The notes beneath the pieces are model-generated. The model did no database searches and was not told the origin of the DNA. It saw only the letters and a program-made list of their open reading frames with translations. A program made the position numbers and the translations under genes. 64,000 nucleotides of DNA from contig CP009479.1 in the NCBI GenBank assembly GCA_000965745.1, forward strand, positions 1-64,000. Reading direction: 5' to 3'. The number at the start of each line of letters is the position of its first letter. The stretch's first letter is position 1. Shown one piece after another: positions 1 to 64,000 of this stretch. This stretch comes from an uncultured archaeon (GTDB lineage: Archaea; Thermoplasmatota; Thermoplasmata; Thermoplasmatales; Thermoplasmataceae).

Positions 1-1268
1 GACATTGTCAAAATTTAGTTGACTCCACTCAGCCCTCATCACGTAACCGAAATCATGAAATATGATTGTAGTATTCCATCACATGCGACTGAGGAAGGCG
101 CCCTACACTGAATTCAAGAGGGTTTCCACATCCCTTGACGATTATGCCTCAGTTGATTCTTCTCCTCTCTTCCTGGTCAACAACATTCCCATGATGGACA
201 TTGAACTGAAGGAAAACGATCTGATCAGCTTCATGAATCCCATGTGCCCGCAGTGCCGCTCAAAGAACGTGGTTCGAAACGGAACATGCCTCAGGACCCT
301 GGAGAATGGTACTGTATTCAGGGTGCAGAGATATATCTGCAGGGACTGCAGATATTCATTCGTTGCAAGGCCTCCAAATTACGGTTACGGAAAGCATTAC
401 CCTGAGGATGTCAGGGAGAAGGGCGTCAAGACCAGGGTGAAGACATCCCTGAGGAAGGCAGCAGACCTCTTCCGCATCATAGGAAACGTGATCATATCCC
501 ATGAAACCATCAGGAAATATGTTCCTTCCCTACCAGACATGGTGATGGTTTCTTCCGGATATTTCGTGTATGACGAGCAGTACGCACACATTGACGGAAT
601 CGAGAAATACAGGGCACTCCTGAAGGATTCAAAGAACGGAAACTTTGTGGAAGAGATACTTGACGACCTGAAGGAGGATACACTGGCAGGATTCTTAATC
701 AGGTCGCTCTCGAGGTTCGCCATCCCGGATCATATATTCATCACAACAGACGGGTACCATTACGAATCCGCACTGGAAAAGGTATCTTCAAGCCTCAATA
801 TACGGATAATGAGGCAGAGGTGCCTCTTCCACATTGAGAAGGATCTTGCGCACAGGATAGCCGATGCAAAGATGGAAGGTCATCTGGACATGGCAAAGAG
901 ACTGGTCAAGTACATGTTTTTCCAGAATAGAACAAACCTGAAGAAGCTGGGAAAGAACCGGGATGCGGTGTTGAAGCTCACTGAGGGCATGAGTGAGAGG
1001 GAGATCGTTGAAATAATGCTTGACAGGATCAACAGCCTCTATGGCGGTGACAGTATCATGGCATCCTTCCTCAAATGGGTGAAAAAGCACAGGAAGGAGG
1101 TGTTCCTGTATCTTGAGAATCCTGATGTGGAGAAGACCTCAGACAAGGCGGAACAGCATTTCTCAGTACAGTCATGGCTTTTTAAGCACCGGTTCAAGAC
1201 TGAAGAAGGTCTCCTGCGGACATCCTACTGGTATCACCGGTACTTATCAACCGGAAGTTGACAATGTC
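1..1268 (+). mobile_element. Insertion sequence with 11-bp terminal inverted repeats
   Basis: The first 11 bases (GACATTGTCAA) are the exact reverse complement of bases 1258-1268 (TTGACAATGTC). Six bases further in on each side a second 5-base match (GTTGA) lies at the same offset, so the ends look like one extended transposase binding site. The element contains one transposase gene that ends inside the right repeat. The right end sits inside a type IIG restriction-modification gene. The left flank is outside the window, so a target-site duplication cannot be checked. No family name is given because it would need a database comparison. Confidence 0.88.
62..1261 (+). CDS. Zinc-ribbon DDE transposase
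   Basis: The 399-residue protein has an N-terminal zinc ribbon (C62-x2-C65 and C93-x2-C96), then a helix-turn-helix-like stretch around residues 125-155, then a probable RNase-H-fold catalytic core. Candidate acidic residues are D171 or D178, D230 (in ITTDGY) and E364 (in AEQHFS). This layout is that of an IS transposase that cuts and joins DNA ends. The reading frame is intact and fills the element between its inverted repeats, so it may still be active. The second Met (residue 8) is an alternative start. The stop codon lies within the right terminal repeat. Confidence 0.85.
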   Translation: MIVVFHHMRLRKAPYTEFKRVSTSLDDYASVDSSPLFLVNNIPMMDIELKENDLISFMNPMCPQCRSKNVVRNGTCLRTLENGTVFRVQRYICRDCRYSFVARPPNYGYGKHYPEDVREKGVKTRVKTSLRKAADLFRIIGNVIISHETIRKYVPSLPDMVMVSSGYFVYDEQYAHIDGIEKYRALLKDSKNGNFVEEILDDLKEDTLAGFLIRSLSRFAIPDHIFITTDGYHYESALEKVSSSLNIRIMRQRCLFHIEKDLAHRIADAKMEGHLDMAKRLVKYMFFQNRTNLKKLGKNRDAVLKLTEGMSEREIVEIMLDRINSLYGGDSIMASFLKWVKKHRKEVFLYLENPDVEKTSDKAEQHFSVQSWLFKHRFKTEEGLLRTSYWYHRYLSTGS

Positions 1269-3236
1269 GATCAACAGTACAACAGCAAACTATTTGCGAA
1301 GCACCTGTGCGATGACTTATATCTCGACAATGAGGTGTTGCTAGAGGTAATTGAGGGGCTAAATCACTCTAGAGATAACTCATACAGATATAATTTCTCC
1401 ATAATAGAATCAGACGTTCTTGGGAATATCTATGAACAGTATCTGGGAAATATTCTCAAGACCACACCAAAGAGGGCCAAGCTATCGGAATCAATGACAC
1501 ATAGGAAAGAACAGGGCATTTACTATACGCCTTCATATATTGTTGATTATATTGTCAAGAACACTGTTGGCGAATACATAAAAACACATACACCAGAGGA
1601 AATCAAGAATGTCAAAATAGTTGATCCAGCATGTGGTTCTGGAAGCTTTCTGATAAGGGCATACAAAGAGCTTGAGAATTATTGGAAAAGGGAGTTGAAG
1701 CTTGACGAAAGCGATTTGAAACAGACAAGATTTGACTTAGAGAATTCAGAAAAAGTATATACCCTTAAGACCGAAATTCTTAAAAACAATATTTTCGGAG
1801 TTGACCTTGACCCGAAAGCCGTGGAAATTGCTCAGTTGAATTTGTTATTGCAGATATCAGAGAGAAAGCATAGATTACCAGAACTTCAAAGGAATATAAA
1901 GATTGGAAACAGTCTGATAGATGATCCGACTGTAAGCGATAGGGCCTTCAAATGGGAAGAGGGATTTACAGAAATAATGGAGATGGGAGGCTTTGACATT
2001 GTTATTGGTAACCCCCCTTACATTAAATCTAGAGACGCCAAGGATATAGAAGCACGAAAGTTCATTGAAAATTCTGGAAAGTATGAGACACCATACAAAA
2101 TGTGGGATATGTTTGTCCCTTTTGTTGAGAAAGGGTTAAAACTACTAAGAGAACATGGTAAGTTTTCGATGATCATCCCCGATACCATAGGAGTAACCGA
2201 CTACACTCAAAAGCTGGGAAAGATGATTGTCGATAAATATTCATTGTATCAAATTGATTTCTTTCCCGATATAGAGGTATTCACAAAAGTCGGAGTAAGA
2301 AGTAAGATTATTTTCGTTCAGAATGATAAAAAGATAACCAAGTGTAAACGTGTTATACACGAAAAAGAAATTACAAATGAGAGGGTGCTTGACAATTCAA
2401 CAAATGATGACTACAGTGTTTTCAGGATAAAAGCACCAATTATTAAATTCAAGTTGGAAAATACGATCCCCTTGGGCAATATTTGTTATGTAAGTTATGG
2501 TGCTAGATTTAACAGCGATAAGGATGACCCATTGAAATTCAAAAAATCTGATTTATTATCTACAGCAAAGGATAACGTCCATGCTCGTGCATACACAGAA
2601 GGGAAATACCTCGATAAGTTCAGGATTGTTAAGAGACTCTACGTAGAATGGGACACCGACAGAAGCCCTTCCAGGTTGGTCAGACCAACTTTTAGAGAAC
2701 TCTATGAACCGGAAAAACTTCTCATGGCAAGGCAAAAAAGAGTTATTGCATATTCAAAAAATAAAGAAATCTGTGATAATACAATAGTTGTGGGCGTTCC
2801 TTATTTCTCCCTTAAGAATGTTTATAATTCACACATATCAAAATATTTTACCAACACCGGTATGGTTCGAAAGGAAGTTGAAGAAATTTCAGAGAAATTC
2901 CATATAAAATACCTACTAGCAGTTCTAAACTCGAATCTTATCCAATATTTACTCAGAACTAATAATCGAAGTAAAATAGACACATATCCAGACGATTGGA
3001 AAAATATTCCAATAAAATGCATTGAACCAAAGGTACAAAGTGAAATATCTTTGGTTAGCGAAAGACTTCTCGAATTAAATGACAAATTAAATGAAATTCA
3101 AGACCTCAAGACGGACGAAACAGTCTTGGTCATTGAAACAGTTCGAAAATTGGAATCCGAGATAAACCAGTTGGTATACGATGTGTATGATGTAGATGCG
3201 AGAGATATAGAGGTAATTGAAGACTACCTAAAATAG
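1269..3236 (+). pseudogene. Type IIG restriction-modification enzyme (Eco57I-like), 5' end removed by IS
   Basis: The remaining protein carries the adenine-N6 methyltransferase motif I (DPACGSGSF, near 1621-1650) and motif IV (GNPPY, near 2006-2022), followed by a C-terminal target-recognition region. Single-chain type IIG enzymes normally begin with a nuclease domain and are roughly 1000 residues long; that half is missing here because the insertion sequence ends at 1268. The frame is open backwards through the IS end to an ATG at 1113, so a fusion protein of about 707 residues could be made. The first Met within the native part is at 1494. Methylation activity without cleavage is conceivable, but loss of function is more likely. 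Confidence 0.82.
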
Positions 3237-3469
3237 AGAAATCTACATCTGTAATTTAAAGAGAAAGCAATTTTATAACGAGAATTGAAAAAAAATCCAA
3301 AGATTGCCAAGATACTTTTTGAGAGTTATCTGAAATCTGATAAGGCTGAGTAAAATTTTTTAAATGGAATATAAAAGCGGCACGTTTTTCGGCCTTATCT
3401 ATATCCCCCCCATCATATTCATGTTCAGTCCCGAGAATTATTTGAACATTAATGTTCGAATCCACACTT

Positions 3470-3645
3470 TTTTCATTTAGTCGAAAAAACGTGTCCAGGT
3501 GCTCAGACGTGTGCTCCGCCACCTCCCTTTCTCGTAAGTGGGTATAGACTTGTGTAGAGGAAAGGGACCGGTGACCCAAATGGATTTGAACCTCCCTTAT
3601 GTCAAGCCTTTGTCCCCTGGAGTCCCTCTTTAATTTACAGCACTT
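3470..3645 (-). pseudogene. Tyrosine recombinase C-terminal remnant (copy A)
   Basis: Read on the minus strand, this stretch encodes LDIREVQIHLGHRSLSST followed by QVYTHL, the C-terminal signature of XerA/XerD-type tyrosine recombinases: the LGH box and the nucleophilic tyrosine in VYTH. The catalytic arginine boxes upstream are absent, so this is a fragment. A second, more decayed copy lies in the same orientation near 5764-5916. The open frame continues downstream to 3256 without recognisable homology. Only the recombinase-like segment is claimed. Confidence 0.7.
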
Positions 3646-3652
3646 GGTGCAC

Positions 3653-3880
3653 ATGACCATTGGTATCATTAGAAACAAAACTATTTCAGGTAGCCTTATA
3701 GCGTTATCAATCGGAATTATTATGTTAGGCTTTTACGTTCTAAAGCTTGAGGGAGTATCACCCTTTGCTGTTGGCTTATTTCTCGTTTTCGAATCTATCG
3801 CCTATCCAGCCTGGTTTGCGAGAAGTATAATTATGACACTGACTGACCGACGAAAATTATTTCTCTTTATTCGAAGCTAA
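3653..3880 (+). CDS. Small two-helix membrane protein, hypothetical
   Basis: From the ATG at 3653 this frame encodes about 75 residues with two hydrophobic segments (roughly residues 9-29 and 34-55) and a basic C-terminal end (TDRRKLFLF). It is not recognised. It lies just past the recombinase remnant, on the opposite strand, and ends before the broken disulfide oxidoreductase gene. The hydrophobic pattern is consistent with a real small membrane protein, but no clear promoter or ribosome binding site supports it, and it could be a chance frame. Confidence 0.35.
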   Translation: MTIGIIRNKTISGSLIALSIGIIMLGFYVLKLEGVSPFAVGLFLVFESIAYPAWFARSIIMTLTDRRKLFLFIRS

Positions 3881-3989
3881 TTTATCATTGTGGTTTATAT
3901 CGTTTAAACCTGTTTATTGGGCTTCAACTGAGAAAGTAAGCCATGGTACTCTTAAAGCAAACGATTTAACCCCCTCAACTAATACACAT

Positions 3990-4652
3990 ATGGGATTAAT
4001 CAGAGACGAATACGCAAGGGCTCTTCACCTTGATTTCGAGAAGAGCCTGAAAAGTGACGTGGATGTTGTGGTGTTCACCAACGATAGCACTGAACACTGC
4101 GATTCTGCCCTTGCCATAGTCAGGGAACTCTCAAGGCTGAGGGGGACGATCCATTTCATGTACTATAATGTGGATAAGAACCTGGAAGCTTCTGAAGCTT
4201 ACAGGATCTCAGGGGCCCCTACCACAATTGTTGCCAGGCGTTGGAACAGGATGGCAGGATAAGGTTCACCGAGCTTCCCTCATGAGTTCACTTCCCTGGT
4301 CGAAATCATCAGGAATCTTTCAAGGAACGAGGCTTCACTGACCGCTTCTACCCTCCAGAGGATTGCTGGTGCGTCTATTCCCACCGAAATCAGGATATTT
4401 GTGACCCCAACCTGCCCATATTCTCCAATGGTTGTCCAGGCAGCACACAAGTTTGCAATGATGACCCCCCATATCAGGACAGATGTTATCGAGGCACTTG
4501 AGTTCCACGACCTTGCCGTTGAAGCAGGGATCGATTCAGTACCTCATGTTACAATCAATAATGGGAAGGAATTTGAGGGTGCGTTCCGGGAAGAAATCTT
4601 TGCATCCTACGTGGCAGGAGATTGCATTTGGACCCATGCATTGGTTTTATGA
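3990..4652 (+). pseudogene. Protein disulfide oxidoreductase (PDO), frameshifted
   Basis: The 5' part (MGLIRDEYAR onward, about 90 residues) and the 3' part (starting near TPTCPYSP) are the two thioredoxin-fold halves of an archaeal PDO/glutaredoxin-like protein. Around 4215-4290 the frame breaks: a G inserted after ATTGTT shifts out of PGVGTG, and further shifts are needed to reach RFTELPS and then HEFTSLVEIIRNLS, which joins the downstream half. The C-terminal active site reads CPYS rather than CPYC, and the N-terminal half lacks a CxxC, so both redox centres are damaged. A TATA-like box (ATTTAAC near 3963) sits about 25 bases before the ATG at 3990. Confidence 0.72.
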
Positions 4653-4658
4653 TAATAT

Positions 4659-4670
4659 CTATATGTATAT
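4659..4670 (+). promoter_or_regulatory. TATA-like box for the nucleotidyltransferase-HEPN pair
   Basis: CTATATGTATAT is centred about 25 bases before the ATG at 4689, which fits a leaderless archaeal transcript beginning at or next to the start codon. Confidence 0.5.
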
Positions 4671-4688
4671 TGTCAATACACATATCGT

Positions 4689-5270
4689 ATGACTAAGTAC
4701 CGGCAGACCCTTCTCGATGAGGAGACACACCAACTCATTGGCAGGGGTAAAAGGATCCTGCAGAAGAAGTTTGGTCATCCTTTTAGTGTGGCTGAAACCA
4801 TAAAGCACTACATGCGAGGTAGTTTAATGCTTGATGAACTCCCTAAACCAGTAAGGGAATATGTTAACGAGTTTGTGGCAAGGATAGCTGTGGATGAGAA
4901 GGTATTAGGGGTAGTCCTGTTTGGCTCTTATTCAAGGGGCGACCATACAAAATTCAGCGACATTGATATATTTATTGTTTACAACGGAGAAAAGGCGGAC
5001 GCCTACCGCATGATTTTCTCACACGACCAGGAACTCAAAAAGAATAAAAATGAAATGAGTAATTCCGGCTACTATTCAGACATTGAGCCGTTCATAGTCC
5101 CATATTATGATTTGGATGTTTTTAAGCCCATATACTTGGGTATCCTGAGAGATGGGATAATGCTCTTCGAGAGAAAATCTGTGATTTCAGAATTTTTCAG
5201 ATGGGTCATGGGCGTCGAGAACAAAAGAAGCATCATAGATTCCAGTGAGGTCATAAATTGGACCCTCTAG
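4689..5270 (+). CDS. MNT-type nucleotidyltransferase, putative antitoxin of a MNT-HEPN pair
   Basis: The core carries the minimal nucleotidyltransferase signature GSYSRGDHTKFSDIDIF (GSxxRG...SDxD), with the two metal-binding aspartates of the polymerase-beta fold. The first 40 residues (LDEETHQLI...FSVAETIKHYM) resemble a short ribbon-helix-helix-like DNA-binding segment, which is an inference. The last codons overlap the HEPN gene by 13 bases, so the two are translationally coupled. In known MNT-HEPN pairs the nucleotidyltransferase modifies and neutralises the HEPN partner. A TATA-like box 25 bases upstream suggests a leaderless message. Confidence 0.75.
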   Translation: MTKYRQTLLDEETHQLIGRGKRILQKKFGHPFSVAETIKHYMRGSLMLDELPKPVREYVNEFVARIAVDEKVLGVVLFGSYSRGDHTKFSDIDIFIVYNGEKADAYRMIFSHDQELKKNKNEMSNSGYYSDIEPFIVPYYDLDVFKPIYLGILRDGIMLFERKSVISEFFRWVMGVENKRSIIDSSEVINWTL

Positions 5271-5674
5271 CGAAAAGAGCCCTGGAAAGCTCATACAGAT
5301 GGTTGTCAAGTTCAGATTCCTCATATAAATTGGAGGCCTATGACATTGCAGTTTATGAATTGGAAATGGCTGGGGAGGTGGCACTTAAGTGCTTGCTCAT
5401 AGAGAAACACTACGATGTTCCCAAGAGACATAATGTATCAAGGATCATTCGTGCGTTAATCCATGATGTCCAGATCGTGCCGATTGATAAATCTTCAAGG
5501 TTTGAGGAGTATCTTGACCGATTCGATCAGGTTGTGAGAATGAGAGGTGATGCAGGCTATAGTTATGAATCATCACTGGATCTAGAAGGATTCAAGGAGA
5601 TATACAACGATTACTTTGAAACAATTAAAGAACTCTTAGATTTCACATCAGATATAGTGACCGGATTGGAATAG
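5258..5674 (+). CDS. HEPN-domain protein, putative toxin partner of MNT
   Basis: The 138-residue all-helical protein matches the HEPN family typically paired with minimal nucleotidyltransferases: an AxxxLExAxExALKxLL-like helix (residues 31-48), a RHNVSRI segment at 57-63 and a C-terminal helical part. The start is a TTG at 5258 that overlaps the end of the upstream gene. A classical Rx4-6H ribonuclease motif is not clearly present, so an RNase activity cannot be claimed. Together with its neighbour it forms a plausible toxin-antitoxin or substrate-modification pair within the accessory zone. Confidence 0.72.
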   Translation: MDPLAKRALESSYRWLSSSDSSYKLEAYDIAVYELEMAGEVALKCLLIEKHYDVPKRHNVSRIIRALIHDVQIVPIDKSSRFEEYLDRFDQVVRMRGDAGYSYESSLDLEGFKEIYNDYFETIKELLDFTSDIVTGLE

Positions 5675-5763
5675 CAATGAGCCCATGATTCGAATCTCAG
5701 CGGTCCCATATAGTGCAAAGTCGGTCCCATAGGGATTTGACCTCTTCATTTTTTTTCTCCCTC

Positions 5764-5916
5764 CTCGAAAAAATTCCGTCATGTGCTCTGATGTTAGCAC
5801 AGCCACCTCCCTTTATTTCAGATGGGTATACATTTGTGTCGAGGGAAGGGGTCGAGTGCCAAATGGATTTGAACCTCGCGTATGCCAAGCCTGCGTCCTT
5901 TGGAGCCTTCATTTAA
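5764..5916 (-). pseudogene. Tyrosine recombinase C-terminal remnant (copy B)
   Basis: This segment aligns along about 150 bases with the recombinase remnant at 3470-3645 in the same orientation: both share the run AAATGGATTTGAACCTC and the flanking GTATGCCAAGCC/TTATGTCAAGCC block. Copy B has lost two bases in the LGH box, which breaks the frame, and has an in-frame stop beyond the YTH motif. The two copies bracket 2.1-2.3 kb holding the broken PDO and the MNT-HEPN genes. Confidence 0.65.
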
Positions 5917-6097
5917 CAAGGTCTTGGCATACCACTGCTTTGCAGCATGGGCGTGGAATTTTGGGCCTCCCGACACTCGCAATGGCTTTGATCATTCCTC
6001 TTGTATAGTTGTAATTCAACCTTCCGACAGTTGTTGTAAAAAGTGCTTCTTTGGTAGTCTTTGAACGGTATTTCTCTATGTGTTCGTGAAGTCTTGA

Positions 6098-6583
6098 CGC
6101 AAGCGCTCCAGAAAGCCAAGAGGCGAGGATGCAAAGACAAGAAGATCTGAGGATGGTGCATCTGAAACGAAGAACCATGAGAAGCATTTCTGGTACAAGA
6201 TGCACTCGCTGGTGAATGAGATCAAGATCCTCGAGAGACTGTCAGTAACGCCTGCCAACGTGCACGACTCACAGATAGATCTGAGCATTCCCGGAATAGT
6301 ATGCTACCGTGACAGGGGATACTTCGGCTCCGGTTGCAGGGGAATCGATGCCGCCATGGATATGGCAGTGAGAAATCACAAGCTTCCCATGAAAAGCGTA
6401 CGGCGAAACCTAAGGATATCCAGAATAAGATCGCTTGTGGAACATCCATATGCATTCTTCAGGAGGATATTCCACTTCGCGCATGTGATGGTCACAACTG
6501 TGCAGAGAGTGCGGGTGAAGACATACTTCACTGCAATATGCTGCAACCTTGTCAGGGCAAGATATCTTGACAGGATAGCGTGA
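6098..6583 (+). pseudogene. IS5-like transposase, C-terminal fragment
   Basis: The translated fragment has typical IS5/DDE_Tnp_1 features: KFWYK-like HFWYKMHSLV, TPANVHDSQ, the CYRDRGYFG segment with the second catalytic aspartate, and RSLVEHPYAFFRR with the catalytic glutamate. Only the last third to half of a transposase is present. The frame is closed upstream by a stop at 6095, and no start belongs to it naturally (an internal ATG lies at 6200). No inverted repeats were recognised. It is a decayed relic that adds to the mobile character of this region. Confidence 0.78.
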
Positions 6584-6743
6584 GCCCTCGAATTTTAGGG
6601 GAAATAAGAGAAATATACAGCAATAATACAGCCTGATGCAGTTCTTTTACTGTTATCATGCATCATTGAAGACAATAAGCAGTATTGTTGAAGTGTAATG
6701 GCAGGTTTTGGGAAATTCTCATGCTACTATTTGCAAGCTTACC

Positions 6744-6751
6744 TTTAAAAA
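6744..6751 (+). promoter_or_regulatory. TATA-like box deciding the start of the 6772 gene
   Basis: TTTAAAAA preceded by ACC is centred about 25 bases before the GTG at 6772. This supports a leaderless start there rather than the earlier in-frame ATG at 6685. Confidence 0.5.
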
Positions 6752-6771
6752 CATTACTACTATCGTTTTTG

Positions 6772-7701
6772 GTGAGAGTAAACGACATTGATAAGCATCT
6801 TGACATGAGGCTTGTTCTGCGCCTCAGGCAAGATACAGAGCTCTTCAGCGCCACTGCGAACTTCAGCAAACCTTTGCCTGTTTTCATTTACGAAAACGAG
6901 GGAAAGATGTTCATGAGCACATATTTCCCAAAGCAAACTGATAGAAACGACATGAGTTTGCTTCTTCGAAAATTTGAAGCCGATGAAAAGGAAGATTCGT
7001 TTGTAACAACCACGAGAATAAACAACGTTAAAGATCTTGCAATAATCAGGAAACTTCTCGATCTTCCATCGATGACTCTAAACAGGGCAGATATTAGCTC
7101 AGGTTTTCTGAACGTTTATGCGAGATTCCATAGCTGTAACCTTGATGAGGTTTCCCACATACTCTCCGAATACACTTCTGACCGGGCAAATTCCAGAGTC
7201 GAGTGGTTGGGTCCGTCCCCTGGAATAATACAGATAATGGACCTCATCAACTCACAATATCCCATTTCATTGGTCACTTACGAAATAAGTGACGATGACA
7301 ATTCTCCACATAGCCTTTCCAAGGCAGGGAATGTACTGGTGGAGGTAAAGGGAGCAGACTCTGAAAGTGAGTTTAGCAGCATCTTATACGCGGACCCTTG
7401 GGAGATGGACAGGCTTCCTGAGGGAACCACAAAAATATCACCTGATGAAAGGGTCCACAGCTTTACCTTTTCTAACAGGTTCCTCGGCATGGTCAGGGAT
7501 AGATCCAACCGGGCTCACATCATAAGAATGAGGTTCTTCGTCAAGCCCCTAAACGGGAAACTGGAGGTTTCAACCTTTCTTCCAACAAGCCAGGTGTACG
7601 AATATTATTCTATCCTGTACGACGTGGCAAGGCTTGAAAAAAACTCCATTGTTGTGAAGTACCTTATGCCATATTCAAGTGATCTGTGGGATTTTATCTG
7701 A
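6772..7701 (+). CDS. Uncharacterised protein, paralogue 1 of a divergent pair
   Basis: The protein of about 309 residues is not recognised. It is clearly paralogous to the product at 8429-9337: both share RLRQDTELF/ALQQDNELF near the N-terminus, a mid-protein block VEWLGPSPGI.../LLYLGNSPGL... ending in VTYEI/VIFEI, and a C-terminal block with FFVKPLNGK/MFVKRKGDQ and LPTSQVYEYY/MPSNQINGYL. The first 170 residues resemble in layout the sensor half of archaeal HTH_10 (Bat-like) regulators, but no helix-turn-helix follows; this is an inference. It has no signal peptide or membrane segment, so it is probably cytosolic. The GTG start is chosen for the TATA box 25 bases upstream. Confidence 0.6.
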   Translation: MRVNDIDKHLDMRLVLRLRQDTELFSATANFSKPLPVFIYENEGKMFMSTYFPKQTDRNDMSLLLRKFEADEKEDSFVTTTRINNVKDLAIIRKLLDLPSMTLNRADISSGFLNVYARFHSCNLDEVSHILSEYTSDRANSRVEWLGPSPGIIQIMDLINSQYPISLVTYEISDDDNSPHSLSKAGNVLVEVKGADSESEFSSILYADPWEMDRLPEGTTKISPDERVHSFTFSNRFLGMVRDRSNRAHIIRMRFFVKPLNGKLEVSTFLPTSQVYEYYSILYDVARLEKNSIVVKYLMPYSSDLWDFI

Positions 7702-8428
7702 CAGTCAAATTAAACAGACTGTTTCCTGATTCATGTTATCTGAAACCTTTGTCAGACTCGTTGAGAGTACACAAGGATGACGGGGGAAACTGGGACGCAA
7801 AAACTCCAGGGAGGCTTCAGATTTCAAGAAGAACCGGCCCACATCTGTGAAAGGGTTCAGAAATTCAGGAGCCGTCTCACAATAGCAATCAGATGTGCAG
7901 ATCTCAACCACCAGGGGGTTGGAATAAAGCCGGAGGATTCGATAATGCATGCAGCGATCTCATGCTTCGATGGAACTTCGGGAAAGCCCCTGCACACATG
8001 CCTCATTTCTGCACTGAGGTAATTCGACATTGAGCAAATGAATGCCCTCCTTTGATAAACAAGGAGATTGATACTGAAGCAAAGGACTGGGACGAAGTTC
8101 TCTGGATGTCGCTTCGATGTGTGTTATTCCCACTGTGAGTTCGTCGATGAAAACTCATATAGCAAGGATGGGAAAAGACCGAAACTAGATTCCATGGCTT
8201 CCTGAATTTCTGACTCTCCAGTAAAAGGCATATTGGCGTACAGGTCACTGAATCTCAATTCAGCTATATGCATTGAACTCCCGGCAGAAGTATATTATTT
8301 TCCTCAACTATTGGTCATTTTTTAATTAACTTTGAAAATAGCAACATAGAATCCCATATTTTTCATTTCGTAGATGTATTTATAAAGAGAAAATTTAATA
8401 ATATTTCGATGATGCATCTCGAGTTTAT
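7702..8428 (+). other. 727-base stretch without a supported gene
   Basis: Short frames exist on both strands (for example 7777-8022 on plus) but none resembles a known family, and in-frame stops interrupt any longer reading. The last 60 bases are very AT-rich and hold TATA-like runs (TATTTATAAAG near 8377 and TTTAATAATA near 8394) that probably drive the next gene. The rest may be decayed coding sequence lying between the two paralogues. Confidence 0.5.
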
Positions 8429-9337
8429 ATGTCTTTTCTTGAATCCGGTGGAGGCCTTGATACAAGATGCATACTCGCTCTGCAGCAGGACAACGAGCTT
8501 TTCAAGTTTCTCAAGTCGATAAGAGGCAAGATTCCTGCTTATATATTCCTGGAAGGCAATAATGCCCAGCTTCAGCTATACTTCAACTGTGAAGACACGA
8601 ATGCCCACGATATCTCCTTTCTTGAAAAATACGGTGCGATAAAATTCGATGAAGTTTATGTCATAAAACAGAAGATCAGCAATAGGGATGAATTGGGCAT
8701 TATAAGCAAGCTGATTTCGGAATATATGGTTGCCTCAAATGCCGTGTATGTGTCAAACGGGTGGCTTATTGTTGACCTGAGGTTCCACGGATCAAAATAC
8801 CGGAGTGTATCACAGATACTTGCAACACATATGCACAAAACCCAAAGGATCAGGCTGCTCTACCTTGGAAATTCGCCTGGCCTATCGACTATTTTAGACG
8901 AGCTTAACTCGGAAGTCCCTCTGTCTACTGTCATCTTTGAGATTCCGCTGGAAGTTGCAAATGTCCCGGACTCTCTTCTCAGGGAGGACATTGATCTTCT
9001 TGAGACTGAAAACAGCCTGCTTCTTGATAACAAAATCAAGGTGATTCTTTACGGGAAAGACGAAGAAGGGAATCTCGTTGCCATATCCGAAGATCATGTT
9101 ACAAATATACTACTCTCTGAAATAAGGAAAAGGGCCAATGAGCAGATGATTATAAGGTATAACATGTTTGTAAAGAGAAAGGGTGATCAGGTCCGAATGC
9201 TGGTGATCATGCCTTCGAACCAGATAAACGGATATCTCAGGACCGTGTTTTCAGTTGCCATGGAGAATCACCAGTCCCCGGTGTCACTGGTTGCTGCTGC
9301 CCCCTACGGAAAGGATGTTATCAAGTCCTTTACCTGA
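8429..9337 (+). CDS. Uncharacterised protein, paralogue 2 of a divergent pair
   Basis: This 302-residue soluble protein shares three blocks with the product of the gene at 6772 (see that entry), in the same order and spacing, so the two arose by duplication and diverged strongly. Residues 1-160 hold a tandem alpha/beta pattern, the middle block LLYLGNSPGLSTILDEL follows, and the C-terminal 90 residues include MFVKRKGDQVRMLVIMPSNQ. No catalytic motif, metal site or DNA-binding motif was found. AT-rich promoter-like sequence lies 25-50 bases upstream of the ATG. Confidence 0.6.
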   Translation: MSFLESGGGLDTRCILALQQDNELFKFLKSIRGKIPAYIFLEGNNAQLQLYFNCEDTNAHDISFLEKYGAIKFDEVYVIKQKISNRDELGIISKLISEYMVASNAVYVSNGWLIVDLRFHGSKYRSVSQILATHMHKTQRIRLLYLGNSPGLSTILDELNSEVPLSTVIFEIPLEVANVPDSLLREDIDLLETENSLLLDNKIKVILYGKDEEGNLVAISEDHVTNILLSEIRKRANEQMIIRYNMFVKRKGDQVRMLVIMPSNQINGYLRTVFSVAMENHQSPVSLVAAAPYGKDVIKSFT

Positions 9338-9398
9338 TCATGGGGCTCATAGATGATAGGAACAATAGTGGCTTCAACAGCTATTCCCATTGCTGGCA

Positions 9399-10646
9399 CT
9401 ATTCGAATGATGCCTCCCTGTAGTTGATGCCAAGTTCTTCAGCGTAATTCCAGCTTTCATCCAGTTCGCTCTGGTATGGCTTTCTGGCTATATCCTGTGC
9501 ACGCCTGTTGAAATCCCTGGAGGTCGGGTCTGCAAAAGCTTCCGGCCTGTATTGTGCCATAATATTCACCGGAACGTCGTTCATGTTGTCGGATATCCAT
9601 TTCAGCACAGGTTTTGTGCAGCACTCCACGTGGTTTGGCATTATCAGATGCCTGATCATTACATCTTCATTCCATTGATTCAGCTTCTTCAGGTTGGACG
9701 TGACTGTTTCGTAATACCAGGGAGTTCTGGAAAGCCTGACCGCACATCCCCCGGGCCCGAACTTGAAATCCGGAAGCCATATGTCAACAAGTGGCCGGAG
9801 TATTTCCATTGCCTCTAAGGAAAGGAACATATTTGTGTTGAAGAGTATTGGAACATTGAAAAATCCATCATGTTCGGAGAATTCCTTTCTGTAAGGGTAG
9901 GGAAAATGGTCTTGCTTGACAACCATTATGCCGGAACTGATAAAGGGAGACTCCGCCTTCGATCCCTCGTTTCCCATATGCCATATTGAGTCCACGATGG
10001 AATGCAGGTGAATGCTTGGTTCACCGCCGACATAATTTATATTGTGGCATCCCTCGTTTCTCAGCTGCATTGCCATGTCTGCGATATCTTTTCCAGATAC
10101 GGGAACCCCATTGAACCTGTCTCTTGAAATGTCAGAATTCTGGCAGAAGAGGCACCTCATGTTGCATGAAGTGAAGAAGATGGTGCCTGAACCGTGAGTG
10201 CCCCTGAATACCAGCTCCTCCCCGGTATGGTGAAAGAATGAGCTCACCCTGCTCTCGTCAGTGAGCATGCAGGCGCCGAGCCTTTTGCCTTCGACACGGT
10301 CAACTTTGCATCTCCAACGGCAAAAGATGCAACTTCTGAGCATATTTGATGTTATGTCCCTTGCAAGGTCAAGAAGGCTGTATTCAGGAACAGGCAATTC
10401 ACTTAATTTCTGTCCCTGCAGAACCGATTTCTTGAGCCTCTTGAATGACCTGGCAGACTTCCGGTATATTTCCATGTGCTTCCCTACATCAGTATCTGCA
10501 AAGGCCCGTGAATTTCCGGCATCGGTGTATCTTGCGATAAGGTATTTCGCAGGAAACCGGTTTAGGGAGACTCCCTTGTACCAGTCCAGCCTTCTGCCTA
10601 TCCGGTCCCAAATCGAAAGGTCACCGAAGCGCTCATAGACCTGCAT
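9399..10646 (-). CDS. Radical SAM protein, PflX-like (COG1313 type)
   Basis: The radical SAM site is CNMRCLFC (C-x3-C-x2-C), followed by QNSDISRDRFNG, and a GGEP motif (YVGGEPSIH). An extra N-terminal cysteine cluster, CIFCRWRCKVDR...LGAC, is typical of PflX-like proteins, which resemble pyruvate formate-lyase activases but have no settled substrate. The protein would bind a 4Fe-4S cluster and cleave S-adenosylmethionine in the cytosol. Two in-frame starts exist, ATG 10658 and ATG 10646. The second lies about 27 bases from the TATA-like CTTAAATACT at 10669-10678 and is preferred. It is transcribed alone, diverging from the short gene at 10767. Confidence 0.8.
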   Translation of the reverse strand: MQVYERFGDLSIWDRIGRRLDWYKGVSLNRFPAKYLIARYTDAGNSRAFADTDVGKHMEIYRKSARSFKRLKKSVLQGQKLSELPVPEYSLLDLARDITSNMLRSCIFCRWRCKVDRVEGKRLGACMLTDESRVSSFFHHTGEELVFRGTHGSGTIFFTSCNMRCLFCQNSDISRDRFNGVPVSGKDIADMAMQLRNEGCHNINYVGGEPSIHLHSIVDSIWHMGNEGSKAESPFISSGIMVVKQDHFPYPYRKEFSEHDGFFNVPILFNTNMFLSLEAMEILRPLVDIWLPDFKFGPGGCAVRLSRTPWYYETVTSNLKKLNQWNEDVMIRHLIMPNHVECCTKPVLKWISDNMNDVPVNIMAQYRPEAFADPTSRDFNRRAQDIARKPYQSELDESWNYAEELGINYREASFE

Positions 10647-10766
10647 ATGCAGTACCATTCACAAATCAGTATTTAAGCGTTAAAGACCCTGTTGAAAATC
10701 TGGCGCCCTTTGGAGTGAGACCCGTGTCCCAAAATATTGCTATACAAGTGTGCTTTATGAATACCT

Positions 10767-11129
10767 ATGGATATGGCAGAAAAAATAAAACAAACCCTTG
10801 AAAAATGGCTCGAAACTGGAGAAGTGGATGTAAGAGATTTTTTTGAGGCCGCAGACACCCATTGGGAATCATTTATCAGTTCTGAATTTTCTGCGATTGA
10901 GGAGGAGATAAAAACAGATCCCGAAAAAGCCTACAGCCACCTGGTATCCCTTTCTGATTTCACCGGGCACGCAGCGCAGAAGAAACCAAGAATCATAAGG
11001 GTATTGACCGGATTCATAAGGAAGTTTATCGACATAATGCATAAACTTAAAACGGTTCTGGGTGCACAGAGCTTCTCCGTTTCAGTTTCGCTCCCTTTCT
11101 ACCTTTCACTGAGCCTGACCTTTTCATGA
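10767..11129 (+). CDS. Hypothetical protein, helical N-terminal part
   Basis: The 120-residue product is not recognised. Residues 1-95 are rich in charged residues and should be helical (MAEKIKQTLEKWLETG, then DFFEAADTHWESF), while the last 22 residues (SFSVSVSLPFYLSLSLTFS) are unusually rich in serine and hydrophobic residues. A TATA-like AAAATATTGCTATAC lies 20-34 bases before the ATG. It is alone between the divergent radical SAM gene and prpD. The odd C-terminus could reflect a frameshift near 11060. Confidence 0.5.
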   Translation: MDMAEKIKQTLEKWLETGEVDVRDFFEAADTHWESFISSEFSAIEEEIKTDPEKAYSHLVSLSDFTGHAAQKKPRIIRVLTGFIRKFIDIMHKLKTVLGAQSFSVSVSLPFYLSLSLTFS

Positions 11130-11224
11130 TCAGTGGTGTGGTTTCGTGAAGAAAAGATTTGGCGGGAAAGATTCTTTATTGAATAGGAGTGCCTAAAAAT
11201 ACGTGTTAAGGCACTTCTGGGAAC

Positions 11225-11233
11225 TTATTTATA
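11225..11233 (+). promoter_or_regulatory. TATA box of the prp operon
   Basis: TTATTTATA is centred 26 bases before the prpD ATG at 11255, so the operon mRNA is probably leaderless. Confidence 0.55.
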
Positions 11234-11254
11234 GATTCCAATCATTCAAACAGG

Positions 11255-12589
11255 ATGGACAACACTGTTCAGAAAATTTATGATTTTTCAACTGAAGTGG
11301 ACAGACAGGGATTTTCTTCCGAAGTTACAAACGAAATAAAGAAGAGGATTGCAGACTCCATATTCACATCATACGGAGCAAAGGATTCGGTGCCAATCAA
11401 CATCATGAGAAAGGCTCTCCTTCCATCAGGCTCAAAAAGAAATTCAACTGTATACTTCACCCGGCAGACTGCTTCTCCGGAAATTGCCACCTTTATAAAC
11501 GGAAGCATGACGAGGTATCTTGACTACAATGACACATATCTCTCAAAGGAAGCACTGCACCCTTCCGACAATGTTCCTCCGGTAATGGCACTATCTGAAA
11601 GCTTCGACATCGACGGGAAGAGATCAATAAACGCAATAGGGGTGGCGTACCAGGTAGTATGCTCCCTCGCTGATGCCGTATCAATAAGAGACCTTGGCTG
11701 GGACCATGTGACTTACATATCAATATCAGCTGCATCGGGCCTGGCCCATCTTCTGGATCTGGACCCGGTCAAGTTTGAGAATGCAGTAAGCCTCGGGATA
11801 AACAACAATATAAGCATGAGGCAGACAAGAGCGGGCGAGTTGAGCATGTGGAAAGGATGCACGGCCGCAAACGCTTCCAGGAACAGCGTTTTCGCCACAT
11901 TACTGGCAAATGACGGCTTTACAGGACCCTACCCGGTCTTTGAAGGGGAGATGGGATTTTTCAAGCAGGTATCAGGAGAGTTCAACCTCGACCTGAAAGC
12001 TGACAGGATAAAGAAGACCATGATAAAGAACTATCCTGTGGAATACCACGCCATGAGCGCGGCTGAGGCTGCTTCCAATATCAGAAACAGGATGAAGGGA
12101 GATATAAAGAAAATCGAGGTTGAGACCTTCACCGTTGCCCACACGATAATAATAAAGGACCCTGAAAAGCTCAGGCCAAAGACCAAGGAAACAGCAGACC
12201 ACAGCATGCCGTTCATAATCGCCTACACGCTTGCATACGGTGACCCTGTGCCGGATTCCTACAGTGACAAGTACCTGAAAGACGGAAGAATACTGGACCT
12301 CATAGACAGGTCCACCTTCAGGGTCACAGAGAAATTTGATTCCATGTACCCTGAGTTCCTTCCGGTGAAGATAAAAGTTACAACAGACGCAGGAGAGTAT
12401 GAGGAAGAGATAGACATACCGAAAGGGCACCACAAGAGCCCCTACTCCTGGGATGACCTGAGGAAGAAAGGGGCGAGGGTTGCAGGCGATGATTTCGCAA
12501 AGAACGTTGTCGATCTTGTGAGCAGTTTCGAGAAAAGAAGTGCCAGGGAACTTCTTGAGGTGATTTCCGATGTCGATACTGAGAGATAA
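11255..12589 (+). CDS. prpD: MmgE/PrpD family protein, probable 2-methylcitrate dehydratase
   Basis: The 444-residue protein has the MmgE/PrpD layout: an all-helical first domain with FINGSMTRYLDYNDTY (conserved family motif near residue 85) and SDNVPPVMALSE, a Gly/Ala-rich second helix set, then an alpha/beta lid ending in IDIPKGHHKSPYSWDDL. PrpD dehydrates 2-methylcitrate to 2-methyl-cis-aconitate. Its place as first gene of prpD-prpB-prpC supports this role rather than another MmgE/PrpD activity. Its 3' end overlaps prpB by 20 bases. No cofactor motif is expected in this family. It is cytosolic. Confidence 0.85.
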   Translation: MDNTVQKIYDFSTEVDRQGFSSEVTNEIKKRIADSIFTSYGAKDSVPINIMRKALLPSGSKRNSTVYFTRQTASPEIATFINGSMTRYLDYNDTYLSKEALHPSDNVPPVMALSESFDIDGKRSINAIGVAYQVVCSLADAVSIRDLGWDHVTYISISAASGLAHLLDLDPVKFENAVSLGINNNISMRQTRAGELSMWKGCTAANASRNSVFATLLANDGFTGPYPVFEGEMGFFKQVSGEFNLDLKADRIKKTMIKNYPVEYHAMSAAEAASNIRNRMKGDIKKIEVETFTVAHTIIIKDPEKLRPKTKETADHSMPFIIAYTLAYGDPVPDSYSDKYLKDGRILDLIDRSTFRVTEKFDSMYPEFLPVKIKVTTDAGEYEEEIDIPKGHHKSPYSWDDLRKKGARVAGDDFAKNVVDLVSSFEKRSARELLEVISDVDTER

Positions 12590-13469
12590 TTCCAACGGTG
12601 GCCCTGATGAGTTGAGGAGGCTTATTTCAAAGGGGGCTGTAGTTGCGCCGGGCGCCTATAATGGAGTGTCGGCGCTGATCGCCCAGCAGGCGGGCTTCGA
12701 AGCGCTGTACATGTCAGGATCCGGAGTGGCAGGCAACATGGGGCTGCCCGACCTCTCGATGACCACGCTTACTGAAGTAGTCGAGGATGCAAGGAGAATC
12801 GTCTCCGTTTCCAGGCTGCCGCTTATTGTTGATGCAGATACAGGGTTCGGGGAGACAATGAATGTTGTACGGACCACACGAATGATGGAGGATGCTGGGG
12901 TAGCCGCCATACACCTCGAGGATCAGGTCCTCCCGAAAAGATGCGGCCATCTCTCGGGCAAGAAAGTTGTACCGTTGGATGAAATGGTGAAAAAGATAAG
13001 GGCAGCTGTATCGGCAAGAAGGAACGAGAACTTCATGATCATTGCCAGAACCGATGCAAGAGCCGTGGAAGGAGTGAAAGAAGCTATTGAACGGTCAAAG
13101 GAATATGTCGAGGCCGGTGCAGACGCAATCTTTACAGAAGCGCTCGAGTCGAGGGATGAGTTCAGGGAGTTTGCCCGTGAACTGGATGTCCCTCTCCTGG
13201 CCAACATGACCGAGTTCGGGAAAAGCCCACTCCTCAGTGTTGATGAACTTGAGGAAATAGGATACAGGATCGTGATCTTTCCGCTCACGGGGTTCAGGGT
13301 CAGCCTTAAGGCGGTCAAAGACTCGTATATCCAGCTGAAGAGAGATGGAACACAGAACAACTTCCTTGACAGGCTTATGACCAGGAAAGACTATTATGAC
13401 CTGATAGGTTATAATGAATACGAGAAGGAGGATAACGAGATTTTCAATTACAAGGGTGTGAAAAAATGA
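12570..13469 (+). CDS. prpB: 2-Methylisocitrate lyase
   Basis: The 299-residue TIM-barrel protein belongs to the isocitrate lyase/PEP mutase superfamily. The signature KRCGH (in PKRCGHLSGK) carries the catalytic cysteine, DADTGFGE holds metal-binding aspartates, and ARTDARA matches the next barrel strand. The length (about 295 residues) fits PrpB, not the longer isocitrate lyases. The enzyme splits 2-methylisocitrate into pyruvate and succinate. The start overlaps prpD by 20 bases and the stop overlaps prpC (ATGA), so translation is coupled. Confidence 0.9.
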   Translation: MSILRDNSNGGPDELRRLISKGAVVAPGAYNGVSALIAQQAGFEALYMSGSGVAGNMGLPDLSMTTLTEVVEDARRIVSVSRLPLIVDADTGFGETMNVVRTTRMMEDAGVAAIHLEDQVLPKRCGHLSGKKVVPLDEMVKKIRAAVSARRNENFMIIARTDARAVEGVKEAIERSKEYVEAGADAIFTEALESRDEFREFARELDVPLLANMTEFGKSPLLSVDELEEIGYRIVIFPLTGFRVSLKAVKDSYIQLKRDGTQNNFLDRLMTRKDYYDLIGYNEYEKEDNEIFNYKGVKK

Positions 13470-14530
13470 GCGAAATTGAGGTGCCCAAAGGGCTTAACGG
13501 TGTTGTAGTTGATGAGACCGCAGTAGCGACAACTGATGATTCGGGAAATCTCCTATACAGGGGATACAGGGCAGTGGAACTCGCTGAGAGAGTTGATGCT
13601 GCGGATGTGGCCTACCTGATAGTAAACGACAGGCTTCCTTCCGACTCAGAAAGAAAGGAATTTGCGCATAAGTTGAAGGAACATTCAGGGATGGATGGAA
13701 AAGTCTCAGAGGTAATGAAACTCCTGAAGGAGAAAGACGTAATGAGGAACCTCAGGTCAATTGTTTCCCTTTACCCGTATGAATCGAAGGATGACAGCGA
13801 CCTGCTTCTGGAAATAGCTGCGAGATTCCCGAGAATTATTTCGGACACGTTCAGGATTTCCCGGGGCCAGGAACCGCTGGAAGATGTGGACGCATCTTTT
13901 TCTGAAAGGCTCTATTACCTTTTTACCGGAAAGAAGGACGCGGAAAAGGCCAGGTATCTCAACAAACTGCTTATCCTGTACATGGAACACGAGTTTAATG
14001 CTTCAACCTTCGCACTCCGTGTAACTGCATCCACTCTCGCGGACCCGGTTTCCAGCATCGTAAGCGCTCTCGCCACGCTGAAGGGACCACTGCATGGGGG
14101 CGCAAATGCCGAGATACTTGATTTTTTCCTTGGGTTCAAGGACGAGGAGGAGGCACGAAACTATGTCGATGAAAAAGTTGCCAGCAAGGAGAAGATAATG
14201 GGTTTTGGCCACAGAGTCTACAAGACAAGGGATCCAAGGGCGCAGTTTGTGAAGGAAGAGATAAGAAAGATGGACAAGGAAGCCCACATATTCAAGATTG
14301 CAGAGGCCATTGAAAACAGGATGTGGGAGAAGAAGAAAGTCCCGGCCAATCTCGACTTCTACGCTGCGATATACATGCACATGCTCGGAATTGACCAGAA
14401 TCTGTACACACCGCTTTTTGCGTCTTCAAGAGTATACGGCTGGATCGCCCACTACAACGAGCAGCTAGAAGGAAACAAGATTATCAGGCCCTCGTCAAGA
14501 TACGTGGGCAAGACTGGAAGAGAACTGTGA
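13466..14530 (+). CDS. prpC: Citrate/2-methylcitrate synthase
   Basis: This 354-residue protein is a small citrate synthase. Catalytic histidines appear in GPLHGGANAE and GFGHRVYKTRDPR, and NLDFYAAIYMHMLGI matches the conserved C-terminal aspartate region. It condenses oxaloacetate with propionyl-CoA (or acetyl-CoA). Because it is the last gene of the prp operon, 2-methylcitrate synthase is the likely main role, but many archaeal enzymes of this type accept both substrates, and without a second synthase in view either assignment is possible. The ATG lies in an ATGA overlap with prpB. Confidence 0.85.
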   Translation: MSEIEVPKGLNGVVVDETAVATTDDSGNLLYRGYRAVELAERVDAADVAYLIVNDRLPSDSERKEFAHKLKEHSGMDGKVSEVMKLLKEKDVMRNLRSIVSLYPYESKDDSDLLLEIAARFPRIISDTFRISRGQEPLEDVDASFSERLYYLFTGKKDAEKARYLNKLLILYMEHEFNASTFALRVTASTLADPVSSIVSALATLKGPLHGGANAEILDFFLGFKDEEEARNYVDEKVASKEKIMGFGHRVYKTRDPRAQFVKEEIRKMDKEAHIFKIAEAIENRMWEKKKVPANLDFYAAIYMHMLGIDQNLYTPLFASSRVYGWIAHYNEQLEGNKIIRPSSRYVGKTGREL

Positions 14531-14533
14531 TCA

Positions 14534-14896
14534 TTAGATCACTTTAACTTCTATTTTCCTGCCCGACCGGTCGTAAGCTGAGAAGTTTTCAAGCATATAG
14601 GGGAATCCCACAATTATGTGGACAGGGCCGCTGTTTGAAAACATGTTCAGGTCAGCATCAGATGGTTCTGTCACGCCGGAAGGGTGGGAATGCACGGAGC
14701 CCACAAGGCTGAAATCTATAGGCTTGTTGTAGAGCATGAAAATTGTGTGATGATCGCCCTGCACTGTCCCTGGAAGAAGTGCTATCTCATAAATCAGGTG
14801 ATCTTCCGCCCTGAGCAGCGCCCCAAACTCGTTCGGGTATGAGTCCATGGATGCCTCCAGTATCATGCGGAGAGTCCTTTTTCTAATTGACCACAT
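14534..14896 (-). CDS. JAMM/MPN+ domain metalloprotease
   Basis: The 120-residue protein is essentially one JAMM domain: E23 (NEFGALL), the zinc ligands H69 and H71 in VHSHPSG, then S79 and D82 in EPSDAD, which completes the E...HxH...SxxD pattern. Archaeal proteins of this size are desampylases (removing ubiquitin-like SAMP modifiers) or related isopeptidases; which one applies cannot be read from sequence. The gene is the last of the minus-strand run with NAD kinase and IMPase, and overlaps NAD kinase by 14 bases. Confidence 0.82.
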   Translation of the reverse strand: MWSIRKRTLRMILEASMDSYPNEFGALLRAEDHLIYEIALLPGTVQGDHHTIFMLYNKPIDFSLVGSVHSHPSGVTEPSDADLNMFSNSGPVHIIVGFPYMLENFSAYDRSGRKIEVKVI

Positions 14897-15698
14897 TCCT
14901 CAACAGTTTTCTCCTCATTCTTTCGTAGAATGAGCCAAGGGTGACGAACCTCGCTTTCTTTTCAGAAACGCGGACCCTTATATCGTCGTCCGGAGAGACC
15001 GGGTACTCAGTGTGCCCGTCGAATATCAGGATGCAGTCCTGGTTCTTGCCCCTGAGATTGATTGTAATCTCCTCGTCCTCTGATACCACCAATGGCCTTA
15101 TCTTAACATTGAACGGAGCTATATAAGATACGACCATTGCGTTGATCTTTGGCGACAATATAGGGCCGCCGGTGCTGTAGGCGTAGGAAGTCGATCCTAT
15201 GGGTGTAGCAACGATGACGCCATCCGCAGCAATGTTGTCGATGAAGGTGCTGTTCACGTACAGGCCGAATTTCCTGATCTTTGATACCCTGTTTGTATGT
15301 ATCACGACTTCATTGGTGCAGTGCTGGATCTCCTCCCCGTTAACGATTACCTTGATCCTTTCAGACTCTTCGATTCTGTATTCTCCGCGGACGAGCTTGT
15401 ATATCGATTTCTCCACTTCACCTATCTCAACCTCACTCAGGAATCCAAGCTTGCCCATGTTCACTCCTAGAACAGGGACGTCGCATTTGTTTATCGTCCT
15501 CAGGACTGTTCCGTCTCCGCCGACTGTTATGATTATATCTGCTGTCATTTTCTCAAGCGGGTCATGCCTGACATCAAGGAATTTTGCTGTCTCTTCGTCG
15601 TAAACTGTCACCCAGTCTGAAGGAAGCATCTCCTCTATCTTCCTTACCACCAGTGCACATCTTTTGCAGTCCTTCTTAATCACAAATCCTACTTTCAT
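14883..15698 (-). CDS. nadK: NAD kinase
   Basis: The 271-residue protein shows the NAD kinase motif GGDGT at residues 60-64, the NE/D segment CTNEVVIH, and the glycine-rich TPIGSTSYAYSTGGPI that forms the nucleotide site. It phosphorylates NAD(H) to NADP(H) in the cytosol. The ATG at 15698 overlaps the end of the IMPase gene (ATGA), and its 3' end overlaps the JAMM gene, so all three are likely co-translated. Confidence 0.92.
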   Translation of the reverse strand: MKVGFVIKKDCKRCALVVRKIEEMLPSDWVTVYDEETAKFLDVRHDPLEKMTADIIITVGGDGTVLRTINKCDVPVLGVNMGKLGFLSEVEIGEVEKSIYKLVRGEYRIEESERIKVIVNGEEIQHCTNEVVIHTNRVSKIRKFGLYVNSTFIDNIAADGVIVATPIGSTSYAYSTGGPILSPKINAMVVSYIAPFNVKIRPLVVSEDEEITINLRGKNQDCILIFDGHTEYPVSPDDDIRVRVSEKKARFVTLGSFYERMRRKLLRNVVN

Positions 15699-16465
15699 AT
15701 TATTCCGTCCAGTATTTCCCTGCTGCTGGCAGCTATCAGGTTGAATCTTCCCCTGACATCATTGGGAGCATTGAAATGCTCCCCCTTTTCATTTGTAACT
15801 ATGCCACCGGCCTCTCTTACCATGATAGTGCCGGCAGCAACATCCACACTCCTGAGCTTTGAATGCTGCCCGGTGTAAGCTAGTATATCAGTTGCTCCAT
15901 ACGCTACCAGGCACATTTCAAGGGAGGCGCACCCAAGTATCCTCGTTCTCCTGGCATTCCTGATCATGTTTTCGGAAATGCGGTCAATCCCCTTTGTAAG
16001 GTTCAGCCCGTACACGTTCTTGGGTCTTGAGCATACTGATATCTTCCTGCCATTGAGGAATGCGCCTTTGCCCTTCTCTGCTATGAAAACATCGCCGTTG
16101 CCCAGGTTCATTACGAATCCGCGGGAAACTGAGTCTGTGTCTTCCTTCCCAATAGCTATAGAGACGGAATAGAACGGGATCCCGTTAATCGCGTTATAAG
16201 TGCCGTCCACGGGGTCCACAATGAGGTTCTCGCCATATCCGCGATCGACAAGCCCGATTTCCTCGCTTATGATGTTGTAAGGAAGATCTCCTGATTTCAC
16301 CTGTTCCATGAGAATGTCTTCCGCGATCTTGTCTATGAAATGCGTGTTAGTTCCGTCCGCACCCATTCCGGTGATCCTGGAGCGGTCCTCTTTGAGATTC
16401 AGCGATTTGACTGAATCTATTATGCTTCTCCCTATATCTTCAAATATTCTGAATACTGGGTCCAA
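15695..16465 (-). CDS. Inositol monophosphatase / fructose-1,6-bisphosphatase family
   Basis: The 256-residue protein has both lithium-sensitive phosphatase motifs: SEEIG with metal-binding E68/E69, DPVDGTYNAINGIPF (D84, D87), and late DVAAGTIMVREAGG. Archaeal members usually hydrolyse both inositol-1-phosphate and fructose-1,6-bisphosphate. The start is a TTG at 16465 with a TATA-like AGTTAAATACG about 30 bases before it, so this gene probably has its own leaderless start downstream of rpoD. It is followed by overlapping nadK. Confidence 0.88.
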   Translation of the reverse strand: MDPVFRIFEDIGRSIIDSVKSLNLKEDRSRITGMGADGTNTHFIDKIAEDILMEQVKSGDLPYNIISEEIGLVDRGYGENLIVDPVDGTYNAINGIPFYSVSIAIGKEDTDSVSRGFVMNLGNGDVFIAEKGKGAFLNGRKISVCSRPKNVYGLNLTKGIDRISENMIRNARRTRILGCASLEMCLVAYGATDILAYTGQHSKLRSVDVAAGTIMVREAGGIVTNEKGEHFNAPNDVRGRFNLIAASSREILDGII

Positions 16466-16537
16466 TGTGTCCAGTATTTTAGAAGCGTATTTAACTATAA
16501 GTATGGAAAGAACAGAATAAAAAATGTGTTGTTGAGT

Positions 16538-17359
16538 CTAGTCTGTGGAAACTACGCTGTCCAGGAGCGTGTTAATTCTCTGGGGGATCCTCTTGAGTGC
16601 GTAATCCAGTACTTCGAGCGCGTTGAGTGAGCCGTCGGTCTCGAATTTAAAAACAAACCTGGTGTCGTCCTCCACAATCCTGACACCTTTTGCCTCAAAG
16701 AGCTGTACGATTTGCCTGTGAGGGACATCATCCGTGAATGTTATTGATTTCTTGTCTTCCTTCAGCACTGCATCAGGGCAGCTGTTCTTTATGAGCTCCC
16801 ACTGTTCAAATATTTCCTTGTCTACAGTGAATTCCCTATGATACTTGTATGACACTCCTGATGTGGCCTGCCATTTCGCGTGTTCTTTTGCCCTTCCCAG
16901 TATTGCTTCTGCACTGACAAGCATGGCCTGCTTCTCACTAAGTTTCACAATTGGTATGTTGGGATCAGACGCTACCAGGTCAGGATTATCCACTGCCTGG
17001 AGATCGGATGAAAGCACTTCACTAGGGCCGAGTTTGTTTATGGAGTATGTTACAGTGCAAAGGGGGCAGCCTTTTCCTTCACAGGAGCATTCGTCTCTGA
17101 AGTTCATCTTGAGGTCTGTCTTAAACGGTATGAGCCCGAGCCTGTGCGCTACAACTTCATCAAAAAGCGGGAGTGAGGAGTCGTAAACATTGCCCTCAGT
17201 GTCCCTTATCTGCCCGTGGTGGAACTGCACATTCTCAATTGCGAGTTTCGGGATATCGTTGACCAGGGTTCTTCTCAAAGCGTTTGCTATGGATGGGCTG
17301 ATCCCGTCAACTGAAAAACGTATAAATCTTTCAGAGGATTCTATTATTTTCAGAGGCAT
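16538..17359 (-). CDS. rpoD: DNA-directed RNA polymerase subunit D
   Basis: The 273-residue protein matches archaeal Rpo3/D (bacterial alpha, Rpb3 counterpart). The N-terminal dimerisation motif [12 protein letters not shown] is clear at residues 21-32. C91, C93, C98 and C101 ([11 protein letters not shown]) form a zinc loop like that of yeast Rpb3. The region where some archaeal D subunits hold a 4Fe-4S cluster (about residues 165-225) has a single cysteine, so a cluster there is unlikely. The start overlaps the last base of uS11. The gene ends the uS13-uS4-uS11-rpoD operon. Confidence 0.93.
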
Positions 17360-17742
17360 TATACCCTCCGTCCTCTCCTTCCACCCTTCTTCTTTGTTCC
17401 ATCATGCGGGATGGGTGTTACTTCTTCTATTCTGACTATCTTGAATCCTGCTCTTGACAGAGCCCTGATGGCTGACTGAGCACCTGGGCCGGGTATCTTT
17501 GACCTGTTTCCTCCGGGGGCCCTGACCTTTATGATAAGGTCTGTTACTTCTCTTTCCCTGAGTTTCTCAGCGATAAGATCTGCAGCCTTCATTGCTGCGT
17601 ACGGGCTTGATTCGTCCCTGTCATTCTTGACTACCATTCCACCTGTTGCCTTGGCTATTGTCTCAGCGCCTGTTGGATCTGTAACCAGGATCATGGTGTT
17701 GTTCTGGGACGCATAAATATGTGCTATACCTGTTCTGTTCAT
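17359..17742 (-). CDS. rps11: 30S ribosomal protein uS11
   Basis: The 127-residue protein carries the family pattern [18 protein letters not shown] at the start and the end [18 protein letters not shown], which contacts the decoding-site platform of 16S rRNA. Its ATG overlaps the stop of uS4 and its stop touches rpoD, the usual archaeal order. Confidence 0.95.
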
Positions 17743-18350
17743 CGTCGTCTACCTTCCCTTCCTTTCTGCTCTGCTGCTGCCTGCTCTGCTCCTTCTTCAG
17801 GTTCCTCTTCAGCCTGTTTTTCACCGAGAATCACCTGTCTTATGGGGTGCAATTCATCCTGAAGGGGTGAGGCTGAATCATAAACAATGCTGTCCTCATG
17901 CTTTGCTTCTACAAGCAAGCTTGGAATTGTAGTTCTCCTGCCGTCCAGAGACACATGCCCATGTGTTATAAGCTGCCTGGCCTGCTTCTGTGTTGTTGCC
18001 AGGTTCTTTCTGAACACCACTGTCTGTAACCTTCTTTCCAGAACATCCTCAATAGTCAGGGAAAGTACATCATCAAGTGTTGCATTTTCTCCGAGCATGT
18101 TGTAGCGGCTCAGTCTCTTTATCATGTTCTGATACTGGACAGTAGCATTAGGGTCATTGTATCTGAGACGAGCCTGCAGGTCCCTTGCCTGCGTCCTGAA
18201 TGAATCTAAGACGGCTTGTCCCTTCCACAGCTCCCTTTTATTTTTCAACCCGTATTTTCTTACTATTTCTTTTTCAGCATCAATTCTGCCTTTTTCCCAC
18301 GGATGTCGCGGAGTAGAATATTTCTTGTGTGGAAAGCTCTGATCGCCCAT
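17739..18350 (-). CDS. rps4: 30S ribosomal protein uS4
   Basis: The 203-residue protein has the archaeal N-terminus ([21 protein letters not shown]) and an S4 RNA-binding domain at about 103-165 ([16 protein letters not shown], then [16 protein letters not shown]). The last 30 residues form a Glu/Ala-rich tail ending in a basic patch (GREGRRR), longer than in many archaea. It starts 17 bases after uS13 and overlaps uS11. Confidence 0.95.
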
Positions 18351-18367
18351 TATTTCACCTCGATTGT

Positions 18368-18880
18368 TTACCTACCTTCTCTCTTTCTTACTACGCCAAC
18401 TGAAAGCCCATGCCTTCCGTTGGACCTGGTCCTCTGGCCCCTTACTTTCTGGCCCTTTTCATGCCTTATTCCCCTGTAGGAGCGCATTTTCTTCATGAAG
18501 TTGACATCGTCCTGGATCTGCATGTCAAGCTCGTTGCTCACGAGATTGTAATCCTCACCTGTGAACACGTCGTTTCTGTGGTTGAGCAACCACACGGGGA
18601 GGTCCTCGAATTCCCTTGATTCCACATAATTCTTCAAGGTTTCTATCTGTTCCTCAGACAGGTCCCCAAGCCTCTTGTCTTTTGGAAGATTTAGTTCTCC
18701 AACAATGATTCCTGCAAGCCTGTTGCCTACACCCTTCAGGTCAGCCAGTGCAAGAGGAACTTTTCTTTCACCGCTGAGATCCTTGTTCGCAATACGAACA
18801 ATGTACAGGAAGTCCTTATCTTCGACTGCTTCCTGCGTATCTTCCTTCTTCTTTCCTGAACTCTTTTTCTTTTCTGCCAT
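18368..18880 (-). CDS. rps13: 30S ribosomal protein uS13
   Basis: The 170-residue protein contains the uS13 core (VRIANKDLSGERKVPLAL, then GVGNRLAG) and the C-terminal basic region RGIRHEKGQKVRGQRTRSNG. The first 20 residues are a Lys/Glu-rich extension. It is the first gene of the ribosomal protein/RNA polymerase operon. An AT-rich, TATA-like TTATAAAAATA lies on the minus strand near 19005-19018, more than 100 bases upstream, which implies either a leader or a nearer promoter not recognised. Confidence 0.95.
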   Translation of the reverse strand: MAEKKKSSGKKKEDTQEAVEDKDFLYIVRIANKDLSGERKVPLALADLKGVGNRLAGIIVGELNLPKDKRLGDLSEEQIETLKNYVESREFEDLPVWLLNHRNDVFTGEDYNLVSNELDMQIQDDVNFMKKMRSYRGIRHEKGQKVRGQRTRSNGRHGLSVGVVRKREGR

Positions 18881-19061
18881 TAAATCATCCTGTGTACGTG
18901 ATATCCCCCTATTGCAACCTTATATTAAGATGCTTCCAAACGAAAGGTATGCTGCCTGTTTGCCCGTAGGCATTGCATGTGCAATGAAATCAGGGAGTCC
19001 TGAGTTATTTTTATAACATTATTAAACGTTTCTGAGTTGCAATTCACTGCAAACGGGAGTG

Positions 19062-19349
19062 TTACCTGTACAGGGTGAATAGCTTATGGTCGCCGGACGT
19101 GTCGAAAATTCCTAGCCTCGCACCCGAGTCTATCCATCCGTAAGAGTAATTCAGGGCTGCAAAAGCATTCAGCAGGTCGCCCTTTTCCAGAAAGTGCTTG
19201 GCGTCATTGAAGTAGCTGTTTATCATCTCAAGGCTGTCCCTGGCCAAACCTTCCAGGTAAGAATCCTCAGGCGCTATAACTTTTATTCTTGAAAGAGCCT
19301 TCTCTTCGATTTCCACGTACCTTCTAACTCTTTCCTCGAGTTCTTCCAT
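19062..19349 (-). CDS. DUF357 family archaeal protein
   Basis: The 95-residue helical protein matches the archaeal DUF357 family: YVEIEEKALSRIKV, then a middle SYFNDAKHFLEKGDLLNAFAAL helix pair and the ending NYSYGWIDSGARLGIF. The function of the family is not known to me; the helical hairpin resembles TPR- or HEPN-like folds. It is 43 bases downstream of the basic protein at 19393 and is probably co-transcribed with it. Confidence 0.75.
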   Translation of the reverse strand: MEELEERVRRYVEIEEKALSRIKVIAPEDSYLEGLARDSLEMINSYFNDAKHFLEKGDLLNAFAALNYSYGWIDSGARLGIFDTSGDHKLFTLYR

Positions 19350-19392
19350 ATTGGGAGCAGGACAATTGCTGTTAAAATTCTATCGAATGCAA

Positions 19393-19719
19393 TTACCTGT
19401 ACTTGCTGTAATCGTAGATCAGGTCCAGCAGTTTCTTCTGAGTCTGTGAGTCGATCTTCCCTTCTTCATATTTTTCGCCTATGAAGGATTTGGCCTCCTT
19501 TGTTCCCTGTCTTGAAACTATGGCATAAACGCTGCCACGAATCGCCCCTTTTGTGCTTTCCGGGAGGTCTTCAACGGCTCTGCCGAGCATGTAATTGAAT
19601 TCGTCACTCTTCCTCATGTCGAGCCTTTTGGCCCTGCCTCTCTGTTTCTCTTCCCTTACGTTTCGCATCTGGTTCTTGATGCTGTTCTTACCTCTTGGTC
19701 CTCTTTTTCGCCTATTCAT
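19393..19719 (-). CDS. Small basic protein, hypothetical
   Basis: The first 35 residues are strongly basic (MNRRKRGPRGKNSIKNQMRN, then REEKQRGRAKRLDMRK), followed by a helical acidic/basic part. It looks like a nucleic-acid or ribosome-associated protein but no family is recognised. A TATA-like GATATAAATAG at 19747-19757 on the minus strand is about 33 bases from the ATG. It precedes the DUF357 gene. Confidence 0.6.
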   Translation of the reverse strand: MNRRKRGPRGKNSIKNQMRNVREEKQRGRAKRLDMRKSDEFNYMLGRAVEDLPESTKGAIRGSVYAIVSRQGTKEAKSFIGEKYEEGKIDSQTQKKLLDLIYDYSKYR

Positions 19720-19808
19720 GTAGGATTTTAAGAGTATGAGAGGCTATTTATATCTTTTGATGCTGATTTTTTCAGGGTTCCCAAAAATTCGCGACGAGAG
19801 GTGGAGGT

Positions 19809-20873
19809 TTAGTTCCGATTGTCGGATACCATAACCCTGACATAAATATGCCACATATGTGGGGCAAACGACTTGACAGTTTTCTGCTCAAGAACTGCTC
19901 CTTTCCACCCATGCATACCTATCCGCCTGTATAGGGCGTACTTGTAGACGGCAAGCATGTCAGAGGAAACTGTGTCATGGAGCAGTATAATTCCTCCTGG
20001 CCTGATTCTTCGGAGAGCATGCGGCAGGTACGAAAATGAAAGGAAGTTGCCCATTATGATTGCATCAGCCTTTATTTCCGGAGATACCATTCGGCTGTCC
20101 CCCAGGTGTGGCTGTATAACATCACCCAGCTTGTTTGCAGCAATGTTCCGCACAAGGTATCCGTAAGACGTTGGGTTTATCTCGCAGGCATGAACCCTTG
20201 CCGGCCTGGAGTACCTTGCAATGCCAAGGGAGAAATAACCTATTCCGGCGAACATGTCAATAACAGTTTTCCCATCCAGGTCCATTTCCCTCACAGATGT
20301 CCTGATGTTTACGTTTCCGGGAGAAAACATTATTTTAGCTGGATCGAAGTTGAACCTTATTCCATTCTCCGTGTGGGCAACATCACCTCCGGGGCCGTAA
20401 ACAAGTTCCACTTCAGGTTCCCTGAACTGCCCTCGTACCCTTCCGGTTATATTGTATACTGAACTCGACCGCAGTACAGCAGCGTATACGGAAGCAAATT
20501 CGTGCCTCGCGCCTTCATCCATTTCCGGTAGCCTGATCAGCACCGATGAGCCGAACCTTGTCCACTTTTCTGGTGCCCCATCAGTGGCCAAGCCTCTGGC
20601 CTCGAGTTCACGCTTGATTCTTGACTGCGGAGAGGAATGAAAGAACCGTTTTTCGAACTCCTCCTCAGAGAGGCTCATATTGCCGGAAATATCTGATCCG
20701 TCCCTGACGGGTATGAACACCCGGCCATCCATGGACTTGATCCTGAGTGATTCGTCAACTTTCCTCCTTCTAAGAAGTTCGGCAAGCACATCGCGCGCAT
20801 TGGCTCTGTCGGTCACTACAGCCCGCTTCCTCAATGATACCGGATTTTTATTTTGTATAAATACAGAAGGCAT
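19809..20873 (-). CDS. taw2: tRNA(Phe) wyosine aminocarboxypropyltransferase, Taw2-like
   Basis: The 354-residue protein is a class I SAM-dependent enzyme of the Trm5/TYW2 group. DMFAGIGYF (residues 206-214) binds SAM and E231 follows in HACEINP. Where the Trm5 methyltransferases have an N-(L/P)-P catalytic motif, this protein has IIMGNFLSFSYLPHAL (274-277 MGNF), the TYW2-like pattern, so aminocarboxypropyl transfer to the tricyclic base at tRNA-Phe position 37 is favoured over m1G37 methylation. It diverges from hemL across 36 bases. Confidence 0.72.
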   Translation of the reverse strand: MPSVFIQNKNPVSLRKRAVVTDRANARDVLAELLRRRKVDESLRIKSMDGRVFIPVRDGSDISGNMSLSEEEFEKRFFHSSPQSRIKRELEARGLATDGAPEKWTRFGSSVLIRLPEMDEGARHEFASVYAAVLRSSSVYNITGRVRGQFREPEVELVYGPGGDVAHTENGIRFNFDPAKIMFSPGNVNIRTSVREMDLDGKTVIDMFAGIGYFSLGIARYSRPARVHACEINPTSYGYLVRNIAANKLGDVIQPHLGDSRMVSPEIKADAIIMGNFLSFSYLPHALRRIRPGGIILLHDTVSSDMLAVYKYALYRRIGMHGWKGAVLEQKTVKSFAPHMWHIYVRVMVSDNRN

Positions 20874-20876
20874 CCC

Positions 20877-20888
20877 AAATAAATAAAT
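20877..20888 (+). promoter_or_regulatory. TATA-like box of hemL
   Basis: The AT run AAATAAATAAAT is centred about 26 bases before ATG 20910 and supports that start instead of the in-frame TTG at 20895. Confidence 0.45.
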
Positions 20889-20909
20889 TGCAACTTGGAA
20901 TCACCAAGA

Positions 20910-22166
20910 ATGAGTTCCTCGGTTCTCTTTGATGAATCACAGAGATATTTCCCGGGTGGCGTCAATTCTCCCGTAAGATATTACAGGCCGAATCCTGTTT
21001 TCATAAAGAAGGGGAAAGGTTCCAGGATATTCGATGCCGATGGAAAACAGTACATAGATTACTGCCTCGGATATGGCCCCATGATCCTTGGCCATGCCAA
21101 TGAAAAGTTCAGCGAATCCTTGAAGGCAAGGATTGAGGATGGAATCCTTTTTGGGTCTCCGACAGAGGAGGAGAATATTCTCGCATCGAAGATAAGAGAA
21201 GCCATCCCGTCTGTTGAGAAAATGCGTTTCACCAATTCAGGCACGGAGGCAACTATGCATGCTATAAGGCTTGCCAGGGCCCATACGAAGAGAAAGATAA
21301 TCCTCAAGATGGAGGGTGGATACCACGGGGCACACGATTATTCACTCATAAAGGCAGGAAGCGGGTCTCTCACATTTGGGACGCCGTCTTCGCCCGGAGT
21401 GCCGGAAGAAATATCCAGAACGGTTGTCCTCGGCGAGTACAACAATATTGACAGCATAAGGAAGATATTCTCTGAGATGGGAGACCAAATTGCGGCCGTC
21501 ATAACAGAACCTGTAATGGGGAACGTTGGTGTTGTTCCCCCCAAAGAGGGTTTTCTCCAAGAGCTGAGGGAAATCTGTGACAGAAATTCGTCCTTGCTGA
21601 TATTGGACGAAGTAATCACAGGATTCCGCTTCGGGTATCATGGATACCAGGACCTTGCCAACCTCAAGCCAGATCTCACCACCCTGGGGAAGATAATAGG
21701 AGGGGGCCTCCCCATAGGGCTGTTCGGGGGAAGGGCAGACATAATGGATGAGATATCCCCATCAGGAAAGGTGTATGAAGCGGGTACATTCTCAGGGAAC
21801 CCTGTAAGTGTCTCGGGTGGAATTGCCACCCTGGATGTCCTGCGAAACAGCGACTACAGCCACCTGACAGGTTTGACAGAAAAGCTGGCAGCAGGCATTT
21901 CCGACATAGCAGAGCGGGCCGGAGAGGATGTGCAGATAAACCAGATCGGCCCAATGTTCCAGGTGTTTTTCAACAGCAGAAAAGTCAGCAAGTATGCGGA
22001 CGCCATTTCAAGCAATTCGGAAAGGTTTTTTGAAATCTTCACCAGGGCGCTCCAGGAAGGTATTTACATGCCTCCAAGCCAGTTTGAGACTAATTTCCTG
22101 AGTTTTGCCCATTCGGAATCAGACATAGAGGAAACAATCTCTGCTTTCGAGCAGATCTGGAACTAG
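20910..22166 (+). CDS. hemL: Glutamate-1-semialdehyde 2,1-aminomutase
   Basis: The 418-residue class III aminotransferase has FPGGVNSPVRYY near the start, RFTNSGTEATMHAIRLAR, EGGYHGAHD, LDEVITGFRF, and the PLP lysine in TTLGKIIGGGLPIG, followed by YEAGTFSGNPVS. All are hallmarks of HemL, which makes 5-aminolevulinate from glutamate-1-semialdehyde. It is the first gene of hemL-hemC-hemD, with one base between its stop and the hemC ATG. hemA and hemB are not in the window. Confidence 0.94.
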   Translation: MSSSVLFDESQRYFPGGVNSPVRYYRPNPVFIKKGKGSRIFDADGKQYIDYCLGYGPMILGHANEKFSESLKARIEDGILFGSPTEEENILASKIREAIPSVEKMRFTNSGTEATMHAIRLARAHTKRKIILKMEGGYHGAHDYSLIKAGSGSLTFGTPSSPGVPEEISRTVVLGEYNNIDSIRKIFSEMGDQIAAVITEPVMGNVGVVPPKEGFLQELREICDRNSSLLILDEVITGFRFGYHGYQDLANLKPDLTTLGKIIGGGLPIGLFGGRADIMDEISPSGKVYEAGTFSGNPVSVSGGIATLDVLRNSDYSHLTGLTEKLAAGISDIAERAGEDVQINQIGPMFQVFFNSRKVSKYADAISSNSERFFEIFTRALQEGIYMPPSQFETNFLSFAHSESDIEETISAFEQIWN

Positions 22167-22167
22167 T

Positions 22168-23070
22168 ATGTCAACGTGGCTCAGGATTGGGACCAGAGGG
22201 AGCAAGCTTGCCCTGATCCAGGCGGGGCAGTTAAAGACAGCACTCGAATCCACCGGAGTTCAGACAGAAATTATAACCCACACTACCAGCGGTGACCGGG
22301 ACACGGAGTCACCGATTTACAGAATGAGCAAGGTGGGTGTTTTTGTTGAGGAACTTAACAGCCTTGTTGAAAGAGGCGATTTCGACATAGCAGTCCACAG
22401 CGCAAAGGATATCCCGTCTGCCATTCCTGATTCCCTCGAGGTTGCCGCCGTCCTCCCCAGAGCTTCCTTCAACGACGTGCTGGTTGCAGACTCTTCCCTT
22501 GAGTCGCTGGAGAAGGGTTCCGTAATAGGCACCTCAAGCAAGCGCAGGATTTCTGAGCTCAGGGCTCTGCGCAATGATCTCGTTGTAAAGGACATAAGGG
22601 GAAACATCGGAACAAGAATTGGTAAACTGAAGAGCGGGGAATATAACGGCATAATTCTGGCTAAGGCTGCCCTCGAGAGGATGGGCGAGGATGTAAAGCT
22701 TAAGCACTACACCCTCAGTGAGAAGGATTTTGTTCCCGCCCCTAACCAGGGGATCATTGCAGTGGTGTCAAGAAAGGGCTCGAAAGAGTCGGAGATAGTG
22801 AGGCGAGTAAACCACACCCCCACCTACACTTCGTTCACTTTTGAAAGAGAACTCGTGTCAGAGCTCAGGCTGGGCTGCTCAATGCCTGCAGGCATCCTCT
22901 GCGTGGAGGATAGTGGTGTTTACAGACTAACTGCAAGGTTTTATTCACTCCTGTCTGATGAGTACAGGGAGTATCTAAGGGACGTCAACTCTGTTGCAGA
23001 GGTTGGAATTCTTGCAGAGGAGATCAGGGATACGCTGCCGAAGAGGTTCGGCTATGGGTTTGGTGTCTAG
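22168..23070 (+). CDS. hemC: Porphobilinogen deaminase (hydroxymethylbilane synthase)
   Basis: The 300-residue protein has RIGTRGSKLALIQAGQL at the start, the DIAVHSAKDIPS loop with the catalytic aspartate, IGTSSKRRISELRA, and the dipyrromethane-cofactor cysteine in RLGCSMPAG. It polymerises four porphobilinogens into hydroxymethylbilane. It is packed between hemL and hemD. Confidence 0.95.
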   Translation: MSTWLRIGTRGSKLALIQAGQLKTALESTGVQTEIITHTTSGDRDTESPIYRMSKVGVFVEELNSLVERGDFDIAVHSAKDIPSAIPDSLEVAAVLPRASFNDVLVADSSLESLEKGSVIGTSSKRRISELRALRNDLVVKDIRGNIGTRIGKLKSGEYNGIILAKAALERMGEDVKLKHYTLSEKDFVPAPNQGIIAVVSRKGSKESEIVRRVNHTPTYTSFTFERELVSELRLGCSMPAGILCVEDSGVYRLTARFYSLLSDEYREYLRDVNSVAEVGILAEEIRDTLPKRFGYGFGV

Positions 23071-23072
23071 AA

Positions 23073-23801
23073 TTGGAAGAAAGGAAGTTCATAATCTCAA
23101 CAAGGCCTGCAGGGAAGTTTTCCGAGCCCGAAACCGGATGCTGCTTTGATCTGGTAAATGCTCCATTGACAGAGATCTCGGAAGTGCCCTTTACCGATGA
23201 TCAGGTCAAGGCGATCGACGAGTTCGACCCTGATTGTGTTGTCTTCACAAGCGAGAAGGGAGCTGCCCTTTTTTTCTCTGAAATTGATCCGCATCTTTCA
23301 GGGCGGCCAAGAAATTACTACGGAATCGGCCCTTCTACCTGCAGGGAAGTCATGGAGAATGGCCTGAGCTGCAAGTTCCCGGAAGTCAGAACTTCAGAAG
23401 GCCTTGCAAATTTTCTCGCCAGGAATGAGAGAAATTCAAAACTCCTCCTTTTCCGGAGTTCAAGGGCTAACAGCGTTCTTGACGAAATTCTGGACAGAGA
23501 GAAAATAGAGTTTCAGAACATAACAGCGTATAATGTATCACAAATCAAGAGCAAAGAGATAATGAGAGCTACGGAGCCTGATTGTTTCGGTGTGATATTC
23601 ACTTCTTCGATGGAGGTGGAATCTTTTGTCGGTAACCTTGGAGACAAAGTTCTGGAAATCGCACCGGGAATCAAGCTGTTTTCAATTGGCGAGCCAACTT
23701 CGGAGACCCTGAAGAAGCATTCTCTTGCTGTTTCAGAACCGATTGGAAACTCCGACTTTGATGATCTTTTTGAAGAAATTTGCAGCCTTTACTGTTCCTG
23801 A
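23073..23801 (+). CDS. hemD: Uroporphyrinogen-III synthase
   Basis: The 242-residue protein is weakly conserved, as usual for HemD, but shows VVFTSEKGAALFF, YYGIGPSTCREVMENG, GVIFTSSMEVESFV and FSIGEPTSETLKKH in the expected two-domain order. It closes the linear bilane into uroporphyrinogen III. The start is a TTG two bases after the hemC stop. Position directly after hemC supports the call. The pathway then leads to siroheme or heme. Confidence 0.85.
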   Translation: MEERKFIISTRPAGKFSEPETGCCFDLVNAPLTEISEVPFTDDQVKAIDEFDPDCVVFTSEKGAALFFSEIDPHLSGRPRNYYGIGPSTCREVMENGLSCKFPEVRTSEGLANFLARNERNSKLLLFRSSRANSVLDEILDREKIEFQNITAYNVSQIKSKEIMRATEPDCFGVIFTSSMEVESFVGNLGDKVLEIAPGIKLFSIGEPTSETLKKHSLAVSEPIGNSDFDDLFEEICSLYCS

Positions 23802-23812
23802 AAAACTGGAGA

Positions 23813-23887
23813 TAGCGGGGAATGGATTTGAACCATTGATCTGCGGGTTATGAGCCCGCCGGGATCTCCTAGCTACCCCACCCCGCT
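23813..23887 (-). tRNA. Initiator tRNA-Met (CAT)
   Basis: On the minus strand the sequence begins AGCGGGGTGGGGTAGC and ends in GGTTCAAATCC...CCCCGCT plus discriminator A. The acceptor stem starts with an A-U pair, and the anticodon stem reads GCGGG-CTCATAA-CCCGC, giving the three consecutive G-C pairs and CAT anticodon of an initiator. CCA is not encoded. A TATA-like AATATTATATT (23911-23921) about 29 bases upstream indicates its own promoter. It follows the Dim2-like gene. Confidence 0.95.
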
Positions 23888-23940
23888 TCGACTACGTTAT
23901 TATAACTCACAATATAATATTTGCCGAGGTTTGTGGGTTA

Positions 23941-24522
23941 TCATCCAAAGGTTTCTTCAATTTTTTTGAACCTGATCTCCCTTGACAGGTGCTCGAGATA
24001 CTTGTATACAGTCTTATGCTTGCTGCCATTCAAAAGCTTCATTATGGCTTCTTTGGAGTAATTAATCGACAGGTAGTCTCCGATTATGGAGACCGTATCA
24101 CCGTATACGGAGACGTAAGTTGACGTCAGTTCCTCGATTATCTTCCTTGTCCTCCCTTCCCTGCCTATGACTCTTCCTCTTACCTGGGTGATTCTCCTGG
24201 ACCCTGACTTGGCAAATTCCCTCAGCGGGATAACGATAAGCTGAAAACCATCATTGTAAAGATATTGCGCACGCTCCGGGCTGAACCCGCGCCCAATGGC
24301 CTGTACAACACCGACTGTAACCGATGCGAGAATTGGGTCTCCTGTCTGGATGATTTTTACTTCTCCAGTCTCGGAATCGATGTTGAGCCATACGTTTCCG
24401 AGCTTCTCTATCTTCTTCTTGGTTGTACCTTCACGGCCAATAAGGACCGGAACCCTTTCAACGGGTATTTTAATGTCTCCTACTCCAACAAATTCCATAT
24501 CAATTGTATCCTCCACTACCAT
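23941..24522 (-). CDS. KH-domain RNA-binding protein, Dim2/Pno1-like
   Basis: The 193-residue protein has two KH domains, each with a G-x-x-G loop: IGREGTTKKKIE (residues 28-39) and VIGREGRTRKIIEEL (around 117-131). It matches archaeal Dim2/Pno1 (Krr1-like) proteins, which act in small-subunit rRNA maturation and contact the 3' end of 16S rRNA and aIF2alpha. Neighbouring Rio1 and aIF1A act in the same process. It lies 88 bases downstream of rio1. Confidence 0.88.
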   Translation of the reverse strand: MVVEDTIDMEFVGVGDIKIPVERVPVLIGREGTTKKKIEKLGNVWLNIDSETGEVKIIQTGDPILASVTVGVVQAIGRGFSPERAQYLYNDGFQLIVIPLREFAKSGSRRITQVRGRVIGREGRTRKIIEELTSTYVSVYGDTVSIIGDYLSINYSKEAIMKLLNGSKHKTVYKYLEHLSREIRFKKIEETFG

Positions 24523-24610
24523 GAGGTTGCTGCCCCGCCGTGGATTTATACGTGCTGATATATTACATTTTGAATTTAAGCTTTACCGATGCGACAGTGG
24601 GAAAACCGAC

Positions 24611-25366
24611 CTATCCGGAGATAATGTAGGAAAGCACCTTTTCCGGATCGCATGGAATATCCCTTCTCGAGAAAAATCTGCATATGTTTGCCACATCACG
24701 TTCAAGGAAGAAACCAGCCATCCTGTGCTCGGTTGTGACACCCTGGGCGACATCAATGAAATAGGCTTTTTTCCTGTGTATTAGAATATTATACTCGCTG
24801 AGGTCTGCATGCACAATTTTAGAGTCCCTGTACATCATTTTCATCTCCTCGATAACCTGGCTGAAAATAGGCTGCAGGTCTCCGTGATATTCTCTGAGGC
24901 TGACCGCAGGCTTCCTCTGGTCCCCGAGGTATGACATGAGGAGCAGGTTCTTGTGAAACGCTATTGGCTTAGGGCAATGAACTCCGGATTTCTGAAGTTC
25001 ATGGAGATTTGTGAATTCCTTCTTGGCCCAGAGGTACACTAGTTTCGATCTTGATCTGCTCTCCTTGTGGAACCTGTAGTCCCCTTCTATGTATTTGCCT
25101 ATGTTTGAAAACCTCAGGGTGGACATCTTGTATATCTTGACAACAACGGGCTTCTTGTTCCTGTATGCCTTGAATACAACCGACTCCTTGCCTGAGGAGA
25201 TCGGGAAATCAATGTAATCAATAGACTGCTTGCCCATCATCTCGTACAGGGCTTTTAACGTCCTTTCATCAAATACTAGATCAGAAGTCTTCCTGTCGAC
25301 GTTGAGGCGGTTTAGAAATTCACCTGATTCAATAAGGGTCTTGAGGGCTGACTTTTCAGAATCCAT
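24611..25366 (-). CDS. rio1: Rio1-family atypical serine kinase
   Basis: The 251-residue protein has the RIO kinase features: a glycine-loop substitute SSGKESVVFKAY, the ATP-binding lysine in VVVKIYKM, the catalytic loop VHADLSEYNILIH and the metal-binding YFIDVAQGV. Rio1 kinases act in late 40S/30S maturation. It starts two bases after the aIF1A gene, and the KH-domain gene follows. Confidence 0.93.
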   Translation of the reverse strand: MDSEKSALKTLIESGEFLNRLNVDRKTSDLVFDERTLKALYEMMGKQSIDYIDFPISSGKESVVFKAYRNKKPVVVKIYKMSTLRFSNIGKYIEGDYRFHKESRSRSKLVYLWAKKEFTNLHELQKSGVHCPKPIAFHKNLLLMSYLGDQRKPAVSLREYHGDLQPIFSQVIEEMKMMYRDSKIVHADLSEYNILIHRKKAYFIDVAQGVTTEHRMAGFFLERDVANICRFFSRRDIPCDPEKVLSYIISG

Positions 25367-25368
25367 TC

Positions 25369-25719
25369 CTACTTGAATATATTAATAACTTCGGGTAAAA
25401 GATTGTTTCTACTCAGGTAGTTTGCCTGAGTCTGTGTGTACCTGTATACCACGTCTGCTTTTTCGCTCTGGAATTCCCATGGTTTCACAATAACAAGATC
25501 GTGTTCCCTTATCCACATCCTCTTCTTCATTTTTCCCGGTATTCGTGCGTTCCTGGTATAGCCGTCCTCGCACATTACGGTCAGCCTTGAAGCGCCTGAC
25601 AGTTTTTCAACTATTCCAAACATCTCTCCTTTTCGTTTGTTGGGGAGGATAACTCTGACTACCTGTTCATCTCCTTGCTGCGCATTGCGATGGGCTCCGC
25701 GATTCTGTCCAGGCATCAT
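25369..25719 (-). CDS. eif1A: Translation initiation factor aIF1A
   Basis: The 116-residue protein is an S1/OB-fold initiation factor: VRVILPNKRKGEMFGIVEKL, then GKMKKRMWIREHDLVIVKPWEFQ. It binds the A site of the small subunit and helps start-codon selection. The ATG at 25719 lies 24 bases after a TATA-like TTATATTTA (25739-25747), so the first gene of this operon is probably leaderless. Met codons 1 and 2 are adjacent; either could be used. Confidence 0.94.
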   Translation of the reverse strand: MMPGQNRGAHRNAQQGDEQVVRVILPNKRKGEMFGIVEKLSGASRLTVMCEDGYTRNARIPGKMKKRMWIREHDLVIVKPWEFQSEKADVVYRYTQTQANYLSRNNLLPEVINIFK

Positions 25720-25738
25720 AGGGAGAATAAGGACACGC

Positions 25739-25747
25739 TAAATATAA
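25739..25747 (-). promoter_or_regulatory. TATA box of the aIF1A-Rio1-Dim2 operon
   Basis: On the minus strand TTATATTTA is centred 24 bases before the aIF1A start codon, the spacing expected for a leaderless transcript. Confidence 0.5.
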
Positions 25748-25749
25748 CT

Positions 25750-26186
25750 TCCGACTGTTTTGCTGCACTTTCTGCACAACTAATCCCCGGATCATACGAT
25801 GAATTCTTCTGATCCAGAAACTGGCAAAAAATTGTTTTTCCGGTATTAAAGAACCTCTACTCAAAATGTTAATAATACCATGACTTAAATTAAATTTCAC
25901 ACGCATTGATGCGTCCCAACAACGCCCTGACACCAGCAGAAATGGATTGGCGTCTTAAATTTCTGGCTATGCAGTTTCAGCGATTACTTGGGCGCATAGT
26001 ATTATGAGGATTTTCAAGTGCGATTGTAATGAATGAACAGGGTCAATATCTTAAAGTTATTATGTATGAATATGATGCAAAAATCAGCTGAAAAACGCTT
26101 TTTTAACACGTTAAGTGTATAAACCACCGATTCAATAAAATATGTATGTACAAAAATTTAAATATATCATATCAGTGAAATCTCGC
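25750..26186 (+). other. Non-coding interval between divergent operons
   Basis: About 440 AT-rich bases between the aIF1A promoter and the permease. No gene is supported. Its right end holds the TATA-like TTTAAATATA at 26157-26166, centred 25 bases before the permease ATG at 26187. Inverted-repeat-like runs are short and not convincing as operators. Confidence 0.5.
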
Positions 26187-27905
26187 ATGGATGTCCGTTC
26201 ATCTGATAGAAAGCTAAGACGTGCCCTAAATACCTGGGACCTGCTTTTCCTTAGTCTTGGAGGCATAATAGGTTCAGGCTGGCTTTTCGCTGCGTACGGA
26301 GCCGCATTCGTTGCGGGGCCTGCAGCCATCTATTCGTGGATCATAGGCGGGGTTATCATACTGTTCATAGCCCTTGTGTATGCTGAACTTGGTTCCATGA
26401 TCCCCAGGTCGGGTGCTATAGTGAGATATGGAAACTATACGCATGGAGGGTTTGCCGGATTCATGCTCGGTTGGGCATACTTCCTCTCTGCTGTATCGGT
26501 GCCTGCTATTGAGGCTGAGGCCGTGATAACGGTCGCAAGCACTTGGACGAAGCCGTACGGGTTGATTCTTGTTGAGACGTCTGGAGTTCTTTCACTGATA
26601 GGAATACTGCTTGCGGGCCTGCTCATGCTTGGATTCTTCTTCCTGAACTACTTTGGAATAAGAATCATGGGCAAGACAAACACTGGAATGACATGGTGGA
26701 AACTGGTCATACCTGTGGGAACTGTCATACTACTGCTCTTTGTCGGATTCCATGCCAGCAACTTCAACATAACGTACAAGGGAGACAACGGCTTCAACCC
26801 TTTCGGGTTCGGGGCTGTATTCCAGGCCGTTGCGATTTCAGGAATCGTATTTTCGTTCCTCGGGTTCAGGCAGGCTGTTGATTATGCCGGGGAGGCAGCA
26901 ACGCCGAAGAAGTCTGTCCCGATCGCAACAATATTCTCAGTCATAATCGGCGTTGTCCTTTACGTCGGGCTTCAGGTCGGTTTCCTTGGGCAGATAGACT
27001 GGTCCAGCCTGGGAGTAGCGCCAGGCAACTGGGCCGCATTCAGCTCAAGCTATTACGGTTCGGGAACTTTTCCTGCTGCAATCCAGAAGCTGCATGATGC
27101 GCCATTCCCGATACTGGCCAGTGCCGCCGGGCTTGTGCCCCTGACTTACCTGCTCTATGCTGATGCCTTTGTTTCACCTTCTGGAACGCTCAATGTGTAC
27201 CTGGGAACTTCAGTCAGGACCCTTTATGGAATAGGTACAATCGGGGGAGTTCCGAAATCCCTGATCAAGATCATGGAGAAGACCAGGATACCATTCATAC
27301 CTCTTCTTGCGTCCCTGATCATCGGATATGTCTTCTTCCTTCCATTCCCAAGCTGGTACAAGCTGGTTGGTTTCATTACTTCGGCAACCGTGTTCACTTA
27401 CATTGTGGGAGGGCCGTCGCTGAGAGTTCTAAGGAAACATGCTCCTGAACTGCACAGGCCCTTCAAGCTGCCCGGGTCCTCGATAATAGCCCCGATAGCA
27501 TTTATCGGTGCGTCCCTGGTTGTTTACTGGTCCGGCTGGCCACTTGACGGCTACCTTGCCATTGGAATCTTCATCGGGCTCCTTGTTTATGCAGTGTTTG
27601 TTGCGTACATGGATGTCCCGAAGATATTCAACAGGCAGAACTACAGGAGCGGAGTATGGGTTCCAGTGTATGTCGTTGTGATCGTGATAATGTCGTACAT
27701 CGGAGAATACGGGCAGAACTACGTCCCGTTCCCATGGGATGTGATAATGGTAGCAGTAGTGGCCCTGATATTCTACTTCTGGGCAACAGCAAGCGGGTAC
27801 AGGACCGGTGACATCGATACGATGGTAAAGGAGGGGACTCAGTACCTTGACGCAGAGGATGCCGTTGTGAAAAAACCCGTGGGTGCAGGTGGAGGGGAAA
27901 AATAA
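26187..27905 (+). CDS. APC-family amino-acid permease
   Basis: The protein (572 residues from ATG 26187) has about twelve to fourteen membrane helices. It begins with the APC motif LSLGGIIGSGWLFAAYGA in helix 1, followed by the YAELGSMIPRSGAIVRYG consensus after helix 2 and SFLGFRQAVDYAGEAATPKK in the middle. Such carriers take up amino acids or polyamines with protons or sodium; the substrate is unknown. The start is chosen because the TATA box lies 25 bases upstream; an in-frame ATG at 26142 precedes it and is unlikely. It converges on the RNA polymerase operon. Confidence 0.88.
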   Translation: MDVRSSDRKLRRALNTWDLLFLSLGGIIGSGWLFAAYGAAFVAGPAAIYSWIIGGVIILFIALVYAELGSMIPRSGAIVRYGNYTHGGFAGFMLGWAYFLSAVSVPAIEAEAVITVASTWTKPYGLILVETSGVLSLIGILLAGLLMLGFFFLNYFGIRIMGKTNTGMTWWKLVIPVGTVILLLFVGFHASNFNITYKGDNGFNPFGFGAVFQAVAISGIVFSFLGFRQAVDYAGEAATPKKSVPIATIFSVIIGVVLYVGLQVGFLGQIDWSSLGVAPGNWAAFSSSYYGSGTFPAAIQKLHDAPFPILASAAGLVPLTYLLYADAFVSPSGTLNVYLGTSVRTLYGIGTIGGVPKSLIKIMEKTRIPFIPLLASLIIGYVFFLPFPSWYKLVGFITSATVFTYIVGGPSLRVLRKHAPELHRPFKLPGSSIIAPIAFIGASLVVYWSGWPLDGYLAIGIFIGLLVYAVFVAYMDVPKIFNRQNYRSGVWVPVYVVVIVIMSYIGEYGQNYVPFPWDVIMVAVVALIFYFWATASGYRTGDIDTMVKEGTQYLDAEDAVVKKPVGAGGGEK

Positions 27906-27911
27906 CCCCCC

Positions 27912-27936
27912 ACATTTTTTGACCGCAATTTTTTAT
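27912..27936 (+). terminator. T-rich terminator between permease and nusA-like gene
   Basis: After the permease stop the sequence runs CATTTTTTGACCGCAATTTTTTATTG. Two T-runs of six on the plus strand fit archaeal oligo-T termination. The nusA-like gene arrives from the other side and ends at 27933. Confidence 0.45.
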
Positions 27937-28361
27937 TGTTTTATGTTCAGGCTCTTTATATTGTAGAAACGGGAAACGGCTTCCCTCATCAGTTTTATGT
28001 TTCTTCCTTCTTTCCCTATTGCCTTGCCTATTTCGCTCTGTTCCACCCCGACGAGTATGTCAATCTGGCCCTGTTTCCAGTTCAGGTATATTTCCCTGAC
28101 ACCAAACCTGTAGAACAGGTTCTTGACCAAAGTGAGGAGATCGCGTGATGTTTCAGCCACCAGGATGTGCTTGTTGATCCTGTCCTTGAGTTCCGTTATT
28201 ATGTTGGCGTTTCTCTTGAAAAGTTCTGCGAGTTTCCTCTCCCCTACCAGGAAGAGTACCATGTCCTCGTTTTCAAGGCACTCCTTCAGCTCGACCCTGC
28301 CGAGTTTCTCGAAGAGGGCGATGTAGCCCATCATCCTGTTGTCAACCGTCATCTCTTTCAT
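27933..28361 (-). CDS. nusA: NusA-like KH-domain transcription factor
   Basis: The protein (142 residues from ATG 28361) contains two KH-like domains as in archaeal NusA: one around LVAETSRDLLTLVKN, and one around GVEQSEIGKAIGKEGRNIKLMRE with the GxxG loop GKEG. Archaeal NusA lacks the N-terminal polymerase-binding domain of bacteria. It follows rpoA2 by 63 bases, the standard archaeal order; rps12 and rps7, often next, are not here. An upstream ATG (28379) is less likely. Confidence 0.88.
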   Translation of the reverse strand: MKEMTVDNRMMGYIALFEKLGRVELKECLENEDMVLFLVGERKLAELFKRNANIITELKDRINKHILVAETSRDLLTLVKNLFYRFGVREIYLNWKQGQIDILVGVEQSEIGKAIGKEGRNIKLMREAVSRFYNIKSLNIKQ

Positions 28362-28424
28362 AAAATTACCATTCCACAAAACAAGAATAAAAAGTGTATT
28401 TCACCGCTTTATGCTCAATCCTGT

Positions 28425-32613
<4,189 letters not shown>

Positions 32614-32617
<4 letters not shown>

Positions 32618-35600
32618 TTGAGATCACCCAATACCAATCTCATCATTACACCCATTGAACTCAACTCATCCCTCATTAGCTTGAACGCATAGCTTGTCTC
32701 CACAGGATGTATATTTCCCGTGTTTCCACAGACAGGGCAGCGCATTGTCCCCCTTTTTCTGTCAAGGATTGCGATATGTCCGCAGGACGGGTTGCCACAG
32801 ACGTAGAGAATTGTCCCGTCGCTCTGGTCCAGGAGCCTGTCCTTGATTACCATAGCGGCTCCGTGGGCGATAAGAGTATCACGCTCCATTTCCCCGAACC
32901 TGAGGCCTCCCTGCCTTGACCTTCCCTCTGTGGGCTGTCTTGTAAGGATCTGCACAGGCCCCCTGGATCTTGCGTGGAACTTTCCTGCGACCATGTGGTG
33001 CAGCTTCTGGTAGTATATTACCCCGGTGAAGATGTCCACATCGTATTTCCTGCCTGTTATCCCGTCATACATAACTTCTGATGAGCTGTATCTGAACCCG
33101 TTCTCCGTGAGCCCTTCCCTCAGACTCTTCTCAGGCTCTCCGCTGAATATTGTCCCATCCATGATCTCTCCCTTCCTGGTTGAGATCTTACCGGCAATCA
33201 TTTCCAGTATGTGGCCCACAGTCATTCTTGACGGAATTGCGTGGGGGTTGATTACCAGGTCAGGGATTGTGCCTTCCTCTGTGAAGGGCATGTCTTCCTG
33301 CGGGACGACCGAGCCAATGACTCCCTTCTGCCCGTGCCTGGAGGCAAATTTATCACCGAGTTCGGGAATTCTTTCGCTCCTTACCTTGATCTTGATGACT
33401 CTGCTGTTGCTTTCGGACACTGTGAGGATGACATTGTCAACGAAACCGTACTCGTTGGGCCTCATCGTGATTGACGATTCCCTCCTCCTCTGCGGACCGA
33501 GCTTGTCTCCCCCTTCCTCGAGGAAACGCGGGGGTGATGTCTTTCCTATCAGCACATCCGACCCTGCGACCTTGGATTCGGGGTAGATGATTCCGTTCTC
33601 GTCAAGGTTCTTGTAGAAATCCTCAGCCCTTGCACCCAGAACATCATGTGTAGGAATCTCGAAGCGGTCTTCCTGGCCGCCGGGATATCTCCTCTCCTCG
33701 GCAGTATATGTCCTGAAGAAGGTGCTTCTTCCAAGCCCCCTCTCAACAGCTGCCTTGTTGAAAATCAATGCATCCTGTATGTTGTAGCCCTGGTATGACA
33801 TGATTGCCACGACAAAATTCTGCCCTGCAGGCTTCTTCTCATAACTGATAAAGTCCATTACCCTGGTTTTGACAAGAGGCATCTGCGGATAGTGCAGCAC
33901 GTGTCCCCTGGTGTCCGTCCTTATTCTGAAGTTTGTGGCCGCCAGCCCGATTGACTGTTTTGTCATGGCCGCTGCCATCGTGATTCTTGGTGAAGAGTTG
34001 TGCTCAGGATAAGGCGTAATGGATGCAACCACTCCCAGGATCAGTGAAGGGTCGATCTCGAGGTGTGTGTGGTCTTCCTCAAGAAGGCTCTTTCCCGGGA
34101 ATTTTTCACCGCACGATTCACACTGCAGCTCAATGTCCTGGCTCTCACCGGGATTGGTCCAGTAAATTTTGCTCCTGTAAAGGAACCTGGAGCATGATGG
34201 GCACCTCTCCGGGAAATCATATGCATAGATGGAGACGTAAAGGTTTTCCTCCTCCTCTGCATCGATCCATTCTATAGCCCCCTTCTTCACTAGGTCTTTA
34301 ATTGTGTATTCCCCTGTTTCAAGCTTCTTGAGCATGTCCTGCGTTATCAGCGTAGTCTTGCCCTTTACAGTGAGAAGCGGCCTTCTTATCCTTCCCTTGT
34401 CACAGTTAACGATGACTTCCCTGGTCTCAGGCTCAAATCTCACGTTGACCTCGTCGGATATCTTGCCTTTTCTCCTCTCTTCCCGTATCAGTTTTGAAAA
34501 TGCTTCGGGATCGTCATGGTAACCCACAAAGTCCCCGTTAAGGTAGACACGTCCCGAGCTCACGCTTTCCCCTGCGATCTCCTTCAGTTCCATTCCCTTC
34601 AGGAACTCGAGCACTATCTTCTCATCTATCCCTTCTGTAACATTGATGATAAGGGCTGCATTTTTCACCAGCCCACAGTTCTGGCCCTCAGGGGTCTCGT
34701 TGGGGCAGATTCTCCCCCATTGCGTTGGATGAAGGTCCCTCGCCTCGAAGTGGGGCTGCGACCTTGTAAGCGGCGATATAATCCTTCGAAGATGGCTCAG
34801 GGTGCTTACATTGGAAACCCTGTCCAGCAGCTGTGAAACTCCTGTCCTTCCGCCAATCCAGTTACCTGTTGCCATGGCGTGGAGAAGTTTCTGCGTAAGA
34901 AGGTCCTGCCTAACTGCAGGCCTCAGCCTTATTCCCTTCTTCCTGTTGTAGGTCCTTTCAAGCTGGTATTTGAGGTCCTTCATTACGGACTGGAATGCGT
35001 TCCTGAAAAGTTCGTCAAGAAGATCCCCTGCGAGCTTGATTCTCTTGTTTGCAAGATGATCCTTGTCATCCTCTTTTCTCTTCCCGAGGTTAAGCTCGAG
35101 AAGAGATCTGGCCATCCTTCCCAAGTAAAGTGCTTTTTTCAGCCTGTCAGCCCTGGTGTCCCCAAGATGCGGAAGCAATGACTTGTCAAGCATCTGTGAA
35201 ACTTTCTTTTCCCTGAATTCCTTTGCCTGGCCGGCTGCAAATCTCTTCTCTAGGTAAGATATTGCATCTTCACCGGTGTTCACGCCATTTGGCGGGAATA
35301 TTTTCGGGCTCTTTGACTCTTCAATATTTGCGTATATGATGGGGTCCATTGCGGGTTCGCTGTAGATTGACTTGTGGACGTCGACATCCTTCTCTATCCC
35401 AAGGGCCTTCATCAGAATTGCCAGAGGTATCGTCCCTGCAACACTTGGAATTGATACGTTGAGAATGCCGTCGCTTGCTTTCTCCATTGATGTGAGTGCC
35501 CTGAAACCTCCCTTCTGGGAGAACACCTTTGCGACTTCCACCTTGGATTCGTATTTCTCTTCCAGTTCAACAAGTATCTTGTTGGGGGCAAGGTCTTCAA

Positions 35601-36204
35601 GCGATACAATAACCCTCTCAGACCCGCCGATAATGAAGTATCCTCCCGGGTCGTTGGGGTCCTCCCCTACATACTGGAGCTTCTCCGTCCTGGAAGAGTT
35701 GATTGGGCCGTTGTTTTTCTCTATGTAATTGTCGAGGTTTGTGCCATGAAGGGTGCAAACCTTTGATCGTATCATGACAGGCAGATCGCCTATCTTTATG
35801 TTTTCAGGATCTTTCTCGACTCCATCGTCGACGATCCTGAGTTTGAGTGCGATGGGGGCCATATAGTTAAGGTCCCTCAGTCTGGCTTCATTTGGCGTTA
35901 TCTGGTTTGAGGCGCCAGACGCCTCCTTTATCTCCGGAGTCTCCACCCATATTGTGGGGTCCCCTACGAATCTCCCACTTTCCCTGGTCCTGCCGAAATA
36001 GATCTTGATGTCCCTTCCGCCTGTCTTTGCAGGGTCAAGGGTCATGACCCCCGGATGGTCCTCGTCGGTTACCTTGGTTTCGTCTACAATTTTCTGCATC
36101 CCATTGTCTGCATTGTATTTTGTGGCCACAAAATAGTTCATGGATTCAATCTGGTGGTTCACTACGCTTTCATTTTTGAAAAATAAATCTACTAACTCCT
36201 TCAT
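32614..36204 (-). CDS. rpoB: RNA polymerase subunit B (unsplit)
   Basis: At 1196 residues this is an undivided second-largest subunit, as in Thermoplasmata and Crenarchaeota but unlike methanogens and halophiles with B'/B''. Conserved parts include [26 protein letters not shown]-type switch region near the C-terminus (only key residues given: [18 protein letters not shown]), [12 protein letters not shown], and a C-terminal zinc site with CGNPSCG and CPVCG. A second CPSC...CESC cluster lies near residue 665-700. It overlaps rpoH and rpoA1 by four bases each. Confidence 0.96.
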
Positions 36205-36464
36205 TTGAAAATCTCACCACTTATTGCCCTGTAATAGATAGAAAATCCAGCAGTAGGACTCTTCCTCACGATTCGAATAATCCTCCCCTCTTCGAGGGGT
36301 CCGTGTATATCTTCCAATGCCTTTACGGCAGGGTCGTTTCTACTTATTTTCGGCAACAGGTCTTTTGCTATGTTTAACTCCTTTAAAACCTTATCTTCAT
36401 CTTCCTTTTTGACTAAATGATGCTCAGGCACGAGCTCATGTCGCAACACGTTAAGCTTTCCCAT
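36201..36464 (-). CDS. rpoH: RNA polymerase subunit H
   Basis: The 87-residue protein from ATG 36464 matches Rpo5/H (C-terminal domain of eukaryotic Rpb5): [17 protein letters not shown] at the start and [36 protein letters not shown] at the end (quoted in part: [20 protein letters not shown]). The start is decided by a strong ribosome binding site, GGAGGG, 8 bases upstream. A longer in-frame reading to 36512 would run into the tRNA-Lys gene and is rejected. It overlaps rpoB. Confidence 0.93.
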
Positions 36465-36481
36465 TGTTTGTCCCTCCTTTA

Positions 36482-36555
36482 CGGGCCCGGAGGGGTTTGA
36501 ACCCCCGACCACCTGGTTAAAAGCCAGATGCTCTACCTAGCTGAGCTACGGGCCC
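36482..36555 (-). tRNA. tRNA-Lys (TTT)
   Basis: The minus strand reads GGGCCCGTAGCTCAGC at the 5' end, with anticodon loop CTTTTAA (anticodon TTT) closed by CTGG/CCAG, T-arm GGGGGTTCAAACCCC and acceptor CGGGCCC plus discriminator G. CCA is not encoded. The mature 3' end is only 17 bases before the rpoH ATG, and that gap contains the rpoH ribosome binding site, so the tRNA is probably the first part of the RNA polymerase operon transcript. Confidence 0.96.
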
Positions 36556-36586
36556 CATATAACCGGGAATCTTGATTGGCTTTCAG

Positions 36587-36598
36587 AATATAAATATT
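36587..36598. promoter_or_regulatory. Shared TATA-like element, tRNA-Lys/rpoH and KDG aldolase
   Basis: AATATAAATATT reads as a TATA-like box on both strands. On the minus strand it is about 37 bases from the tRNA-Lys 5' end; on the plus strand it could start the KDG aldolase message with a leader of some 65 bases. No other promoter-like run is visible between the two genes. Confidence 0.45.
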
Positions 36599-36683
36599 GT
36601 CTAATGGTTTTTGCCGGGAAAGCTCACTCTGCAAAAGGTTAATCGATGCAATCTATTTTACCATCGCTCTCCTATTCACTTTC

Positions 36684-37529
36684 ATGACCTCTAGCATCAT
36701 AATACCTATGATCACGCCACACAAAAAGGGGAGGCTCGACCTTGAAGCTCTTGAAGGGCTGCTTGAATATGCGAGCCTGAACAGCTTTGATGGTGCCTTT
36801 GCTGCAAGTTCAACCGGAGGCTGTGCATCACTTTCATACAAGAGGCATCTCGAGGTGCTTGGGGAAGTTGTCAAGATGTCCCCGGGGATCAAACTGTTTG
36901 CGAACATTTCAAGGAATGATCTTGAAGAGACCCTTGACATGATGAAAGATGCTGAAGACATAGGGTATGAGAACCTGGTCATTATCAACCCCTACTACCA
37001 CAGGTATTCGCAGGAGAGCATGAGGAAGTACTTCTCTGATATTGCCTCAGGGACCCATGAGAGCTTGTATTTGTACAACAACCCGTCCCTGACAGGGCTC
37101 ACCGTATCTCCCGAGACAGTAGCTTCTTTGAGTTCGGAGCATTCATCAATAAGGGGGATTAAAGATAGCGGCGGAGACCTTGACAGATTCTCAGATTTCC
37201 TCCAGATTCCCGGATTGGAGGTTTACCAGGGAAAGGACCACCTGCTTGAGGAATCTGTAAGGATGGGTGCCTATGGCGGGGTCTGCAGCACTTCAAATTT
37301 TTCGCTTAACACACTTCATGTGGCCCATGATTCCGGTGACGTATCACCTTATACGGAGAAGATAAGGAAAGTTACGGAAATTATGAAGAAACACGAAGTC
37401 CCCGCATTCCACAACTACCTGTTCAGGAAGTTTGTACTTGGCGAAAAGAGCCCGTCAGACTACATGAACAGCCCCTTCTCAGACCTTCCAAACCCGCCGG
37501 GTGACCAGGAGCTTCTTGATTTGCTGTAA
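36684..37529 (+). CDS. kdgA: DapA-family aldolase, probable 2-keto-3-deoxygluconate aldolase
   Basis: The 281-residue TIM-barrel protein has the DHDPS/KDG aldolase pattern: SSIIIPMITPH near the start, AASSTGGCASLS, the conserved tyrosine in YLYNNPS, and the Schiff-base lysine in IRGIKDSGG. Archaea related to Thermoplasma use such aldolases in the non-phosphorylated Entner-Doudoroff route, splitting KDG into pyruvate and glyceraldehyde. A dihydrodipicolinate synthase cannot be excluded. The ATG at 36684 was chosen because the aldolase fold begins there; in-frame sequence before it (from TTG 36597) is non-homologous. Confidence 0.75.
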   Translation: MTSSIIIPMITPHKKGRLDLEALEGLLEYASLNSFDGAFAASSTGGCASLSYKRHLEVLGEVVKMSPGIKLFANISRNDLEETLDMMKDAEDIGYENLVIINPYYHRYSQESMRKYFSDIASGTHESLYLYNNPSLTGLTVSPETVASLSSEHSSIRGIKDSGGDLDRFSDFLQIPGLEVYQGKDHLLEESVRMGAYGGVCSTSNFSLNTLHVAHDSGDVSPYTEKIRKVTEIMKKHEVPAFHNYLFRKFVLGEKSPSDYMNSPFSDLPNPPGDQELLDLL

Positions 37530-37567
37530 ATTCGATACAAATTTAAATTTCAATGCTATCTCGGAGT

Positions 37568-38593
37568 ATGAAAGTTAATATAGATGGCGAGGCAAAGACT
37601 CTGTTTGCCGTCTGGTACCATGACAATACCGTGAAGCTGATAGACCAGAGAAAAATCCCCGGCAAGGTTGAAATTTTTACAGCCACCAAGACCGAAGACA
37701 TCGTGTACGCGATAAAGGACATGGTCGTAAGGGGTGCCCCTGCCATTGGGGTCACTGCCGCATTCGGCCTCGCCATGGCTAAACTCAATAACGAGGACAT
37801 GAAAAAGGCGGTGGATGATATATCCAGGACAAGGCCCACTGCCTTTGACCTTTTCAAGGCAATAAGATTCATGGAAGACAATAACTTTGACCTTGGCGCT
37901 GCAAGGAGATATGCCAATGAGATATCCGGGAGGTGCAAGAAGATTGGTGAGCACGGGAACGAACTCATATCGGACGGGGCGAGGCTCCTGACTCACTGCA
38001 ATGCAGGCGCTCTCGCTGTCCTTGACTGGGGGACTGCCCTTGCACCCATGAGATATGCCAGGAGAGAGGGAAAGGATATTTTCGTCTACGTTGATGAGAC
38101 GAGGCCAAGGCTCCAGGGAGCAAGGCTCACCGCCTGGGAACTGGCGCAGGAAGGCATAGACCATGCGATAATTGCAGACAATGCAGCGGGATACTTCATG
38201 AAGAAGAAGGATGTCAACATGGTCATTGTTGGTGCAGACAGGATCGCCCCGAACGGAGATTTTGCAAACAAGATAGGCACATACGAGAAGGCGGTGCTCG
38301 CCAGGGAGAATGGTATACCTTTCTACGTTGCTGCACCCGGAAGCACCTTCGACTTCTCAATCAAAAGCGGCGATGACATACCTATAGAAGAGAGAAGCCA
38401 GGATGAGGTGATGATCATAAACGGAAGCAGGATCGGCCCGGAAGAGAGCAGCGCTCGAAACCCTGCTTTCGATGTCACGCCTGCCAAATACGTTACCGGT
38501 TTCATAACGGAGTACGGAATATTCGGCCCGGGAGATCTTGCGTCGCTCAGGGCGGTCATGGACAAGGACCTGTTCATGAAAGTGCCGGCTTGA
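37568..38593 (+). CDS. mtnA: S-methyl-5-thioribose-1-phosphate isomerase
   Basis: The protein (341 residues from ATG 37568) belongs to the aIF2B/MtnA isomerases. VVRGAPAIGVTAAFGLA, the catalytic cysteine in THCNAGALA, the DETRPRLQGARLTAWEL segment, and the catalytic aspartate in VGADRIAPNGDFANKIGTYE identify MtnA rather than ribose-1,5-bisphosphate isomerase. It acts in methionine salvage. The TATA-like TTTAAATT (37542-37549) 22 bases upstream decides this start over the ATG at 37553. Confidence 0.9.
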   Translation: MKVNIDGEAKTLFAVWYHDNTVKLIDQRKIPGKVEIFTATKTEDIVYAIKDMVVRGAPAIGVTAAFGLAMAKLNNEDMKKAVDDISRTRPTAFDLFKAIRFMEDNNFDLGAARRYANEISGRCKKIGEHGNELISDGARLLTHCNAGALAVLDWGTALAPMRYARREGKDIFVYVDETRPRLQGARLTAWELAQEGIDHAIIADNAAGYFMKKKDVNMVIVGADRIAPNGDFANKIGTYEKAVLARENGIPFYVAAPGSTFDFSIKSGDDIPIEERSQDEVMIINGSRIGPEESSARNPAFDVTPAKYVTGFITEYGIFGPGDLASLRAVMDKDLFMKVPA

Positions 38594-38642
38594 TCCTTCA
38601 AACGGCAATAGATCTGCAGAATAATTCAAAAGAGGTGCAATA

Positions 38643-39779
38643 TTGACAGAAAAGCCAGGTATCACTCCGTGGGAGGTCAGCAACGAGCTTAAGGAGACCG
38701 ACTACGACAGGATAGCCAATGAATTCGGGGCAAAGCTGATTGACGGCCAAATGATCTCAAGGATCAAGAAGATAGCGGGAGAAGTGCACCCGTTCCTTAC
38801 CCATCGCATTTTCTTTTCACACCGGGACCTGGACATAGCACTGGACAGCTATGAGAAGGGCAACAAATTCTATCTTTATACGGGAAGAGGCCCGTCGGGG
38901 GAGATGCACCTCGGGCACCTGCTTCCTTTCGTTTTCACTAAGTGGCTTCAGGACAGGTTTGACGTGGATCTCATCGTGCAGATAACAGATGATGAGAAGT
39001 ACCTGTTCAGGGACGTGAATGAGAGGGACCTGGAGAAGTATACAAAGCAGAACATCCTTGACATCCTGAGTGTGGGGTTCAGGCCTGAAAAGACACACGT
39101 CCTCGTCGATACACATCACTCAGGCCTCCTGTATAATCAGGCGATAAAAGTTTCCAAGCACATAACCGCATCATCGGTTAAGGCCGTCTTTGGCTTCTCG
39201 GACAGCGACAACATAGGGAAATATTTCTTCACGAGCATGCAGTCTGTCCCGGCATTCATCATGTCAGTACTCAAGGGGAGGAATGTGAGGTGCATGATTC
39301 CGTATGCAATTGACCAGGACCCGCACTTCAAGCTTTCAAGGGATGTACTTCCAAAACTGGGATACTACAAACCTTCCTCAATAATCTCAAAGTTCATACC
39401 TTCTCTCAAGGGAGGCGGAAAAATGTCATCATCAGACCGCACAACAGGAATATATCTCGACGATGACCCGAAGACTGTGAGGCGCAAACTCATGAAATAC
39501 GCTTTCTCGGGTGGAAGGGATACTGCGGAGGAACAGAGAAAATACGGAGCTAATCCCGACATAGACTTCGCCTTCAACGTATACAGGATGCTTGAGCCCG
39601 ACATCGGCAAGACTTCCAGGGTCTATGAGGATTACAGGAGCGGGAAAATGCTAAGTGGAGAGATGAAGGGGCTTGCTGCGGACATGATAAATGAGTTTCT
39701 GGCCAGGATACAATCACAGAGGGAGATCGTAGAGAAGGACTATGACAGCTACATGTTCGATCCCTCAAAGCTTCAGTAA
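38643..39779 (+). CDS. trpS: Tryptophanyl-tRNA synthetase
   Basis: The 378-residue class I synthetase has the archaeal/eukaryotic TrpRS layout: a short N-terminal extension (TPWEVSNELKETDYDRIANEFG, quoted in part as TPWEV and DYDRI), the HIGH-equivalent GEMHLGH, AFIMSVLKGRNVRCMIPYAIDQDPHF (key part IPYAIDQDPHF) and the KMSSS loop. It charges tRNA-Trp. The start is a TTG at 38643, about 50 bases after mtnA, so it may be co-transcribed with that gene. Confidence 0.93.
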   Translation: MTEKPGITPWEVSNELKETDYDRIANEFGAKLIDGQMISRIKKIAGEVHPFLTHRIFFSHRDLDIALDSYEKGNKFYLYTGRGPSGEMHLGHLLPFVFTKWLQDRFDVDLIVQITDDEKYLFRDVNERDLEKYTKQNILDILSVGFRPEKTHVLVDTHHSGLLYNQAIKVSKHITASSVKAVFGFSDSDNIGKYFFTSMQSVPAFIMSVLKGRNVRCMIPYAIDQDPHFKLSRDVLPKLGYYKPSSIISKFIPSLKGGGKMSSSDRTTGIYLDDDPKTVRRKLMKYAFSGGRDTAEEQRKYGANPDIDFAFNVYRMLEPDIGKTSRVYEDYRSGKMLSGEMKGLAADMINEFLARIQSQREIVEKDYDSYMFDPSKLQ

Positions 39780-39814
39780 CTTGGTGCCTTTTTCGCCCCC
39801 AACAGATATATGCA

Positions 39815-39866
39815 GGGCTGGGTCCACACCTTAGGGTGTGTGATTGGATCCCGGCCCTCTCTTTCC
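39815..39866 (+). other. Extended inverted repeat after trpS
   Basis: GGGCTGGGTCC (39815-39825) can pair with GGATCCCGGCCC (39846-39857), and inside lies a second perfect hairpin CACACC-TTA-GGTGTG (39825-39840). It is followed by TCTCTTT. It may be a terminator of the mtnA-trpS transcript or a small structured RNA; archaea do not normally need such hairpins to terminate, so the role is open. Confidence 0.45.
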
Positions 39867-39922
39867 ACCTTCTTTTCAGAATCAGCTGATGTTCTCTTCA
39901 GGCCCCCTTGATTCGATGTAGG

Positions 39923-40393
39923 TCACTGCGACGGGGAATTGATGGCAGAATGCCTGATGATTCTGTCATTGACGCGAAAGGATACCGATCCAGTAACCCG
40001 GGGAAGTTCGTTTGTACCCTTCCCATGTTCCAATGCGTTCCTGTAAAGCATGTCCCGGAAGTATGCATCATGAAGGTCCGAGTACTTCAACTCCTCGGTT
40101 GAATCCTTACGTATCCAGGCTACATGGTCTTCATAGAACTGGAAAATGCCGCCGTAATATTGTGAATAGGCCCGTTCTGCGAGGATTACCCCGGGAACAA
40201 ATGCCAGTATTGAAAATATTAACATGCCGGCAGCCGCCTCAATTGGTGCAGAAATGTAACCCATAAGTGCGGGGTAAGACCCGTTGCAAGTGCCATGGGA
40301 ATTTTTTATAATTGCAAAGAAAGTCGCGGGGGCAACAGACGGGGCAAGTATTGCGGCAGGGAGTGCGAGGCTCCTTCCACGTTCACCGAGCAT
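39923..40393 (-). CDS. Membrane-anchored hypothetical protein
   Basis: The 156-residue product has two hydrophobic segments: one near residues 8-27, and one near 50-70 (AAGMLIFSILAFVPGVILAE). A soluble C-terminal part follows, GGIFQFYEDHVAWIRKDSTEELKYSDLHDAYF (key parts FQFYEDHVAWIRK and LKYSDLHDAY). That pattern of a strand-rich piece with the phrase 'LKYSDLH' resembles bacterial PH-like membrane proteins, which is an inference only. The coding signal is good; the exact start is uncertain, and a later ATG (MGYISAPI, 40264) would keep the second membrane segment. Confidence 0.55.
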   Translation of the reverse strand: MLGERGRSLALPAAILAPSVAPATFFAIIKNSHGTCNGSYPALMGYISAPIEAAAGMLIFSILAFVPGVILAERAYSQYYGGIFQFYEDHVAWIRKDSTEELKYSDLHDAYFRDMLYRNALEHGKGTNELPRVTGSVSFRVNDRIIRHSAINSPSQ

Positions 40394-40748
40394 AAATGCG
40401 GGCCCGACTTCGGCTCATGGATTTCCTTTCACTGCCTGATTATACGCACGCACGAATGTAATACCTTCTATGCGCAAAACTGAGGACACGTAAACGCCAG
40501 GGCATCTCACCAATAGTTGAAAAGAAGGGCATAATTCCTTCGAAAACTGATAGCATGAGGTCAGCTCTGCCCCTCCCGGTGTGCATCCGGGAGTGCTTTC
40601 AAAAGAGTGCTGCATTTGCATCCACAACCAGGGAGGCGCTTCAGGGTACAGGCGTTTCAGAACTTTGGAAAACCAGCCTGAAATGCCACGGCCCGATACT
40701 GCAAAAGAAAAACAACTGGGTGGGAGATAAATACAAAATATGTAAAAA
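40394..40748 (-). other. 355-base stretch without a supported gene
   Basis: No frame in this interval looks like a real protein on either strand. It contains one clear hairpin, CTCCCGG-TGTGCAT-CCGGGAG, at about 40574-40594, and poor codon structure elsewhere. A structured RNA is possible but no known RNA family signature (RNase P, SRP) was recognised. Confidence 0.4.
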
Positions 40749-40943
40749 TTACAGCGGAAATAGAACCATAGAGATTCCAAAAGCCACTACTGCAGCCATG
40801 GATATGAACAGAAGCTTTACGAGTTTGACATCAAGGACTTCCTCTTGAACTTCGCCCATACCGGTTTCAGGTGTGAGTTCCTTCCTGTATGCTGCGATTC
40901 CTCTCCTCTTGATTATGTGTTCATGGGCATGTATGTCATTCAT
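40749..40943 (-). CDS. Small tail-anchored membrane protein, hypothetical
   Basis: The 64-residue product has a hydrophilic N-terminal part starting MNDIHAHEHIIKRRGIAAYR, rich in histidine, and one C-terminal membrane helix (LVKLLFISMAAVVAFGISMVLFPL; key segment FISMAAVVAFGISM). Such single-helix proteins are often accessory subunits of membrane complexes. No family is recognised. A short hydrophilic head and clean helix make a real gene plausible. Confidence 0.5.
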   Translation of the reverse strand: MNDIHAHEHIIKRRGIAAYRKELTPETGMGEVQEEVLDVKLVKLLFISMAAVVAFGISMVLFPL

Positions 40944-41276
40944 TTCGATCCCAGGTACATAATCAACGGGTTACAGATGAACGGTTAGCCTCAAATATTA
41001 GGGAAAAGTAGCCACAATTTCATGCATACCCGCCATAACAGCCTATTTCCATTACATTCTCCAGAAACAGGCTTTTGCCGGCACATTATCCTGCCCCTGT
41101 TTTTAAAAAATCGCTTAAATACCGGACCGGCTAAATATTAAGATTTCACAATGAGACTGATCACTTTCCTAAGCTTAAAAATTCTATCCCAGTGTCCGAT
41201 TATTAAGTTACCCGTTCCATCATAATTGAGGTGCACCGTATTAGTATAGCCACAGGATAGACTGTTGTGATTACCT

Positions 41277-41930
41277 ATGGAAATCGGTAAGAGAACATAT
41301 ATTGTGGCAATTGTTGTAATAATTGCTGTAGCAGGTTTTGGCATTTCATATAATGTTGCCAATGCTGTGGCGCAGAATTCCACAGCGAACAATTCAGGCA
41401 CATATGCCGTTACCCTGGTGGTTACCACTAACAACATTTTCAACCAGACTGTTGGCGATCAGCCGGCATATTACGTGCTTGAGAACGGAACGCTCCAGTC
41501 CTCTGCAGTGATAAGCTTCCCTGCTGGAAAAATGATAAGCCTCACCATAATAAATTATGATGACGGCCCGGCCGATGTTGCGTCCCAGTATGCCAATGTC
41601 GTGGGAACTACCGGCAACCAGATAACCATAATAAATGACACAAACGTGAACTCGAGCCAGGGAACAAGTGGAATCAATGTATCCGGAGGGTCTGTTGTAT
41701 CAAAGGTTCCTGACACGAACATAGCACACACGTTTACAGTAATGGGAACCTCCAGCAATGTTCTGCTTAACATACCTGTCCCGCCATCCAGCGTTGTCCA
41801 CGCAACATTCACCCTGAACTCGGGAAGCTATACCTGGCAGTGTGAAGCAGCCTGTGGAAGCGGAAGTGCTGGATGGGGCGGTGCAATGAGCACACCCGGC
41901 TGGATGACCGGAACTGTATCAGTGGCATAA
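41277..41930 (+). CDS. Secreted/anchored cupredoxin with unusual ligand set
   Basis: The 217-residue protein begins with a signal peptide or anchor (YIVAIVVIIAVAGFGIS, residues 8-24) and an Asn/Ser/Thr-rich linker, then a cupredoxin domain. H151 (NIAHTF) and the C-terminal loop C189-E-A-A-C193, M204 and M210 are the candidate copper ligands. Type 1 copper proteins have H...C-x4-7-H-x-M and CuA has CxxxC-x3-H-x2-M; here no histidine lies between the cysteines and M204. A role in extracytoplasmic electron transfer, like sulfocyanin, is inferred. It is followed by a T-rich terminator. Confidence 0.72.
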   Translation: MEIGKRTYIVAIVVIIAVAGFGISYNVANAVAQNSTANNSGTYAVTLVVTTNNIFNQTVGDQPAYYVLENGTLQSSAVISFPAGKMISLTIINYDDGPADVASQYANVVGTTGNQITIINDTNVNSSQGTSGINVSGGSVVSKVPDTNIAHTFTVMGTSSNVLLNIPVPPSSVVHATFTLNSGSYTWQCEAACGSGSAGWGGAMSTPGWMTGTVSVA

Positions 41931-41940
41931 ACATCCCAAT

Positions 41941-41974
41941 ACCTTTTTTTATTTTTTATACGCTTTTTCCCAAC
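41941..41974 (+). terminator. T-rich terminator after the cupredoxin gene
   Basis: Seventeen bases after the stop the plus strand reads CCTTTTTTTATTTTTTATACGCTTTTTCCC, three T-runs in a row, as expected for archaeal oligo-T termination. Confidence 0.55.
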
Positions 41975-42090
41975 ATTAGTGCTCTATTTTCCTTTGACGC
42001 CAGGCTGGTGGAAGGTGCCAACCCAAATCACCTGTGACGAAATGCGAACATATAACAGAAATTCGTCCTTCAGCCAGGGGGCCAAAGTCT

Positions 42091-42187
42091 GCTAACCGAC
42101 GGTGAAATGCAACAGGGCCCGCATATTGTGGGGAGAGATCCGGCTGCATTTTTTTGGTGTTGCAGCAGTTGGGGTTAGCCTTTTTTC
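42091..42187 (+). ncRNA. Candidate structured RNA with nested stems
   Basis: GCTAACC (42091-42097) pairs with GGTTAGC (42173-42179), and inside it TGCAACA (42108-42114) pairs with TGTTGCA (42158-42164). The two stems are separated by an internal loop of 10 and 8 bases. The structure is followed directly by CTTTTTT. No reading frame covers the interval between the cupredoxin and YceI genes. The two-stem form with an internal loop recalls an H/ACA guide, but an ACA box was not found on the plus strand. No promoter has been identified. Confidence 0.35.
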
Positions 42188-42328
42188 AACCATTGGAGAC
42201 TCTGAACTTCAATTAGCCTCCAGTTTATATATATTAACCTTTCCGGCAAGCTATTCCAGATTATACTCATTTTGTTAACTAATTAGATAACAAAATACCC
42301 TTTTTTACCTTACACTTGAGGTTTGCAT

Positions 42329-42340
42329 TTTATTTTATTA
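42329..42340 (+). promoter_or_regulatory. TATA-like box of the YceI gene
   Basis: TTTATTTTATTA is centred about 24 bases before ATG 42358, pointing to a leaderless start there. Confidence 0.45.
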
Positions 42341-42357
42341 CGGAATATCATATATCA

Positions 42358-42903
42358 ATGAAGACTGTCGGGAAGCATCTGAGTGAGTGGGCTCTCGATC
42401 AGACCAATACCAGCTTTGAGTTCCAGATTCGCCATATGGTCGTTTCCACCGTCCATGGCAAATTCACAAAATTCTCCGGCATTTTCAGGGGAGACCCTGA
42501 AAACCCGGTCGATTCACTGGTTGACCTGGTTCTGGAAGGTGAGAGCCTTGACACACGGGACAGGATGCGAGACAAGAAACTGAAGGGCACCAAGTTCTTC
42601 GATGTTGAGCACTACCCCCATGTAAGATTCTGGAGCACGGGAATAGAAGTGAAAGAGGAAAACAAGTACAAGGTACGGGGCCAGCTCAAGATCAGGGACA
42701 TAACCAAGGAAGTGACCCTTGCATGCGAAATACTGAGGCCTAATTCCGAGACTTTCAACTTCGAGGTAAACGGAAAGGTGAACAGCGAAGACTATGGCCT
42801 GAAATGGAAATCTTTCTATGACCCGGGAAACGTTTTCGTGGGCAGCACAGTCAGAATAAACGTTCAGGGAAGGTTCAAGCTTGAAAAGACTTCCCCTGAA
42901 TAA
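42358..42903 (+). CDS. YceI-family lipocalin-like protein
   Basis: The 181-residue protein has the YceI pattern: WALDQTNTSFEFQIRHMVVSTVHGKF at the start (key parts FEFQIRHM, VHGKF), SLDTRDRMRDKKLKG with the conserved R-D-x-L region, FFDVEHYPHVRF, and GQLKIRDITKEVTL. YceI proteins bind isoprenoid-type lipids in a beta-barrel. No signal peptide is visible from this start, so this copy is probably cytosolic, as in many archaea. It is flanked by a convergent HTH_10 regulator. Confidence 0.88.
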   Translation: MKTVGKHLSEWALDQTNTSFEFQIRHMVVSTVHGKFTKFSGIFRGDPENPVDSLVDLVLEGESLDTRDRMRDKKLKGTKFFDVEHYPHVRFWSTGIEVKEENKYKVRGQLKIRDITKEVTLACEILRPNSETFNFEVNGKVNSEDYGLKWKSFYDPGNVFVGSTVRINVQGRFKLEKTSPE

Positions 42904-42948
42904 AGCGGGATTGAAACTGCAGATGTGTGAGGTTGGAGATAACTCTTC

Positions 42949-43578
42949 TCACAGATTGTTGTCAAAATAATTTTTCACTATTTTCTTAAGTCCTCTCCTT
43001 AGAACATCCCTAAGGGAGGATGTTGAAACTCCAAGACCTTCCGCGACTTCCTTCATTGATGTCTGCCTGTCAGGTTCGAAATATCCTTTTTTCAGGGATA
43101 TAAGAAGTATTTCCCTTTCCCTGTCTGTCAGCGTAAGTTTCGAGCCTTCTTCAAGGCTAATCAGCCTCGGTTCCAGGTCGTTCTTCTCCATGTCCTTCAG
43201 TATAACGTCAAGCTTCCTCTTTGAACTGACAAGTACCCTGTAGAGAATGTGCTCCCTGTCGGCTGCCTTGTTGCTGAGAACTGCCATGTCAGAATTGGCG
43301 ACAAACTTGCATGCTGTGCAGCTTACCCCTTCAGCCCAGATTGATTTCTTCCCTTCCCTGGTCACTTTGGTTATGACTCCCCTGAGTTCCCTCATCTTGG
43401 AAATCATGTTCTCCCTGTCTATAGTGCATGTTATCTTGTGCATGGTGAGTTCAGGGCCTATCTTCAGCCTCTTGACCTCTGCCTTCGGATCCTTCTGGTT
43501 TACTACATTGGTAACCCAGCAATCAGTTCTTGACACCTCTATCAGGGCTTCTACTGAATTCTTGGAATTAGCTGACAT
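42949..43578 (-). CDS. HTH_10 (Bat-like) transcription regulator
   Basis: The 209-residue protein ends in a helix-turn-helix of the archaeal bacterio-opsin-activator type: TLTDREREILLISLKKGYFEPDRQ (key parts LTDREREILL and GYFEPDR), then SMKEVAEGLGVSTSSLRDVLRRGLKKI. The first 130 residues form the usual sensor half, with cysteines in EGVSCTACKFV that might bind metal. It probably controls nearby genes such as the convergent yceI or the cupredoxin gene, which is only an inference from position. Confidence 0.85.
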   Translation of the reverse strand: MSANSKNSVEALIEVSRTDCWVTNVVNQKDPKAEVKRLKIGPELTMHKITCTIDRENMISKMRELRGVITKVTREGKKSIWAEGVSCTACKFVANSDMAVLSNKAADREHILYRVLVSSKRKLDVILKDMEKNDLEPRLISLEEGSKLTLTDREREILLISLKKGYFEPDRQTSMKEVAEGLGVSTSSLRDVLRRGLKKIVKNYFDNNL

Positions 43579-43831
43579 TTATTTACACCAATCTCCTTAA
43601 TATTACTAGAGGGTTTATGGTTTTTAGGTCTTCTTAGCAAGGCCCTTCAGCGGCAAACACAGAATTTGCTGTATTTTTCCGAAGTTGGCAATGCACTCTC
43701 GCGAACCCTGTAGTACTTAATAAATTACAGTCTGCTATTATATGCTTTACATTTAATATTGTGATTTCTGAATCAGAGTAAGAGGAAAGTAATAAGTGTC
43801 ATAGTATGCATCCCGGAGAGGTAATGGGCAA

Positions 43832-44851
43832 GTGACACCGGGCGAAGCTGATCCAATGAATGGAGGAGACAGAAATGCGGGCCGGGCTGACGAGGACCTG
43901 GATTTTTTTCTTTACCTGTGCAGATTTATCCACGAGGGGTATTACAATATCAGGATAACCTGGGGAGAGGTCAGGAACCTCTTTTCCTTCGCAGTGAAAG
44001 GCAATCCGCATGATGTCTGCACGCGCATGAAAACTGATGGATATACGGAGAGTGTTGAAGATTCAGACCCATTCATGATACTTCGCAGAATTGATGTCCA
44101 TCTCTCCAGGGAAAGCGAGGAACGAATTATTTCAGGCTTCTTTGACCGTATGAGGAAGGTCCCGCTTGCACATAACGTGGCAATGATTTCATACCTTCAG
44201 AAGAGCCTGATCATGGGGATCATAGGATCATTCTACGACCACGAGCTTGATTTTGCATCAACCCCTGACGAGCGCGTACTTATATCAGCAGTGACCTCGG
44301 ATTATTTCATTTCAAACGAAATAGTATCAGGGTACCTTGAGAAGGACATTTCCGATGATGAGTATGGTAACCCCGATATGGAGAAATACCTGGAGAACCC
44401 CTGGTTCAACGAGCTCATACTGATCATTAAGAACGGGTACTATGGAAATGGGGGGTTCAACTATATCGACACCCTCGAGAGCTCTTTCAGGGTTGAGTTC
44501 ACGACAGGAATCCTTGAGATCATCCGGAATGGCGGCCTTCTCTGGCTCATACTCAATTTCAGGGAGTTCATAAAAGGAGAGCCTGCCGACAGAACAATAA
44601 AGAAGTTTGTCAAGAAGAGGCGCGACGAAGGCAAGATCAACAGGCTTTACGACTGGATGAGCATCGGGAATGATTTCGCAGTGGGCATTGAATTTCTAGT
44701 TGGAAGTGTGGAGTTTTTCCCCAGCTACAACCCCACCGTAGGCATATACCTCTTCATAATCGGGAGCACGCAGCTGCTGATAAGGCCGGTGATATCGACC
44801 AGCAGGAAGATACACCTGCACAAGCTGAAGAAAAGGAGAATAAAATTCTGA
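43832..44851 (+). CDS. YrhK-domain protein with long N-terminal region
   Basis: The last 70 residues (YDWMSIGNDFAVGIEFLVGS, then TVGIYLFIIGSTQLLIRPVI) match the two-helix YrhK membrane domain, known from bacteria but without a proven function. About 250 hydrophilic residues precede it and are not recognised; they are helical and acidic (DEYGNPDMEKYLENPWFNEL). The start is a GTG at 43832 with a ribosome-binding GGAGAGG 11 bases upstream; an ATG at 43856 is an alternative. The gene is alone, followed by the 5S rRNA on the other strand. Confidence 0.7.
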   Translation: MTPGEADPMNGGDRNAGRADEDLDFFLYLCRFIHEGYYNIRITWGEVRNLFSFAVKGNPHDVCTRMKTDGYTESVEDSDPFMILRRIDVHLSRESEERIISGFFDRMRKVPLAHNVAMISYLQKSLIMGIIGSFYDHELDFASTPDERVLISAVTSDYFISNEIVSGYLEKDISDDEYGNPDMEKYLENPWFNELILIIKNGYYGNGGFNYIDTLESSFRVEFTTGILEIIRNGGLLWLILNFREFIKGEPADRTIKKFVKKRRDEGKINRLYDWMSIGNDFAVGIEFLVGSVEFFPSYNPTVGIYLFIIGSTQLLIRPVISTSRKIHLHKLKKRRIKF

Positions 44852-44956
44852 ATTTTTCAATTAAACAGCATCCTCAAAACGCGTTCCTGAACTTTCAGCA
44901 ATATAAGTAATAATTTCACAAACACGGTTTGAGCCGCATTTGTGAATTTAAGAGTA

Positions 44957-45073
44957 TGACAGCGAATCGTAGTTCCCATCCCCTCGCGGAAGACAGTACG
45001 CATACGAAACGTGGTGGACTTTACCGTCGGGTTCGGAATGAGACCGGGTGTTTCCCCACCACTGTGGCCGTCA
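44957..45073 (-). rRNA. rrf: 5S ribosomal RNA
   Basis: On the minus strand the sequence begins TGACGGCCACAGTGGTGGGG and contains CCCGGTCTCATTCCGAACCC and the loop GATGGGAACTACG. The two ends, TGACGGC and GCTGTCA, pair to form helix I of 117 bases total. No 16S or 23S gene is nearby, so this is an orphan 5S gene, a state known for Thermoplasma. The exact ends are set by the helix and could differ by a few bases. Confidence 0.93.
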
Positions 45074-45135
45074 CAATACCCTAATTTTAAACGTCTATAA
45101 ATGCCTTTCTATGCGAAAGCTGCAATACACCAATT

Positions 45136-46008
45136 TCATGTTCCAGTTATTCTCAGATTGCCGTTTGAAGTCTTCATGCTCACAGATGCCCCTCCCCCGT
45201 TCATGGTGCCTTCAAGAGTGTGGGAAGAGCTGACTGTTGTTTCTACCACCAGATTGATGACTGCTATATTGCCATTCACTGTGGAAAGTGCAAGAGTGGC
45301 GTTCGACAGCTTGTTAATGTACAGATCCTGATTCCCGTTCACAGAATTGAGGCTGTACGTCCCCGACTTCAGAATTTCGGAAATTGTGAGGTGGAGGTTC
45401 CCGTTAACAGTGTTTTCATTGCAGCTGGAAAGGTTTACGGCGGTTACGTCGATATTGCCATTCACGGTCGATGCATAGACCCTGCCGCTGCTGAGGCCGG
45501 ATGTGCCGATATTCCCGTTCGTGGTTGAAAGTGTCATGTTAACTGCGTTAAGCGCACCATAGACGTTTTCGTTGCCGTTTGAAGTCTCGGCGGTAAGGTA
45601 ACCCGCGGTTGCCCCGGAAGGCAGGTACAGCTTTGCATTTGCGGTAAAGGCGGCGAAGAACCTTGGCGTGTTTACAACGAGGTTTACGGAGTCCCCCACC
45701 ACTTCCCTGCTGATGTATACATTCTCGTTGCTCAGCCTTACCCAGCCCGAGACGGTGACATCAACATAAATTGAGTTGTTTCCGCCCTGGTAAATTTGAA
45801 TGTTTGAGTCATTTGCAGATATTGAGATGCTGTAAGAGGATGCCGGCGGTGAAATTGTGAGATCTGTGTGGTATTCCTGGTAGGGTGACAGCAGCCCTAT
45901 TCCCGGCAGTGACACTATGGCTATCAGCGAGGCGCCGACGATTGACGCCACTACGATTATCATGGTTGCAATGCGCACATTCCTCTTGTACCTGGAGTTG
46001 TCGTCCAT
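45136..46008 (-). CDS. Membrane-anchored DUF4097-like beta-helix protein
   Basis: The 290-residue protein has one N-terminal membrane helix (IATMIIVVASIVGASLIAIVSL; residues 13-34), then a beta-solenoid with repeated NGN turns: TSNGNENVYG, TTNGNIGTSG, STVNGNIDVTA, NTVNGNLHL, SVNGNQDLY, STVNGNIAVI and TSNGNLRI. This is the DUF4097 repeat pattern, usually outside the membrane and linked to PspC/LiaX-type envelope-stress modules. It lies 4 bases downstream of the small coiled-coil membrane protein at 46013. Confidence 0.78.
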   Translation of the reverse strand: MDDNSRYKRNVRIATMIIVVASIVGASLIAIVSLPGIGLLSPYQEYHTDLTISPPASSYSISISANDSNIQIYQGGNNSIYVDVTVSGWVRLSNENVYISREVVGDSVNLVVNTPRFFAAFTANAKLYLPSGATAGYLTAETSNGNENVYGALNAVNMTLSTTNGNIGTSGLSSGRVYASTVNGNIDVTAVNLSSCNENTVNGNLHLTISEILKSGTYSLNSVNGNQDLYINKLSNATLALSTVNGNIAVINLVVETTVSSSHTLEGTMNGGGASVSMKTSNGNLRITGT

Positions 46009-46012
46009 TTCC

Positions 46013-46294
46013 CTATTCCTTCATGTTCCTGGAAATCTCATCGAGTTTTGCCTCGATATCCCTAAGCCTGGATTCGTGAGGCCCAACTGGCGGAGTTTGA
46101 TCAGGCTTCCTGTGCACGGTCTCGGCGAAGCCCTGGAGAGTCCTGCTCCAGAAGGCTGAAACGACTATAACAAGTATGAAAATTATGCCCACCCCGGCTA
46201 CTCCGGCGAAGTACGCGGCAAAGGCCCCTATTATCGCCAGGGCCCCCCATACCGGGATGCTGACTGCTATGGTCAGTTTGACCAGTTCTTCCAT
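46013..46294 (-). CDS. Small membrane protein with C-terminal coiled coil
   Basis: The 93-residue protein has two adjacent membrane helices (residues about 6-27 and 29-47), then a soluble tail with HESRLRDIEAKLDEISRNMKE, a short coiled coil. Its layout is like that of phage-shock (PspB-type) or bacterial LiaI-like small proteins. Because it precedes the DUF4097 gene with a 4-base gap the two likely form an envelope module. No family name is certain. Confidence 0.65.
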   Translation of the reverse strand: MEELVKLTIAVSIPVWGALAIIGAFAAYFAGVAGVGIIFILVIVVSAFWSRTLQGFAETVHRKPDQTPPVGPHESRLRDIEAKLDEISRNMKE

Positions 46295-46532
46295 GCTGAT
46301 TCAGACACTCTCGCAATATATAGCAGAAACCTCATCTGTTAGGTGCTTTCACGGCTTTCGTTAATGCACGCCTTCTTGGAATTGCAGAAGCCGGGCCCTG
46401 ATTAGAAAAGAGAAAAATGGCAGTTTGGTTTAAATATTCCCATGAGCCTGCAATTGATGATCTTTTTGAGAACTATCGGTTAATATCTACTTTCAAATAC
46501 GAGTTTCACAACAAAACCCCACTCATATAACA

Positions 46533-46541
46533 GTTATATAT
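46533..46541 (+). promoter_or_regulatory. TATA box of otsA-otsB
   Basis: GTTATATAT is centred 25 bases before the TTG at 46562, which supports a leaderless start at TTG. Confidence 0.5.
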
Positions 46542-46561
46542 CAGAATCCCATTGATTATCA

Positions 46562-47926
46562 TTGACTTATCTTATTGTTACTAGCAGATGCCCCTTTTCA
46601 TATGATAAGTCCCACAACAAGAAGGTTACAAAAAAGAATGTGGGAGGAGTAGCCACTGCTCTTAAGCTGCTCATCGAGAAGGAAGGTGGAGTCTGGGTAT
46701 GCTGGGGGGATGGAAAGCTTGACCCTGAGCATACGGTTGAGGACCGCGGTAACTACAAGATAGTGAGGGTTATCCTGAACCAGAAGGAGAAGAAGGGGTT
46801 CTACGACGAATATTCAAACGGAACTCTGTGGCCCCTCTTCCATTATTTCCGCGAACGCATAAGGTTCTCCTCTGACGGCTTCAAGTACTACAAGCAGGTA
46901 AATGAAAAATTCAAGGAAAAGATCCTGAAGTACCTTGAGCCGGACATGAAAGTCTGGATACACGACTACCAGCTGACACTTCTCCCGGGAATGCTGAGAA
47001 AGAGCGGAACTCAGAACTTCACGCTTTTCACGTGGCATATCCCATGGGTCGCGAGCGAGTTTTTCTCCATACTGCCCGAGGCGGAGGAAATAATACACAG
47101 CCTTGCCAAGGCGGATATGCTCACCTTCCACACTCCCCTTTACACGAGCAATTTCAGGGCTTCTGCCCAGAAGATACTCAGGAACTCACTCAACGAGAAT
47201 GGAAAGCTGTTCTCGATCTCGCTCGGAATCGATGAAACATATTACGAGAAGGCCAACGCCAGGAAGGCAAGGGTGAAATCTCTGGAGGGGATGAAAATGA
47301 TTTTTTCCATTGACAGGCTCGATTACACCAAGGGCCTCATCAACCGTGTCCTGGCGATAGAGAATATGCTGGACAGGTTCCCGGAATATGCCGGAAAATT
47401 TGTCTACGTCATGGTTGTTACACCCAGCAGGACCTCAGTCACCGAATACCAGTCACTGAAGCGTGAGCTTGAGATGACCATAGGGAGGGTCAACGGTGAG
47501 CATGGAAACCTATCGTGGGCGCCGATAATCTATATGTACAGGAGGATCTCAGACAAGACCCTGATATCGTATTACAGCCAGGCAGACATAGCACTTATCA
47601 CGCCGCTGATGGACGGCCTGAACCTGGTCAGCAAGGAGTTCGTGTCGGTCACCGATTCAGGAAGCCTGATAATCTCACAGTTTGCGGGGTCTTCATACGA
47701 CCTTAAGTCAGGAGCACTCGTCGTGAACCCGAACAACATTGCCGAAATGGCAGATGCGATACTGTATTCCCTGAACATGAAGAGGGAGGAGATCCAGAGG
47801 CGCCTCTCACTTATGAAGGATAATGTCTATGGAAAGAATCTCGACTGGTGGCTTGGAGAAATAGAGAGCACAGCAGATAGAAAACTTATGTCCAGCAAGG
47901 AATCAACCTATGTCCATTCCCGCTGA
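46562..47926 (+). CDS. otsA: Trehalose-6-phosphate synthase
   Basis: The 454-residue GT20 glycosyltransferase shows the donor-site loop GGVATALKLL, WIHDYQLTLLPGMLR, FTWHIPWV, and IDRLDYTKGLINR with the conserved RxDxxKG-like site, plus PLMDGLNLVSKEFV near the C-terminus. It makes trehalose-6-phosphate from a nucleotide sugar and glucose-6-phosphate. Start TTG 46562 lies 25 bases after a TATA box and no earlier ATG is in frame. The end overlaps otsB by 17 bases. Confidence 0.93.
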   Translation: MTYLIVTSRCPFSYDKSHNKKVTKKNVGGVATALKLLIEKEGGVWVCWGDGKLDPEHTVEDRGNYKIVRVILNQKEKKGFYDEYSNGTLWPLFHYFRERIRFSSDGFKYYKQVNEKFKEKILKYLEPDMKVWIHDYQLTLLPGMLRKSGTQNFTLFTWHIPWVASEFFSILPEAEEIIHSLAKADMLTFHTPLYTSNFRASAQKILRNSLNENGKLFSISLGIDETYYEKANARKARVKSLEGMKMIFSIDRLDYTKGLINRVLAIENMLDRFPEYAGKFVYVMVVTPSRTSVTEYQSLKRELEMTIGRVNGEHGNLSWAPIIYMYRRISDKTLISYYSQADIALITPLMDGLNLVSKEFVSVTDSGSLIISQFAGSSYDLKSGALVVNPNNIAEMADAILYSLNMKREEIQRRLSLMKDNVYGKNLDWWLGEIESTADRKLMSSKESTYVHSR

Positions 47927-48635
47927 CCTGATTCGCAGGGCAGAGTTGCTGAAGAACAGCAGCCTGAAACTTTTCCTCGATTACGATGGCACGCTGATAC
48001 CAATAAAGATGGACCCTGATGACTGTTATGCAGACAGTGAGCTGAAAGATATCCTGAACTCTCTCGACAACAATTATGAAATGTACATCGTCACCGGAAG
48101 GTCCCTGGACGACATAACAAAATTCATCGGGAACGCCTATAACGTAATAGCCCTCCATGGTGCTGTAATGAGAATAGGGGGGGAGATAAGGGAAAATATC
48201 CCTGACCTCGCATACTTCACGCAGATCTGTGACCGGATCTTCAAAAACAGGAAACTGTTTGAGAGCCAGTACGACGGCCTCAGGATGTACAACAAGAACG
48301 GGAATCTCCTCTTTCATCTCGGCCTGATGACTGACGATAGAAGGAAGGATGAGCTTGAGGGCCTTGTAAGGAATATGGGCGAGGAGAACATGATGGATGT
48401 CTATGAAGGCAAGATGATCATGGAGCTCAGGGTTCCCGGCATAAACAAGGGGTCCGCCATACATAAAATGAGAAACGGTTCAAACGCGATTATTGCGGGC
48501 GACGACAGGACCGATGAAGAGTCTTTCGAAGCAAACGGGGATGCGGTCAGGATAAAGGTAGGTATTGGCAAGACGAAGGCAGATTTTGTGCTTTCAGACT
48601 ACAGGGAGATGAGGCAGTTCCTCAAGCTCCTATAG
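47910..48635 (+). CDS. otsB: Trehalose-6-phosphate phosphatase
   Basis: The 241-residue HAD-family phosphatase has LFLDYDGTLIP (nucleophile and acid aspartates), the ITGRSLDD-like TGRSL motif II, and the C-terminal AGDDRTDEESF metal site. It removes phosphate from trehalose-6-phosphate made by the upstream gene. Its ATG overlaps otsA by 17 bases and its 3' end overlaps the convergent nitrilase-family gene by 6 bases. Confidence 0.92.
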   Translation: MSIPADLIRRAELLKNSSLKLFLDYDGTLIPIKMDPDDCYADSELKDILNSLDNNYEMYIVTGRSLDDITKFIGNAYNVIALHGAVMRIGGEIRENIPDLAYFTQICDRIFKNRKLFESQYDGLRMYNKNGNLLFHLGLMTDDRRKDELEGLVRNMGEENMMDVYEGKMIMELRVPGINKGSAIHKMRNGSNAIIAGDDRTDEESFEANGDAVRIKVGIGKTKADFVLSDYREMRQFLKLL

Positions 48636-49442
48636 CTTCCCGACATCGTAAATGTCATAGATGTCGGTCCTTCTCTGCTTCAGTACCGGCACGTCCTTGA
48701 GATATTCCTCTATGAGTGTAAGGTCCAGATCAGATGTTATCACGGTTTCCTCTTCATCAGCTTCCGATAGGATATCTCCATAGGGGTTAATGACGACAGA
48801 GTGGCCGGTGAACTGGTTTCCCGTCTGCGCTACGCCGAGGACAAATGCCCCGTTCTCCATGGCCCTTGTTCTCAGCAGTGTCAGCCATGTGTCGAGCTTC
48901 CTCTCCCCCTTGAACCATCCTGCCTGGTATGACAGTATGTTTGCGCCCTTAAGGCGCAGGAGCCTTGCCGCCTCGGGAAACCTGAGGTCGTAGCAAATCT
49001 GGACCCCTATGCTGAATTTCTCTGTGAAGAACGGGTTCAGGGCACCATACCCGTGGGTGAATGTCTTGCTCTCCTTGAAGCTGTAAGCATCAAAAAGGTG
49101 TTTTTTCCTGTATTTTCCGCCAATCATTCCCATGTCGTTGAGCATAACCGACGTGTTGAAAGGCTTAAGGTGGCCGTTGTTCCTCTCGACTACATTCAGG
49201 AGAATATTCATCCTGGAGTCTCTCGCTATAGGCACGAAACTGTTTACAAAGTCCTCGGTGATCAGTTCCGACTCCTTTATCATGAATTCGGGATCGTCGA
49301 AAGAGGGGTTCAGCATCTGGTATTCAGGGTATATCAGAATATCAGGAGGGTTCGATTCCAGTTTCCTGGCAACATCGAGTGATTTTTTCAAATTTTCTTC
49401 TTTGCTTTTGCTTGAACTGATCTGGGCCAGAGCAACTTTCAT
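48630..49442 (-). CDS. Carbon-nitrogen hydrolase (nitrilase superfamily)
   Basis: The 270-residue protein has the E-K-C triad of the nitrilase superfamily: E in LIYPEYQ (near residue 41), K in GKYRKKHLFD, and C in GVQICYDLRFPE. Closest in style to Nit-like omega-amidases, but the substrate cannot be read from the sequence. It is in the cytosol. It lies 9 bases downstream of top6A on the minus strand and may be in that operon. Confidence 0.85.
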   Translation of the reverse strand: MKVALAQISSSKSKEENLKKSLDVARKLESNPPDILIYPEYQMLNPSFDDPEFMIKESELITEDFVNSFVPIARDSRMNILLNVVERNNGHLKPFNTSVMLNDMGMIGGKYRKKHLFDAYSFKESKTFTHGYGALNPFFTEKFSIGVQICYDLRFPEAARLLRLKGANILSYQAGWFKGERKLDTWLTLLRTRAMENGAFVLGVAQTGNQFTGHSVVINPYGDILSEADEEETVITSDLDLTLIEEYLKDVPVLKQRRTDIYDIYDVGKL

Positions 49443-49451
49443 GATATCACC

Positions 49452-50534
49452 TTATGCTGCCCCCAATTCGCCTAGCTTGTCAGGCAGGTACTTCTCAGTG
49501 ACATAGTCAAGGCCGTACTTGGCCAGGGACTGCTGTTCAGCTTTCTTTGAAATGGAAAGCATGGTCTCAATCTCAGCTTTCCAGAATTCCGTCTGGAACC
49601 TGGGGTCCTTGAGCTCAGACTGCAGGGCGTTAACGTCCTTGTCCGTAAGCTTGTCTGTTGGCAGGTTGTAGTTGAGAATGTCTGATGCCGTTATGCCGAC
49701 ATACTCCGCGGTCGGGACTGCCAGATGGTCAGAGATGTGGGCTGTCTTGATGGCCCCATAGGCAATCGAGCCGAAAATTCTGAACGACCACGGGTCTCCA
49801 TCCGTAAAAACGTATATCGGGAGGCCCATCTCCTGGTTGACTCTCTTCAGGATTCTCCTTGTACTCCTTGCCGGCTGCCCTTTCAGGTGGACCAGGACTG
49901 CGTTGAAACGCTCATCGAACCCGTTCTCAACCAGTCGGTCAAACATACCTCCTGTTTCTATAGCCATAACAAAGTTCGCCCCATGGGTTTTCAGGTGAAG
50001 CTTCTCCTGCTCGACGTTGTAAGGGATTGTATACCCTCCATCTCCGACGTCGTCCTTGCAGTTGATCGTCTTGAAATCACCTTTTCTGTTCTTTTCCTCA
50101 ATCGTTATATCTCCTATTATACTTGCCCCGTTTTCCTCAGGCCTGAGCTTGAAATCCTCCCTGAGAAGCTTGCTGATGACTTCAAGGTCTTCCGCAAGGA
50201 GGTCCGACTCGCCCTGGGACCCGAATTTCGCAAGATCCCACCCCTCAGAGATGTAGTACATCTCCCTGAGGGTTGAAGACTTGTTGGTCTTGAGCATCTC
50301 GATTATGAAATCAATTACATAGAGAAACTTGACAAGATATTCTGCCCCGTCGAGAGACTTGGCGCTCCTCCTGGTGGTGGATTCCCCGTACTTCCATACC
50401 GAAGTTAGCTGGTCCAGGACAATGTTGTCCCTCGTCCTCGATGGGAGATGAAGTTCCGGTATCTCCCCGCTGTTAATGCTCTCGAGGATGTTCCTTACAA
50501 TCCCTTTGAGTTCCTGTTCAGTTTCAGAGTTCAT
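49452..50534 (-). CDS. top6A: Type II DNA topoisomerase VI subunit A
   Basis: The protein (360 residues from ATG 50534) has a winged-helix CAP domain with the nucleophilic tyrosine in MYYISEGWD (about residue 93-94) and a Toprim domain with the acidic residue in [11 protein letters not shown] and the pair in VFTDGDPW. It cleaves both DNA strands as a Spo11 relative. ATG 50534 overlaps the top6B stop by 11 bases; an in-frame ATG at 50567 would overlap more and is less likely. Confidence 0.94.
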
Positions 50535-52428
50535 CTGAATCTTCCTCCTCTTCCTCGTCCCCGCCATCCTCTTCCTCGATGGTCAGGGACTCCATGTTCC
50601 AGTCGGCTGGAAGAGGTTCTGCCCCCTGGACATATACTGCATCTATGCCTGTAAAATAAATGTCAGTGCCCGGATAATCCTTGATGCTTCCGATGACATC
50701 ATAGGTGATTGAATAGTTCTCAGCTGGATTGATCTCCTTCACCTCCCAGGTGTTCACCCCTCCGCTTATCTCACCCACAGGCGGGTCTGCATATACAGTA
50801 AGTGATCTTGGCCTGCTCGTGAAATTGTGGAGGCTGATCCTTACGTGAATGCCGTTTTCGAATGGCTCTGTGTCTTCATTCACGAATACCACATTTGCGA
50901 TCTGTGACAGGACCAGATCCAGACTCGGCTCCGTTTCACCGAGAATTGAGGAAGATTTTCTGCCTATTTCCGGAAGCAGTATCTGGACAAGCCTGAATTT
51001 TTCCCTGGCCTTCACCCTCTTCTGCTGTTTCCTCAGGTACTTTCTCACACCTCTCCCGAGGCTCCTCATTGCCAGCTTTACCTCTTCCACTATGTCTTCG
51101 ACGTTCGCAACAGCTTCCTTTGATTCAGAAGTGTATGGTATACGTGTCCCGTAGACATGGACCAGTATTATCATCGGCCCATATGGAACCCCGCTTCCCT
51201 GGCGCTGCTCGAGGCCGTACGGCCTCCAGTCCATCTCCGATATCGCCTTGGTTATTGCACAAGCGCCGGCCTGGTAAAGCAGGGGGACCTTGTTGGCGTA
51301 CCTGACAACCCGTACCTGCTCATCGGATTTCAGCTCGCCTCCGTAGACAATCGATGCTTCAACCGAGAAGGGGTTTCCGCTGTAAACTGCCACTGGCCTC
51401 ATGACGGGTTTTGAATAGAATGAAGGGTGCGTCTCCTCGTAGATGTTTCTCAGGCCTTTCCTGAGGAACTCTCCACCGATAGGGGAAAGGCAGTCTGTCG
51501 GAGGGGGCATCATCCTGACCTCCTTGAATGCCTTCATGAGTGAGTCTATTTCCTCAAGAGTAAGCTCTGAGGGAGGCTTTGAGCCATCAATCCCTGATAC
51601 CTGAAGTATCTCTCCCGCCACCTTTTCACTTACCCTGTTGAACTCACCGGACAGGAATTTGGCCAGTGTCTTCTCGTTGCTAGTCTGTGCGATGCTCCGT
51701 ATTTCCCCGAGTTCCAGCCCTAGCGGGTGCGGCTTGATTTCCTTTGATTTTGGCGATGGCTGTTCAACGACCCTCCTGAAGGTCCATTTCCTGTTATCAG
51801 GGTCGATATACGTCAGGTTCATGTTCGGGTTGACCACCGCGCTCTCCTTCAGGTATTCAAAAACAGACTGCCTGCCTGCCTGGTATTTTCCCTTGGCCCT
51901 TACAGTTACGCTTGTGCCGTGGTCCGTGTCCCATATGACTGCCTTTTCGCCCTTCACATCAGCCTTGTTTTCTTTTACGTTTATTCCAAGCTCTATCTCC
52001 ACAGCAACATCTTCCCCCATCTTCTTTGATTTAACCGTTGCTGTCTTGCCTGTGGTAATCTGCCCGTAAAGAATCGCGGCAGTGATGCCAATTCCCTGTT
52101 GCCCGCGGGACTGCCTTATCGAGTGGAACCTTGAGCCGTAAAGAAGCTGCCCAAATACCTTGGGAACCTCCTTTCTGTCAATGCCCGGCCCATTGTCCTC
52201 TATCTGCGCCTCATAAACATCGGCGCCAATCTTGGATACCCGCACCGCAATTTCCGGGACAATCCCGTACTCTTCACAAGCATCCAGGGAATTGTCTATA
52301 GCCTCCTTTACAATCATGAAAAGGCTCTTCTGGAGAGAGTCGAAACCAAGGATATGCTTATTTTTCTCAAAAAATTCAGATATGGATGCTTCCTTGAGCT
52401 CTGATCCCTTCAGTTGAGTTTTGCTCAT
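50524..52428 (-). CDS. top6B: Type II DNA topoisomerase VI subunit B
   Basis: The 634-residue protein has the GHKL ATPase site with [14 protein letters not shown] (the N-box asparagine) and [12 protein letters not shown], and the Gly-rich [16 protein letters not shown]. The C-terminal 20 residues form an acidic tail ([17 protein letters not shown]). It makes a functional heterotetramer with the downstream top6A. Confidence 0.95.
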
Positions 52429-52508
52429 TCTGGGATTATAAAATATCTGCTTATATTGGTTTTGCCGCTGAATAATATAAAAAGTTGGGGTTTTGTGGAG
52501 TTCCCGGT

Positions 52509-53267
52509 TTATCCGAAGTATCCCAGGTCGTCCTTATGCCCAGGCCTGCCCTGGACATCTTCCTGCATTTTCTCGGTTATCTCCTCGATCTGCTTGCTCC
52601 TTTCCTCTATGTCCTTCAGATCGATCTCTACGCCAAGAATCTTCGAAAGAACCTTGATCACTTCCCTTGCTCCCTTGGGGTCCGCAAAGTATCCGGATGT
52701 CTCGCCCATAAGGCAGGCGCCATCAACTTCGAAGAGCTCTTTCCCAAGTCCCAGCATAAGGCCTGCTGACCCGACGATTCCTCCTCCCGGCTCGCCTTTG
52801 GGGAATACCACGCCGCCTTCCTGCAGCGTGTCCTGGAGGCCCTGGTTGGTGACTGCGCCGAGGACTCTCGGCGTATCGCTGATCTTCCCGGTGCTGTAAC
52901 CACCAAGAGTGTAGACTGCAGATACATTGAATTTCTTCGCCATTTCCAGCACTAGGTACGAGAGCTCATACTGGCCCTCCTGGGTTGTGCCCTGGAAATC
53001 GCCAACGAGAATCATCAGATCATTCTTCTTCGGGAACTTCTTGTAGTAAATTGAATTCCTGACGAGGTGTGTAAGCCCGTCGTCTCCTATGAAAACCTGG
53101 GGAGGGAGGTACTGGGAGTACAAGTCAGCCATCTTCTCCATCTTCAGCTTCTCAATCAGGTACTCTGCGGCAATCTTCCCGATGTTCCCTATTCCGGGTA
53201 GTCCGCCTATGAGTACCGGGTTGTTCAGTCTCGGTCTTTTAATCTGGTTCAGTATTATTTTTTCCAT
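52509..53267 (-). CDS. PAC2-family proteasome assembly chaperone-like protein
   Basis: The 252-residue protein matches the archaeal PAC2 family: PVLIGGLPGIGNIGKIAAEYL near the start, ILVGDFQGTTQEGQYELS, and YTLGGYSTGKISDTPRVLGAVT, with a coiled-coil C-terminal end (LKDIEERSKQIEEITEKMQE). Archaeal members bind proteasome or other complexes; their role is not fully set. It overlaps the Nop10 gene by 29 bases. Confidence 0.85.
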   Translation of the reverse strand: MEKIILNQIKRPRLNNPVLIGGLPGIGNIGKIAAEYLIEKLKMEKMADLYSQYLPPQVFIGDDGLTHLVRNSIYYKKFPKKNDLMILVGDFQGTTQEGQYELSYLVLEMAKKFNVSAVYTLGGYSTGKISDTPRVLGAVTNQGLQDTLQEGGVVFPKGEPGGGIVGSAGLMLGLGKELFEVDGACLMGETSGYFADPKGAREVIKVLSKILGVEIDLKDIEERSKQIEEITEKMQEDVQGRPGHKDDLGYFG

Positions 53268-53427
53268 CTAAATCATCTCGTAACATTTCTAATCTGTATT
53301 TCTGGAACCTGTCCTTTTCAGAATATTTTGGAGGAATTGCATACATCGATTCCCCTCCGCATGAGGGGCATTCGTTGCGAAGTGTATATTTTCCGCACAC
53401 AATGCATTTTCTGATAATTGATCGCAT
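53239..53427 (-). CDS. nop10: H/ACA RNP protein Nop10
   Basis: The 62-residue protein has the zinc ribbon C9-VVC-like CIVCGKYTLRNECPSCG (four cysteines), then PPKYSEKDRFQKYRLEM, the Nop10 signature. With Cbf5 (61.4 kb), Gar1 and L7Ae it makes the box H/ACA RNP that isomerises uridines in rRNA. Its 3' end overlaps the PAC2 gene by 29 bases, and aIF2alpha ends 7 bases upstream. This is the usual archaeal neighbourhood. Confidence 0.93.
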   Translation of the reverse strand: MRSIIRKCIVCGKYTLRNECPSCGGESMYAIPPKYSEKDRFQKYRLEMLRDDLDGKNNTEPD

Positions 53428-53434
53428 ATTTCTA

Positions 53435-54193
53435 TCACGGAGCCCTTGTGAACTCCGATACTACATTGTTCTTCTTGCTTGATTCGGTTATAGCCAGTAT
53501 TGACTTCCTGAGTGTTTCCTCAGCAGACTTGTAGTCCTTGTCCTGTACGCTTATGCGGTACCTGGGGGCTCCTGCATACTGTATCTCAACCCCCTCTGAT
53601 ATCCCTGTCAACAGGGATGCCTTGATCCTGTCCATCCCGTCAGGAGCAAGAGAGTAGGACTCAATATAGCCTCCAATCTGTACGAATGGAGGGACAACGT
53701 TTTCCTTGGCCAGCTGGATTATTACCTGCTTCCATTTCCCCTTCTTCTCAGGGAGCCAGTTCTCTTCTGCAGCAGCTTCTTCGAAGGCTTCGTAAAGGGT
53801 CCCGTATTTCTTTCTCAGGAAGCCCGCGAATTCTTCCTCACATTCATCAACACTCTTGTTAAGCTGTTCTGCAGCGAGTTCGAGGAGTTTTGCGGATTTC
53901 TGCTCGTTTTTCCACTGGGAGATTTTCTCCCTCTTCTGGTGGGCGTTTACCCGTTTAAGTGAGAGGTCAATGTAACCTCTTTCCTTGTCAACGTTCAGAA
54001 CTTTGCATACAGTTCTCTGACCTTCCCTCAGGTGATCCCTGATGTGTTTTACCCAGCCCGTGGCAACTTCTGCTATGTGGATGAAACCTTCCTTTCCTTC
54101 GTATTCATCCAGCTTCACTGTAGCGCCGAAGTTCTTGACGTCCTTTATGGTCACGACGACGAGATCACTGTTTTCGGGAAGATCTTTTCTCAT
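53435..54193 (-). CDS. eif2a: Translation initiation factor aIF2 alpha subunit
   Basis: The 252-residue protein starts with an S1 domain: VVVTIKDVKNFGATVKLDEYEG, then IHIAEVATGWVKHI and VDKERGYIDLSLKRV. A helical middle domain and the alpha/beta domain (GGYIESYSLAPDGMDRIKASLL) that contacts aIF2gamma follow. It overlaps the eS27 gene by 4 bases. It delivers initiator tRNA with the beta and gamma subunits, which are elsewhere. Confidence 0.94.
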   Translation of the reverse strand: MRKDLPENSDLVVVTIKDVKNFGATVKLDEYEGKEGFIHIAEVATGWVKHIRDHLREGQRTVCKVLNVDKERGYIDLSLKRVNAHQKREKISQWKNEQKSAKLLELAAEQLNKSVDECEEEFAGFLRKKYGTLYEAFEEAAAEENWLPEKKGKWKQVIIQLAKENVVPPFVQIGGYIESYSLAPDGMDRIKASLLTGISEGVEIQYAGAPRYRISVQDKDYKSAEETLRKSILAITESSKKNNVVSEFTRAP

Positions 54194-54390
54194 TTGAGTA
54201 CCTCTAATACCTCAGCGTTTGTTGATATCGTACCACCTGTTGGCGATACGAGCGTGGCTCCGCATATGTTGCAAACAACAGTGCTTGAGCCTTTTGAGTA
54301 TGTGACCTGGACATTTTCGCAATCCCTGCACTTTATCTTAAGGAAATTGTTTCCTGTCCCCTTTGCCTTTACAAACTTGTTTTCTGCCAT
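54190..54390 (-). CDS. rps27e: 30S ribosomal protein eS27
   Basis: The 66-residue protein has the C4 zinc ribbon IKCRDCENVQVTYSKGSS and NICGATLVSPTGG, with cysteines in KCRDC and VCNIC. Small eS27 proteins of this length are normal in archaea. It lies 5 bases after eL42 and overlaps aIF2alpha. Confidence 0.95.
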   Translation of the reverse strand: MAENKFVKAKGTGNNFLKIKCRDCENVQVTYSKGSSTVVCNICGATLVSPTGGTISTNAEVLEVLK

Positions 54391-54395
54391 CTTGA

Positions 54396-54677
54396 TTATG
54401 CCTCCACAATCTCGAATTTCTTCGCTCTCTTGGTAGGCGTAGTTATTGCCCTGTCACACTCTGCGCACCTGAACCTTATGGAAACCCTCTTGGTTGGTTT
54501 CTCCCGTCCCTCGAATCTGGGCCTCGGAAAACCTCCGTAACCTGATGTGACTCTTCTGAATCTCCTCTGGCCTGCCTTGAACTCGCTTGCCTTCTTCTTC
54601 CGCACCCGCTCTACGGTGTGCGGTGTGTGCTTCTTGCACCACGGGCAATACATGCTGACTTTTTTTGGGATTTTCAA
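54396..54677 (-). CDS. rpl44e: 50S ribosomal protein eL42 (L44e)
   Basis: The protein has a zinc ribbon with CPWCKKHTPHT and CAECDRAITT, separated by the family phrase GGFPRPRF. It is the first gene of the minus-strand operon down to top6A. The start is set at TTG 54677, giving MKIPKK as in relatives, with GGAG in AGAAGGAG 8 bases upstream; the in-frame GTG at 54686 overlaps that ribosome binding site. A TATA-like CTATAAAAA lies at 54734-54742. Confidence 0.93.
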   Translation of the reverse strand: MKIPKKVSMYCPWCKKHTPHTVERVRKKKASEFKAGQRRFRRVTSGYGGFPRPRFEGREKPTKRVSIRFRCAECDRAITTPTKRAKKFEIVEA

Positions 54678-54733
54678 TCTTTTCACTCCTTCTGAACTGT
54701 CATGTCCATGATATCAGGCATATTGTTTGTGTG

Positions 54734-54742
54734 TTTTTATAG
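54734..54742 (-). promoter_or_regulatory. TATA box of the eL42 operon
   Basis: The minus strand reads CTATAAAAA, which would start transcription near 54712 and leave a leader of about 35 bases that contains the ribosome binding site of eL42. Confidence 0.45.
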
Positions 54743-54744
54743 AG

Positions 54745-55147
54745 GCATTATCGCCCTAGACCTGAATTACTGCGCTGTTAGTACGCAGGACACGTTACGT
54801 TTGGTATTTAGATGTAGGATATAAGTTTTTAACAGGAATGCCGGATAGTTTCAATGCCCTCCAATGCCAATCAATGGCAGGGCAGAATCAACATCCTGGA
54901 GACACCCGCGCACATGTGATTACTACAGCAGTATTAACGCCTCTGACTGAACCATGTTGAGTGTAATGGCCGTCAGTGCGTGTGCAAACTCACGGAATAC
55001 CGTTTTCATTCCACACCGAAAAGAGAGCATTTTATCCATCATTCTGAATATTTAAAAGTCGCTGGAAAAAGAGCCTTGACAAGCAATAACTATCAAGGGT
55101 GGAGGGTATGGATTAATATACTCCTGTATGTTCTTAATCTGATCACA
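54745..55147 (+). other. Interval between the eL42 operon and iorA
   Basis: About 400 bases without a supported gene. It includes a small dyad around AATGCCAATCAATGGCA (about 54861-54881). The right end has the TATA-like ATTAATATA at 55112-55120, about 30 bases before the iorA ATG at 55148. An in-frame open stretch extends up to 54980 but has no family similarity and is not included in iorA. Confidence 0.45.
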
Positions 55148-57019
55148 ATGAGTCGCATGAAGGAACTGCTTCAGGACTCTCCAGGGTCAAAACTTTTTCT
55201 TCTCGGAAACGAGGCTGTTGCGAGAGGAGTTGTTGAGGCCGGAGTCTCGGTAGCAGCCACATATCCAGGCACGCCTTCAAGTGAAGTTGGCGATGCGCTT
55301 TATCAGATCGCCAGAGAAAGCGGCATAAATTTCGAATTTTCTGTTAATGAAAAAGTTGCCCTGGAGATTGCATTTGCCGCTTCAATTTCCGGCCTCAGGT
55401 CCTTCGTGTTCATGAAGCATGTTGGCCTGAACGTGGCGTCTGACCCGTTCATGAGTATTGCCTACACAGGGGTGAAAGGAGGCATGGTTATCATGAGCGC
55501 GGACGACCCTTCCATGTTCTCATCCCAGAATGAGCAGGACAACCGGAATTTTGCACAGTTTGCGCACATTCCTCTTATTGAGCCTTCGAACCCCCAGGAG
55601 GCCAAGGATTTCCTCGTTGAAGCTTTTGAGCTTTCTGAGAACGAAGGTGTCCCGGTGCTTTTCAGGACCACTACAAGAGTAAGCCATCAGAGGACTAATG
55701 TGGAACTCTCCCCCATCAGGAAGACAAAAACTGTAGGGCAGTTCGAGCATAATTCCGGAAAATACGTATCACTGCCTGTAAATGCAAGGGGTCTGAGGAA
55801 AAAACTTGAAGATAAGATGTTCAGGATAGCTGTCAGCTATGGCAAAGGCGTTCTTAACAGGGTTGAGAACAACGGTACACCTGAATATGGCATAATAACG
55901 TCGGGAGAAGCCTACAATATCGTTTCTGATGTTGTGCAGAGAAATGGCCTTAAGGTATCCATCCTGAAACTGGGCCTCACCAACCCCCTTCCCAGGACCA
56001 TGGTCGAGGAATTCCTTGACGTGAATGAGAAGATTATCGTTGTCGAGGAACTGGACCCATTCCTTGAGGCAAAGGTAAGGTCACTGGTGCAGTCTACCGA
56101 AAGGAAGAACAAGGTCTATGGAAAACTGGATGACCATTTCCCCTCAATGTATGAGTTCAACTACGAGGTTGTCTCGGAAGGACTGGACAGCATCATGCAC
56201 ACTAACATCCCGACAAAGGTGTCTTTCGAGCTCACGAAAGAACTTCCGCCAAGGCCTCCTGTACTCTGCCCGGGATGCCCCCACAGGGCCACATACTATG
56301 CCATGAAGAGGGCGGTGAAGATGATGAAGGTCAAGGACCCGATATACGCATCAGACATAGGATGTTACTCACTCGGGTTTTACGAGCCATTCAACGAGGG
56401 TGATACAATGATCTCAATGGGTTCATCTGAAGGTATAGCCAACGGGCTGTCCAAGGCGGTGGACAACCAGATCATCTCGTTCATCGGAGATTCCACGTTC
56501 TTCCATTCAGGCATACCGCCCTTGATCAACGCGGTGCACAACGGGGCGAAGTACCTGCTTATAGTGATGGACAATGGAACCACTGCTATGACAGGGCAGC
56601 AGCCGAACCCCGGTGTCTCCACTCCTGGGGTCAATGGCCAGGTTTCCATCGAATCTGTTGCAAAATCCATAGGGGTGAATTTTGTCAGGACAGTGGATCC
56701 CTATGATCTCGGCACAACCCTCAGGACGATGACTGACGCACTGAAACAGGACGGAGTTTCAGTGATAGTTGCGAGAAGGGAGTGCGCTATCCTGAGAGAT
56801 GCAAGGCTCAGGGCGCAGGGCGAGATCCATCCCTACGCTGTAAACCAGGACAAGTGCTCCAAATGCATGAATTGTGTCGAAAACTTCGCCTGCCCTGCAT
56901 TCTTCATTTCGGACGGGAAGATCGACATAAACCCCACCCTGTGCGACGGCTGCGGTGTTTGCGCTGAACCATACGTCTGCCCGTTCAGGGCTATCGAGGT
57001 GAGGCAGAATGGAAGTTAA
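55148..57019 (+). CDS. iorA: Indolepyruvate:ferredoxin oxidoreductase alpha subunit
   Basis: The 623-residue protein has the IorA layout: an N-terminal pyrimidine-domain part with LGNEAVARGVVEAGVSVAATYPGTPSSEV, VNEKVALEIAFAASISG, a C-terminal TPP-binding region with PVLCPGCPHRATYYAM, DIGCYSLG and GDSTFFHSGI, then two 4Fe-4S clusters (CSKCMNC and CDGCGVCAEPYVC). It oxidises aryl pyruvates to acyl-CoA with ferredoxin. ATG 55148 is preferred for the TATA at 55112. It overlaps iorB by 11 bases. Confidence 0.93.
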   Translation: MSRMKELLQDSPGSKLFLLGNEAVARGVVEAGVSVAATYPGTPSSEVGDALYQIARESGINFEFSVNEKVALEIAFAASISGLRSFVFMKHVGLNVASDPFMSIAYTGVKGGMVIMSADDPSMFSSQNEQDNRNFAQFAHIPLIEPSNPQEAKDFLVEAFELSENEGVPVLFRTTTRVSHQRTNVELSPIRKTKTVGQFEHNSGKYVSLPVNARGLRKKLEDKMFRIAVSYGKGVLNRVENNGTPEYGIITSGEAYNIVSDVVQRNGLKVSILKLGLTNPLPRTMVEEFLDVNEKIIVVEELDPFLEAKVRSLVQSTERKNKVYGKLDDHFPSMYEFNYEVVSEGLDSIMHTNIPTKVSFELTKELPPRPPVLCPGCPHRATYYAMKRAVKMMKVKDPIYASDIGCYSLGFYEPFNEGDTMISMGSSEGIANGLSKAVDNQIISFIGDSTFFHSGIPPLINAVHNGAKYLLIVMDNGTTAMTGQQPNPGVSTPGVNGQVSIESVAKSIGVNFVRTVDPYDLGTTLRTMTDALKQDGVSVIVARRECAILRDARLRAQGEIHPYAVNQDKCSKCMNCVENFACPAFFISDGKIDINPTLCDGCGVCAEPYVCPFRAIEVRQNGS

Positions 57020-57608
57020 TGTTATTGTGGCAGGTGTCGGAGGCCAGGGTGTAGTGACAGCCGGCACCCTGATCTCACAATCCGCCCTTGTTAAGGGGCA
57101 CAATGTTGTGATGTCGGAGATCCACGGACTGGCCCAGAGAGGAGGGTCAGTATCTGTTGAAGTGAGGATAGGGAATATCAGGAGCCCGATAATTCCCAAA
57201 GGGGAAACAGACCTTATCCTGGGGATTGAGCCCATAGAAGCGGTAAGGGCGGCCGAAAATGCGGGAGAAAGGACTGATGTACTGATAAACATAGGCCCGG
57301 TTGAACCGGTTTCGTTGAGCATGAGAGGGAAGGAGTATCCCGACATGCGTGAACTCGTCTCGGAAATCGTCGACAGGCTTGATGTCCATTTCATAGATGC
57401 GCTTCCCCTGGCCCTCGAGGCCGGGGATGCAAGGGCCGTCAGTACAGTAATGGTCGGGGCAGCATTGCAGCTTGGAATACTTCCAATAGATGAAGAATCA
57501 ACCCTGGAAGCTTTGAAGAAGAGGTTCAGCGAGAGGCTTTACACAATAAATGAAAAAGCCTTGAAACTCGGAATGAAGAACGTGCTTCTGGCCCTTCATG
57601 AAATATAG
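57009..57608 (+). CDS. iorB: Indolepyruvate:ferredoxin oxidoreductase beta subunit
   Basis: The 199-residue protein has the gamma-type fold: VIVAGVGGQGVVTAGTLISQSALVKGHNVVMSEIHGLAQRGGSV (key motif VGGQG and HGLAQRGG), with ILGIEPIEAVRAAENAG later. It pairs with IorA in aromatic amino-acid breakdown. The start overlaps iorA, so translation is coupled. It is followed by T-runs at 57625-57660. Confidence 0.93.
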   Translation: MEVNVIVAGVGGQGVVTAGTLISQSALVKGHNVVMSEIHGLAQRGGSVSVEVRIGNIRSPIIPKGETDLILGIEPIEAVRAAENAGERTDVLINIGPVEPVSLSMRGKEYPDMRELVSEIVDRLDVHFIDALPLALEAGDARAVSTVMVGAALQLGILPIDEESTLEALKKRFSERLYTINEKALKLGMKNVLLALHEI

Positions 57609-57624
57609 CGTGTACTCGGGACAA

Positions 57625-57662
57625 ATTCCATTCTTTTTTCCGCATATTTTATATTTTTACTT
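57625..57662 (+). terminator. T-rich terminator after iorB
   Basis: CATTCTTTTTTCCGCATATTTTATATTTTTAC follows iorB and holds several T-runs on the plus strand. The interval up to 57870 has no gene. It ends in the TATA-like CCTTAAATAGG (57835-57845), which could start LSm transcription about 10 bases before its ATG. Confidence 0.45.
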
Positions 57663-57870
57663 CCAAACGGAATGTCATATTCCAAGGCATGCCGGAGTCA
57701 ATTATATGCCCGTTAAGTCTCAGCCCCATAGTGTTCATGTGAACCACACCATGCAATGCAATATGTTTATCCCTGCGGATAAGATTCAGCCTTCAAAGAC
57801 TGTATTTCAGGGGTGCAGTCCGCTCTGCGATCACCTTAAATAGGTTTTATCAATCAAGCTTTGAATTTAA

Positions 57871-58125
57871 ATGCCTAGACCCAACACAAGCGCCCTCAGA
57901 CCCATGGATGTTCTCAAGAGTGCAATTGAGAGAAACGTCCTGGTCGATGTTAAGGGAAACAGAGGATATTCCGGAATTCTTGAAGGATATGACATCTACA
58001 TGAATCTAGTTATTCGAAACGCCGGCGAGACGATCGGCGGTGAGAGCAAGGGTGTCTACGAGAGGCTCCTCGTCAGGGGGGACAATGTCATATTTGTTTC
58101 GCCATCAAGAGGTGATGAAAAGTGA
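57871..58125 (+). CDS. LSm/Sm-like archaeal RNA-binding protein
   Basis: The 84-residue protein has Sm1 (VLVDVKGNRGYSGILEGYDIYMNLVI; key VKGNRGYSG and DIYMNLVI) and Sm2 (YERLLVRGDNVIFVSP) motifs. It should form a ring that binds U-rich RNA. Its stop overlaps the eL37 GTG start by two bases, a coupling seen in archaea where LSm and eL37 are neighbours. Confidence 0.95.
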   Translation: MPRPNTSALRPMDVLKSAIERNVLVDVKGNRGYSGILEGYDIYMNLVIRNAGETIGGESKGVYERLLVRGDNVIFVSPSRGDEK

Positions 58126-58286
58126 GTAACGGAACAGCCGTAATGGGCAAGATGAATAGCAAGAAGGTTCATGTTACATGTCGAAGATGTGGCCAGCATG
58201 CGTACCACGTCAGACAGAAGAGGTGCTCACACTGTGGATTCCCTAGCCCACGAATCAGATCTTTTAGATGGGCAAAAGCCAAGTGA
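58122..58286 (+). CDS. rpl37e: 50S ribosomal protein eL37
   Basis: A 54-residue protein reads MSNGTAVMGKMNSKKVHVTC, then RRCGQHAYHVRQKRCSHCGF and PSPRIRSFRWAKAK. The CxxC pairs (C20-x2-C23, C35-x2-C38) form the zinc ribbon, as in eL37. The GTG at 58122 overlaps the LSm stop; ATGs at 58143 and 58152 are other options. From 58234 on, the purF reading frame runs across this gene in another frame. Confidence 0.93.
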   Translation: MSNGTAVMGKMNSKKVHVTCRRCGQHAYHVRQKRCSHCGFPSPRIRSFRWAKAK

Positions 58287-59679
58287 GTATTGCGCAGTAG
58301 TAGGCTTCAACGGAGCTGATTCTGCCTTCGCAAATGTACTAGTTTCTCTAAAGTCCCTCCAGCATAGAGGGCAGGAAAGTGCCGGAATAGCAATTTATGA
58401 CGGCAATTCACTCAATGTCAGGAAGGGGATGGGCCTTGTTTCTGAGGTCTTTAGTGACAGCTACCTGGAAAACGGAGGGTCGCTGAAGGGAAAGGTCGGC
58501 ATAGGCCATACACGCTATTCCACTGCTGGAACTAAAACGCTGGAGAATGCGGGACCTTTTATTGTTTCAAATTCGATAGGGTACATGGCACTGTCCCACA
58601 ACGGTGAGATAGTGAACGCGGATCCCCTCAGGGAAGACCTCAAGAAAAAGGGCATGACATTCCTTACGTCTTCTGACTCGGAAGTCATGCTGAATGTGCT
58701 TTCGAAGGAAGTCGTTGAGAACGGAATCCAGCGTGGCCTCAGGCTTGCGATGGAGAAACTGCGCGGGGCATATTCTGCTGCTGTTGTTGTCAATGACAGG
58801 CTTTTTGCAATACGCGACCCGCACGGTTTCAGGCCACTTATCATAGGGAAGGTCGGCGAAAATTACATTGCGGCTTCAGAAAGCTGTGTCCTGGACATCC
58901 TGGGAGGAGACCTGATACGCGATGTCAACCCGGGGGAAGTTGTTGAGCTCACGGAGAGCGGCCCTGTGACACTATTTTCTGTTCCTGCGAAGAAAACCGC
59001 CCACTGCATGTTTGAATACGTGTATTTCGCAAGGCCGGACAGCGTCATTGACAAGATTGAAGTTTACAACGTCAGGATAAACCTTGGAAGAAAGCTTGCA
59101 AAGGAGCATCCGGTCGAAGCAGACATAGTGATCCCGGTCCCGGATTCTGCAAGGGCCCAGGCACTGGGATACTCAAATGAGTCGGGAATCGCATACGGGG
59201 AAGGGCTCATGAAGAACAGGTTCTCGGAGAGGACTTTTATTATGCCCAACCAGAAGTCAAGGACTTCCGCCCTGCGCCTGAAGCTCAACCCGATCAAATC
59301 TGCCATAGAGGGGAAAAGAATAGTCCTCGTTGATGACAGCATCATTCGCGGCAACACGATGAAGCACATCATAAAGATCCTGAGAAGGTCGGGTGCCAGT
59401 GAGGTCCATGTCAGGATAGGATCTCCTGAAATCATAGCTGCATGCTATTTCGGCGTGGACATGAAGACAAAGAAAGACTTCATCGCTGCAGGGAAGACCG
59501 ATGAGCAGATTAGGGAAGAGATAGGTGCCGATTCACTTGGGTACACGTCGATAGAAGGGCTTGTCGACAGCATCGGGATGCCTGAAAACAACCTGTGCCT
59601 GGGCTGCATTACAGGCAGATATCCCGTGAGCGTCGCAGGCGAGAGGCTGACGATGCAGACCGAACTTGAGAGCTACTGA
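58234..59679 (+). CDS. purF: Amidophosphoribosyltransferase with Fe-S cluster and propeptide
   Basis: The N-terminal nucleophile cysteine is in SEYCAVVGFNG. HRGQESAGIA and RYSTAG follow in the glutaminase domain, and VLVDDSIIRGNT binds PRPP. The four cluster cysteines of B. subtilis-type PurF are present (HCMFEYVYFARPDS, AACYFGVDM, and NLCLGC). There is no start codon between the eL37 stop and the catalytic Cys, so the protein must begin inside eL37: GTG 58234 would give an 18-20 residue propeptide, ATG 58198 a longer one. Both overlap eL37 in a different frame. It makes phosphoribosylamine. Confidence 0.92.
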   Translation: MDSLAHESDLLDGQKPSEYCAVVGFNGADSAFANVLVSLKSLQHRGQESAGIAIYDGNSLNVRKGMGLVSEVFSDSYLENGGSLKGKVGIGHTRYSTAGTKTLENAGPFIVSNSIGYMALSHNGEIVNADPLREDLKKKGMTFLTSSDSEVMLNVLSKEVVENGIQRGLRLAMEKLRGAYSAAVVVNDRLFAIRDPHGFRPLIIGKVGENYIAASESCVLDILGGDLIRDVNPGEVVELTESGPVTLFSVPAKKTAHCMFEYVYFARPDSVIDKIEVYNVRINLGRKLAKEHPVEADIVIPVPDSARAQALGYSNESGIAYGEGLMKNRFSERTFIMPNQKSRTSALRLKLNPIKSAIEGKRIVLVDDSIIRGNTMKHIIKILRRSGASEVHVRIGSPEIIAACYFGVDMKTKKDFIAAGKTDEQIREEIGADSLGYTSIEGLVDSIGMPENNLCLGCITGRYPVSVAGERLTMQTELESY

Positions 59680-60534
59680 TCAGGGCCTTTTTTCCATCAT
59701 TCTTTCTTTTATTGTGTCTCTCATGGACTCTACGTCCACCGTCCCGCCAAAATAATCTGCCCTTACCGCGATTGCGAGCTTGTTTGCGAGTGTTCTCGAA
59801 ACCCTTCCCCTTCTTTTCGGGGGAAGTGAAGATATTCCCGGGAACTTGAAGATCACGCCATGCTTGGGCGGTGGAGTTCCGGACCTCATATGCTTGAAGA
59901 AAGCCTTGTCTGCGCCAAGGACCTGTAAAGTGCTGGCAGGGTACCGCACAAGATTCTTCAGCCCCCCTCCGAGATATAATATTTCTGTTGCAAGATCGGC
60001 CCCAACGAGGGCTGTGCTGTTCGGCATCACCGTGCCTATCCGGCCTGCTATGAAAGTGGAAAGGTTCGTCCGGAGGCCGCACATCCTGACCCCCTCTGTA
60101 GAGATCTCCCTGAGGATCGTGTTCAGGCCGGGATCTTCTGTATCGGAGCCGATAAGGGCGAAGAACCTGCATGGATCATTTCCATATTCAGGAAACCCTG
60201 AAAGATGCTCCAGGACAGTGGTCTTCTCGAGATAGAGGTTGATTATCCTGTCCATCTCAAGCCTCAGGCCGAACAGCTTGATAATCAGCTGGTCTTCGGA
60301 GAACTCATCTTTGATCCTTCTTTTTCCGTAGCTTATCAGCCTTTCTCTTAGGTCCGGAATCGTCCCCGCTGCCTGTGTTGTTTCCGGAAGCCTTCCTTCC
60401 CTGAGGGTATCGAAAATCTCTTCGTAATTTTCCTCCAGACCTTTGAACTGGCCTGTCAGTTCTCCTTCTTCCACTATCCCGTACCACTTTATCTCTCTTG
60501 GTGGCTTTTTCTGGCCTTTTTTCTTGTTTTTCAT
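59680..60534 (-). CDS. nop5: Box C/D RNP core protein Nop5 (Nop56/58)
   Basis: The 284-residue protein has the Nop domain: NLSTFIAGRIGTVMPNST, then GADLATEILYLGGGLKNLVR, STLQVLGADKAFFKHM and PPKHGVIFKFPGI. It scaffolds box C/D guide RNPs with fibrillarin and L7Ae. The N-terminal domain is short and starts in KNKKKGQKKPPREIKWYGIV; the ATG at 60534 has GAGG 11 bases upstream. The first 230 bases overlap the cbf5 3' end in another frame, which is unusual for core genes. Confidence 0.92.
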   Translation of the reverse strand: MKNKKKGQKKPPREIKWYGIVEEGELTGQFKGLEENYEEIFDTLREGRLPETTQAAGTIPDLRERLISYGKRRIKDEFSEDQLIIKLFGLRLEMDRIINLYLEKTTVLEHLSGFPEYGNDPCRFFALIGSDTEDPGLNTILREISTEGVRMCGLRTNLSTFIAGRIGTVMPNSTALVGADLATEILYLGGGLKNLVRYPASTLQVLGADKAFFKHMRSGTPPPKHGVIFKFPGISSLPPKRRGRVSRTLANKLAIAVRADYFGGTVDVESMRDTIKERMMEKRP

Positions 60535-61486
60535 GGAAAACCTCAACCTTCCTCTTTGGTGCTTCTTCACTCACGGGCCTGGCCTTTCCCGGCCCCCTCT
60601 TCCTCTCGGGCTCGACCATGACCCTGTCGAAGTCCACGACCTTGAGGTCGGAAATATCTGATGAATGGACAAGCATCCTGCCCGTACCTATCAATTCGTT
60701 ATTTTCTGAAAGGACGCAGACCCTGTCGCCGATTCTTGCCTCCCCCACCATGGATTTTATACCTCCGGGGTAAAGGTCTGCGCCATGCGCGATGTTGTCT
60801 ATTGCTGATTTTTTCACGATGATCTTTGGCTTGTCACTGAAGAGATAATTCATCGGAAGGAAAATCCCCCTGAACGGCCTGTCATCGCCCTGGTTCATGA
60901 GCTCTACGGAGTCCTTGAGCTTCTGGATGGTTGTCATCCTGTCCTCCCTGAAAACTCCAGTTGAGATCCTGCGAAGGTCTGCCATCTGTGCACCAGTCCC
61001 AAGGACATACCCCATGTCAACACAGAGTGTCCTGATATAGGTCCCCGAGTCCGTCTTTGCCCGGAAAAGGATCATCTTGCCCTCCTTCTCCACCAGTTCC
61101 AGCTCGTATATCCTCCTGGACCTGATCTCCCTGGCCACTGCTGACTTCATTGGAGGAATCTGGTACACTTCCGTCTGGAACTCCTTCATGACTTCAATGA
61201 GCCTCTCTTCTGATACGTCCGAATGAATGCGCATTGCGCAGATATATTCCTTCGTGTCCTCATGGGCCACATCGATCAGCTTTACAGCTTTGCCGATCGC
61301 CATCACAAGCAGCCCTGTTGCATTAGGGTCGAGAGTGCCCACATGGCCAACCTTGTCGACCCCGAGGATCTGCCTTACCCAGTGGTCCACCTGGTGACTC
61401 GTCGGCCCCTTCGGCTTGTCTATGATAATGAATCCGTCCAGTTTATGGAACTTTTCCGGCGAGTCTGATTTTGTCATAAATTTCAT
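60305..61486 (-). CDS. cbf5: tRNA/rRNA pseudouridine synthase Cbf5 with basic tail
   Basis: The 393-residue protein has the TruB/Cbf5 core with catalytic D53 in HVGTLDPNATGLL, and a PUA domain ending near residue 290. About 103 further residues form a Lys/Arg-rich, unfolded-looking tail (PKRKVEVFHEKQEKRPEKA, then GGKLRRDFRYPQGRKA). Archaeal Cbf5 usually ends soon after the PUA domain. The last 76 residues of the tail share DNA with the nop5 head. Start ATG 61486 or 61477; both overlap cmk. Confidence 0.92.
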   Translation of the reverse strand: MKFMTKSDSPEKFHKLDGFIIIDKPKGPTSHQVDHWVRQILGVDKVGHVGTLDPNATGLLVMAIGKAVKLIDVAHEDTKEYICAMRIHSDVSEERLIEVMKEFQTEVYQIPPMKSAVAREIRSRRIYELELVEKEGKMILFRAKTDSGTYIRTLCVDMGYVLGTGAQMADLRRISTGVFREDRMTTIQKLKDSVELMNQGDDRPFRGIFLPMNYLFSDKPKIIVKKSAIDNIAHGADLYPGGIKSMVGEARIGDRVCVLSENNELIGTGRMLVHSSDISDLKVVDFDRVMVEPERKRGPGKARPVSEEAPKRKVEVFHEKQEKRPEKATKRDKVVRDSGRRRTDRPVQRSGGKLRRDFRYPQGRKASGNNTGSGDDSGPKRKADKLRKKKDQR

Positions 61487-61985
61487 TCACTACTTGCTCA
61501 ACAGATAGGTTTTCAGTATTTATAATGAGATCGTAGTATTTCTCATCCCTGTAGTCGATTCCATAGAATTCCCTGTACCTCTTTATCTCAGACTCCTCCC
61601 TTTCCCTGACAAGAGCCCTTATCTTCCCGGAATCGGACTGCTCCCTTCCCGATACTCTTTTCACCCGGGTCTCAAAGGGCGCGTCTATGAAAATCCTGAA
61701 TGAGTCAATGGAGTTGTTGAAGCATATCCACCCCACCAGCCTTGATTCCACAACAACGTTGTCGTTATTCCTCATGAAGCCAAGTATCAGGCTGTCCTGC
61801 TGCTTGTCTATGTCGATGTGGGTCTCTGCGTACACGTTGAATTCCTCAAGGCTCATGTTGTATTGTGCAGCGAGCTGTCGGAAAAAAGTCCCCCCGGAAA
61901 AAAATTCGTATTCGAGCAGTGATGCAAGTTTCTTGCCTACACTGGACTTTCCTGAACCGATGGGGCCACTAATCGTTAATTTCAT
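61443..61985 (-). CDS. cmk: Cytidylate kinase
   Basis: The 180-residue P-loop kinase has GPIGSGKSSVGKKLA at residues 7-21, SGGTFFRQLA and VVESRLVGW, with a lid near RVSGREQSD. The archaeal type is short, as here. It phosphorylates CMP/dCMP. Its 3' end overlaps cbf5 by 44 bases, and its start overlaps the EMC3-like gene by 17 bases. This order (secY-adk-DUF106-cmk-cbf5) is standard in archaea. Confidence 0.93.
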   Translation of the reverse strand: MKLTISGPIGSGKSSVGKKLASLLEYEFFSGGTFFRQLAAQYNMSLEEFNVYAETHIDIDKQQDSLILGFMRNNDNVVVESRLVGWICFNNSIDSFRIFIDAPFETRVKRVSGREQSDSGKIRALVREREESEIKRYREFYGIDYRDEKYYDLIINTENLSVEQVVNEIYDKIRLAGKVP

Positions 61986-62661
61986 TTTCAGTTGAGTATT
62001 CCATTCTCCTCAGCTTGTATGTGAAGTCGACGTACTTGATCACCATTGTGACGAAGTATCCCACCACCATAACCGCTAGGAAGTAGATGATGATCCAGTA
62101 GTATATGTATGCGTAGAAATGCGTGTTCAGGTTAACGTTCCAGTTCCACGGGAATGCAACTATTGCGTATGGCAGGTTTGCAATGAATGAGAACAGCCAT
62201 ATGAATATGAGGTAGGTCACCACACTGAATATCATCAGGGGCTTCATGGTGTTCATTGAGACCTGCTGCTGCTCCATTGTCACGTCCATCTGCATCTTCC
62301 TCAGCTTCTGGATCCTGTCCTTCTGGCCACTCTTGTAAGCTTCCCTCATTGTCTTGCTGAAAGCCTTCATCCTGTTCTGGGCCTTTCCCATCTTCAGCCA
62401 GTCCGTGAAGAAGTACCTGGGAATTGAGGTCACGACCCCTATAAGTATTCCTGCAAGTAGCAGAGTAAGGACAGGCAGGTCGAAGTTGAACCCTATGAGG
62501 GGCGAGAAAACTACATCCAGGGCATTGCCTATGGCAGTCCTCAGTGTAGTGTTGGACAATATAATGATATATACAAAGAAACTCAGCATGTAAAGCATCT
62601 GGGTCTGGAGGCCTTTTTTCATGCCTTCCTGCGGAGTTTTAGTCTTGTTCTGTTCAGTCAT
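61969..62661 (-). CDS. DUF106/EMC3-like membrane insertase
   Basis: The 230-residue protein has three membrane helices, one near the start and two in the C-terminal half, with a charged cytosolic coiled-coil loop (RMKAFSKTMREAYKSGQKDRIQKLRK; key part FSKTMREAYKSGQK). These match archaeal Ylp1/DUF106, the relatives of YidC, Get1 and EMC3. It likely helps insert membrane proteins with SecY, whose gene lies upstream. It overlaps adk by 8 bases. Confidence 0.9.
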   Translation of the reverse strand: MTEQNKTKTPQEGMKKGLQTQMLYMLSFFVYIIILSNTTLRTAIGNALDVVFSPLIGFNFDLPVLTLLLAGILIGVVTSIPRYFFTDWLKMGKAQNRMKAFSKTMREAYKSGQKDRIQKLRKMQMDVTMEQQQVSMNTMKPLMIFSVVTYLIFIWLFSFIANLPYAIVAFPWNWNVNLNTHFYAYIYYWIIIYFLAVMVVGYFVTMVIKYVDFTYKLRRMEYSTENEIND

Positions 62662-63220
62662 CTGTCCTCAGCCTTGATATGATAGTATTCGCTGCTATGT
62701 TAGGTTTTCCCTCGGGATTTTCTATTATGTTCACCGTGGCTCCCGTGAAAACAGAATATGCAGCGGCATAGTACCTGTTTATCTCCTGGTCCATTCTTAT
62801 GTCATTTTCAGTGGCTGCGTCCCTGTCTCTCGTGCTGTCGGTTGCCCTCCTGCTCAGTACGAGTGATGGGTCAGCCTCTATGACGAAGTATGCTCCGACC
62901 TTGAGTTCCCTGATGACCCACTCAGGCAATCCGGGGAGATAGCCACCGTGAGATTTTATTGACATGTGGGTGTCGATTATTACTGAATCCATCTTCCCAA
63001 TGGCTGCGGAGGCTTTCTTCTGCAGGTTGATCTGCGTGTCTACAGAAAGCTTCCTCAGTCCGTCTCTGTTCTCCACAAGGCCGATGTCCTTGGCCATTTC
63101 AAACATGAGGGTACCGAAGTTTATGATATCATAATTAGTCCCCTTCTTGACCAGATCCAGAACTGTCGATTTACCGACACCCGCGACTCCCGAAATTACG
63201 ACTCTCAATTTATCCACCAA
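62654..63220 (-). CDS. adkA: Archaeal adenylate kinase
   Basis: The 188-residue protein has the P-loop SGVAGVGKSTVLD at the start, FGTLMFEMAKDIG, and IIDTHMSIKSHGGYLPGLPEWV, as in archaeal AdkA, which has no zinc lid. It catalyses ATP + AMP to 2 ADP. Overlaps secY by 11 bases upstream and the DUF106 gene by 8 bases downstream. Confidence 0.93.
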   Translation of the reverse strand: MVDKLRVVISGVAGVGKSTVLDLVKKGTNYDIINFGTLMFEMAKDIGLVENRDGLRKLSVDTQINLQKKASAAIGKMDSVIIDTHMSIKSHGGYLPGLPEWVIRELKVGAYFVIEADPSLVLSRRATDSTRDRDAATENDIRMDQEINRYYAAAYSVFTGATVNIIENPEGKPNIAANTIISRLRTDD

Positions 63221-64000
63221 CGAAAAACTGCCTAATGACCGGGTGCATCTCCATAAGCTGCTCCTTGCCCATCGCCTCGTAGAACTGGATCACTATGCCC
63301 ACCGCCAGCAGCAGGCCGGTTCCGCTTGTATTCCCCACCGTCCCTATGAGGTTTGCGCCGGCCGCAAGGAGACCGACAGCTGCACCACTGAATACTGTTA
63401 TCACTGGAATGTACTTGTTAAGCACCCGTTCCATGACCTTTGGGTCTCTTCTGAAACCCGGTATCTGCATACCGCTGGACTGTATCTGCTTGGCAACCGA
63501 GGCGGCACCCATGTTCGTAGTTTCGATCCAGAACTTCGCGAATATCACGCTCGCGATTGTCATGAACCCGACAAATGAGATTATATGTGCCGCTTCCTGA
63601 AAGCTGGAGTGGCCCAGGAGAATCGACTGGTACCCTGCAGGGCTGATTATGGGAAACAGCCAGTCCGACAGGCCGTTGGGAGAGAAGAGGTAGAACGCCA
63701 GGCCGCTGGTCGGCGTAGTCTTAGATATGCCAAGCTGTGTAATCTGCTGTGCCGTTGGATAAGCTCCCAGAAGAGCATTATGTCCGAGCAGTGGAACGTG
63801 GCTCAGCACGGGCGACGACCAGAACAGCAGTGTCCACATTGAGATGTTTGCAAGCAGTGCTGTTGCGAGTATGACCGGTATGTTTGAAGCGTAGAAAAGC
63901 TGGAGCGGGTATCTTCCCCTGGCACCCCTCACCCTTTCATGGGCTATGGGGAGCTCAATCTTGCTGCTCTGGAAGTATGCGACGATGAAGAATATGAGCA
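63210..64000 (-). CDS. secY: Preprotein translocase subunit SecY (C-terminal part, cut by window)
   Basis: The gene reads on the minus strand and runs past the window end; about 263 codons are visible. Hallmarks include GRYPLQLFYASNIPVILA, then INRYxG-like helix turns with GFRRDPKVMERVLNKYIPVITVFSGAAVGLLA (key parts GFRRDPKVME and IPVITVFSGA) and the terminal EQLMEMHPVIRQFFVG. It forms the channel of the Sec translocon. The reading frame is open to 64000. Confidence 0.94.
   Translation of the reverse strand, partial: LIFFIVAYFQSSKIELPIAHERVRGARGRYPLQLFYASNIPVILATALLANISMWTLLFWSSPVLSHVPLLGHNALLGAYPTAQQITQLGISKTTPTSGLAFYLFSPNGLSDWLFPIISPAGYQSILLGHSSFQEAAHIISFVGFMTIASVIFAKFWIETTNMGAASVAKQIQSSGMQIPGFRRDPKVMERVLNKYIPVITVFSGAAVGLLAAGANLIGTVGNTSGTGLLLAVGIVIQFYEAMGKEQLMEMHPVIRQFFVGG

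Follow-up and report, generated by a model that had tools for sequence, protein, structure and literature searches.

The closest described relative of the two proteins analysed here is Ta1207 of Thermoplasma acidophilum, a member of Pfam family PF19020 ('Ta1207') whose structure has been solved as PDB entry 5M86. The entry holds 10 chains of one sequence, which fits an oligomer, and the paper on the structure reportedly describes Ta1207 as a homopentamer. The literature searched for Ta1207 or PF19020 contains no functional characterisation.

KaiC-like ATPases are a second point of reference. They are presented as archaeal signal-transduction hubs in a passage of PMC5847659, which attributes this view to Makarova et al. 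2017 and also brings up fusions of receiver domains with BcsA-like glycosyltransferases and with KaiC; KaiC homologues are likewise discussed as regulators of partners in a part of PMC13286277.

Two full-length members of the Ta1207 family

The window—the whole 64,000-nucleotide stretch of archaeal DNA that was analysed—carries two adjacent genes for proteins of about 300 residues, as an earlier note on this DNA had claimed; both open reading frames (ORFs) are present and intact on the forward strand (Table 1). The first can be read as a longer ORF (6685-7701) that opens at TTG 6685, and GTG 6772 is the better start because the orthologues open with MLVRDIDxKLDMR, which the window matches from this codon (V/M-RVNDIDKHLDMR). 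A TATA-like stretch is visible by eye before each gene, so that the promoters of their own claimed for them stand as candidate promoters; the one before protein 1 would fit a nearly leaderless transcript. The spacer between the genes was searched for a remnant gene, with 0 matches in 40 other genomes (1 of 41, the window's own).

Table 1. Features of the locus and its surroundings in the window.
Feature	Position	Strand	Remarks
Eco57I-type restriction-modification methylase gene	1113-3236		PF07669, E=2.3e-37
Nucleotidyltransferase and HEPN genes, adjacent	4689-5674		PF01909 and PF05168
DDE transposase fragment	6200-6583		PF01609, E=2.7e-6; just upstream of protein 1
TATA-like stretch	6744-6751	+	TTTAAAAA; 20 bases ahead of GTG 6772; read by eye
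Ta1207-family protein 1 gene	6772..7701	+	Intact ORF; 309 aa counted from GTG 6772
Intergenic spacer	7702..8428	.	727 bases, between the genes of proteins 1 and 2
TATA-like stretch	8379-8387	+	TTTATAAAG; ahead of ATG 8429; read by eye
Ta1207-family protein 2 gene	8429..9337	+	Intact ORF; 302 aa, ATG 8429

Proteins 1 and 2 align by BLASTP over 300 residues with 29% identity (E=1e-32) and are therefore paralogues over their entire length. Against the PF19020 profile (277 positions, curated cut-off 26.3 bits), protein 1 scores 213.7 bits (E=3.4e-63, profile positions 1-276) and protein 2 scores 140.5 bits (E=6.9e-41, profile positions 1-275), both above the cut-off and across the full model. The description of the two as divergent paralogues is borne out by these comparisons, whereas the statement that they share three ordered blocks but little else was too weak, as the homology follows the same profile end to end. 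The only other Pfam match at E<=1 lies below its cut-off, and neither protein contains a DNA-binding domain detectable by Pfam, in agreement with what had been proposed; NCBIfam, also searched at E<=1, gave no match to either.

A family profile was made from a 26-member alignment of the two window proteins and 24 of 32 other loci, from which near-duplicates or close relatives (L007, L009, L011, L015, L020, L021 and L023) and one sequence with an inner stop (L032) had been dropped. A single-sequence search of the PDB failed to detect 5M86, but this profile matched its chain A with E=1e-17, the next best match being at 0.12. An AlphaFold2 model of protein 1 (pLDDT 85.4, pTM 0.83) was obtained from an alignment of 16 sequences, namely the two window proteins and 14 of 16 further loci, leaving out L065 (stop) and L080 (fragment). 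In a Foldseek search the model retrieved 5M86 at the top (E=1.3e-17, TM 0.78, 14% identity) and no other structure at E<=0.001, and VIA-align gave a Z of 27.2 over 297 of 309 residues; for protein 1, the one modelled, the fold of the solved member is matched. Because both proteins match PF19020 over their whole length and the model of protein 1 matches 5M86, the pair belongs to a named, functionally uncharacterised family and is not a new one. The confident whole-protein match that the earlier note had named as the finding that would speak against it is thus in hand as regards membership, and it leads to a family to which the literature searched assigns no function.

Matches of the model to further folds cover one half at a time: residues 159-306 superpose on 3AB4 with a Z of 8.2 (rmsd 2.1 over 80 residues) and residues 10-150 on elongation factor domains with a Z of about 6.5. 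The ACT-like matches have Z values of 5.6-8.2, and because this is a range noted as common, the predicted division of protein 1 into two ferredoxin-like or ACT-like halves is used here as a description of the model and not as a functional claim.

Distribution of the family and linkage to a KaiC-like ATPase

Matches to Ta1207 at E<=0.001 occur in 89 of the 117 genomes of the order Thermoplasmatales, and every one of these belongs to one of two families, f1 or f5; a single genome can have as many as 14 matches, and that of the window has four copies. A sample of the phylum gave 38 matching genomes out of 389, all from the same order, and all 14 named control genomes lack the family, which as far as sampled is restricted to the acid-loving Thermoplasmatales. 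The genes are clustered: among 18 genomes that are at least 90% complete, 41 of 98 Ta1207 genes (100 rows, with three fragments of one broken gene merged) lie no more than 5 kb from a further copy, where 1000 random placements gave a mean of 4.5 and a maximum of 16. Broken copies are also seen, one in three fragments (G044:C1:1574012-1574777), two with one inner TAG (G048:C1:1853776-1854564 and G078:C41:257444-258271) and another with an inner stop in G095; these suggest that copies are still being gained and lost.

Comparison of the neighbourhoods of relatives' loci revealed a KaiC-like ATPase gene adjoining Ta1207 genes in six of them; the two of these ATPases that were scanned match PF06745 (E=2e-40 and 1.5e-36). 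When an alignment of these proteins (A6) was used as query, 31 of the 117 genomes matched at E<=1e-30. For counting, 37 of the 43 matches were used (E<=1e-100, 26 genomes), omitting one fragment of a gene that was already in the count and five weak matches (E about 1e-32 to 1e-33). A Ta1207 gene lies within 5 kb of 24 of the 37, in 23 of the 26 genomes, where about 2% would be expected at random; the linked genomes belong to genera g2, g5, g10, g13 and g29, and because genomes of these genera are related the 24 linkages are not independent. The remaining 13 comprise 10 genes in g29, mostly second copies, and three in g5; of these three, two have their start no more than 500 bases from the end of a contig, and the third has its Ta1207 gene at a distance of 6.3 kb.

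A gene for a GT2 glycosyltransferase (PF13632 and PF13641; a Cellulose_synt match in L092 is below cut-off) stands beside KaiC in 11 of 11 mapped loci of family f1 and in 0 of 11 of family f5. The order in g2, g5 and g13 is Ta1207-KaiC-GT2, often with Ta1207 again, on one strand and mostly with short gaps, an arrangement that suggests an operon. As a rule a KaiC locus has two Ta1207 paralogues that differ from each other, and the linked members fall mainly in two clades: on a tree of the family the KaiC-linked label changes 5 times as against 24.1 times for shuffled labels, a contrast inflated by near-copies. As separate observations, the first ~120 residues of the Ta1207-linked ATPase have no Pfam match (L081, L082, L083, L090-L092, L137-L143), and genus g29 has a 357-residue KaiC-like copy with neither Ta1207 nor GT2 nearby (L124, L125, L127, L128, L130, L132, L133).

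Of 12 candidates scored in the genome of the window, none is a KaiC of this type at E<=1e-30, and the KaiC-linked Ta1207 module, defined by an A6-type KaiC within 5 kb, is accordingly absent from that genome; nor is there a KaiC near the protein 1 orthologues (0 of 16 loci, several with short flanks). The linkage in relatives lends indirect support to the proposal that the pair acts on a partner protein, with the reservation that the window's genome lacks that particular partner.

We tentatively favour the reading that Ta1207 proteins are non-DNA-binding, oligomeric regulatory or adaptor proteins that act through a partner. As oligomers they would take up a ligand or a second protein and relay the resulting state through the partner, which would probably be the KaiC-like ATPase where one is present; in one family the output would probably be the GT2 glycosyltransferase. 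Because KaiC is described as a signalling hub, the linked members may well have a signalling or regulatory role. For the window copies we infer it only by extension, because their genome has no such KaiC and none accompanies the 16 protein 1 loci; the two proteins would have to use another partner or act alone. In a more specific form, which we regard as rather doubtful, Ta1207 proteins would be Thermoplasmatales-specific oligomeric input subunits of a dedicated KaiC-like switch, with two paralogues per KaiC setting its state; the switch would govern the GT2 of the same operon in one family, and stand-alone copies would serve other partners.

It is unlikely, but worth weighing, that Ta1207 proteins are instead enzymes of some undescribed reaction, with the active site where domains or subunits meet and with paralogues that differ in substrate. 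The growth of the family, to as many as 14 matches per genome, would fit a variety of substrates, and many polar or aromatic positions are invariant among the protein 1 orthologues of different genera (e.g. N84, N85, K87, D88, R105, D107, R118, H120, R142, H249, R252, R254 and E277). Over the 26 sequences of the wider family, however, G111 and F119 are the only invariant residues, where a shared catalytic residue should have persisted, and linkage to KaiC and GT2 is more easily read as regulation.

Ta1207 proteins reach up to 14 matches per genome in extreme acidophiles and have a solved structure with no role found in the literature searched; linkage to KaiC, usually with two paralogues at a locus, supplies a testable partner for this family and is the useful outcome of the analysis. 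The significance of the window's own two genes is modest, since the KaiC partner was absent from the search of their genome.

Adjacency of the two genes and their surroundings

Orthologues of protein 1 were found in 19 of the 76 other genomes of its family (E<=1e-75, 43-54% identity, one with a stop), followed by four genomes of genus g15 at 33-35%. Protein 2 has a single close match in the same 76 genomes, in G106 (55% identity), after which identities drop to ~32% or less. This orthologue lies on contig C150, flanked by ORFs of 604 and 423 residues, and the protein 1 orthologue of G106 is split, with one piece at an end of contig C1 and the other at an end of C57; the two orthologues thus share no contig, and their neighbours are unrelated. 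In a tree of 82 rows, with 22 of 79 inner branches left open for low support, protein 1 groups with its orthologues of many genera and protein 2 forms a long branch of unsure placement. No neighbour of the protein 1 orthologues is shared across distant genera; within close groups neighbours are shared (e.g. L068/L072, L075/L078, and L099 with L073 and L080).

Because orthologues of protein 1 occur in 19 of the 76 genomes and that of protein 2 in one, and elsewhere in it, the pairing in the window is not a conserved unit. The earlier idea of a dedicated pair, with the two proteins forming an obligate heteromer, is for this reason improbable, and each gene also seems by eye to have its own TATA-like box; it draws on the two genes being adjacent on the same strand, on the two different paralogues that most KaiC loci of relatives carry, and on relatives in which a Ta1207 domain is fused to a very divergent second half. 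Side by side as they are, the two genes look more like one of the family's usual local clusters than like the parts of an obligate heterodimer.

The fused forms are single ORFs of 654-677 residues (L086:6913-8874, L087:3541-5508, L088:1034-3064), in which the Ta1207 domain is followed by a second half with a weak match to the family profile, or none in L086; a similar divergent half stands as a separate ORF at L025:400-1374. In genus g17, proteins of ~90-105 residues are encoded on both sides of the protein 1 orthologue (L099:7406-7675 and 8833-9111; L185:541-810; L186:442-759); the one relative of these that was scanned, L066:4553-4825, has no Pfam match.

The two genes were also said to lie between mobile-element relics. 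A transposase fragment is indeed found upstream of protein 1, and downstream of protein 2 the neighbour is a radical-SAM gene on the opposite strand, which leaves a relic on one side only. With a restriction-modification gene nearby, along with a nucleotidyltransferase/HEPN pair whose layout we take to be that of minimal toxin-antitoxin pairs, one could regard proteins 1 and 2 as lineage-specific accessory cargo of local mobile DNA, such as a toxin-antitoxin or defence component, and the variable copy number and broken copies of the family (the three fragments in G044, the stops in G048, G078 and G095) would suit this. We consider it distinctly improbable: 19 other genomes keep protein 1 at 43-54% identity, neither protein has a match in PADLOC, PHROG gave none at E<=0.001 (one weak row at 0.012), and no relative was found in viral contigs when these were queried with an alignment of the family (A2) and with protein 2.

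Comparison with described regulators

The first half of each protein had been likened to the sensor half of HTH_10 regulators. The HTH_10 protein of the window (42949-43578) is genuine (PF04967, E=2e-15) and served as positive control in the same Pfam scan, in which proteins 1 and 2 have no HTH_10 C-terminal domain at E<=1; HTH_10 matches were present in all 61 family genomes searched. Two Ta1207 alignments, A1 (26 members) and A2, were compared with HTH_10 alignments of 14 (A3) and 5 (A4, including the window's own protein) of 30 HTH_10 loci, and the probability was <1% for A1 against A3, A1 against A4 and A2 against A3. A wider comparison by hhalign, of 87 Ta1207 members with 5 groups of sensors drawn from 67 HTH_10 proteins (three single sequences aside), reached a best probability of 2.4% (P=0.02), out of register, and the iterated 87-member profile retrieved no HTH_10 protein at E<=1 from the pooled ORFs. 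The likeness is thus not supported by profile-profile comparison, and an HTH_10 origin of the first half was rejected at the level of sequence, nothing significant having been found. A model of the HTH_10 protein made from one sequence (pLDDT 35.8) was unusable for fold comparison, no solved homologue of the HTH_10 sensors was found, and two scans of viral contigs for HTH_10 relatives gave none.

That the pair derives from HTH_10 regulators by keeping the sensor half and losing the DNA-binding domain is very improbable given these profile results and the members matching over half their length, in which no HTH domain is visible by eye, even though the strand and helix order of the first half is similar by eye and both families are multicopy in the same genomes. 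The strand order is alike by eye, but ferredoxin-like folds are common.

Among described systems, the HTH_10 (Bat-like) regulators of PF04967 therefore resemble the pair in the strand order of the sensor half as judged by eye, and differ in that the pair has no HTH_10 domain and no detectable profile similarity to them. The ACT and ferredoxin-like regulatory domains, such as those of aspartate kinase (3AB4) and the regulatory subunit of acetohydroxyacid synthase (2F1F), resemble the second half of protein 1 at the level of the fold; the likeness comes from the predicted fold and not from sequence, and the Z values may reflect a common arrangement. Ta1207 of T. acidophilum (PDB 5M86, PF19020) agrees with the pair in a whole-length profile match and, for protein 1, in the modelled fold. 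Its identity to protein 1 is nevertheless 14%, and in the tree a long branch separates the Ta1207 copy itself (L098:7664-8647) from both window proteins; the same genome has a copy nearer to protein 1 (G097:C1:829848-830783, 33% identity). The KaiC-like signalling hubs of Makarova et al. 2017, as cited in a passage of PMC5847659, compare with the family through gene linkage, a KaiC-like ATPase being the linked gene in five genera here.

Follow-up and report, generated by a model that had tools for sequence, protein, structure and literature searches.

A long same-strand overlap of cbf5 and nop5 is conserved across twelve genera of the Thermoplasma family

The closest described counterpart of a charged tail on Cbf5, the pseudouridine synthase of H/ACA particles, is the KKE/D domain of the yeast protein. 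This domain is electrostatic, disordered and dispensable for catalysis in vitro, but efficient modification of rRNA depends on it, as it recruits the particle to nascent rRNA; lysine-rich extensions were stated to be absent from archaeal particles (PMC11528048). Long same-strand overlaps of cellular genes, in turn, are commonly put down to faulty annotation. A 2008 survey of large overlaps judged all 715 co-directional cases of >60 bp to be misannotated (PMC2478687), and later work excluded overlaps of >59 bp on misannotation grounds (PMC3887535). The overlap of cbf5 and nop5 described here shares with the long prokaryotic same-strand overlaps the co-directional arrangement, the usual phase class and the 3′-extended upstream gene (PMC2478687, PMC3887535). 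It differs from the surveyed cases in being kept across 12 genera with clear selection on both frames. It is also akin to viral overprinted genes, in which a new protein segment arises in the second frame of an older gene and both are kept (PMC8227390); unlike the viral examples, cbf5 and nop5 are two conserved cellular RNP genes, and what was added is an extension at one end, not an entire protein. With ~190–250 shared bases, 12 genera, and close non-overlapping relatives as controls, the locus offers a good test case for the rise and persistence of overprinting in cells. No earlier report of a cbf5/nop5 overlap was found in the open-access papers searched.

The window, i.e. the whole stretch of 64,000 nucleotides that was analysed, belongs to a genome of 2.23 Mb in one contig. 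The features of the gene pair are collected in Table 1. On the minus strand, the overlap amounts to exactly 230 nt (60305–60534), the length counted by a first-pass annotation of this DNA, and takes in 75 Cbf5 residues. The nop5 frame is shifted by two bases relative to the Cbf5 codons, such that the wobble base of nop5 falls on Cbf5 codon position 1. The gene identities that had been assigned from the letters were borne out by Pfam and fold matches. The Pfam domains TruB_N, TruB_C_2 and PUA reach residue 282 of Cbf5, and the Nop domain is present in Nop5. The core of the AlphaFold model of Cbf5 is confident (pLDDT mostly >90) and matches the archaeal Cbf5 structures 3hax and 2apo, and the whole Nop5 model matches the archaeal Nop5 structure 3pla. 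The two proteins are thus an archaeal Cbf5, by its TruB catalytic and PUA domains and its fold, and an archaeal Nop5, by its Nop domain and its fold.

Table 1 Features of the cbf5–nop5 locus in the window.
Feature	Coordinates	Strand	Extent and evidence
cbf5 (H/ACA pseudouridine synthase)	60305..61486	−	393 aa, ATG 61486 to TGA 60305–60307
Cbf5 folded core, residues 1–292 (TruB + PUA)	60611..61486	−	Pfam; pLDDT mostly >90
Cbf5 C-terminal basic tail, residues 293–393	60308..60610	−	Composition; pLDDT; predicted disordered
Overprinted stretch, last 75 Cbf5 codons + stop / first 76 Nop5 codons in the other frame	60305..60534	−	
nop5 (C/D RNP core protein)	59680..60534	−	284 aa, ATG 60534 to TGA; Pfam, fold match
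Probable Shine-Dalgarno GAGGT for nop5, within cbf5	60540..60544	−	
cmk (cytidylate kinase), upstream of cbf5	61443..61985	−	44 nt overlap if the cbf5 start is 61486

The tail of the window Cbf5 carries 36 Lys/Arg and 15 Asp/Glu residues (net charge +21, pI 11.3), and its pLDDT is <50 over nearly all of residues 301–393, which agrees with the earlier description of the segment as Lys/Arg-rich and disordered-looking. In the Nop5 model the head is folded from about residue 11 on, with block means of 82–93. One stretch of DNA is therefore predicted to encode a disordered tail in one frame and a folded domain in the other.

The family set comprises 77 genomes in 19 genera of the Thermoplasma family, which we take to be Thermoplasmataceae in the GTDB sense. 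Its members include Ferroplasma acidarmanus Fer1, Acidiplasma aeolicum VT, E-plasma and Thermoplasma sp. FL, and the closed genomes of genus g6 are presumably those of T. acidophilum and T. volcanium. In this family cbf5 and nop5 are neighbours in every case where a single contig carries both in readable form, and they are adjacent also in family f4. An overlap of 194–248 nt in one common phase was found in 12 genera of these acid-loving archaea (g1, g2, g4, g5, g6, g9, g10, g14, g15, g17, g18 and g19, with one genome each for g1, g5 and g19); it covers the first fifth to third of nop5, which the tail enters by about 60–80 codons. In the other seven genera (g3, g7, g8, g11, g12, g13 and g16, where g8 is a poor, frame-broken assembly of low weight) the overlap is absent or ≤44 nt. 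Five of these seven encode a basic Cbf5 tail of 55–280 residues outside nop5. The longest tail in the family by far, about 280 residues in E-plasma (L120) and present also in L097 and L128, is rich in Arg, Lys, Gly, Ser and Asn and overlaps nop5 by ≤14 nt.

The end of Cbf5 was checked at 43 loci (L186–L228), 42 of them outside the family and the 43rd (L198) from F. acidarmanus. The whole folded core is alike in archaeal H/ACA Cbf5 (3hax, 2apo), whereas the sampled proteins from outside the family end soon after the PUA domain, mostly at or near a GxYPxxW motif with a few variant ends (e.g. L204 and L208), and a basic tail is absent from all 42. Throughout the Thermoplasma family the C-terminal GxYPxxW is missing and the tail stands in its place. 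The motif is a common, not strictly defining, feature of archaeal Cbf5, and the identity of the Cbf5 core without it is not in doubt.

The 230-base overlap is real. The first-pass annotation had proposed that Cbf5 ends and Nop5 starts be compared in relatives, and the comparison revealed neither a frame held open by error nor a Nop5 beginning after 60305. Every member of the 12 genera that is readable to the end has an open tail frame, and a sequencing error was therefore rejected. A wrongly assigned nop5 start was rejected as well: the Nop5 homology in overlapping relatives starts at a WYG motif inside the overlap, which fixes the start position, and no later start codon lies ahead of the motif. 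Chance opening of the frame was assessed by replacing the codons of the nop5 head at random with synonyms taken from the codon usage of the same genome's cbf5 core and the remainder of nop5, a small codon pool. The probability of an open Cbf5 frame was ~0.0001–0.07 per genome (genus medians 5e-4 to 1.4e-2), and despite these low values the frame is open in all 12 genera; in the genera without the overlap the corresponding stretch contains 3–9 stops.

Both frames are conserved across species, and synonymous constraint is confined to the overlap, as is characteristic of true overlapping genes. In 15 phylogenetically separate pairs, hand-picked from the tree, the synonymous differences per conserved nop5 codon were 0.18 inside the overlap (142/778) vs 0.39 outside (912/2364), with a Mantel-Haenszel odds ratio (OR) of 0.32 and p of 1.2e-26. 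The OR was <1 in every overlap genus tested, g18 and g4 alone being not significant, and p remained <1e-18 on dropping any one genus. Eleven control pairs without the overlap, one of which shares a near-zero branch and whose removal changes nothing, gave an OR of 1.00 with no head constraint, by which a 5′ codon-ramp effect was also rejected. When the bins were aligned on the cbf5 stop, the synonymous rate was 0.06–0.22 before the stop and 0.27–0.46 after it, the sparse last bin excepted. In the Cbf5 frame of the nop5 head, 0 stops were seen vs about 4.9 expected in overlap genera (4.95 vs 5.25 in controls), and of the possible nop5-synonymous transitions that would create a stop, 0/41 had occurred inside the overlap vs 35/283 outside. 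Finally, against a null conditioned on an open frame, the charge z of the tail was >0 in 12/12 overlap genera (mean +2.46, the excess being small in g6, g18 and g19) and in 1/7 control genera, and near zero (−0.15) in the rest of nop5 of the overlap genera.

A functional RNA element in the nop5 head, such as a structure, a guide RNA or a long start region, would likewise reduce synonymous variation. However, the tested overlap has no Rfam match, the constraint stops with cbf5 itself, at whatever point between 194 and 248 nt its stop codon lies, and the controls lack head constraint. Since stop avoidance, charge bias and the lack of stop-creating changes are specific to one frame, they point to a protein, and we give an RNA element hardly any credence as the cause. 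Neutral read-through, in which the cbf5 stop was lost once and the shifted frame stayed open by luck to yield a functionless tail, would draw on two circumstances. Read in the shifted frame, a Nop5 head leans towards a basic composition already under the null, where the mean charge was positive in the genomes tested, so that basic composition alone proves little, and long same-strand overlaps are commoner in this phase (PMC3887535, PMC2542354). Luck alone, however, does not predict a synonymous constraint that stops at the cbf5 stop, 0 stops in 12 genera, an absence of stop-creating changes, or a basic codon bias seen only in the overlapping genera, and this account is very improbable. Judged from the substitution patterns, the Cbf5 tail is under protein-level selection and both frames are kept by selection. 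Beyond what the first-pass annotation had recorded, selection maintains the overlap across a whole clade, and the basic tail is kept in relatives without the overlap. The OR of amino-acid change in the Nop5 head relative to its body is 1.11 in overlap genera vs 3.02 in controls; because the head thus changes about as slowly as the body where the overlap is present, against three-fold odds in controls, the overlap probably constrains the Nop5 protein too.

The start of nop5 lies inside cbf5. A Shine-Dalgarno-like match precedes it in most overlap genera (combined p = 3e-4 over 12 genera), with none in g14, a weak one in g4, and P of 0.11, not significant, in the window genome alone. Termination-reinitiation in the archaeon Haloferax needs a start at about −8 to +10 nt from the upstream stop (PMC10666635), whereas the nop5 start is placed about 190–250 nt before the cbf5 stop. 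Because such a backward step is outside the measured range, internal initiation is preferred: Nop5 would be made from its own start and ribosome-binding site inside cbf5 rather than by re-initiation after the cbf5 stop, and classical stop-restart coupling is unlikely. The suggestion that the overlap couples production of the two RNPs is weakened by this distance, and also by the shorter, more coupling-like arrangements found in the non-overlapping relatives. The overlap could still be mainly a coupling device that balances H/ACA and C/D proteins, with the tail sequence incidental, and the proximity of cbf5 and nop5 throughout the family and in f4 would suit such a role. A device of this kind, however, has no need for a basic or conserved tail, archaeal re-initiation, as measured, depends on very short distances, and the short overlaps suited to coupling sit in relatives without the long one; we consider it improbable.

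The tail resembles the KKE/D tail of eukaryotic Cbf5/Nop56/Nop58 (PMC11528048) in that it belongs to the same H/ACA protein, follows the PUA domain at the C-terminus, is predicted to be disordered and is net positive. It differs in its mixed Arg/Lys composition without Lys doublets, in its independent placement, and in being partly overprinted on nop5. The mean tail net charge is about +16 in overlap genera vs +13.6 in no-overlap genera, Lys and Arg making up about a third of residues in both; Lys accounts for a mean fraction of 0.48 of Lys+Arg, or about half, the tails are rich in Gly, Pro and Asn, and Lys doublets alternating with Glu/Asp do not characterize them. The archaeal tail is likely a functional analogue of KKE/D, not a homologue. 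Where basic tails are concerned, the Thermoplasma family is an exception to the absence of charged extensions from archaeal Cbf5, and it counters the view of charged Cbf5 tails as eukaryote-only.

Composition and the analogy with yeast KKE/D suggest that the tail may bind RNA electrostatically, which would hold the H/ACA RNP near pre-rRNA, or near guide and tRNA substrates. Alternatively, a functional tail might serve protein–protein contacts or stability, for example as a docking site for Nop10, Gar1 or the ribosome, or as a substitute for the GxYPxxW end that is missing in the family; a short RKKKDKR-like patch near its end is conserved, though largely dictated by Nop5. Bulk electrostatics is favoured instead by the poor conservation of the sequence, by its disorder, and by the non-overlapping genera arriving at a similar net charge with different sequences, and the contact or stability role is rather unlikely. 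We regard it as probable that the Cbf5 tail is a real, translated and selected RNA-binding extension overprinted on nop5, with Nop5 initiated internally. The Cbf5 tail of g13 is a counterpoint: it comprises only about 21 residues, and therefore a long tail is not indispensable everywhere. A wider proposal is put forward tentatively, namely that a disordered, charged, eukaryote-like Cbf5 tail arose independently in an archaeal family and concentrates H/ACA particles on pre-rRNA, and that one clade overprints this tail on nop5, tying the evolution of both modification systems at the single-base level. Cultures of Thermoplasma, Ferroplasma and Acidiplasma exist in which both proteins could be examined.

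As the sequences show, the family lost the GxYPxxW end beyond the PUA domain, and most of its genera gained a basic low-complexity tail. The rise of the overlap itself may be envisaged as follows. In the ancestor of the overlapping clade, a cbf5 stop near the nop5 start would have been lost, with reading continuing through the K/R-rich shifted frame of the nop5 head; the longer tail would have been useful, and nop5 codon choice would then have been tuned to keep the frame open and basic. Homology of the nop5 head extends beyond the overlapping clade, and the Cbf5 tail is therefore the newer reading; outside the family, Cbf5 ends near residue 290–300. In g3 and g12, two basal genera without the long overlap, and also in g11 and g16, short overlaps already show the same frame relation, so that loss of the cbf5 stop suffices to make a long overlap and is its natural route. 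These observations support the earlier proposal that the tail is new coding sequence gained by loss of a stop codon, and the rarity claimed for such long overprinting in core genes is supported as well. In the best tree (LG+C20) the overlap genera lie on one side of a branch with SH-aLRT of 75, implying a single origin and no loss. The LG+F+G4 tree places a g7/g11/g13/g16 clade inside the overlap genera with weak support, implying one gain and one loss; the deep branching order in the family is weak. The idea that Cbf5 took over a tail lost by Nop5 is unsupported: in this family Nop5 ends soon after the Nop domain, any tail being short, and the sampled f4 relatives are no different.

Several features of other genes were observed in addition. 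Fibrillarin and nop5 are adjacent in many archaea; in the window genome the fibrillarin gene is distant from nop5 (G000:C1:2185244-2185807, L229). Gar1 matches Pfam only below the cut-off and is divergent in this organism (G000:C1:1260770-1260934, L230). The nop5 stop abuts the stop of a convergent, purF-like glutamine amidotransferase/phosphoribosyltransferase gene (58171–59679) with 0 bases between them (window 59677–59682). Upstream of cbf5, a chain of small overlaps on the minus strand (window 61443–63220) connects an AAA_17-type kinase, an EMC3/TMCO1-like membrane protein (8 nt), cytidylate kinase (17 nt) and cbf5 (44 nt, given a cbf5 start at 61486).
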